DNA from: Candidatus Cloacimonadota bacterium
Lineage (GTDB): Bacteria > Cloacimonadota > Cloacimonadia > JGIOTU-2
DNA: 36,546 bases
Assembly: GCA_014382495.1 (NCBI GenBank)
Contig: JACNJR010000006.1
Location: 1-36,546, forward strand
Direction: 5' to 3'
The notes beneath the pieces are model-generated. The model did not search any database, was not told the origin of the DNA, and was given only the letters and a program-made list of their open reading frames with translations. This document shows positions 1-36,546 of the stretch, piece after piece. The first letter of the stretch is position 1. Every line of letters begins with the position of its first letter. The position numbers and the translations under genes were made by a program.

Positions 1-84
1 CTTTTTTATAAATTTGCGTAGAGCACGGAGCAAAGAGTCCCGTTAGCTCCACCAAAAAAATCTACTTTTCTAAATTTCCAAATA

Positions 85-3000
85 TTATTCTTTCACAGCA
101 ATTACATAAAAGAACTTTTTCGTATTAGAAATCGCTGCCGTCCAACTCTCTCCATCAAATGTCCCAGTTTCGTCAAGTGCGAAACCGCTGTATGGATTAT
201 CGGAAGAATATACTTTGTAGGAAGTCGCCCCAGAAACCGCATCCCAACTGATTTGAACAGAATCTTGAGCAACAATTGCAGTCACATTTGCAGGAATATC
301 TGGGATATTTCCAGATTGGTCATAATAAAATGCACCCATATCACTTCTCGTTCCATCTGGGTCATTGTATTGTGAATCTGGATTCCCCACATCAATGCAC
401 GGTGAACTGCTCAAAAGATGAAGGCATTCCACGCTACTTGTATCAGTTGTTACAAATAGCGGATCGTCAGAAATGTTCCCAGTTCCTCCACTATAAAAAT
501 ACATATCATTGTAACAGATATTAATATTTGATGAAGTTACATCTACAGCAAATTGTGTGTCCCAAATGATATTATTAAAAAATTCCGCAGTTGTATTTAA
601 AGTTTGTAATCCATATTCAAATCCATAAAATGTATTATTGTAAATATTGGCTCGATTCAAATCTTCAACATAAATCCCTTTTGTGCCAGATGCCCATTTG
701 GACGAACTATGCTGAACACGATTGCCTGTCAAAGTTGGAGTTTCGTTAGCAAGCAAATCATCTCCCGAAAAATCATAATAAATTCCATAAGCAAATTCAT
801 CAAATTCATTTTCATTCATCGTTACTGAGACATATCCATCTATGTGAACCGCCTTTGTCAAATCTCTACTTTTTGATGAACTGTGCTGAACCCTATTACC
901 CGTTAAGGTTGGTGTGGATAAATCGCCAGAGCTATTTTCGATGTAAATTCCTGCATCATAACTTCCACTGATAACATTGTTTAGGAGTGTATCATTGCAA
1001 GCACCAGATAGCGTTATTCCATAAACTGCTGCACGCGTTTGCCAATCAACGCCATATGAGATATTACAATTTTGAATTGTTGCTGAAGAATTTTCCAAAT
1101 AACATATAGCATTGACAAGCGAATCATTAGTCGCAGAATATACCATAGTTGTTGAATCAATACAAGGACTAGATCCAATTACAGTAATAGCTGGTAAAGC
1201 CCCACTAATTTCGCAATTTGTCAAAGTGGAATTAGATGATTCCCCACCAAAAAAAGTTAGACCATTCCAAAAGTAGTCGCCATAACCAGCATTATACAAA
1301 CTAAAAATAGCACCATCGGCATTCAATGTGCCATTTATTGTAATTTCGACACCTTCTGTCAGAATAAATTCAGCGTTATCTGCATTAATAATATTACCGC
1401 CTGGTATGGTTTGATTTCCCGTTATGTACCAAAATGGAGAATTTCCTACATCAAAACCACTTCCCCAGTTTCCTCCAGGAATTTCGTAACCAACAATAAC
1501 AGATTCTGAATATGTGTCAGAGTTTTGCATCTCATCATATATTGTCAGTGAAACGTCATAGAGACCGGGCAAGTTGTAAGTATGAATCACATTACAACTT
1601 GAGTCACAAGATGCAGTCATACCATCTCCAAAATCCCAAGACCAATAAACAATAGGCAAAGAACCACTACTTGATAAATCCATAAATTCTACAGATAAAT
1701 CCTCCCCATCACCAAAACCAGCAGAAACATCTATTGTAAATTCAGCTATTGGTGGTATAAAATTTTGAACTGTTACAATTACATCATCACTATCTTCCGT
1801 TCCGTCTGAACATGTAACAGTCAGGGTAAATGTATAGGCAGTAATATCTGTAACTTCCGGCGCTGTGAAACTCGGTGTCGCTGAAGTTGCATCATCTAAA
1901 AGACCTGCCAATTCGCCTGTCCAAAGATAAGTAAATGAATCTTGATCAGGATCATAAGAACCTGTTCCATCTAATGTAACCGAACTACCTCCATAAACAG
2001 TTTGATCATCGCCTGCGTTGGCAACTGGCGGAAGATTGGCATTCTCTACAATCAAAGTTACAGGAATTGTAACATTTTGATTTTGTGGATCATTACTCGT
2101 TATCGCAATATCTGCTGTATAAGTTCCAAAATCTAAATCAGCAGAATTGAAATTTACTGAAATATCATCAGTTTCATTATAATTACAACTTCCAGAAGTT
2201 GGTGATACCGAAAGCCACAGAGAAGTTTCCTCACCAGAAATTTTAACATTGTCGATTGCCCAGCCAGTTCCCCAACCACCATTGTCATTAGAATGGAATG
2301 CAAATTTGACATTATCGTAACCACAGTATTGTGAAACATCTACATTGATACTTGTCCAGTATGTTCCCATTGTTTCATTCCATTCAACAACAAGTGACCA
2401 ATTATAACCGCCATCTACGCTTGCTCGCAAATGAGCAGTTTGATTGTACTCTGCGGTAAAATAACTATCAAATTCGATAGCAACTGAAGTTGCATTTGTT
2501 AAATCTAAAACAGGTGTAATGAGATAATCCATACTTCCATTATCATTTGCTTCATCATCATTTGAACAGGCATAATAGCCGCTATATCCCGTTGGAATTG
2601 ACCAGTAAGGACTAGAACCATTTATTGTAACGAACCAACCTTGAGATGAATATGTTGTCATCGTCCAGTCCGCAGGAATTACACCATCTTCAAAATCTTC
2701 AAATAAGTATTCCAACTTCTCATTTTTACTAGTACCGCAGCCAATTGAGTAAGATAAATTCGAACCTTCATCTCCCACATTTGTGATATAAAGTGTGCTT
2801 GTGCCAGTTTCGTTCGTATTAAGTGTTTGAGCAAATGAATCGGGAGAATAATAAATAGTTGGAGTCGCTGGCGCTGTGAGTGTAAAATAATAATCGCTGT
2901 AATCATAAGTGTTAGAATTAATAGTGTCAATAATCTTAATTTTATAATCACTTGCAGCGGACAGATCCTCAGAAATATTCCAGCTGTAAGAACCGTCGTC

Positions 3001-4281
3001 ATAAGTGCTAGTAACAATAGTAGCATGGAAATTGCCGCTTTTGTAAAGTTGAATTTTTACATAACTTCCTGTATTTCCACTTGTCCAAGTAATGTTATGG
3101 GTAGAACCGACTAACCAATTTTCACCGCCATTGGGGTCAGTTACTGTAATTTCTGGTTCTACGATATCTTCAGGAAAGAGATTGAAAATTCCACCCTGAT
3201 CGTCGGTGAAACTGTATCCACCCGGATTTAGATTAGTCAAATAATAATAGCCATTATAATATCCACTCCAACCCCAATTAAAATGAAAATAATTTGTACT
3301 TTGATAACCATCTAAGTTAAATGCGTGTCCTCCATCTCCATAGCCACGATAAACAAGAGGTCGTCCATTATCCAATTCCGTGCGAAGCATACTTTCCCAG
3401 GTGGAAGATGAATAACTATTTTTTAGTTTAAAATTTGCAGAAGGGTCGTAACCGAAATATGTTTCCAAAGATGTTAATGCGCTTGGAGAATATTGGCCAA
3501 CCCACGCACCAGAACCATCCCAACTATAATCCATTTCCATCGCAACACCGCAGTGATAAAGAAGTTCACGAGTTGCATTCGTGGGTGAGCTGTTGTTCAT
3601 TGCTGCCCAATCATAAGTAGTTGCACCAAAATTTGCGGAGAGGGTTCCATAAGGCGAACAATAATAACTATGCGAACCTGATCCCTGAGCTGGATATGCC
3701 CAATATTTCATAACTTGAGCAGTTGCTACAGCCACACAACCAGCGTAAACATATCCGCCTGGACCATTGCCATCAGGAGGACAATATGTATTCCACGAAT
3801 AATCTTGATCCCAGGTTGTTGACAAAAGTGGTGATACATCTCGTAGGTTTCTTGATTTTTCAAATTTTTCTGTTTCAACATTTAATCTTTGCCACTCATT
3901 GCTGATTTTTTTGTCTGCAGAAAGATTATTTTCTTTTGCAAAAATAATCTGCTCTTTGAAACTTTCCAACATCGCATCAAATTGCGGAGGATGATTTTTC
4001 TCTCCATAATGTTGTTCAAATGAGTATCCCAAAACAGGGAAAACAGCATCATCGGCGGCAACTATCACGAATCCATTGTTTCTAAAATTGAAAATATAAT
4101 AGAGATTTTCCGCATCTTGTCGCTCTGTAATTGTCTCAATTACATATGTTCGTTTTACATCATTTCTTTCGTAATAGAGATTTTGCGCAACGCGTTTCGC
4201 TATTTGTTCATTAATTGGCAAGGAGAAAACTAAAGAAAAACTAGTGAGTAATAAAATAGATAAAATAATAATTTTTTTCAT
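85..4281 (-). CDS. Secreted C10-family (streptopain/SpeB-like) cysteine protease with choice-of-anchor-J-like, PKD, right-handed beta-helix and C-terminal FN3-like regions
   Basis: Signal peptide MKKIIILSILLLTSFSLVFS. Spi-like propeptide. Catalytic-type motifs GCVAVATAQVMKYW and GGHAFNLDGY...HFNWGWSGYYNGYY. PKD motifs PVANAGDDQTVYGGSSVTLDGTGSYDPD and YWSWDFGDG. Beta-helix repeats TPTLTGNRVQHSSSK. RBS-like GGAGC upstream on the minus strand. Confidence 0.9.
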   Translation of the reverse strand: MKKIIILSILLLTSFSLVFSLPINEQIAKRVAQNLYYERNDVKRTYVIETITERQDAENLYYIFNFRNNGFVIVAADDAVFPVLGYSFEQHYGEKNHPPQFDAMLESFKEQIIFAKENNLSADKKISNEWQRLNVETEKFEKSRNLRDVSPLLSTTWDQDYSWNTYCPPDGNGPGGYVYAGCVAVATAQVMKYWAYPAQGSGSHSYYCSPYGTLSANFGATTYDWAAMNNSSPTNATRELLYHCGVAMEMDYSWDGSGAWVGQYSPSALTSLETYFGYDPSANFKLKNSYSSSTWESMLRTELDNGRPLVYRGYGDGGHAFNLDGYQSTNYFHFNWGWSGYYNGYYYLTNLNPGGYSFTDDQGGIFNLFPEDIVEPEITVTDPNGGENWLVGSTHNITWTSGNTGSYVKIQLYKSGNFHATIVTSTYDDGSYSWNISEDLSAASDYKIKIIDTINSNTYDYSDYYFTLTAPATPTIYYSPDSFAQTLNTNETGTSTLYITNVGDEGSNLSYSIGCGTSKNEKLEYLFEDFEDGVIPADWTMTTYSSQGWFVTINGSSPYWSIPTGYSGYYACSNDDEANDNGSMDYLITPVLDLTNATSVAIEFDSYFTAEYNQTAHLRASVDGGYNWSLVVEWNETMGTYWTSINVDVSQYCGYDNVKFAFHSNDNGGWGTGWAIDNVKISGEETSLWLSVSPTSGSCNYNETDDISVNFNSADLDFGTYTADIAITSNDPQNQNVTIPVTLIVENANLPPVANAGDDQTVYGGSSVTLDGTGSYDPDQDSFTYLWTGELAGLLDDATSATPSFTAPEVTDITAYTFTLTVTCSDGTEDSDDVIVTVQNFIPPIAEFTIDVSAGFGDGEDLSVEFMDLSSSGSLPIVYWSWDFGDGMTASCDSSCNVIHTYNLPGLYDVSLTIYDEMQNSDTYSESVIVGYEIPGGNWGSGFDVGNSPFWYITGNQTIPGGNIINADNAEFILTEGVEITINGTLNADGAIFSLYNAGYGDYFWNGLTFFGGESSNSTLTNCEISGALPAITVIGSSPCIDSTTMVYSATNDSLVNAICYLENSSATIQNCNISYGVDWQTRAAVYGITLSGACNDTLLNNVISGSYDAGIYIENSSGDLSTPTLTGNRVQHSSSKSRDLTKAVHIDGYVSVTMNENEFDEFAYGIYYDFSGDDLLANETPTLTGNRVQHSSSKWASGTKGIYVEDLNRANIYNNTFYGFEYGLQTLNTTAEFFNNIIWDTQFAVDVTSSNINICYNDMYFYSGGTGNISDDPLFVTTDTSSVECLHLLSSSPCIDVGNPDSQYNDPDGTRSDMGAFYYDQSGNIPDIPANVTAIVAQDSVQISWDAVSGATSYKVYSSDNPYSGFALDETGTFDGESWTAAISNTKKFFYVIAVKE
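697..915 (-). repeat. Two copies of a 15-aa coding repeat TPTLTGNRVQHSSSK (697-741 and 871-915)
   Basis: Identical peptide in both copies; 9 of 15 codons differ, all synonymously. Confidence 0.9.
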
Positions 4282-4354
4282 CTTTTGCTCCTTTTTTTAT
4301 TTTGGGACAACTTATTATATTTTAATTTTTTTGTCAATAAAATAATAATAATAT

Positions 4355-7300
4355 TTATTTTTTTGAATCTATTTCTATTTTCAGTTTTTCAAGTAATTCT
4401 CTCGCCATATCAATACCGGCTCTAAAAGAGCATTCTTCAAAAAATTTGATGGCTTTTTCTAATTTTAATTTTGATTTTTGAGGTTGCTTTTGCTCAATGT
4501 CTAATGTTGCTAAATTAAACCAAGTTCGTCCTTCGCCATCAATATCACCGACTTTTTGCATAATTTTTTGCGCTTTCAGATAAAATTTTTCAGCTTCATT
4601 ATACTCTTTCTTTGCTTTACAGATATTCCCCAAATTCATAAATGTATGAGCTTCTCCTTCCGGGTTGTTCAATTCCCTTTGCAAGTTCAGATTTTTCAAA
4701 TATACATCTTTTGCTTCATCAAATTTTTTCAATTCAAACAATGTGTCGCCAAACAAATCGTTTGCAAAATCAAGTCCTCTTGTGTAAGAAATTTCTTCGC
4801 ATATTTTTTTGCACTTATCCAAAAAAGACAAAGCATCTTCGTATTTCTGCTGCCAATAATAATTTTGAGCGATATTGTAGAGGATTAATTGTTCTTGAAT
4901 TTTGTTTCCAATATCCTTTGCTAATTCTAAACCTTCACGATAATATTCGAGCGCTTTTTCGTTTTGACCTTGAGATGAGAGAATTGCTGCGAGTTCGGGA
5001 ATTAGTTTGGCACATTCATGCTTATTTCCCATTTTTTCTGCGAATTCTAAAGCGTGTTCAAAATTGTTTTTTGCCTTGTCCTTATTTCCTAATCGAGAAT
5101 TTACAGTTCCAATATTATGCAAAGCGCCAATTATGTTAACGGTATTGTCTAATTTTTTTGATATTTGATAATAGTTGTTAAAATATTCCAGCGCTTCTTC
5201 ATATTTTGCCTGTTCTCGTTTGAAAATTCCGATAATATTCGATATACGGCTCTCAAATTCAAGTTCATTTTTCTCTCTGAATTTTTTCAACAATTTGTAT
5301 GCACTCTTTTCAAATTCTTCTTGATAATTAAGATATTTTAGTGCTCGTGAATGCAATATTTCAATATGATATTTGTATTTTATATTTTTTATTTTATGAA
5401 TAATTTTTTCTGAAACTTTTTTTAAATCCGAATAATCCTCAATATCCAAAAAATACTTTGCGGAAAAATAAAAATATCTATCTTTCTGCTCAATATCTAA
5501 GAAAAACATTTCATCCAGTTTTTCTAATTCAGATTTTACTTCTGACATTTTACCAATTAAAGATAGCAGTTCAATTTTGCTTAAAATAATTTCTTCGGCA
5601 AGTTTGTGTTCTGCTTTTTTCTTGATTGATAGAATATTCAATAATTTATTAAAATATTTTATTGCATCTTGATTTTGATACATCTCTTTTGCATAATTTC
5701 CTGCTTTCGTAAGATATTCGAGAGTTTTATTTCGGATTTCTGCCTTTTCATAATTGTAAGCTAAATCTGCATAATAATTTTTCAACTCTTTTTTATGAAT
5801 TTTTTCAATTGCTTTCGCGGCGAATTCGTGCAGTTCGCGTAAGCGTTTTTTCAGTTGCATTCCATAAATTGAATCTCGTATCATAGCATGATTAAAAAGA
5901 TATTTTATTTGTGAGACGGAATCCCAAATGTGTTCGTCCTTAACATCTTTGATTAATTTCACCAATTTTTCTTGGCTAACTGGCAGAAAATTATTCAGCA
6001 TTTCAAAGAGAACATCAATTGTAAATTCCTGTCCCATCACGCAAGCGGTTTTAACAATCTCCTTCAATTCAGAAGTAAGTTTATCAATTCTTGCCATAAT
6101 AATTTCGCTGATACTTGTTGGAATATTGATTGCCGATTTAGAGAGTTTTAATTGTCTGTTGAGAATTTTTTGTTCCATCAAATACAAAACAATTTGCTCG
6201 ATATAAAATGGATTACCTTCACTCTTTTCGAAAATAAACGAGATTGTCTCTTCTGGAACAGATTTGGCTCCAAGTTTAGATTTAATTAAATTTTCCGAAC
6301 CTTTCTTTGATAAAAATTGCAAATTTATTCTATCTTCAAAAATACCTTTCAGGTCAAACTCAAAAGGTGAACCATCAACATTAAATCTACAAGTTGTGAT
6401 AATCAAGAAAGGATAATTTTCTGCATTTCTCGTCAGAATTTTCAGCCACTTTTTTGTGTCGCTGTCAATCCAATGTCCATCTTCCAATTCGACAATCACA
6501 GGTTTTCTCAAAGTAGTCGCAATGACGAGATTTCGTAAAGCAAAGAGCGTATTTTCAAATCTGTTTTTTTTGTCTAATTTCTCATAAAGAGAATTTTTCC
6601 AATGGAAATTTAACAATGCACCAATTAGCGATTTTGAAGAAATAAGTTCTTTTTTCAATTTATCATCATCAATTTGCTGCAGTAACCAGTCCAATTTTTT
6701 CTCAAATTCTCGCCTGTTTTTCGGCTGAGTTTGTTTTTCAGATTGATTAAAATAACTCTTCAGAAAAAATATTATTGGATTGAAACTTTTATGCAAAATT
6801 TCATCGCAAGGGAAATAAAACCAGTTATAGTCCTGCCTTCTCAAACTATCTTTGAGTTCATAAACAAGTTTACTTTTCCCAATTCCAGCGATGCCATCAA
6901 CATAAACAATTCCTGCAAATTTATTTTTGTGAAGTGGATTAAGGAATTTTTTCAATTTCTGCAATTCTTTATCTCTACCAATTAATTTTCCTGAAAATTT
7001 ATCCTCTTTTACATCTTCTTTTTTCTCATTAAGTTGATATGTCTGAATTTTTAACTTAAATCCTTTCAGTTTTGCTTCCTTCAAAATTTCAATTTCGTAA
7101 AGTTCCTTAATTTCTCGGTAAATATATCTATCAATAAGAATCTGATTCCAATTTGCGTAAATCATAAAACGAGCTGCGAGATTGACAGACATACCAAGAG
7201 CAGTATATTCGTTTCTTATTTTGCTTCCGACAAAACCAGCAAAGGCAGTGTAATAAGTCAGGCCTATTTTAGTTTTAAAATTTTTAATCTTATTTACAGC

Positions 7301-8194
7301 AAGAACGAAATCGCAAGCGCGAATATGAATTTTTTCTTTTGCGATTGGAGCGCCAAATAAAACAAGTATAATCGCACCTTTATCACCAAAATCAATTTTG
7401 TTCAAATATCCGCCATATTGATAAGTCAAATTAAGAATTTCCGCGATTTTTTTATCAAAATTTCCTCTTTCTTCAAATGAAATAAAGCAAGAAATTACAT
7501 TTCTGAATTCCCCTTTCGATTTTAATTCAATAATTGGGTCAGAAATAAATGGAGTTAAGTCAGAATTTTTAACTTCTTTTGTAATAATTTTATTTGGTGA
7601 AATTTGGGGAACAGAATTAAGAAGATAATTATTCCCATTTTTTGAAAATTTGGATTGTTTAGATTTCTTTTTTAAAAATTCATCAACAATTATTTCTCCT
7701 GCCTTACATTGAGCTTCACAATTAGCAGCTCTATAAATTACTTTTCCCATAAAATAATATCCAATAATAATTTCAGAAGGAATAATTTTCCAAAGTACTT
7801 TTCCAAAAGAAAGGCCAATTTTCACTTCTAAATTATAAGTTCCGAATTTTGTTTTTTGAGTTCCAATGTCTTTGAAAATATTTTGGATTTCTTTTGCTGA
7901 AACTAAAACAGAATCTGGATTTGCGTTCGTTCTCGGGAATATTGCCGTGAATGCATCGCCGGCAAAAGTTGAAACAAAACCATTGTATTGATAAATTTTT
8001 TCGATTGATGGAGTAAAAATTTCATTGATTATTTCGGTTAATATTTCCGCTCCTTCATTTCCATTTTTCATCAGATTTTCTGTCATCTCGGTAAATCCAG
8101 AAATGTCGATAAACATTGTTGTTGAGTCGATTTCGTTTGTGAGAATATTTTTATTATAGTTTTCGATAATAATTTTTGGAACTAAATTTTTCAT
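4355..8194 (-). CDS. Class III adenylate/guanylate cyclase (two cyclase domains) - AAA/STAND ATPase - TPR protein
   Basis: Cyclase motifs FIDISGFT / FAGDAF (C1) and NEYTALGMSVNLAAR (C2). Walker A GIAGIGKSK. Many C-terminal TPR-like units (e.g. ALEYFNNYYQISKKLDN, EALEYYREGLELAKDIGN). Confidence 0.9.
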   Translation of the reverse strand: MKNLVPKIIIENYNKNILTNEIDSTTMFIDISGFTEMTENLMKNGNEGAEILTEIINEIFTPSIEKIYQYNGFVSTFAGDAFTAIFPRTNANPDSVLVSAKEIQNIFKDIGTQKTKFGTYNLEVKIGLSFGKVLWKIIPSEIIIGYYFMGKVIYRAANCEAQCKAGEIIVDEFLKKKSKQSKFSKNGNNYLLNSVPQISPNKIITKEVKNSDLTPFISDPIIELKSKGEFRNVISCFISFEERGNFDKKIAEILNLTYQYGGYLNKIDFGDKGAIILVLFGAPIAKEKIHIRACDFVLAVNKIKNFKTKIGLTYYTAFAGFVGSKIRNEYTALGMSVNLAARFMIYANWNQILIDRYIYREIKELYEIEILKEAKLKGFKLKIQTYQLNEKKEDVKEDKFSGKLIGRDKELQKLKKFLNPLHKNKFAGIVYVDGIAGIGKSKLVYELKDSLRRQDYNWFYFPCDEILHKSFNPIIFFLKSYFNQSEKQTQPKNRREFEKKLDWLLQQIDDDKLKKELISSKSLIGALLNFHWKNSLYEKLDKKNRFENTLFALRNLVIATTLRKPVIVELEDGHWIDSDTKKWLKILTRNAENYPFLIITTCRFNVDGSPFEFDLKGIFEDRINLQFLSKKGSENLIKSKLGAKSVPEETISFIFEKSEGNPFYIEQIVLYLMEQKILNRQLKLSKSAINIPTSISEIIMARIDKLTSELKEIVKTACVMGQEFTIDVLFEMLNNFLPVSQEKLVKLIKDVKDEHIWDSVSQIKYLFNHAMIRDSIYGMQLKKRLRELHEFAAKAIEKIHKKELKNYYADLAYNYEKAEIRNKTLEYLTKAGNYAKEMYQNQDAIKYFNKLLNILSIKKKAEHKLAEEIILSKIELLSLIGKMSEVKSELEKLDEMFFLDIEQKDRYFYFSAKYFLDIEDYSDLKKVSEKIIHKIKNIKYKYHIEILHSRALKYLNYQEEFEKSAYKLLKKFREKNELEFESRISNIIGIFKREQAKYEEALEYFNNYYQISKKLDNTVNIIGALHNIGTVNSRLGNKDKAKNNFEHALEFAEKMGNKHECAKLIPELAAILSSQGQNEKALEYYREGLELAKDIGNKIQEQLILYNIAQNYYWQQKYEDALSFLDKCKKICEEISYTRGLDFANDLFGDTLFELKKFDEAKDVYLKNLNLQRELNNPEGEAHTFMNLGNICKAKKEYNEAEKFYLKAQKIMQKVGDIDGEGRTWFNLATLDIEQKQPQKSKLKLEKAIKFFEECSFRAGIDMARELLEKLKIEIDSKK

Positions 8195-8285
8195 CTTTAT
8201 TTCCTTTTATTTTATGCCAAAAGCAAGTTTTTCGGACTAAAATTTTCTGAAAAATATTTTTGATAAATGTCAAAAAATGCAGATA

Positions 8286-9830
8286 TTATTCCCAAAATTT
8301 TCTGTCCAAACTGCGATATTGTATGGCTTCGCTAATATGTGCTGGACGGATTTCGGAAGTTTGTTCCAAATCAGCAATAGTTCTCGAAACTTTCAAAATT
8401 CTATCGTAAGCTCGAGCAGAAAGCCCTAATTTTTCAATTGCAATTTTCAAAAGCTGTTTGCACTCGTTATCTATTTTGCAATATTTTCTTAAATGTTTTG
8501 ACTCCATATCCGCATTCGAAAAAATATTTGGATTATCCTTAAATTTTTCTAATTGGATTCTTCGTGCTGCATCAACTCTCTTTTGGAGATGAATAGATTT
8601 TTCACCTTTTGGGTCGGAAGAAAGTTCGTCATATTTCACAGCCGGAACTTCGATATGAATATCAATTCTATCGAGCAGTGGACCGGAAATGCGCGCCATA
8701 TATCGCTGAATCATTGCTTGTGAACAGGAGCATGTATGTCCTGGAACATTGCTTCCAAAATATCCACAAGGGCACGGATTCATAGAGGCGACGAGCATAA
8801 AATTTGCTGGGAATGTCATTGATTGTGCTGCTCGGGAAATAGTAACAGTGCCATCTTCGAGCGGCTGGCGCATTACTTCTAAAACAGATTTTTTGAATTC
8901 AGGAAATTCATCGAGGAAAAGAACTCCATTATTTGCGAGAGATACTTCGCCGGGTTTGGGATAACTTCCGCCACCAATAAGTGCAACATCTGAAATTGTA
9001 TGATGCGGGGTTCGAAATGGTCTCGATGCTACCAATGCCTGTTTCTCCTTCAAATTTCCTACGACAGAATGGATTTTCGTTGTTGTCAGAGCTTCGTCAA
9101 GTGTCATTTTGGGAAGAATTGTCGGTATTCGTTTGGCGAGCATTGTTTTGCCAGAGCCGGGCGGTCCAATCATTAAGATATTGTGACTGCCCGCAGCAGC
9201 GATTTCCAAAGCCCGTTTTACATTATATTGACCCTTCACATCGAACATATCGAGAATATTATCACGTTCATTTGAAAAAATTGATGAGAGATCGACGCTT
9301 GTCGGTGAGATGGTGATTCTGTTTTCCAAAAATGAGATGCATTCAGAAAGAGTTTTAATTGGAAACACAGAAATATCTTCTACGATCGCCGCCTCTTTCG
9401 CATTCTCTTCTGGAACGATAATGCCCTTTAAATTCTGTTTTTTCGCAGCGATTGCTATTGGCAAAATTCCTCTTACCGGTTTGATTTCTCCGTTCAAAGA
9501 CAATTCTCCCACAAGCCCAAATTCATTCAGAATATTTGGAGAAATTTGCTTGAGCGAAGTAAGTATCCCGATTGCAATCGGCAAATCGAAGGCGACTCCC
9601 TCTTTTTTCACATCTGCTGGAGCCAAATTGACAGTATATCCCTTTGCTGGAAAAAAATAACCGTTGTTTTTTATTGCGGCTATCACCCTATCTTTGCTCT
9701 CTTTTACTGAATTTGTTGGAAGTCCAACTGTTGTGAAAAACGGCATTGAAGCTTTCTTTGTATCCACTTCAACATCGATCGGAATTGCATCAATTCCTAA
9801 AATTGAAAACGAAAATACTTTTGTAAACAT
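8286..9830 (-). CDS. comM: YifB/ComM family Mg-chelatase-like AAA+ ATPase
   Basis: Walker A GPPGSGKTMLAKRIP. RPFRTPHHTISDVALIGGG, PGEVSLANNGVLFLDEFPEF, MNPCPCGYFG and C-terminal YDRILKVSRTIADL are hallmark ComM motifs. Confidence 0.95.
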   Translation of the reverse strand: MFTKVFSFSILGIDAIPIDVEVDTKKASMPFFTTVGLPTNSVKESKDRVIAAIKNNGYFFPAKGYTVNLAPADVKKEGVAFDLPIAIGILTSLKQISPNILNEFGLVGELSLNGEIKPVRGILPIAIAAKKQNLKGIIVPEENAKEAAIVEDISVFPIKTLSECISFLENRITISPTSVDLSSIFSNERDNILDMFDVKGQYNVKRALEIAAAGSHNILMIGPPGSGKTMLAKRIPTILPKMTLDEALTTTKIHSVVGNLKEKQALVASRPFRTPHHTISDVALIGGGSYPKPGEVSLANNGVLFLDEFPEFKKSVLEVMRQPLEDGTVTISRAAQSMTFPANFMLVASMNPCPCGYFGSNVPGHTCSCSQAMIQRYMARISGPLLDRIDIHIEVPAVKYDELSSDPKGEKSIHLQKRVDAARRIQLEKFKDNPNIFSNADMESKHLRKYCKIDNECKQLLKIAIEKLGLSARAYDRILKVSRTIADLEQTSEIRPAHISEAIQYRSLDRKFWE

Positions 9831-9877
9831 AACACAAAATTGCTAAAAGGAATTATTATCAGTCAAGATAAAAATTC

Positions 9878-11578
9878 TTACCGTAAATTATATCCAATTG
9901 AAAAATGCAATTTGTTTTGAGTGAAGTCATATTTGTAATAAATTGGATTAATGTATTCTTCATCTAGGGCTTTTTCAATATTTTTTTCGATAACATTACA
10001 ATCGAGATATTCATATCCAATCTTGCAGAAAAGATTATTCAAAGGTTCAAATTCCAATGAAAAACCAAACTTATTTTTAGTATATTGATGTCCATATAAA
10101 AATTTTTCGGCAGGCGGAATTGTATATTGATATTTGATGCTATCTTGCGCACCTTTGCGATAACGAGAATAATCAAATGAAATTTTTGTTTTCTGATTTA
10201 GATGATAATCGATCCCAAAATAAAAATTATCCGAATTCTGCCCAGTCCAATATCCCATAGTATAGCCATAAATTTCATCATCAAATTTATATCCATCTGA
10301 AGTTGCTTCATTAATCGGAAATTTATGTGTATATGTCCACGGATTTAGGCGAGTGTATTCTATTCTGAAATCTAAATCTTTGAAAATTGGCTCAACGAAA
10401 TAACTTCCAATCTGAAATCCTACATAATTATGAGATTCATTCGCGTCAAATATTTTTGAAAGTTTCATCTCATCAATCATAAACGAGCCATAAATTTTGC
10501 AAAAATTTATCGGAATCCATTCAAAATCTATTCCATTTAGATAATTATCTTGGTCATTTGTATAATGTTGAGCAGACCAGAAAAGCATAACAGGAATGAA
10601 ATAAACGAGTTCCGGTTCGCGTTCTCCATAATATATCAATTCGCTTAATCCAAATTTGAGATTTTTTAATGGCGTGATTTCCAGACGATGAGCAGCGATA
10701 TATTTTTTCTTGTAAAATTTTCTACGCAACTTTTCATCATCACCCCAATAGGTAAAAAGGGAATCCTCAATATTACTTTCCAGCCAGCCGTGAAAATATG
10801 TAAGATTTAGCCAATTGCTGAATTTCGCTTTTAACATAACTTGCGGATATGATGGTGCTTTGTCGCTTATGAACAAGCTTCCTGTTTTTCCGCATCCCCA
10901 ATAATTTGAAAATCTTCCGATAATCAAATCTGCGTGTTTTGTCGAGAATGAAACATACGCATCGACTTCGTCATAATATTTTTTATCGCTAACTAATGCG
11001 CCAATGCCTTGTTTGGGAGAATCTATTTTTCTGCAATCGTGATAATTTCCCCATTCAGCATTATTCACTCCGTAAAAATAGAAACCAATTTTATCGCCCA
11101 AATAGCCGTAAATTCTGCCACCGCCAGTTATTCTGGTGTTGTCTTCAGAAAAATATGCGCTGTCACTTTCATTTATTTTGCTTCTTATTCTAAAAATTGG
11201 ATTGAAGGTGAGAAAATTGTCCTCAAAATAAAATTTATATGGAAATTCTAATGGCTTCCATTTTTTTTCAGCGTTAATTTTTTTAGAAGAATTTAGAAAT
11301 TTTTCTTCGTAAGAAAATTTTTTTATCTGATTTTTCAATCCATCTTTTTCGCATTTACTTAAAGAATTATAATTTTCTCCTTCGGATATTTTGTGCAAAA
11401 TTTCGATAATTTTTTTTCGTGAAATCGGCTTTGTTGAACTTGAAATATCTATTCCAACTTTTATTTCTACTCTTTCAAGAAAGTCGTAAACATCGTTGTC
11501 TAATGAAACAAAGACAATTTGTGCAATCAACCTAATAGAAAATATTGCTAAAAAAAAGAGAATAAATATTTTTTTCAT
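9878..11578 (-). CDS. Outer-membrane beta-barrel protein, possibly Wzi-like (capsule assembly family)
   Basis: Signal peptide MKKIFILFFLAIFSIRLIAQ, so the start is proposed at 11578 rather than the ORF-track 11653. Alternating aromatic/hydrophobic strands. GRFSNYWGCGKTGSLFISDKAPSYPQV resembles Wzi-family proteins. Confidence 0.6.
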   Translation of the reverse strand: MKKIFILFFLAIFSIRLIAQIVFVSLDNDVYDFLERVEIKVGIDISSSTKPISRKKIIEILHKISEGENYNSLSKCEKDGLKNQIKKFSYEEKFLNSSKKINAEKKWKPLEFPYKFYFEDNFLTFNPIFRIRSKINESDSAYFSEDNTRITGGGRIYGYLGDKIGFYFYGVNNAEWGNYHDCRKIDSPKQGIGALVSDKKYYDEVDAYVSFSTKHADLIIGRFSNYWGCGKTGSLFISDKAPSYPQVMLKAKFSNWLNLTYFHGWLESNIEDSLFTYWGDDEKLRRKFYKKKYIAAHRLEITPLKNLKFGLSELIYYGEREPELVYFIPVMLFWSAQHYTNDQDNYLNGIDFEWIPINFCKIYGSFMIDEMKLSKIFDANESHNYVGFQIGSYFVEPIFKDLDFRIEYTRLNPWTYTHKFPINEATSDGYKFDDEIYGYTMGYWTGQNSDNFYFGIDYHLNQKTKISFDYSRYRKGAQDSIKYQYTIPPAEKFLYGHQYTKNKFGFSLEFEPLNNLFCKIGYEYLDCNVIEKNIEKALDEEYINPIYYKYDFTQNKLHFSIGYNLR

Positions 11579-11733
11579 TTTACCAACTTTGATATATTTT
11601 TCAAATCTGAATAAAAGATAAAAATAATGAAAATTATTGTCAAAGAATATCAATTTATTTTTTTTAAAGAAAAACTTGACACAAAATTTGACGGAAATAA
11701 AAAGTTAACCAAACATTTTTATAAGGAGTAAAA

Positions 11734-12000
11734 ATGAAAAAAGTAGTTTTTAAGTTTTGTGGTTTTTGGATTGTTTTATTGGTTTTTCTGTCAGCTTGTG
11801 CTGTTCCACCTCCGCCTGTTTCAGAAATGCAATTAAACGATGCAAAGACAGCAGCGTTGAAACTTGAGGAAACTGTTGCAGATCAGAATGCTCAAATTGA
11901 TAATTTGAAAGCGCAACTTGAAGAGAAAGATTCCGAGTTGCAAAAGTTGAAAGAGTACGAACAGCAGTTAAAAGATGAAGGATTTTTGGAGGAGGAATAA
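11734..12000 (+). CDS. Small coiled-coil lipoprotein
   Basis: Lipobox LVFLSAC. Heptad-rich tail LEETVADQNAQIDNLKAQLEEKDSELQKLKEYEQQL. RBS AAGGAG upstream. Confidence 0.75.
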   Translation: MKKVVFKFCGFWIVLLVFLSACAVPPPPVSEMQLNDAKTAALKLEETVADQNAQIDNLKAQLEEKDSELQKLKEYEQQLKDEGFLEEE

Positions 12001-12885
12001 ATGAAAAAATATTTAATCACAATCATCTTGCTGATTATTCCAATTTTTCTTATAGCAGAATTGAGTTATCTTTCCGAAGAGGAATATAAAGATCTCTCGA
12101 AAAAAGAGCGTTTGAAATATTGGGATAATCTTGAAAATGAAGTTATGATGTGGCAACAAAGAGAAGCAGATGCAAAAATTGCTATCGAAAGAAATGAAAA
12201 AGAGCTCAAAATGCTTGAGCAAGATATCGAAAACACAGATGCTGAATACGAAAATTTGATGAGTGAAATCACGGCAGCACTTGGCGTTGTCTCACACGGC
12301 GAACTTGTTGAATGTCAAAATCAGCTTAATGAAATTCGTTCAAAACTCGATTATTATGGGCGTATGCCAGATTCGGATTTGTATAATAATAACAAAGAAA
12401 TTCTTGCCTTCATTGACCAGTATAAGAATTTGAAGGGGAAAAATATTGCGAAAGTTCCGGAATTTTCGGACGAATTTACTGAATTAGATAGAAGTTTTGA
12501 AAAATTAGAAGATGACCTTGAAAATGCAAGACCGAAGTATTATGAGGATACTCATATTGTCGTAAAAAATGAATATCTCTACAAAATCTCCGGCTATCAG
12601 CACATTTACAACGACCCTACAAAATGGGGAATTATTTATCGTGCAAATCGTGACCAGATAAAAGATCCTGATTTGATTTATCCTGACCAAGTTTTGAAGA
12701 TTCCTAAAGGGCTTCCGACAACTTGGAAAGTTTATAGAGGCGAGTGTCTCTGGACAATTTCAAGCTATCCTGAAATTTATGACGATCCTTTCAAATGGCC
12801 AGAAATTTTCCGTGCAAATACTGATCAAATTGAAGATCCTGACCTTATTTATCCCAATCAGATTTTACGCATTCCCAGAAATTAA
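12001..12885 (+). CDS. Exported coiled-coil protein with two C-terminal LysM-like repeats
   Basis: Signal peptide. Tandem units YQHIYNDPTKWGIIYRANRDQIKDPDLIYPDQVLKIPKG and YPEIYDDPFKWPEIFRANTDQIEDPDLIYPNQILRIPRN. Starts immediately after the lipoprotein stop codon. Confidence 0.85.
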   Translation: MKKYLITIILLIIPIFLIAELSYLSEEEYKDLSKKERLKYWDNLENEVMMWQQREADAKIAIERNEKELKMLEQDIENTDAEYENLMSEITAALGVVSHGELVECQNQLNEIRSKLDYYGRMPDSDLYNNNKEILAFIDQYKNLKGKNIAKVPEFSDEFTELDRSFEKLEDDLENARPKYYEDTHIVVKNEYLYKISGYQHIYNDPTKWGIIYRANRDQIKDPDLIYPDQVLKIPKGLPTTWKVYRGECLWTISSYPEIYDDPFKWPEIFRANTDQIEDPDLIYPNQILRIPRN

Positions 12886-12897
12886 TTTTTTATTTTT

Positions 12898-12946
12898 AGC
12901 CCCTTATATTTTTAAAATTTTCAGGAATTTATAAGGGGTTTTTTAT
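12898..12946 (+). terminator. Intrinsic terminator-like hairpin after the LysM gene
   Basis: CCCCTTATA (12900-12908) / TATAAGGGG (12930-12938), a perfect 9-bp stem followed by TTTTTT. Confidence 0.7.
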
Positions 12947-12948
12947 TT

Positions 12949-15099
12949 ATGAAAACTGACATCTCATCAAAGACAATATCGAAAGCATTTATCTCGATTA
13001 TCATTACTGCGATAATAATTTTTTTGCTGAACTTTATTATTAAAGCAAATCCAGAAATTTTTCCTCAAATATTTGGGAAAAAAGAACTTCCCGTAATCGG
13101 CAAACCATCGCCCCAAAAAGTCATTGCACCTTTCAAATTTCATATTTTTGAAAATGAAAATATAACCGAAAAAAAACGACAAGAAGTTAAAGAAAATATC
13201 CTGCCGATCTATTTCAAACTTCAAAGTGCGACTTTTCAATCACAAAAAAATGTAGATATTTTTCTGGCAGAATTTAACAAGATTAATTCTCAAGAATTAT
13301 CCGATTTTGAGAAACTAAAACAATTTTCTAAAAAGAAATTTGATATTTCACTTTCCGAATTTTTGCTTCTAAAATCAGAAAAAATTCAAGAATATATTCA
13401 AAATGATTTGTTAAAATATATTAAAGATGTTTCCGAAATTGGAATCATTCAGACAATTCCTAAAAAAGATTCGATAATAATTCGCGATTCGGAATCACGG
13501 AAAAAGATTTCTTCGGAAGAATTGTTCACAAAAAAAGAAGTGTTTACGAATTTTATAGAAAAAAATAGTGAGAATTTTGATGAGAAAAACCAAATAGATT
13601 TGATTGAAACGCTATTAAATATTTTTCTTGTTCCAAACATATCGTTTGATAAAGAAGGAACAGAACAAGAAATTCAGAAAGCCCAAAATTCAATTACAGG
13701 AATAATTGATGTGGTCAACAAAGATGAGTTGATTGTTCTGAAAGGTGTAACTATTACGAAGGAAATTCACCGGAAACTTGAAGTCCTCGAACAGAAAAAA
13801 AATCAGAAAAATATTTATGAAAATGATAAGAATTTAAGAAAAATCACAGAACCAATTTCTCATTTTGCTTATCTGTTTTTTGTCCTTTCGTTTTTCTTTA
13901 TTCTCTGCTATTTTTTCCACCCGAAACTGCTTGAAACACCTTCTCTTTTCAGAACATTGTTGATATTTACAATTTTTTTGGCACTCTTCACAATTTTGAT
14001 TCAATCAGTTTTTGAAGTTTCAATTTTCCTAATTCCATTTGGATTGCCGATAATTTTATTAGCTTTTCTGATTGATATTCCAGCTGCGATAATTTTCGGA
14101 TTTGTTAATTATTTTCTCTTAACTGCTCTATTAAATTGGAATTTCTTTCCAGCATTTATAATCTCATTTTCGGGCTTGGGGGCAATTCTTGCATTGACGA
14201 ATTCAAAGGGTAGGCGAGATTTTTATCATTCAACATTTTATATTGTAATTATTTTTGCAGGTTTGAGCTTGATTTACTGGGCATTTTCGACCGAAAGTCA
14301 TTTGAGAATTTTATCAAATTTCGGGTGGGGAATTTGCGGAGCGATTATTTCATTAATTGGAAGTATGGCGTTGCTCGCACCGATTGAGCAAAGGTTACCA
14401 ATCATCACAAATATTCATCTTTTGGAATTAGGCGACTTCAGTGTACCTGTTTTGAAAAATCTTTCGGAAACCGCATCTGGAACTTATCATCACAGTATTG
14501 TTGTCGGAAATCTTGCTGAAGCCGCAGCAAAAGCTATCGGCGCAAATCCTTTTTTGGCAAGGGTCGGAAGCTATTATCACGATATTGGGAAAACGAAAAA
14601 TCCAGAATTTTTCGCCGAAAATATCAAAGCAGATGAGAGCCAGCATAAAAATTTGACATCTCGCCAAAGTGCAAAAATTATAAAAGAACATATTGAAAAT
14701 GGAGTACAATTGGCAAAGGAGAATAAAATTCCAAAAGGGATAATTGATATTATTGAACAGCATCACGGAACATCACAAATAAGTTATTTTTACCAGCAAA
14801 GCGTCAAAAATAAAGAGAAAATTGATGAAAAGGAATTCTATTACAATGGTCCGAAACCCAAGACAAAAGAGGCGGGAATTGTTATGATTGCTGACATTGT
14901 TGAATCTATGACAAAATCTCTGGAAAATCCAATTATTGGCGAAATTAAAAAAGTGTTAAAAACCGCAATAAGAAAATTGATTGAGACAGAACAGCTTTCT
15001 GACTGCGAAATCTCTTTTTCCGATTTGAAATATATCGAAAAAAGTATGATGCCAATTTTGCTTGGAATTTATCAAAAAAGGGTTGAATATCCAGATTAA
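12949..15099 (+). CDS. 7TM receptor with intracellular HD hydrolase domain (7TMR-HD / PgpH-type phosphodiesterase)
   Basis: N-terminal TM helix and extracytoplasmic region, central TM block, HD motif HHSIVVGNLAEAAAKAIGANPFLARVGSYYHDIGKTKNPEFF. Directly upstream of ybeY, a common synteny. Confidence 0.92.
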   Translation: MKTDISSKTISKAFISIIITAIIIFLLNFIIKANPEIFPQIFGKKELPVIGKPSPQKVIAPFKFHIFENENITEKKRQEVKENILPIYFKLQSATFQSQKNVDIFLAEFNKINSQELSDFEKLKQFSKKKFDISLSEFLLLKSEKIQEYIQNDLLKYIKDVSEIGIIQTIPKKDSIIIRDSESRKKISSEELFTKKEVFTNFIEKNSENFDEKNQIDLIETLLNIFLVPNISFDKEGTEQEIQKAQNSITGIIDVVNKDELIVLKGVTITKEIHRKLEVLEQKKNQKNIYENDKNLRKITEPISHFAYLFFVLSFFFILCYFFHPKLLETPSLFRTLLIFTIFLALFTILIQSVFEVSIFLIPFGLPIILLAFLIDIPAAIIFGFVNYFLLTALLNWNFFPAFIISFSGLGAILALTNSKGRRDFYHSTFYIVIIFAGLSLIYWAFSTESHLRILSNFGWGICGAIISLIGSMALLAPIEQRLPIITNIHLLELGDFSVPVLKNLSETASGTYHHSIVVGNLAEAAAKAIGANPFLARVGSYYHDIGKTKNPEFFAENIKADESQHKNLTSRQSAKIIKEHIENGVQLAKENKIPKGIIDIIEQHHGTSQISYFYQQSVKNKEKIDEKEFYYNGPKPKTKEAGIVMIADIVESMTKSLENPIIGEIKKVLKTAIRKLIETEQLSDCEISFSDLKYIEKSMMPILLGIYQKRVEYPD

Positions 15100-15540
15100 A
15101 TGAATGAAAATAATCAAAAAATATTTTACTTAGAAAAGAATAATCTCGATAAAAAAAGAATAAAAAATCTCGTCCAATTCATATTGAAAAATGAGAAAAT
15201 AACTTCACAAATAGAGTTGAATATTATCATCACAAACGATGAATATTTGCACAAATTGAATAAAAAATTCAGAAATATTGACAGCCCAACTGATGTTCTT
15301 TCATTCTCTTTTGATAATGAATTTCCAAAAATCGAAGCGCAAATTTTAGGCGAAGTTTATATCTCTTTTGGCACAGCAAAGAAAAATGCAAAACAACATA
15401 AAGTTCTATTGCAAAGTGAAATAGAGCGATTGGTGATACATGGAATTTTGCACCTTATTGGATATGAACATGAAAATAATTCAGGAAAAATCAAGATGCA
15501 AACAAAAACCGATTTCTATTTAAAAAATTTTATGGAATAA
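15100..15540 (+). CDS. ybeY: Endoribonuclease YbeY (rRNA maturation factor)
   Basis: SPTDVLSFSF and zinc motif HGILHLIGYEH. Starts immediately after the upstream stop codon. Confidence 0.95.
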   Translation: MNENNQKIFYLEKNNLDKKRIKNLVQFILKNEKITSQIELNIIITNDEYLHKLNKKFRNIDSPTDVLSFSFDNEFPKIEAQILGEVYISFGTAKKNAKQHKVLLQSEIERLVIHGILHLIGYEHENNSGKIKMQTKTDFYLKNFME

Positions 15541-15547
15541 TTAAAAA

Positions 15548-16798
15548 ATGATAGAAATTATTTTAGTTTTACTGTTTTTAGCGCTTTCTGCGTTTTTTTC
15601 TTCATCCGAAACTGCGTTTTTTTCACTCTCAAAAGTTTATAGGAAAAAACTCGAAAACTCTTCATCGGCAACCCAAAAACAGATTGCAAAATTGTTGAAA
15701 AAACCCAAAGAATTGTTGACTGTAATACTGCTTGGAAATATGGTTGTAAATGTTGCAATAGCATCTTTGTCAGCAGTTGTCGCAATTAAGATAGCCCCAA
15801 AATATTCCATCTCCGAATCCATCGCTTTAACTATCGAAATTGCTCTTGTTACGGCTGTCATTCTCCTTTTTGGTGAGATTCTACCGAAAGTTTATGCGCT
15901 ACAATCTGCAGAAAAATACGCCCAGAAAATCGTCTATCCAATTACATTTTTCAAAATAATTTTATTCCCAATTGTGAAAATTTTGGAAATGATTTCTAAT
16001 TTCTTTTCTCCTCAAAAAACAACACCAGAATCTTCCAAAATTACTTCTGAAGATATTAAACATATTTTTAATGAAAAAGATGACACCGATATTCCCAAAA
16101 TCGAAAGAGATATGATAAACAATGCCTTTGAGTTTTCCGATACGAAAGTCAGAGAAATTATGACGCCAAGAGTTGATGTCATTGCCAAAAATGCAAACGA
16201 CAAAATGACAGATTTGATTGAAACGATTCAAAAATCTGGATTTTCGAGAATCCCAATTTTCGTAGGTAACATCGATAATATTATTGGAATGGTCTACAGT
16301 AAAGATATTATTTTGAATCGAACTGAAAATAAAAATATCAAAAATTTGATGAGAAATTGCTATTTTATTCCTGAAAATATGAAAATTAGTTATCTCCTAA
16401 ATTATTTTCAGAAAAACAAAATTCATCAAGCAATTGTTGTGGATGAATATGGCGGAACTTCCGGTTTAGTTACTCTGGAAGATATTTTAGAAGAAATTGT
16501 TGGAGAAATTTTGGACGAAACTGATGTAGATAAAATCGATATAAAAAAAGTTGGTGAAAATGAATATTTAATCGATGGTTATGCAGAAATTGATGAATTG
16601 AATGAAAAATTTGGATTGGAAATTGATGATTGTTTTGATAGTTTTTCAGGATTTTTGTATCAAATTTTTAATAAGATACCTGAACAGAATGACGAAATTA
16701 TTTACAAAGAAAAGTTCAAATTTCAGATAGTAAAATTAGAAGGACAAAAAATAAATTCAGTTGAATTGAGAATTTTGGAAAGCAATCTTGAAACTTAG
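15548..16798 (+). CDS. CNNM transmembrane / CBS-pair / CorC_HlyC domain protein (hemolysin-type)
   Basis: SSSETAFFSLS, GEILPKVYALQSAE, VREIMTPRVDV, VVDEYGGTSGLVTLEDILEEIVGEI. Confidence 0.93.
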   Translation: MIEIILVLLFLALSAFFSSSETAFFSLSKVYRKKLENSSSATQKQIAKLLKKPKELLTVILLGNMVVNVAIASLSAVVAIKIAPKYSISESIALTIEIALVTAVILLFGEILPKVYALQSAEKYAQKIVYPITFFKIILFPIVKILEMISNFFSPQKTTPESSKITSEDIKHIFNEKDDTDIPKIERDMINNAFEFSDTKVREIMTPRVDVIAKNANDKMTDLIETIQKSGFSRIPIFVGNIDNIIGMVYSKDIILNRTENKNIKNLMRNCYFIPENMKISYLLNYFQKNKIHQAIVVDEYGGTSGLVTLEDILEEIVGEILDETDVDKIDIKKVGENEYLIDGYAEIDELNEKFGLEIDDCFDSFSGFLYQIFNKIPEQNDEIIYKEKFKFQIVKLEGQKINSVELRILESNLET

Positions 16799-17537
16799 AA
16801 CGCTTGTAATATTTATATTTTGTTTCGCGCAACTTTTCAGTTTAGAATTAATCGAAAAATTTGAAGTAAAAATCACTTATATCTCCTTGCCGATGGCAAC
16901 CGTAGAAATAAATCTTTCCGAAAATGATTCGGTGAAGACAATTTCTGTCAACGCATTTTCGAAAGGAATGTTCACAGCATTTTACAAAATAAATAACCAA
17001 TATCTGTCAATTTGTGAAAAAGATTTTCAGACAATAAGATACGAAAAAAATATTTTGCAAGGAGATTTCGAAGAAAAAAAACTGATTTCTTTCAACACCA
17101 AAAATTTCTATATAAAATCACAAAATTTGTTAAACGAAACTAAAAATTTTATTACTTATTTTGAAAACTTTGATAAAATTTTTAATATTTTTTCAGCACT
17201 TTTTTATATTAGATTTAATTCAAAAAAAGATACTAACACGATTTTTTGTTTTGCAAATCAGGAAATTTGGAGTGTCAAATATTCATATTTTAGCGAAGAG
17301 GAATTGAGTTTTTCGGACAAGAAATATCCAACAAAAAAATATATTGTAGAATTTGAGAATGTTTCAAAAAACAGTTCTTCTCGCACAGATATTTTGACCA
17401 ATAATCTTTTTAGTGAGGAGAATCAGATCATTTTGTGGTTTTCTGATGATGAGCAACACCTTCCTATTAAAGCAAAATATGTAATGTCTCCATTTAGTAT
17501 TTATTGGCATTTGGACGAATATTGGCATAAAGATTAA
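16788..17537 (+). CDS. DUF3108-like exported protein
   Basis: TTG start overlapping the upstream stop. Signal peptide LRTLVIFIFCFAQLFS. Small beta-rich protein resembling DUF3108. Confidence 0.6.
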   Translation: MKLRTLVIFIFCFAQLFSLELIEKFEVKITYISLPMATVEINLSENDSVKTISVNAFSKGMFTAFYKINNQYLSICEKDFQTIRYEKNILQGDFEEKKLISFNTKNFYIKSQNLLNETKNFITYFENFDKIFNIFSALFYIRFNSKKDTNTIFCFANQEIWSVKYSYFSEEELSFSDKKYPTKKYIVEFENVSKNSSSRTDILTNNLFSEENQIILWFSDDEQHLPIKAKYVMSPFSIYWHLDEYWHKD

Positions 17538-17592
17538 TTTGCTGAAATTTCAAAAACTTGACATATAAACGAATTTTTCAACTTTTTCAACT

Positions 17593-17976
17593 ATGAAAAT
17601 CAAATTTAGATTTCTCTTTTTTATGTGGACGATTGCAATGCTGACCGTCTCTTCAATTCCGCATTTGCAGACAATTTCTACGCATTTTACTTGGGTGGAC
17701 AAAATTGCACATTTTGCGGAGTATAGTATTTGGACTCTGTTTTTTTTACTTATGCTCAAACAAGAAAAGAAAATTTCTAATCAGAAAAATTTGTTGCTTA
17801 TTGTTGTTAGTTTTGGCATATTATTGATGATTATAGATGAGGGACATCAGCTTTTTATTCCAGGACGATCAGCAGATTTTTTGGATATGGTTGCAGATTT
17901 TTCAGGTCTAATTTTAATGACATTTATATTTCAACGAATACAAAAAAATAGATTAAATTTGCGGAGTAAAAGATGA
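17593..17976 (+). CDS. VanZ family protein
   Basis: Membrane protein with WVDKIAHFAEYSIWTLFF and DEGHQLFIPGRSADFLDMVADFSG motifs. 4-bp ATGA overlap with hisS. Confidence 0.85.
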   Translation: MKIKFRFLFFMWTIAMLTVSSIPHLQTISTHFTWVDKIAHFAEYSIWTLFFLLMLKQEKKISNQKNLLLIVVSFGILLMIIDEGHQLFIPGRSADFLDMVADFSGLILMTFIFQRIQKNRLNLRSKR

Positions 17977-19244
17977 AATTTCAGGCACCAAGAGGAACTT
18001 ACGATATCTTGCCAGATGAGGCCCACAAGTGGCATTATTTGGAAAAGATTATTCGCAAAAATGCAAAATTTTTCGATTACAAAGAGATAAGATTTCCGAT
18101 TTTTGAGAGATTAGAACTATTCCAAAGAGGAGTTGGCAAAAGCACGGATATTGTTGAAAAGGAGATGTATGTTTTCAAGGATAAAAAAGGACGAAACTTT
18201 GCGTTAAGACCAGAAGGAACGGCATCAATAGTTCGGGCATATATTGAACATAATATGAATTCTTCCCAAAAAAATCCTTTGAGATTATTCTATTTCGGAC
18301 CGATGTTTCGCTATGCCAGACCGCAAAAAGGTAGATACAGACAGTTTTATCAATTCGGTTTCGAATATATCGGAAATCCAGAACCTATTGCCGATGCAGA
18401 AATTATTGCTATCGGCTGGAAAATTTATCAAGATATGAAAATTCCAAATGTGAATCTTGAACTAAATAGCGTTGGCTGCGTGAATTGTAGAAGAAAATAT
18501 TATAAAGAATTAAAAAAATTTCTTATTAGAAAAAGGGGAAATTTCTGTTCAGTTTGCCAAAAAAGAATGAATTCAAATCCGATGAGAACATTCGATTGCA
18601 AAAATAAAAATTGTCAGAATCTACTCAACAATGCTCCGATAATGCTCGAAAATTTATGTCCAGAATGCGAAAGTCATTTCCAAAAAGTTTTAGATTTGCT
18701 CAATCAGATGAATGTGAAATACAATGTGAATTCCAAAATTGTTCGCGGACTTGATTATTACACGCGAACCGCATTCGAATACAAAATTGAATATCTCGGC
18801 GCTCAGGACGCAATTGGTGGCGGCGGAAGATATGACGAGTTGATTGAATATCTTGGTGGAAAATCAACGCCAGCTGTCGGACTTTCGGGCGGATTGGAAC
18901 GAATCATTCTCTCACTAAATGAAGCCAAAATCGATATCCAAAACGAGGAAAGTTTAGATGTTTTCATAATTCCATTAGAAGAAAAATTTGTAAAAATTTC
19001 TATTGAAATTATGCAGAAACTTCACAAAAAATCCATCTCATCAATTATTAGTGATTCTCAAACTTCTCTAAAAAATAATCTGAAATATTGCGATGAAAAT
19101 AGAGTAAAATTTGCAATTATTATTGGTGAAAATGAAATAAAATCAAAAGAGTTTACAATAAAAAATATCAATGAAAAATCTCAAAAGAAAATTCCAACAA
19201 ATGAAGTGTGTGAATACATTTTTATCCAATTGAAAAATAATTAA
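17973..19244 (+). CDS. hisS: Histidyl-tRNA synthetase
   Basis: [63 protein letters not shown]. Confidence 0.97.
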
Positions 19245-19255
19245 GAGGAAATTTT

Positions 19256-21043
19256 ATGTTTGACTTATTAGAAAATATGCGAAGAACAGATTTTACTGAA
19301 AATTTATCATCAAAAGATGATGGCAAAAAAGTTGTTGTGATGGGCTGGGTGCATCGTAGGCGCGATATGGGAAATTTGATTTTTATCGATTTACGCGATG
19401 TTTCTGGCATTATTCAGATTGTTTTTAATCCGGAAAATGGCACGCAACTTCATGTGAAAGCTCATAAATTGCGAAATGAATTTGTCATCGCTGTCAAGGG
19501 TAAAGTTGCTCGCAGGCCGTCAGATATGATAAATCCAGATCTGAAAACTGGCGAGATTGAAATTTCTGCAAATGAGTTGAAAATTTTTAACGACTCGCAA
19601 CAATTGCCTGTTCAGATAAATGAGAATGTTTTAGCAGATGAGGACCTTCGATTGAAATATCGTTATCTCGATTTGCGTCGCCCAATTCTAAAGAAAAATA
19701 TTCTTTTGAGGCACGAAATAATTCTCGCGATGAGAAATTTCCTGGCGAAACGAAATTTTTATGAAATCGAAACGCCACTTCTAATGAGAAGCACTCCCGA
19801 AGGAGCGCGCGATTATCTCGTTCCAAGCAGAATTCATCAAGGAAAATTTTTTGCCCTTCCTCAATCTCCTCAAATTTATAAGCAACTTCTGATGATAAGC
19901 GGATTTGACAGATATTTTCAGATTGCACACTGTTTTCGCGACGAAGATTTGAGAGCAGACCGCCAACCAGAATTCACTCAATTAGATTTAGAGATGAGTT
20001 TTGCCAATCAAGAGGAAATTTTTGAAATTATGGAGCAGATGTTTAAGGAAATTTTTCAGAAAACTTTGAATATTGAGCTCAAAATACCATTCCCAAGATT
20101 CGAATATTCAAAAGTAATGAGAAAATATGGAACTGACAAACCTGACCTTCGTTTCGGACTTGAAATAAAAGATTTGTCAGAAATTATGAGAAATTCCAAT
20201 TTCAAAATATTCTCTTCTGTAATTAAAAATGGCGGTTGTGTTCGTGCAATCAACGCAAAAGGATGCGGAGATTTTTCACGAAAAGATGTTAACAAAATGG
20301 AAGAGATTGCAAAGCATCTTGGCGGAAAAGGTCTTGCGAGAATGCGTTTTGTAGATGGAAAATTTGAAGGTACTATCGAAAAATTCTTTTCTGAAAATGT
20401 GAAAAATAAAATTCGCGAAATATTTGAAGTTGAAAATAATGACCTCATTCTTTTTGTGGCAGATAAAGAGAAGATGGTCTGCAAAATCCTTGCCGAAATT
20501 AGAAATTATCTTGCGCGCAAACTCAATCTTATCGACAAATCAAAATTCAATTTCTTGTGGGTTACAGATTTTCCTCTTTTTGAATGGAATGAAGGGGAGA
20601 ATTTTTGGCAGACCGCACATCATATGTTCACGATGCCCAAAGATGAGCATATAAAATATTTGGATGAGCCGAAAAATTATGGAAAAATTATCGGACAGCT
20701 TTATGACCTCGTTTGCAATGGCGTGGAACTCTCCTCAGGAAGCATAAGATGCCATCGAATGGATATTCAGAAGAAGATTTTCAGAGTGATTGGAATTACA
20801 GGCGAGGAGCTGGAAAGACGCTTTGGATTCTTCCTAAAAGCATTCAATTATGGAGCTCCACCTCACGGCGGAATCGCGCCGGGCATTGACAGAATTGTGA
20901 TGCTTATGTCGGGAACAGATTCAATTCGCGATGTAATTGCTTTTCCAAAATCGTTGAAAGCAGTTGATTTGATGAGCGAATCTCCTTCCGAAGTCAGCGA
21001 AAAACAACTGAAAGAATTGGGAATAAAAATTGTGAAAGAATAG
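19256..21043 (+). CDS. aspS: Aspartyl-tRNA synthetase, bacterial type
   Basis: [45 protein letters not shown]-terminal [16 protein letters not shown]. Length 595 aa. Confidence 0.97.
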
Positions 21044-21058
21044 AATAAATTTACATTT

Positions 21059-21472
21059 ATGAAGAGATTAAAAGTCACGCTTATCATTTTAACTATTATT
21101 GTTTTGCTCGGTTTTGGTTCCAAATTTTATCAAGGAATTTGCGCAGATTTGGTTAACAATTCGTTCAGTGGAGTTTTTTATGAAATTTTTTGGTGCTTTA
21201 TTGTTTTTCTCATTTTTAGGAAAATTTCACCTTCTGCAATTGCAATAATTATTTTTATAACTACTTCTATTCTTGAATTTTTACAATTGTGGAAGACACC
21301 ATTTTTGGAAATAATTCGCAGCAATTTTATTGGAAGAACGCTTATCGGCACTTCGTTCGTATGGACAGATTTTCTATATTATTTGATTGGATGCATAATA
21401 TCTGTATTTTTGATGCGATGGGTTTTGTGTAAAATTTCAGGATCCGGAAGTACTATCAAAAATCTCTTATGA
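21059..21472 (+). CDS. DUF2809-like membrane protein
   Basis: Multi-TM protein with GFGSKFYQG, ILEFLQLWKTPFLEIIRSNFIGRTLIGTSFVWTDFLYYLIG. 4-bp overlap with rodA. Confidence 0.75.
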   Translation: MKRLKVTLIILTIIVLLGFGSKFYQGICADLVNNSFSGVFYEIFWCFIVFLIFRKISPSAIAIIIFITTSILEFLQLWKTPFLEIIRSNFIGRTLIGTSFVWTDFLYYLIGCIISVFLMRWVLCKISGSGSTIKNLL

Positions 21473-22692
21473 CATCACAAAAAATTCTTGAGCAGGTCGA
21501 TTGGCCGCTTCTCATAATCACAATTCTTTTGATTCTCTTCGGAGAAATAGCTATTTACAGTTCTTCTGCAAAAATCGTCGGAGCAGAAATTTTATTTGAA
21601 GATTTTTACCTCAAACAATTAATCTGGATTCTAATCGCTTCTGTAATTTTCGTTCTCGTATTGACCATTCCAGATTTACTAATGGACATTTTTGTCATTC
21701 CATTTTATGTATTTTCAATTTTGCTCTTGCTAATCGTTCTATTTTTGCCAAGCGTGAAGGGCGTTCACCGCTGGATTGGCTTTGGCGGATTGAGTATTCA
21801 GCCATCTGAAATCGCGAAAATTTCCTCAGTTTTGCTCATCGCTAAAATAATTTCCAAAAAGTATATTTCAAATTGGAAAATAATCGTTTATGCTTTTCTG
21901 ATAATACTTCTACCGATGCTATTAATTTTCCTAGAGCCAGATTTAGGAAGTTGTCTAATATTTCCTGTATTTGGATTTTCAATGATTTTTTTTGCAGGCG
22001 TTTCCGCATTTTTGCTATTCATAATTCTCTCTCCACTTCTCAGTATTATTGTTGGATTTTCCATTTTTTGGTGGATTATTTTTGATTTGATTTTGCTAAT
22101 AATTCTTTTCAGGAAAAGATTATCTCTCTTTCTCTCGGGCACAATTTTTATTGCAAATGCTTTTATTTCGTGGCTTACACCATTTTTCTGGAGCCAACTT
22201 CGGGGCTATCAGCAAAACCGAATTTTGTCCTTTCTTCATCCGACAAAAGATGTTCTTGGAAGTGGATATCAGATAATTCAATCGAAAATTGCGATAGGTT
22301 CTGGACAAATTTTTGGCAAAGGACTTTTACAAGGCACACAAAAAAATTTGGATTTTCTGCCGGCACAACATACAGATTTTATATTTTCTGTAATTGGCGA
22401 AGAATTCGGTTTTTTGGGATGTTTTATTTTATTAATTCTTTTCAGTTTACTAATTTGGCGAATAATTTCAATAATGAAAAGTGTTACAAATATTTCTCAA
22501 AAACTAATAATAATCGGCATCCTCTCATTTCTCACTTTTCAAATAATTGTAAATATCGGAATGAATCTCGGACTGTTTCCCGTTGTCGGAATTCCATTGC
22601 CATTCATAAGTTATGGCGGAAGCGCACTTCTCATAAACGCCGTTGCAATCGCTATTATAACAAAATTGGGGAAAGAAAAAAGTTTCATTTAG
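21469..22692 (+). CDS. rodA: RodA/FtsW/SpoVE family SEDS glycosyltransferase (RodA-like)
   Basis: GVHRWIGFGGLSIQPSEIAK, QNRILSFLHPTKDVLGSGYQIIQSKIAIGSGQIFGKG, FLPAQHTDFIFSVIGEEFGF, PLPFISYGGSAL. Confidence 0.93.
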   Translation: MTSQKILEQVDWPLLIITILLILFGEIAIYSSSAKIVGAEILFEDFYLKQLIWILIASVIFVLVLTIPDLLMDIFVIPFYVFSILLLLIVLFLPSVKGVHRWIGFGGLSIQPSEIAKISSVLLIAKIISKKYISNWKIIVYAFLIILLPMLLIFLEPDLGSCLIFPVFGFSMIFFAGVSAFLLFIILSPLLSIIVGFSIFWWIIFDLILLIILFRKRLSLFLSGTIFIANAFISWLTPFFWSQLRGYQQNRILSFLHPTKDVLGSGYQIIQSKIAIGSGQIFGKGLLQGTQKNLDFLPAQHTDFIFSVIGEEFGFLGCFILLILFSLLIWRIISIMKSVTNISQKLIIIGILSFLTFQIIVNIGMNLGLFPVVGIPLPFISYGGSALLINAVAIAIITKLGKEKSFI

Positions 22693-22764
22693 TAAATAAT
22701 TGAAAATTTTACTTGCTTTATTTATCTAACTTCAAAAAAAATGGCAAAAAAATAAGGAGTCAAA

Positions 22765-23031
22765 ATGGCAAAAAAGAAAAAATATGTGTATGAGGCGGAA
22801 AAATTCTGCGTCCCTGTTACAAAAATTTCACCGCTTGAAAGTATTCAATTTGTTATTGACGATTTCAAAAAGAGAAAAGTGACATTTTGCGTTGATGGGA
22901 ATGAAGAACGATCTGAAATTTGGAGAATTGAGGAAAATGGTGATTCGGATAAAATCAAGAAAAAAAATTTTCCTAAAAAACCAAAACATCTATATGTGAA
23001 GGGAAAAGAGGTCGAATACAAAATCAAATAA
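22765..23031 (+). CDS. Small basic hypothetical protein (88 aa)
   Basis: Good RBS (AAGGAG) before ATG. Co-directional between rodA and the enolase fusion. No family recognised. Confidence 0.6.
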   Translation: MAKKKKYVYEAEKFCVPVTKISPLESIQFVIDDFKKRKVTFCVDGNEERSEIWRIEENGDSDKIKKKNFPKKPKHLYVKGKEVEYKIK

Positions 23032-23055
23032 ATTAACCAAAAGAAAGTAAATTTT

Positions 23056-25797
23056 ATGAAAAAAATTAATCTACAAAATATCATTGCCCTCGATAAAGGA
23101 TGGGTGATTGCGAATCATATTTTGGTCTCATTTCATGTCGCTTTCATTTCCTCCGTTCTGTCCATTGGATTGGATATTCAGAGCAAAGGTGAAGTTCTGA
23201 AATTTATGTTTTTAAGTTATGAAACTCTTCTCTCGCTTGCATTTCTATACATTACATTTCACACTTGCATTGCGATCCACGAGATGGGACATTATCTGAA
23301 AGCGGTGAAGATAAATGCCTTGAATGAAACGCTTTTGCGGGATGCTCAGAAAAATATAAACAGCGGAATTGGAAGGAAATTTTTCTGGTATCTTGAGATG
23401 TTTTTCAAAATTCCTTCTGGGCGATTCGGTGGTATCACAAAGACCAAACTTGATTATCATCCCGATGCGCCATACAACCTTGCTGTTGCTGCTGCCGGTC
23501 CTTCTGCAAGTAAAAAATTATCTTCAATTACTCTGCCAATTGCGATAATTCTCCTCTATTTTGGATTGACGCAAAATTTTACAATTGTAATTTATATTGG
23601 CAGATTGTTTTTAGGATTTGGACTTGTAAGCTTGCTTGATTTTCTGCTTGCTGATCCTGGAAAATATAAAGAATTCAAACAACGAGAGAAGAAAGCTGAA
23701 CAGGCATCAAAAAAAACTAAAGAGTTAACTGGCACGGACAAACTGAGATGGATTCAGAATGTAAAAAAAGTGAAAGCGATGATGATTCATACAAGGATTC
23801 AGAAAGTTGCTCTGCCAGATGGAAGAGAAGAATGGGTGCCTTGGGAATTTCGCAACTGCGGAATGGGCGGTCGTCATACTGAAAAAGAATTTCCAGAAAG
23901 CAATATCAGTTTGCAAGAAAGTATGTTCATTCCGTTGAGTGTAAAAAATTATGAAGATGCACAGGAGATGACGGTCAATCTGCAAACTCGATTGAAAGAA
24001 ATTATTGAAAACGCAGAAGGATGCACGGTGAAAGGCATTGGAAGTGAAGGTGGAATAGCTGCTTATATTAGAAAAGGAGCGAACGACACATTGCCTGTCC
24101 AACGATTATGGCGAATGCAAAAACAAGCAATTTTGGATTGTGGCTATATTCCAGGTAAAGATGTAGCGATGGCGCTCGATCCCGCTGCAAGTGAGTTGGA
24201 AAACGCTTATCGCGATGAAAAAGGATTGTCAGCAGAAGAAGGCATTGGAATGTATCTCAGCTGGCGAGATAAAGACAAAGTAATTTTGAGCAGAGATGAA
24301 CTTCTCGAAATTTTTACAAAAGCAATAGACGAAGATGACCTTCCTATCGTCTCAATCGAAGATGGTTTCGCCGAAGATGATGATGCGGGATGGAAATTGC
24401 TTATGGATAAACTCAGCGACAAAATTCATATCATTGGAGATGATAATATCACAACTAAAGATTCATCAATTGAGGAAAAAGCAGATAAAGGTCTGATAAA
24501 TACTGCATTGATCAAACTTAATCAAATCGGAACTGTGACAGAAGGAGTTCTGGCGCTTCTTACTGCAATTGGAAAAAATCTCGAAACAGTTGTATCACAC
24601 AGATCAAAATCTCCGATTGAAGATTTTGAAGCACAAGTCGCACTTGCCGCTCACTCTTTGGGCTTGAAAGCTGGTGGCGGAGCGAATTCTGAACGACTTT
24701 ACAAATATGAATCTGTGACCAAAGTCATTAAAGGTGCGATAGAAAAAGCCGTTCAAAAAGATGAAAATGTTTCTCAAACTGAAATTAAAAATTTTGTAAA
24801 TAATCTTGAAATAACAGAAATCATCGCTCGAGAAGCATCGACAAATGCTGGAATTCCAACAGTTGCAGTCGAAATAAAAGTAGGAATTTCTGGCAGTAAA
24901 GAATTTACCAAACTTCTCACATTCGAAGGTGCAACTCCGCTCGGAACTTCCGCCGGAACTGACGAAGCAATTCATCTCGTTGATAGTATAATTCCGGCTA
25001 ATTCTCCAATTGCGAAAAAATATCCCAAACTGTTCAATCTCCAAAATCTTGATAAAACATATCGATTTAAGAAAGCAGTGACGGACAAAGAAATATCTAT
25101 AAAAGGCGATACTCAACTTTCCGAAATGTGGAGAAGGGCAAATCGATATAACGGAAAAGGATGTCTAAATGTTGTCGAAAATGTCGAAAATATTTTGGCA
25201 AAAGAATTTATTGGCAAGAAAATTTTCGAGCTTGGCGATGTCGTTGAATTGGATAGAACTTTATTAAAACTGGAAAGGGATTTAGCAATCGAACGAGCGA
25301 CACTTTCCGAAAATTCTTCTGATGAAGAGAAAATAAAAATTATGCAAAGAAAGGGAAATCTTGGAATGAATGCGGTGTTATCTACATCTCTCGCTTTATC
25401 CAGATTGAAAGGAACAATGAGCGGAAAAGAATTTTGCGAAGTTATGCAAGAACAGATGACCAACACAATTGCAAAAATTATCGCTGAAAATGGCGGATTG
25501 GAATTACTTGATTCGATGAAAGAGAAGATGATTTCTCAAAAAATCGAAGAAGCCAAATATAAAAATAACAATAAATTTTCAGAAGCAGAAAAAGAAAAAA
25601 TTATTGAAAATGTGAATGATGTCATCGAAAAAATCAGAAATAAAAAAACAAATAATGAATTATGGAAAGTTTTTGCAGAGAATTTAACATTCGAAAATTT
25701 ATGCTCAGGATTGCAGATTGTGAATCAAAACAAAAAAGACGAAATCCCGTTGTATCAGTTAATTAGAAAACAATTGCCGGTTTATCAGCTGAATTAA
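23056..25797 (+). CDS. Fusion protein: membrane M50-like zinc metalloprotease domain + circularly permuted enolase (barrel domain first, N-terminal domain last)
   Basis: One uninterrupted 913-codon ORF. HEMGH (aa 75-79) in a TM segment, plus AAAGPSAS and LLDFLLAD. Enolase barrel motifs at aa ~270-540: GGRH, LQESM, GSEGG, ALDPAASE, SIEDGFAEDD, IIGDD, LIKLNQIGTVTE, VVSHRS, LKAGG. Enolase N-domain motifs at aa ~585-913: IPTVAVEI, GTSAGTDEA, GKGCLNVVENVENILA, GNLGMNAVLSTSLALS, IPLYQLIRKQLPVYQLN. Confidence 0.9.
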   Translation: MKKINLQNIIALDKGWVIANHILVSFHVAFISSVLSIGLDIQSKGEVLKFMFLSYETLLSLAFLYITFHTCIAIHEMGHYLKAVKINALNETLLRDAQKNINSGIGRKFFWYLEMFFKIPSGRFGGITKTKLDYHPDAPYNLAVAAAGPSASKKLSSITLPIAIILLYFGLTQNFTIVIYIGRLFLGFGLVSLLDFLLADPGKYKEFKQREKKAEQASKKTKELTGTDKLRWIQNVKKVKAMMIHTRIQKVALPDGREEWVPWEFRNCGMGGRHTEKEFPESNISLQESMFIPLSVKNYEDAQEMTVNLQTRLKEIIENAEGCTVKGIGSEGGIAAYIRKGANDTLPVQRLWRMQKQAILDCGYIPGKDVAMALDPAASELENAYRDEKGLSAEEGIGMYLSWRDKDKVILSRDELLEIFTKAIDEDDLPIVSIEDGFAEDDDAGWKLLMDKLSDKIHIIGDDNITTKDSSIEEKADKGLINTALIKLNQIGTVTEGVLALLTAIGKNLETVVSHRSKSPIEDFEAQVALAAHSLGLKAGGGANSERLYKYESVTKVIKGAIEKAVQKDENVSQTEIKNFVNNLEITEIIAREASTNAGIPTVAVEIKVGISGSKEFTKLLTFEGATPLGTSAGTDEAIHLVDSIIPANSPIAKKYPKLFNLQNLDKTYRFKKAVTDKEISIKGDTQLSEMWRRANRYNGKGCLNVVENVENILAKEFIGKKIFELGDVVELDRTLLKLERDLAIERATLSENSSDEEKIKIMQRKGNLGMNAVLSTSLALSRLKGTMSGKEFCEVMQEQMTNTIAKIIAENGGLELLDSMKEKMISQKIEEAKYKNNNKFSEAEKEKIIENVNDVIEKIRNKKTNNELWKVFAENLTFENLCSGLQIVNQNKKDEIPLYQLIRKQLPVYQLN

Positions 25798-25814
25798 ATT
25801 CAGCCCAAAAAAGT

Positions 25815-26123
25815 ATGAAAATGCGCGGAAAGCGAAAAATAAATTGGAAATTGATTTTAATTATTTTGTTCGCTGTGACAATTTGGTTTCTCGTTATTGA
25901 TAAATATAATTTAGTCAAAATCTGGAAAAATAAAATTCAAATCTCTAAAAATGTAAATTTGATTGAAAATTTAACGGAACAAAAAACAGAACTGCAAGCA
26001 CAGAAAACTAAACTAGAAAATGAGAATGAAGAAACAATAGAAAAAAAAGCTAGAGAAATCGGGCTCACAAAACCTGGTGAAAAAATCATTCGAATTATCG
26101 AAGAAGAGAAAAGTGGTAAATAG
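25815..26123 (+). CDS. FtsB/DivIC-like septum formation initiator
   Basis: Short protein with one TM helix followed by a coiled coil (LIENLTEQKTELQAQKTKLENENEETIEKKAREIGLTKPGEKII). Position next to enolase fits ftsB. Confidence 0.8.
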   Translation: MKMRGKRKINWKLILIILFAVTIWFLVIDKYNLVKIWKNKIQISKNVNLIENLTEQKTELQAQKTKLENENEETIEKKAREIGLTKPGEKIIRIIEEEKSGK

Positions 26124-26132
26124 TTTAGAAAT

Positions 26133-27416
26133 ATGAATACGATTTATAAAGCAAAGATTTTATCGCCGATTTCAAAAGACGAAATTTCCTTTTTCTCGCC
26201 TGGATATCTTGTAAATTCTGAGAATGGCAGAATTTTAGAATTAACTGATGAAAATCCTCAGAAAAAATATAAAAATTCCCAATTTCTTGATTTCTCTGAT
26301 AAAATTATTTGTCCTGGTTTTATCGATGTTCACAGCCATCTTTCACAATTTCAATTGATGGGTATATTTCACGAAAAACTTCTGAATTGGCTGGAGAGAT
26401 TGGTCTTTCCACAAGAAGAGAAATTTCAATCTGAAAAATATGCGAAATTGGCAGCAGATATATTTTTTGAAAATCTTCTATCTAACGGCACAACAACGAG
26501 TTGTACTTATGTAACGGTCCATAAAAATGCAACTGATTTAGCTTTTCAGTCGGCAAATGAAAAAGGAATTAGAGCGTTTATTGGGAAAGTTTTAGTTGAC
26601 CAAAATGTACCAAAAAATTGGTTGGAAAATCCAGAAAAATCATTGAAAGATTCTGAAGGATTAATAAAGAAATGGGATGGAATTGACGGTCGTCTAAAAT
26701 TTGTGCTAACTCCCAGACACGCCGTATCTTGCTCATTTGATTTTCTAAAAAAAATTGGCAAATTAGCAAAAAAATATGACGCTTTCGTTCAATCGCATTT
26801 GAGTGAAAGTAAAATAGAAATCAAAAAGATAAAAAAAATCTTTCCAAATTTCAAAAATTATACTGACATTTATCTGAAAGCAGAAATTCTATCTGAGAAA
26901 ACAATTATGGCTCATTGCATTCATTTGTCCGAAAACGAAATTAAAATTTTACGAAAAACTAACACGAAAATAAGTCATTGTCCAACCTCTAATCGTTTTC
27001 TTGAAAGCGGAATAATGCCATATAGAAAACTGGAAGAGAGCGATTTGACAATTGGCTTAGGCACCGATATCGCTGGTGGTTATAGCACTTCAATGTTCAA
27101 TGAAATGAGAGAAGCAATTGAGACATCAAAAATGATGAATATTATCCATCCTGAAAAAAAATACAGAAGAATATCAGTTTTCGAAGCATTTTATTTAGCA
27201 ACTCTGGGCGGGGCAAAAGTTTTGTCTCTCGAAAATGAAATTGGCAGTTTAGAAAAAAACAAATCAGCAGATTTTTTGATTATAAATCTTGACAAAATTT
27301 CAGGAAACAATGAAGAGATTCTTTCAAATCCCAAAAATATCTTATCAAAAATGATTTATCTTGGAAATGAAAACATCGTTGAACAAGTTTTTGTAAAAGG
27401 AAAAAGATTAATTTAG
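26133..27416 (+). CDS. guaD: Guanine deaminase-like amidohydrolase
   Basis: Metal-site motifs GFIDVHSHLSQ, FVQSHLSES, AHCIHLS and GLGTDIAGGYSTSMFNEMREAIETSK, typical of guanine deaminases. Confidence 0.85.
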   Translation: MNTIYKAKILSPISKDEISFFSPGYLVNSENGRILELTDENPQKKYKNSQFLDFSDKIICPGFIDVHSHLSQFQLMGIFHEKLLNWLERLVFPQEEKFQSEKYAKLAADIFFENLLSNGTTTSCTYVTVHKNATDLAFQSANEKGIRAFIGKVLVDQNVPKNWLENPEKSLKDSEGLIKKWDGIDGRLKFVLTPRHAVSCSFDFLKKIGKLAKKYDAFVQSHLSESKIEIKKIKKIFPNFKNYTDIYLKAEILSEKTIMAHCIHLSENEIKILRKTNTKISHCPTSNRFLESGIMPYRKLEESDLTIGLGTDIAGGYSTSMFNEMREAIETSKMMNIIHPEKKYRRISVFEAFYLATLGGAKVLSLENEIGSLEKNKSADFLIINLDKISGNNEEILSNPKNILSKMIYLGNENIVEQVFVKGKRLI

Positions 27417-27447
27417 TTTAAAAAATAAACGACGAAAGGATAAAAAA

Positions 27448-28692
27448 ATGGAGTATAAGTTACTTTCAAACAGCGATATGAAGGCGATTGATGCTTTAAA
27501 AGAGTTTCACGGCGGAGCAAAAAAAATTAGTGAAACTATCACAAAAATGCGAGATCTTGAAACGAGAAAAAAGATTCTGAAAGAAAAAGGTTTCGGAGAT
27601 ATGATTGAAGATGCGGAAAATCTCGTAAAAAAATTCGCCAAAGCTGGAGATTTTGAAACGAAAAACAATATTTCTTACAATGATAAATTTGGAATTGCCA
27701 CAGCACAAGTTTCCGGCTGGCAAGGTGCACCGGTGACTCATCACGCAATGAAGAGAATTGCAAAAAGCGCCGAAACTGACGAACCTTGTTTTGTCCCTTC
27801 TGAATTTATTTCTGTGGTTGCCCTAACGGATAATTATGTTTACAATGGCGATTTGCTCGCAACTCTCACAATGGCAGAAAATATAATGAAGGGTTCAAAA
27901 TTCTGTAGCACAAATCTTATCGGTATTCCTCAACCAGAAAAAAGATTTGTCGAATTAGAAAAAATTACAGGCAAAAATTTCGAGAGAACTGATCTCAGAG
28001 ATGGAAATTCTATGCTAATTCTAAAAAATCAAGGAACCTTTTTTGGGAATTTTGGTGGAATCGAAGTTGCAAACGACAATCACCTTATCTATCTCGACGG
28101 AATTACAAGAACCGCACTTGCAACTGGCGCAGATTTTTTCCTGAATCCAAGCTGGAGCACAATTGTCGCAATTTGCTATTATGGGCGCGATATTCCAAAT
28201 ATTCATATAAAAATTTCTATGCTGCTCGCAACGCAAAATCTGATGCAATTCCGAATGCTTCTGAACATAATGAAAGAGTACCTTCGCGACGATATGACCT
28301 CGCCATTATATGAAATCAATATTGGAAATGGTGTGGACGCAGAAAATTTCATAAAATGCGCAAAGGAACTGAAAGAAAGCGGAATTAAAGGTGTCAGTTT
28401 GTCCGCTCATATCAGAATAAATCCTGATTTGGGAATTGAAAATTTCAACTGGACAGAAAATATGCACAAAGTTTTAGAAAGCGGAACAGATATAACTTTT
28501 AAGTATGAATCTGATGGAACTGCGCGTGAAATGGATACGATGGAGACATATTTCCTTCCTGAAGATGAGCGAAATAAGAATGCAGAAAAAATTGGTGATG
28601 TGATTTTCCACAAAGCACTTCAAGCATCCAAAGATGGAAGAGATATGATGAGAAGAGGTATTAGAGTAAAATTTGGCGAAAGTTCATATTAA
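27448..28692 (+). CDS. Conserved-looking hypothetical protein (414 aa)
   Basis: Strong ORF with RBS (GAAAGG). Soluble protein upstream of the panB-like gene. No family recognised. Confidence 0.7.
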   Translation: MEYKLLSNSDMKAIDALKEFHGGAKKISETITKMRDLETRKKILKEKGFGDMIEDAENLVKKFAKAGDFETKNNISYNDKFGIATAQVSGWQGAPVTHHAMKRIAKSAETDEPCFVPSEFISVVALTDNYVYNGDLLATLTMAENIMKGSKFCSTNLIGIPQPEKRFVELEKITGKNFERTDLRDGNSMLILKNQGTFFGNFGGIEVANDNHLIYLDGITRTALATGADFFLNPSWSTIVAICYYGRDIPNIHIKISMLLATQNLMQFRMLLNIMKEYLRDDMTSPLYEINIGNGVDAENFIKCAKELKESGIKGVSLSAHIRINPDLGIENFNWTENMHKVLESGTDITFKYESDGTAREMDTMETYFLPEDERNKNAEKIGDVIFHKALQASKDGRDMMRRGIRVKFGESSY

Positions 28693-28729
28693 TTAATTTA
28701 AAAAACAATAATTAAGTAAAAAGGGAGAA

Positions 28730-29677
28730 ATGATGGCTGACTCAAAAGTAAAAATTGACATTAGAAAAATGCGTATAATGAAGAGAAAAAAATCTCAAGT
28801 TGCTTGGATTACTTCGTATGATTTTCCGTTCTCGTATGTGGCGGAACAAGCGGGAGTGGATATGATTCTTATTGGAGATTCTGGAGGAATGGTTCAGCTG
28901 GGATACAAGACCACGAATCCTGTAACTATGGACGAGATGATAACAATGGCAAAATCTGTGAGAAAGGGCGCTCCGAATACATTTATCATCGGTGATATGC
29001 CACAAGGAACTTACGAAGTTGGTGAAAAAGAAGCGGTTGTGAACGCTCTCAGATTTATCAAAGAGGCAGATTGCGATGCTATTAAATTGGAGGGTGGAAT
29101 ACGAGTTGCTTCAAAAGTAAAAGCAATTGCAGACGCTGGAATTCTGGTTATGGGACATCTGGGTTTGACTCCGCAAAGCAGTGCAAGTTTTGGCGGTTAT
29201 AGAGTGCAAGGCAAGACAGTAAAGAGTTTTGAAAACACACTTCAAGATGCTTTTGCATTACAAAAAGCTGGAACTTTTGCAGTTTTGCTTGAAGCAATGC
29301 CTTCGGAATCTGCCGGACAGATTACGAAACAGCTCGACATCCCAGTTTATGGAATCGGTGCTGGCACACAAGTTGACGGACAGCTCATAATTATGCACGA
29401 CCTTATGGGCTTTTATGAACCATTCAGACCATACTTCGCAAAATGCTATATTCCAGATGTGATTAAAGAGTTTGAAAAGAAAATTTCCAGCGCATCAGAT
29501 ATTAGGCAGATGGGCATTGACGAACGAAATGATGGAATACTTCTGCTTGCCAAAATGGCTGCCACAAAATATGTTCAAGATGTGAGAAATAGGAAATTTC
29601 CAGGTGAAGAATACACTTATCCCATAAAGGATAAATGGTTGGAGAAACTTAAAAAATCGAAAATGTGGAAGGAGTAA
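28730..29677 (+). CDS. panB: PanB-family (ketopantoate hydroxymethyltransferase-like) protein with an extended C-terminus
   Basis: ITSYDFPFSYVAEQAGVDMILIGDSGGMVQLGY, IIGDMPQGTYE, IKLEGG, GHLGLTPQSSASFGGYRVQGK, LLEAMPSE, IPVYGIGAGTQVDGQLIIMHDLMG. RBS GGGAG. The true start may be the second ATG (28733). Confidence 0.85.
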   Translation: MMADSKVKIDIRKMRIMKRKKSQVAWITSYDFPFSYVAEQAGVDMILIGDSGGMVQLGYKTTNPVTMDEMITMAKSVRKGAPNTFIIGDMPQGTYEVGEKEAVVNALRFIKEADCDAIKLEGGIRVASKVKAIADAGILVMGHLGLTPQSSASFGGYRVQGKTVKSFENTLQDAFALQKAGTFAVLLEAMPSESAGQITKQLDIPVYGIGAGTQVDGQLIIMHDLMGFYEPFRPYFAKCYIPDVIKEFEKKISSASDIRQMGIDERNDGILLLAKMAATKYVQDVRNRKFPGEEYTYPIKDKWLEKLKKSKMWKE

Positions 29678-29753
29678 ATTTGACAAAAAAAATTTGCTTT
29701 TCATTTCAATGCACTAAATTATTAATCAAAAAATATAGAAGGAGAATTTAAAA

Positions 29754-30881
29754 ATGGCTGATAAAAAAGCTGATCTTGCAGGACCAGGAATTAGCACTTA
29801 TGAAGAGGTAGAAAAGATACTTCCGAACGATTACAAGTCATTGTTAACGCCCAAAGAGACAATGATTGCTCTCTTTGAAATGAAAAAGTACATTGAGGAA
29901 AATCTCTGTAAAGAGCTAAATCTGATAATGGTTCAAGTTCCGCTCATTGTGGATAAAAACAGCGGAGTTAATGACTATCTCGACCGTGACGGTTCGCGTA
30001 CGCCGATTGAATTTCCTTGCGGATTAGGACTTGATAAACCGATTAGAGCACAAGTTGTTCAAGCAGCAACAAAATGGAAAAGAATGGCTCTGACACAATT
30101 CAAATGTGATGTTGACGAAGGAATTTGTACCGATATGAAAGCTGTGCGAAAGGACTATTTTCTCGACCACGACCACTCATCTTATGTTGACCAATGGGAT
30201 TGGGAGAGGGTGATGACAGCTGACCAGAGAAATCTCGAATTTTTGAAAGAGGTTATCAGAAAAATCTGGAAAGTTTTACTGGGTGCCGGAAGATATGCGC
30301 AGGAAATGTTTCCACAATTGAAATCCGATAAGTATCCAGATTTTCCTGAAGAGTTGAAATTTATTCACGCAGAAGATATTCTGGATATGTATCCTGACCT
30401 TCCGCGAAAGCAGCGAGAGACAGAGATTATAAAAAAATATCCAGCAGTTTTTATTATCGGAATTGGCTGGGTTCTCAAAGATGGATATCCTCACGAAATG
30501 CGAGCCGCTGACTACGATGATTGGGTAACACAAACCAAAACACCAGACGGAAAAACAATGCATGGGCTCAACGGCGATATTCTTGTTTGGAATCCTGTCA
30601 CAAAACGGCGTCATGAACTGACTTCAATGGGAATTCGCGTTACAAAAGATACAATGAAAAAGCAACTCAAAATCACAAACCAGCTCGATTTTCTGGAACT
30701 TCCGTATCATCAGGCAATTCTGAATGATGAGATTCCGTTAAGTATTGGCGGCGGAATTGGTCAATCAAGAACTTATATGTATTTTCTCAGAAAAGCACAT
30801 CTCGGCGAAGTAAGCGTAACAGTTTGGCCTCAAATTCTGAAAGATATTTGCAGAGAAAAGAATATTAATGTTTTAGAGTAG
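29754..30881 (+). CDS. asnA: Aspartate-ammonia ligase (AsnA-type asparagine synthetase)
   Basis: YVDQWDWERVM, AVFIIGIGW, RAADYDDW, HGLNGDILVWNPV, ELTSMGIRV, IGGGIGQSRTYMYFL match AsnA. RBS AGGAG. Confidence 0.93.
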   Translation: MADKKADLAGPGISTYEEVEKILPNDYKSLLTPKETMIALFEMKKYIEENLCKELNLIMVQVPLIVDKNSGVNDYLDRDGSRTPIEFPCGLGLDKPIRAQVVQAATKWKRMALTQFKCDVDEGICTDMKAVRKDYFLDHDHSSYVDQWDWERVMTADQRNLEFLKEVIRKIWKVLLGAGRYAQEMFPQLKSDKYPDFPEELKFIHAEDILDMYPDLPRKQRETEIIKKYPAVFIIGIGWVLKDGYPHEMRAADYDDWVTQTKTPDGKTMHGLNGDILVWNPVTKRRHELTSMGIRVTKDTMKKQLKITNQLDFLELPYHQAILNDEIPLSIGGGIGQSRTYMYFLRKAHLGEVSVTVWPQILKDICREKNINVLE

Positions 30882-30924
30882 ATAAACAAAGATTAGGCAA
30901 GTATTTGCTGCAAAAGATAAATTA

Positions 30925-30963
30925 AAAAAGAAGCCAGAGTTTTTATACCAATGGCTTCTTTTT
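30925..30963. terminator. Bidirectional intrinsic terminator between convergent asnA and lpxH-like genes
   Basis: Perfect 12-bp inverted repeat AAAAAGAAGCCA (30925-30936) / TGGCTTCTTTTT (30952-30963), with a T-run on each strand. Confidence 0.85.
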
Positions 30964-30990
30964 AATTAATTTTCAATTTTCAATTTTCAA

Positions 30991-31719
30991 TCATTCCCAA
31001 TATTTCAATTCAACTTTTTCATCATCAATAAGCAAATAAGAATAATGAGAAATCCAATCTCCCAAATTAATATACTTTCCATTTTCAAAACGCAGAATTC
31101 TCGGCAGATGAATGTGTCCCATTATGACATAATCAAATCCTGCTGCAAATTTCTTTCGTGAAAAATTTATCAAACCTTGCTCGAGTTTTGTTTTTTTCTT
31201 TTCGGAAACTTTTCTATTCTTGCTCGAACGAGACATCCATTTCCCCAATTTCAGTCCTGTATCTGGATGGATAAATCCAAAAAGTGTGCTTACGAATTTA
31301 TTTCTTAATATAGATTTCAAAAAATGATATCGTGCATCGTTGGAAGTATGCTCGTCACCGTGAGATACAAAAAATTTTCTATCGCTAATTTCGAACTCAT
31401 AATTTTCTAAATAAACTTCTGCTTCTATCTCTTTTTTGAGAAAATTTCTAAATTTGAAGTCGTGATTTCCGGCGAGATATATGATTTTTGTTCCACTTTC
31501 TGAAATTGATTTCAGCTTTGAAAATGTGACAAAATACGATTTTGGAATAACCATTTTGTATTCATACCAAACATCAAAAAGGTCACCTGCGATGATGAGT
31601 TTATCAAGATTGTAGTTTTTAATTTCATCGAGAAATGAATGAAATTTTTCTAATTTTTTTCTCTCTTCGTTATCAATTTGCAGCTTTTGGTGTATGTCCG
31701 AAATGCAGATTATTTTCAT
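30991..31719 (-). CDS. LpxH-like UDP-2,3-diacylglucosamine diphosphatase / calcineurin-like phosphoesterase
   Basis: Metallophosphoesterase motifs CISDIHQ, IIAGDLFDVWYEY, LAGNHDF, VSHGDEH, VIMGHIHLPRI. Start at the second Met (31719) preferred over the ORF-track 31740. Confidence 0.85.
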   Translation of the reverse strand: MKIICISDIHQKLQIDNEERKKLEKFHSFLDEIKNYNLDKLIIAGDLFDVWYEYKMVIPKSYFVTFSKLKSISESGTKIIYLAGNHDFKFRNFLKKEIEAEVYLENYEFEISDRKFFVSHGDEHTSNDARYHFLKSILRNKFVSTLFGFIHPDTGLKLGKWMSRSSKNRKVSEKKKTKLEQGLINFSRKKFAAGFDYVIMGHIHLPRILRFENGKYINLGDWISHYSYLLIDDEKVELKYWE

Positions 31720-31797
31720 ATAAAAATCCTTTTTTGCCACGAATTACACGAATAAAATTCTATTCATAAGATTAAACTTTTTACAAATTGCTACAAG

Positions 31798-31836
31798 GCT
31801 GAAAGTTCATTCTGACTTGTCGGAACTCGTTTCAGC
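31798..31836. repeat. Intergenic imperfect hairpin element
   Basis: GCTGAAA (31798-31804) / TTTCAGC (31830-31836) enclosing TTCTGAC-TT-GTCGGAA, in the gap between DUF4159 and the lpxH-like gene. Confidence 0.5.
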
Positions 31837-31854
31837 ACTCCATATCTATAAAAT

Positions 31855-32517
31855 TTAATTGGTCAAAACATAATACACAATATTTATTCCCATCTGAAAT
31901 GCTTTTTCGCGAATTTCCGCAGGGTCTTTATGAATATTTGGCGAAGCCCAACCATCACTGATATTGCTCTCATAAGTGTAAAGCAAAATCATTCTGCCAA
32001 AATTGTCAAAAATTGCGAATGCTTGCGGGCGTTTTTTATCATGTTCGTGAATTTTGGGTAATCCATTTTCAAAATGATAGAAAGAGTGAAAGATTGGATG
32101 TGATGCAGACAATTCTTGAAGTTTTTTATCAGGAAAAACTTTTGCGATTTCACGGCGAAAATGCTTATCCAATCCATAATCATCATCAACATAAATGAAG
32201 CCGCCTTTTTTTAGATAATTTCGCAGATTTTTTATCTCTTCATCGGAAAACACAATATTTCCATGTCCAGTCAAATAAAGAAATGGATAGTCAAAAATCC
32301 TATTGTCTTTAAGCGAGACGATAACCTGCTCATTTTGCGCGTTGATTTCAGTTCGTTGGTTTATTTCCTCACACAAATTTGGAATGACAGATGTGTTGTT
32401 ATACCAATCTCCGCCGCCATCATATTGGATTCTGGCGATTGTAAATTTTGTTTCACTAACCAAATAATTTGGTAATATCAGAGTAATTAACAAATAAATA
32501 ATTGCGATTTTTTTCAT
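31855..32517 (-). CDS. DUF4159-like exported protein
   Basis: Signal peptide. TIARIQYDGGGDWYNN, YPFLYLTGHGNIVFSDEEIKNLRNYLKKGGFIYVDDDYGLDKHFRRE resembles DUF4159 proteins. Confidence 0.8.
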   Translation of the reverse strand: MKKIAIIYLLITLILPNYLVSETKFTIARIQYDGGGDWYNNTSVIPNLCEEINQRTEINAQNEQVIVSLKDNRIFDYPFLYLTGHGNIVFSDEEIKNLRNYLKKGGFIYVDDDYGLDKHFRREIAKVFPDKKLQELSASHPIFHSFYHFENGLPKIHEHDKKRPQAFAIFDNFGRMILLYTYESNISDGWASPNIHKDPAEIREKAFQMGINIVYYVLTN

Positions 32518-32533
32518 AAATTCTCTTTCATCT

Positions 32534-34621
32534 TTACTGTTTTTTACTTACAGAAGTAATAATCGTTTTGGCAATGTTGGAAGTATAAACATTGATTTGC
32601 TTCATTAAATCCATCAACTCCATATGAATTCTGTGAGTTGCGACAGATTTGCTTAGTTCGTCGGTAACTCTTTGTAAATGGCTGTTTCGATATTCACTTT
32701 CGAGTTTAGTATATTTTTCTTCTTTCTCCAAAATTTTAATTGCTTCGGAAATACTCAATTTTTTAAAAGCATCTTCCAATCTGCTTATTTGTTTGGAAAC
32801 TTTGATGTGATAAGCAAGAATTTCCTCTTTTCCTTTTTCGGAAAAATCATCTTTCAAACTTAATTTTTTCTCAATTAGCGGTACAATATTTTTATCGATA
32901 ATATCGGCGATACTTTCGATATCATTCACCGAAGACATCATCACATAAATTTCGTTCGTCTGTTCATCATTCAAATCTTTTCGTTGAATTTTTACCAGAT
33001 ATTCAAGAACTCGTTCTTCCAGAAAATCGATTTTATTTTCCCGCATCGTAATGCCTTCTAAAAGCGAGATATTTGGATAGATTTCATCTGGTTGTTCTTT
33101 CTTATCAAAGAATGGTTTTATGGCTGCATTCAACATTCTTTTTGATATTTTTATCATTCGCAAAACTTCCGATTTTGCCAAATCAATTGCCAAGGAAGGT
33201 GTTGCTATCACCTTTTCGTCTAAATGTTTTATCTTTGGTTTTATGCCAGTTTCAAACTTTTTCTTTGGAAAGATTTTGAAAATCAAAGCGGCAAAAATAG
33301 TTGTGAATGGTAAGAAAATCAGACCAAAACCGACATTGAAAATTGTGTGTGCATTGGCAATCTGCCTTGGAACAAATGCACTTCTTGCGGCAATATCGGT
33401 CATAACCGCATCAGCACCTGGCGAGATAGAGCGGATAAAATCGGCATAAGTTGGAATCCAGAAAATGAAGAGAGCCACTCCGGTAACTTTGAAAATTACA
33501 TGTGCAATTGCAACTCGTTTTGCGTCTCGAGAAGTGTGAATGCTTGCCAATCCGGCAGTAATACAAGTTCCAATATTTGAACCAAAAATCAGTGGAATTC
33601 CGGCTTCAAGTGAAAGCAATCCTTGCGAAGCCAAAACAATCACAATTCCAGTGAAAGCACTACTGCTCTGAATTAAGCCAGTAAATAGCGCACCCACCAA
33701 AACTCCCAAAAGTGGATTTTCCAATCTTAAAAGTAGATTTATAAAACCTTCATAAGAACGAAGTGGATACATTGCTTTCGACATAATGTGCATTCCGAAA
33801 AACAGAATACCGAAACCAAGAATTGATTCGCCCAGATTCTTTAATGATTGTTTTTTGACAAACACTTTCAGAATAAATCCGACTGCTATCATCATCAAAG
33901 CGTAATCTGTGAATTTGAAAGCAATTAATTGAGCGGTGATTGTAGTTCCGATATCGGCACCCAAAATCACACCTAAAGATTGAGCGAAAGTCATCAATTC
34001 TGCTTGTACGAAACTCACCAACATTACTGTTGTGGCACTACTACTTTGGATTATCATAGTTACGAATGCGCCAACAGCAAGCCCTATAACTCTATTTTTT
34101 GTGAGTGCGGAAAGGATTTTACGCATCTTGTTGCCTGTGGCTTTTTGCATACCGTCACTCATCATTCCCATTCCCAAAAGGAATAGTCCCAATCCACCCA
34201 AAACGCCTGTAATTAGGAAAAATATCCATCTCGAATCACGCGCTTCTAATTCAAAATAAACGATATCATTTTTGTATAAATCGTTTTGAATGCGGGCAGA
34301 ACATTTATATTTACCTTTTTTAGAACCTAATGTGAAATAGGTTTTTGCATTTCCATTCTCATCTGTCAGAACGATTTCATTTTCGATTTTATAATCATTT
34401 GCTTTTGCCGAAACAATTTCAAAAGTAACAGCAATATTTTCAACTGGCTGACCATTTTCGTCTGTTACCGTTACCAGAAGTGGTTGCTCAACTTTTTTAC
34501 CGACCACATTTATGAGCGAATAACTCATAACATCTTTCGATTTTTCTATCCTTAAAGAATTTCCAAATAGTGAGAATGCAACCAAAGAAATTAAGATTAA
34601 CAGTTGTATTTTTTTTGACAT
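32534..34621 (-). CDS. Na/Pi cotransporter with C-terminal PhoU-like region and N-terminal Ig-like (Big_1-like) domain
   Basis: Duplicated symporter motifs GLGLFLLGMGMMSDGMQKATG, QSSSATTVMLVSFVQA, GADIGTTITAQ, QSSSAFTGIVIVLASQG, GSNIGTCITAG. PhoU-like helical C-terminus. N-terminal LLVTVTDENGQPVENIAVTFEIVS...LTDENGNAKTYFTLGSKKGKYKCSA. Confidence 0.9.
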   Translation of the reverse strand: MSKKIQLLILISLVAFSLFGNSLRIEKSKDVMSYSLINVVGKKVEQPLLVTVTDENGQPVENIAVTFEIVSAKANDYKIENEIVLTDENGNAKTYFTLGSKKGKYKCSARIQNDLYKNDIVYFELEARDSRWIFFLITGVLGGLGLFLLGMGMMSDGMQKATGNKMRKILSALTKNRVIGLAVGAFVTMIIQSSSATTVMLVSFVQAELMTFAQSLGVILGADIGTTITAQLIAFKFTDYALMMIAVGFILKVFVKKQSLKNLGESILGFGILFFGMHIMSKAMYPLRSYEGFINLLLRLENPLLGVLVGALFTGLIQSSSAFTGIVIVLASQGLLSLEAGIPLIFGSNIGTCITAGLASIHTSRDAKRVAIAHVIFKVTGVALFIFWIPTYADFIRSISPGADAVMTDIAARSAFVPRQIANAHTIFNVGFGLIFLPFTTIFAALIFKIFPKKKFETGIKPKIKHLDEKVIATPSLAIDLAKSEVLRMIKISKRMLNAAIKPFFDKKEQPDEIYPNISLLEGITMRENKIDFLEERVLEYLVKIQRKDLNDEQTNEIYVMMSSVNDIESIADIIDKNIVPLIEKKLSLKDDFSEKGKEEILAYHIKVSKQISRLEDAFKKLSISEAIKILEKEEKYTKLESEYRNSHLQRVTDELSKSVATHRIHMELMDLMKQINVYTSNIAKTIITSVSKKQ

Positions 34622-34637
34622 AAATTCTTTTCCAATT

Positions 34638-35549
34638 TTACTTTAAATATTTATCGAACATCAAACCGTGACGCAATCCGCGGTCGCTAATTGTGAAAGA
34701 TTCAATTTGAAAAATTTCCATAATTGTCTTGATAATTCCAGCTCCACCCAAAATCACATCTGCTCTTTTGGGTTGTAGTCCCGGAATTTGTTTTCGTTCT
34801 TCGATAGTTTTACTTTGATACATTTCAATTTGCTTTTTCACTTCGGCAAGAGTCATTTGAGAACCTTGAATTATTTTAGGATCATATTTAACCATTTTGT
34901 GCATAACTGCAGCCATACTGGTGACAGTTCCACCGATCCCAACTAGGAAATCTGCATTTTTGTTGGGAATTTTTTCGCTGAAAAATTTCATTAAATGATT
35001 CAGCATATTTTGCAATTCTTCATCTGTGACGGGATCTGAAAGCAAGTATTCATTGGTGGGAAAAATTGCCCCCAAACCTAAGCTAACGCTATCTTTGAGT
35101 TCGGTTCCTTTGCCAACGATAAATTCAGTGCTGCCACCGCCGGTATCGAAAACAACAATATTTTTATCTGTGTTTCCAATTGTGGATAATACAGCCAAAT
35201 ATGACAATCTTGCTTCTTCTTTTCCTGAAATTACTTTGATGGTAAGTCCAAATTCGTCTTTTGCTCTTTTTAGGAAGATATCGCTGTTTTGGGCAGTTCG
35301 CAAACACATCGTGCCGACTGCTGAGATCTCTTCGACATTTTCCTTTTCCGCTTGCTCCATAAATTCTTTTAAAGCGATGATATTCCTATCCATCGCTTCA
35401 TCGGACAATATTCCGGTTTTTAGAAGTCCTTCTCCCAATCTGGAAATATTATTTTTTTCCAAAATTGTTTTTGCTTTTCCGTCTTCAACAGAAAACAGAA
35501 AAAATTTGATCGAGTTCGAACCAATATCCAAAATTGCACATTTTTTCAT
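34638..35549 (-). CDS. Ppx/GppA-family exopolyphosphatase / pppGpp phosphohydrolase
   Basis: AILDIGSNSIKFFLF, GEEARLSYLAVL, VVFDTGGGSTEFIVG, VGIGGTVTSMAAV. 303 aa, with no C-terminal HD domain. Confidence 0.9.
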   Translation of the reverse strand: MKKCAILDIGSNSIKFFLFSVEDGKAKTILEKNNISRLGEGLLKTGILSDEAMDRNIIALKEFMEQAEKENVEEISAVGTMCLRTAQNSDIFLKRAKDEFGLTIKVISGKEEARLSYLAVLSTIGNTDKNIVVFDTGGGSTEFIVGKGTELKDSVSLGLGAIFPTNEYLLSDPVTDEELQNMLNHLMKFFSEKIPNKNADFLVGIGGTVTSMAAVMHKMVKYDPKIIQGSQMTLAEVKKQIEMYQSKTIEERKQIPGLQPKRADVILGGAGIIKTIMEIFQIESFTISDRGLRHGLMFDKYLK

Positions 35550-35566
35550 TTTTACTTCTTAAATGT

Positions 35567-36175
35567 TTAGTAAGTCATTCCGAAAGTTCGTTTCATCGCA
35601 TTTATATAATTCACATTTTTTAAACCGATTAAACCCAATTTTTTCAAAGTTCTTAAAACCACTTCCATATCAGCGTGTTCAACCGCAATGGTTCTGGTTT
35701 TGAAATCATCAAATTTTACTTCTGCAATCTCCACAATAGCATCATCAACCATATAACCATTTCTTTCTTTGTGGACATTTACCATTTTCAAATTGGAATT
35801 TTTTGCAATCAATTCTTCAAAATATTCGGTGTAGGAATATTCATCTTTATCGAGATAAGGAAGTTCCAGCCCGAACGCCTTGTAGACCAAAACAATGTCA
35901 TTTATATGAATTGGAAATGATGCTTTTGTCAGAACCGTCCATTGCTCCAAACCTGTTTCCTTATTGATTCTAATCAGGGATTTGATATCCATCAGTTCAT
36001 TACGGATTTTTGTATTATTATTACTTTTTGAAGACAAAATATAAATTTCATCAGATTTTTTCACTCGAGTTATCTCATATTTTTTGATATTTTCTTCGCC
36101 TTTACCAAATTTATTCCCGAATGTTCGCCATTCCCAGCGTGGAATAATTTTTCTCATTATTATATTTCTTTCCAT
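35567..36175 (-). CDS. CYTH-like (triphosphate tunnel) domain protein, putative
   Basis: KKYEITRVKKSDEIYILS, NELMDIKSLIRI, AIVEIAEVKFDDFKTRTIAVEHAD are compatible with CYTH strands. Adjacent to ppx/gppA. The true start could be the second Met (36157). Confidence 0.55.
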   Translation of the reverse strand: MERNIIMRKIIPRWEWRTFGNKFGKGEENIKKYEITRVKKSDEIYILSSKSNNNTKIRNELMDIKSLIRINKETGLEQWTVLTKASFPIHINDIVLVYKAFGLELPYLDKDEYSYTEYFEELIAKNSNLKMVNVHKERNGYMVDDAIVEIAEVKFDDFKTRTIAVEHADMEVVLRTLKKLGLIGLKNVNYINAMKRTFGMTY

Positions 36176-36310
36176 TAAATTTCTCTATTTTCTTTTTGCA
36201 TCTGAATTTTTTCCCAAATCAATCATTTATAAATTGCTTATCTTCTTCATAAAATTTTCAAATCATCTTCGTCATCTATCATTTTTCTCCTGATAATGTC
36301 ATTATGTCAT

Positions 36311-36338
36311 TTTATAAACTTGTGATATGATATGTCAA
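36311..36338 (-). promoter_or_regulatory. Candidate sigma70-type promoter for the CYTH-ppx-Na/Pi-DUF4159 gene set
   Basis: Minus strand TTGACA (36338-36333), 16-nt spacer, TATAAA (36316-36311). About 135 nt upstream of the proposed start codon. Confidence 0.4.
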
Positions 36339-36360
36339 TTTTTTTAGAAAATTGATATTA

Positions 36361-36492
36361 ACAACATTTGTAATGTTGTTTGGAACTTACATTTTTGTCA
36401 TTCCCAATTAATTGGGAATCCATTTATCAATAACAAGAATACGAGAGCATAAATGCTCACGCTAAATCGAAGAAACCTCTGATAAATCAGAG
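36361..36492. repeat. Cluster of four short perfect palindromes/hairpins in non-coding DNA
   Basis: AACAACATT-TGT-AATGTTGTT (36361-36381); ATTCCCAATTAATTGGGAAT (36401-36420); GAGCAT-AA-ATGCTC (36445-36458); CTCTGAT-AA-ATCAGAG (36477-36492). Confidence 0.75.
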
Positions 36493-36546
36493 CTTGTTTT
36501 CGCACTCCAAATAAAATATTAGAAAATATGAATGAAACAAGATTGC

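Follow-up and report, generated by a model that had tools for sequence, protein, structure and literature searches.

A membrane-protease-like fusion protein carrying a circularly permuted enolase at the eno locus of a Cloacimonadota genome

The permuted gene and its domains

The stretch of DNA analysed here, which we call the window, is 36,546 nucleotides long and belongs to a metagenome-assembled genome (MAG) of Candidatus Cloacimonadota (G000; contig JACNJR010000006.1). All features described below lie on its + strand. At 23056..25797 the window carries a permuted enolase fusion gene (P0001), an ORF that starts with ATG, has no internal stop and encodes 913 aa. The protein begins with an M50/site-2-protease-like membrane domain (23089..23793, aa 12-246), which is followed by the enolase C-terminal TIM-barrel domain (23839..24726, aa 262-557, delimited by Enolase_C and hhalign). 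The enolase N-terminal domain lies 3′ of the barrel (24808..25449, aa 585-798, delimited by Enolase_N and hhalign), and a helical C-terminal tail, recognized from the alignment and the structural model, completes the chain (25450..25794, aa 799-913). The gene is flanked upstream by a conserved gene of 88 aa that has no Pfam match (22765..23031) and downstream by an FtsB/DivIC-like gene (25815..26123; DivIC, E 4.4e-13) and an amidohydrolase gene (26133..27416; Amidohydro_1).

To our knowledge, almost all organisms have enolase, and its domain order does not vary. The initial annotation had placed the barrel ahead of the enolase N-domain, and this swapped order is borne out by Pfam, by alignment to PDB sequences and by hhalign. 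Enolase_C matches aa 265-566 (E 1.9e-44) and Enolase_N matches aa 693-741 (E 2.6e-9, above the curated cutoff). In a phmmer search against PDB, aa 253-566 correspond to enolase residues 135-418, and weaker matches pair aa 585-643 with residues 4-54 and aa 763-794 with residues 101-132. In hhalign comparisons of family profiles, the permuted barrel matches the canonical barrel at 100% (E 1.3e-63) and the C-terminal half matches the canonical N-domain at 99.7% (E 3.1e-26, 131 columns), while the negative pairings, C-terminal half with barrel and M50 part with N-domain, gave no match. The outcomes that the initial annotation had named as contrary to it did not occur: Enolase_N aligns after Enolase_C, aa 585-913 does match Enolase_N, and chimeric assembly does not hold. 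Both enolase domains are present and complete by Pfam and hhalign, as had been claimed, and their order is reversed in the family members having both. The NCBIfam model eno (TIGR01060) matches piecewise with 185 bits against an equivalog cutoff of 300, a shortfall that is in part what one would expect of a permuted chain, which cannot be aligned to it over its full length. The N-domain also has an extra insert between the catalytic loop, which bears the invariant Ser632, and RYNGKG.

One detail of the initial annotation did not stand. The extreme C-terminus (IPLYQLIRKQLPVY) had been read as a remnant of the interdomain hinge, but it shows resemblance only, because the profile alignment puts the counterpart of the last helix of the canonical N-domain (..LPLYRYL) at aa ~790-798 (GKEFCEVM). 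A helical tail of ~115 aa separates this segment from IPLYQLIRKQLPVY; canonical enolase lacks such a tail, and the alignment revealed no canonical counterpart for aa 799-913.

Structure prediction, a check proposed with the initial annotation, yielded a confident fold for the enolase part. AlphaFold2 of aa 247-913, with an input of 28 rows (five permuted proteins, the rest being canonical enolase fragments), gave a mean pLDDT of 89.3 and a pTM of 0.91; the full 913 aa with five rows gave a poor model (pLDDT 49). The best 50 PDB fold matches of the aa 247-913 model are all enolases, over ~300 columns, with target-normalised TM-scores of 0.56-0.61 that cover the barrel alone because the aligner is sequential. 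The two halves thus map to the canonical halves, swapped, within one confident fold. The circularly permuted enolase, including its domain order and completeness, is real.

The barrel retains the catalytic residues H274, E288, E331, D375, E435, D462, K487, H515-R516-S517 and K538. Across the family, 12 enolase catalytic residues are invariant in every permuted member covering them; in yeast enolase numbering, they are S39, H159, E168, E211, D246, E295, D320, K345, H373, R374, S375 and K396. Conserved departures occur in the second shell: canonical SHRSGET is changed to SHRSKSP in nearly all permuted members, GDEGG to G(S/T/L)EGG, and the RSER-type motif to ANSER or ANTER. The gene is under purifying selection. 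Across four close pairs, dN/dS is low in all parts of the protein and lowest in the barrel (0.03-0.05 in three pairs, the fourth being saturated), and it is 0.04-0.13 in the M50 part.

The N-terminal half had been described as a transmembrane region with HEMGH, and a membrane-protease-like segment is confirmed, its M50 assignment consisting of the motif and sub-threshold profile scores. Hydrophobic segments lie around aa 25-32, 59-66, 163-173 and 183-193. The zinc motif HEMGH (23278..23292; H75, E76, H79) keeps its H, E and H in all members covering it, and Asp195 in LLDF (23638..23640), a candidate third metal ligand, is kept in all covering members except G314, so that both HExxH and a later Asp within membrane segments, as expected of M50/site-2 proteases, are present. 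Peptidase_M50 is the sole Pfam family matching more than one member. It matches 8 of the 10 members (best E 3.6e-5), with scores of 16.4-23.5 bits in full-length proteins, under the Pfam cutoff of 27.2 wherever a score was shown; in the window protein the match is weak (aa 65-243, 18.9 bits). The N-terminal half had no match among PDB sequences.

Like the site-2 proteases SpoIVFB and mjS2P, the protein has HExxH in a hydrophobic segment, a conserved AAGP, a conserved Asp ending a later hydrophobic segment, and a C-terminal domain predicted to be cytoplasmic. It differs from them in staying under the Pfam M50 cutoff, in lacking a PDB sequence match, and in having enolase in place of the C-terminal CBS domain of SpoIVFB, whose zinc ligands are H43, H47 and D137 and whose CBS domain is cytosolic and follows the membrane part (PMC11486902). 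The hydrophobic segments, together with the richness in Lys/Arg of the region that follows the last one (aa 198-265, 17 K/R vs 10 D/E), suggest that the enolase part is on the cytoplasmic side. The permuted enolase is predicted to be membrane-located, and the protease-like half may be a working metal site instead of a mere anchor. Four genomes of the group that contains WOR-3 (L144, L146, L147 and L148) have, close to the permuted gene, a second ORF of ~555-583 aa with HExGH.

Homologues and the eno locus

A scan of GTDB genomes recovered four full-length homologues of 54-66% identity, whose MAG contigs carry the labels Cloacimonadota, Omnitrophica, WOR-3 and unclassified. The wider survey of related genomes, carried out by phylum group with the N-terminal profile as query, brought the family to ~32 homologues in four phylum-level groups, with the same domain order in independent assemblies. 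Carriers make up 8 of 384 genomes in the Omnitrophota group, 19 of 147 in the group with the WOR-3 contig and the contig labelled Cloacimonadota, 3 of 17 in a third group, and 3 of 125 in the phylum of the window itself, where two are partial. Alignment A1 has a mean column identity of 74%. On the question of a viral origin, a scan of viral contigs with the family alignment found no homologue. Divergent homologues of the M50 part (WHERGH), cut by contig ends, occur in two genomes of the window's phylum (G490 and G485; L159, L160), both of which also contain a canonical enolase sequence.

In a barrel tree, 30 permuted proteins form one clan (SH-aLRT 100) on a branch of 2.25 from 41 canonical enolases; 37 of the 78 canonical rows were left out of this tree, as a simple hinge pattern missed their barrel start. 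The window protein groups with those of G063, G667, G647/G648 and G524/G060/G062, that is, across three phylum groups, from which we infer horizontal spread of the permuted enolase among candidate phyla.

It is evident from the neighbouring genes that the permuted gene occupies a conserved position. The sister genera have the order 93-aa gene, canonical eno, ftsB-like gene, amidohydrolase gene, and the window has the order 88-aa gene, permuted enolase, ftsB-like gene, amidohydrolase gene. The sister-genera counterparts of the 88-aa gene (92-96 aa) lie upstream of canonical eno, in most cases directly adjoining it, and the ftsB-like and amidohydrolase genes keep their positions 3′ of it; identities to the window are 66-71% for the 88-aa gene, 35-54% for the ftsB-like gene and 55-67% for the amidohydrolase. 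Since the flanks are the same as those of canonical eno, the permuted gene stands exactly in the eno slot. MAG contamination was rejected for the window contig because these flanks match the sister genera. Further downstream, a 414-aa ORF without a Pfam match at E 0.01 lies between the amidohydrolase and ketopantoate hydroxymethyltransferase genes (27448-28692).

No enolase besides the permuted one was found in G000, a MAG of 1.37 Mb in 97 contigs that is 94% complete. A canonical enolase might still lie in the missing ~6%, though the conserved eno locus is occupied. Among high-quality genomes of the phylum, 70 of 71 have an enolase match. The genome G001, of the same family as G000 and 99% complete, is without an enolase match of any kind. 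With PPDK and iPGM genes, G000 encodes the reactions before and after enolase. No iPGM_N match came up in the remaining genomes that have only a permuted enolase. G000 has a second iPGM_N match (C59:7368-8933), which is split in two; one of the pieces contains an in-frame TAA. The apparent in-situ replacement of canonical eno in G000 supports a real glycolytic or gluconeogenic role.

Similarly, loss of canonical enolase is associated with the permuted gene in the group that contains WOR-3, where it is missing from 11 of the 19 carriers vs 7 of the 128 non-carriers (p = 1.4e-7, counting genomes, related ones included, and not independent events). One of these 11 carriers, G525, has a permuted copy cut by a contig end. 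Canonical enolase is kept in the other eight carriers of this group, in the Omnitrophota carriers, and in G063, G667 and G669, and the permuted enolase is therefore not needed for glycolysis in them. In seven of these eight carriers (G586, G587, G588, G590, G592, G647 and G648) and in G667, the canonical gene is directly downstream of the permuted one. Two sets of arrangements can be paired. G587, G588, G590 and G592 have the permuted gene, the canonical gene and a gene for a 187-aa protein in this order, and G581 and G589 have the permuted gene followed directly by the 187-aa gene. G667 has the permuted gene, the canonical gene and the ftsB-like gene, and in G063, which shares the genes further out on either side, the permuted gene is followed by the ftsB-like gene; the canonical enolase of G063 lies elsewhere in the genome. 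These pairs are what one would expect to see before and after canonical eno was lost beside the permuted gene. As the permuted gene sits in the former place of eno in some genomes, the permuted version probably took over a central metabolic step.

Function and rival explanations

These results are best explained by a natural permutant of phosphopyruvate hydratase that is active and tethered to the membrane, has spread horizontally and has repeatedly displaced canonical enolase, a reading to which we assign a probability of roughly 0.8. The M50/S2P-like domain would tether the enolase to the cytoplasmic membrane, and the barrel and N-domain would still come together in the usual enolase arrangement despite their swapped order in the chain. 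Given that arrangement and the presence of all catalytic residues, the protein most likely catalyses the interconversion of 2-phosphoglycerate (2-PG) and phosphoenolpyruvate (PEP), presumably at the cytoplasmic membrane face. The gene is envisaged as moving horizontally among several candidate phyla, having come to adjoin eno several times and then displacing the canonical gene in place, as in the window's lineage. The likeness to enolase (EC 4.2.1.11; PF03952 and PF00113; TIGR01060) extends to complete domains, catalytic residues, barrel fold and eno locus; the differences are the swapped order, the N-domain inserts, the helical tail, the membrane N-terminus and the sub-cutoff TIGR01060 score. 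We found no description of a permuted enolase or of an S2P-enolase fusion in open-licence PMC text.

It seems unlikely, though worth weighing, that the enolase part is a ligand sensor in which 2-PG or PEP binding gates an intramembrane metalloprotease, glycolysis being secondary or absent. By analogy, enolase would sit at the position of the C-terminal cytosolic CBS domain that follows the H43, H47 and D137 ligands in SpoIVFB (PMC11486902). The near-complete conservation of HExxH and the later Asp, also in copies next to a canonical enolase, fits such a protease, and so does the constraint on the M50 part itself (dN/dS 0.04-0.13); yet a pure sensor would not require every catalytic residue to be invariant, no protease substrate is known, and no other enolase was found in 11 carriers of the WOR-3-containing group or in G000. 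A combined function, in which the protein would be both the glycolytic enolase and a sensor coupling 2-PG/PEP flux to the cleavage of membrane proteins, is likewise a doubtful proposition. The second-shell changes beside the equivalents of His373, Glu211 and Lys396 leave room for altered specificity. Together with the long branch (2.25) that separates the permuted barrels from the canonical ones, they could indicate that the protein has neofunctionalised, keeping the enolase fold but using a related phosphorylated substrate, with PEP supplied by another route. We regard this as distinctly improbable, as the substrate- and Mg-binding residues are all kept, the eno-ftsB locus is occupied in situ, and canonical eno is lost in several lineages. 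That a chimeric assembly or a frameshift swapped two gene pieces has a negligible probability, even with a MAG of 97 contigs as the source: the same order recurs in ~30 genes from independent assemblies, on contigs as long as 2.85 Mb (G586), 1.43 Mb (G277) and 0.95 Mb (G648), and the window gene has native flanks and is under purifying selection. An assembly or frameshift artefact was rejected because the order is conserved in four phylum-level groups.

If the permuted gene is indeed an active enolase that displaces the canonical one, it would be a clear case of central metabolic enzyme replacement, in which a mobile gene displaces a housekeeping gene in place and intermediates, with both genes side by side, are still visible. 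It would also bring a glycolytic enzyme and the fold of a membrane protease together in one protein. Annotation that relies on the ordinary domain order can miss a cell's only enolase.

Giant ORFs in Omnitrophota

Giant ORFs with few annotated domains have been described in Omnitrophota, where enolase was not mentioned (Seymour et al. 2023, PMC10066038). In 6 of the 8 Omnitrophota carriers the permuted module sits inside such ORFs, of 1988-10,304 aa, in contrast to the free-standing gene of the window. One ORF of G337 (L163:3-6863) has two modules in tandem, and the contig starts within the first of them. We further noticed that module-bearing giant ORFs (L032:751-15109, L164, L165, L166 and L168) hold pieces of other central-metabolism enzymes, namely Glu/Leu dehydrogenase, UDPGP, GPI and PPDK, with PGM/PMM in the next ORF, and that some of these pieces follow a signal-peptide-like start.
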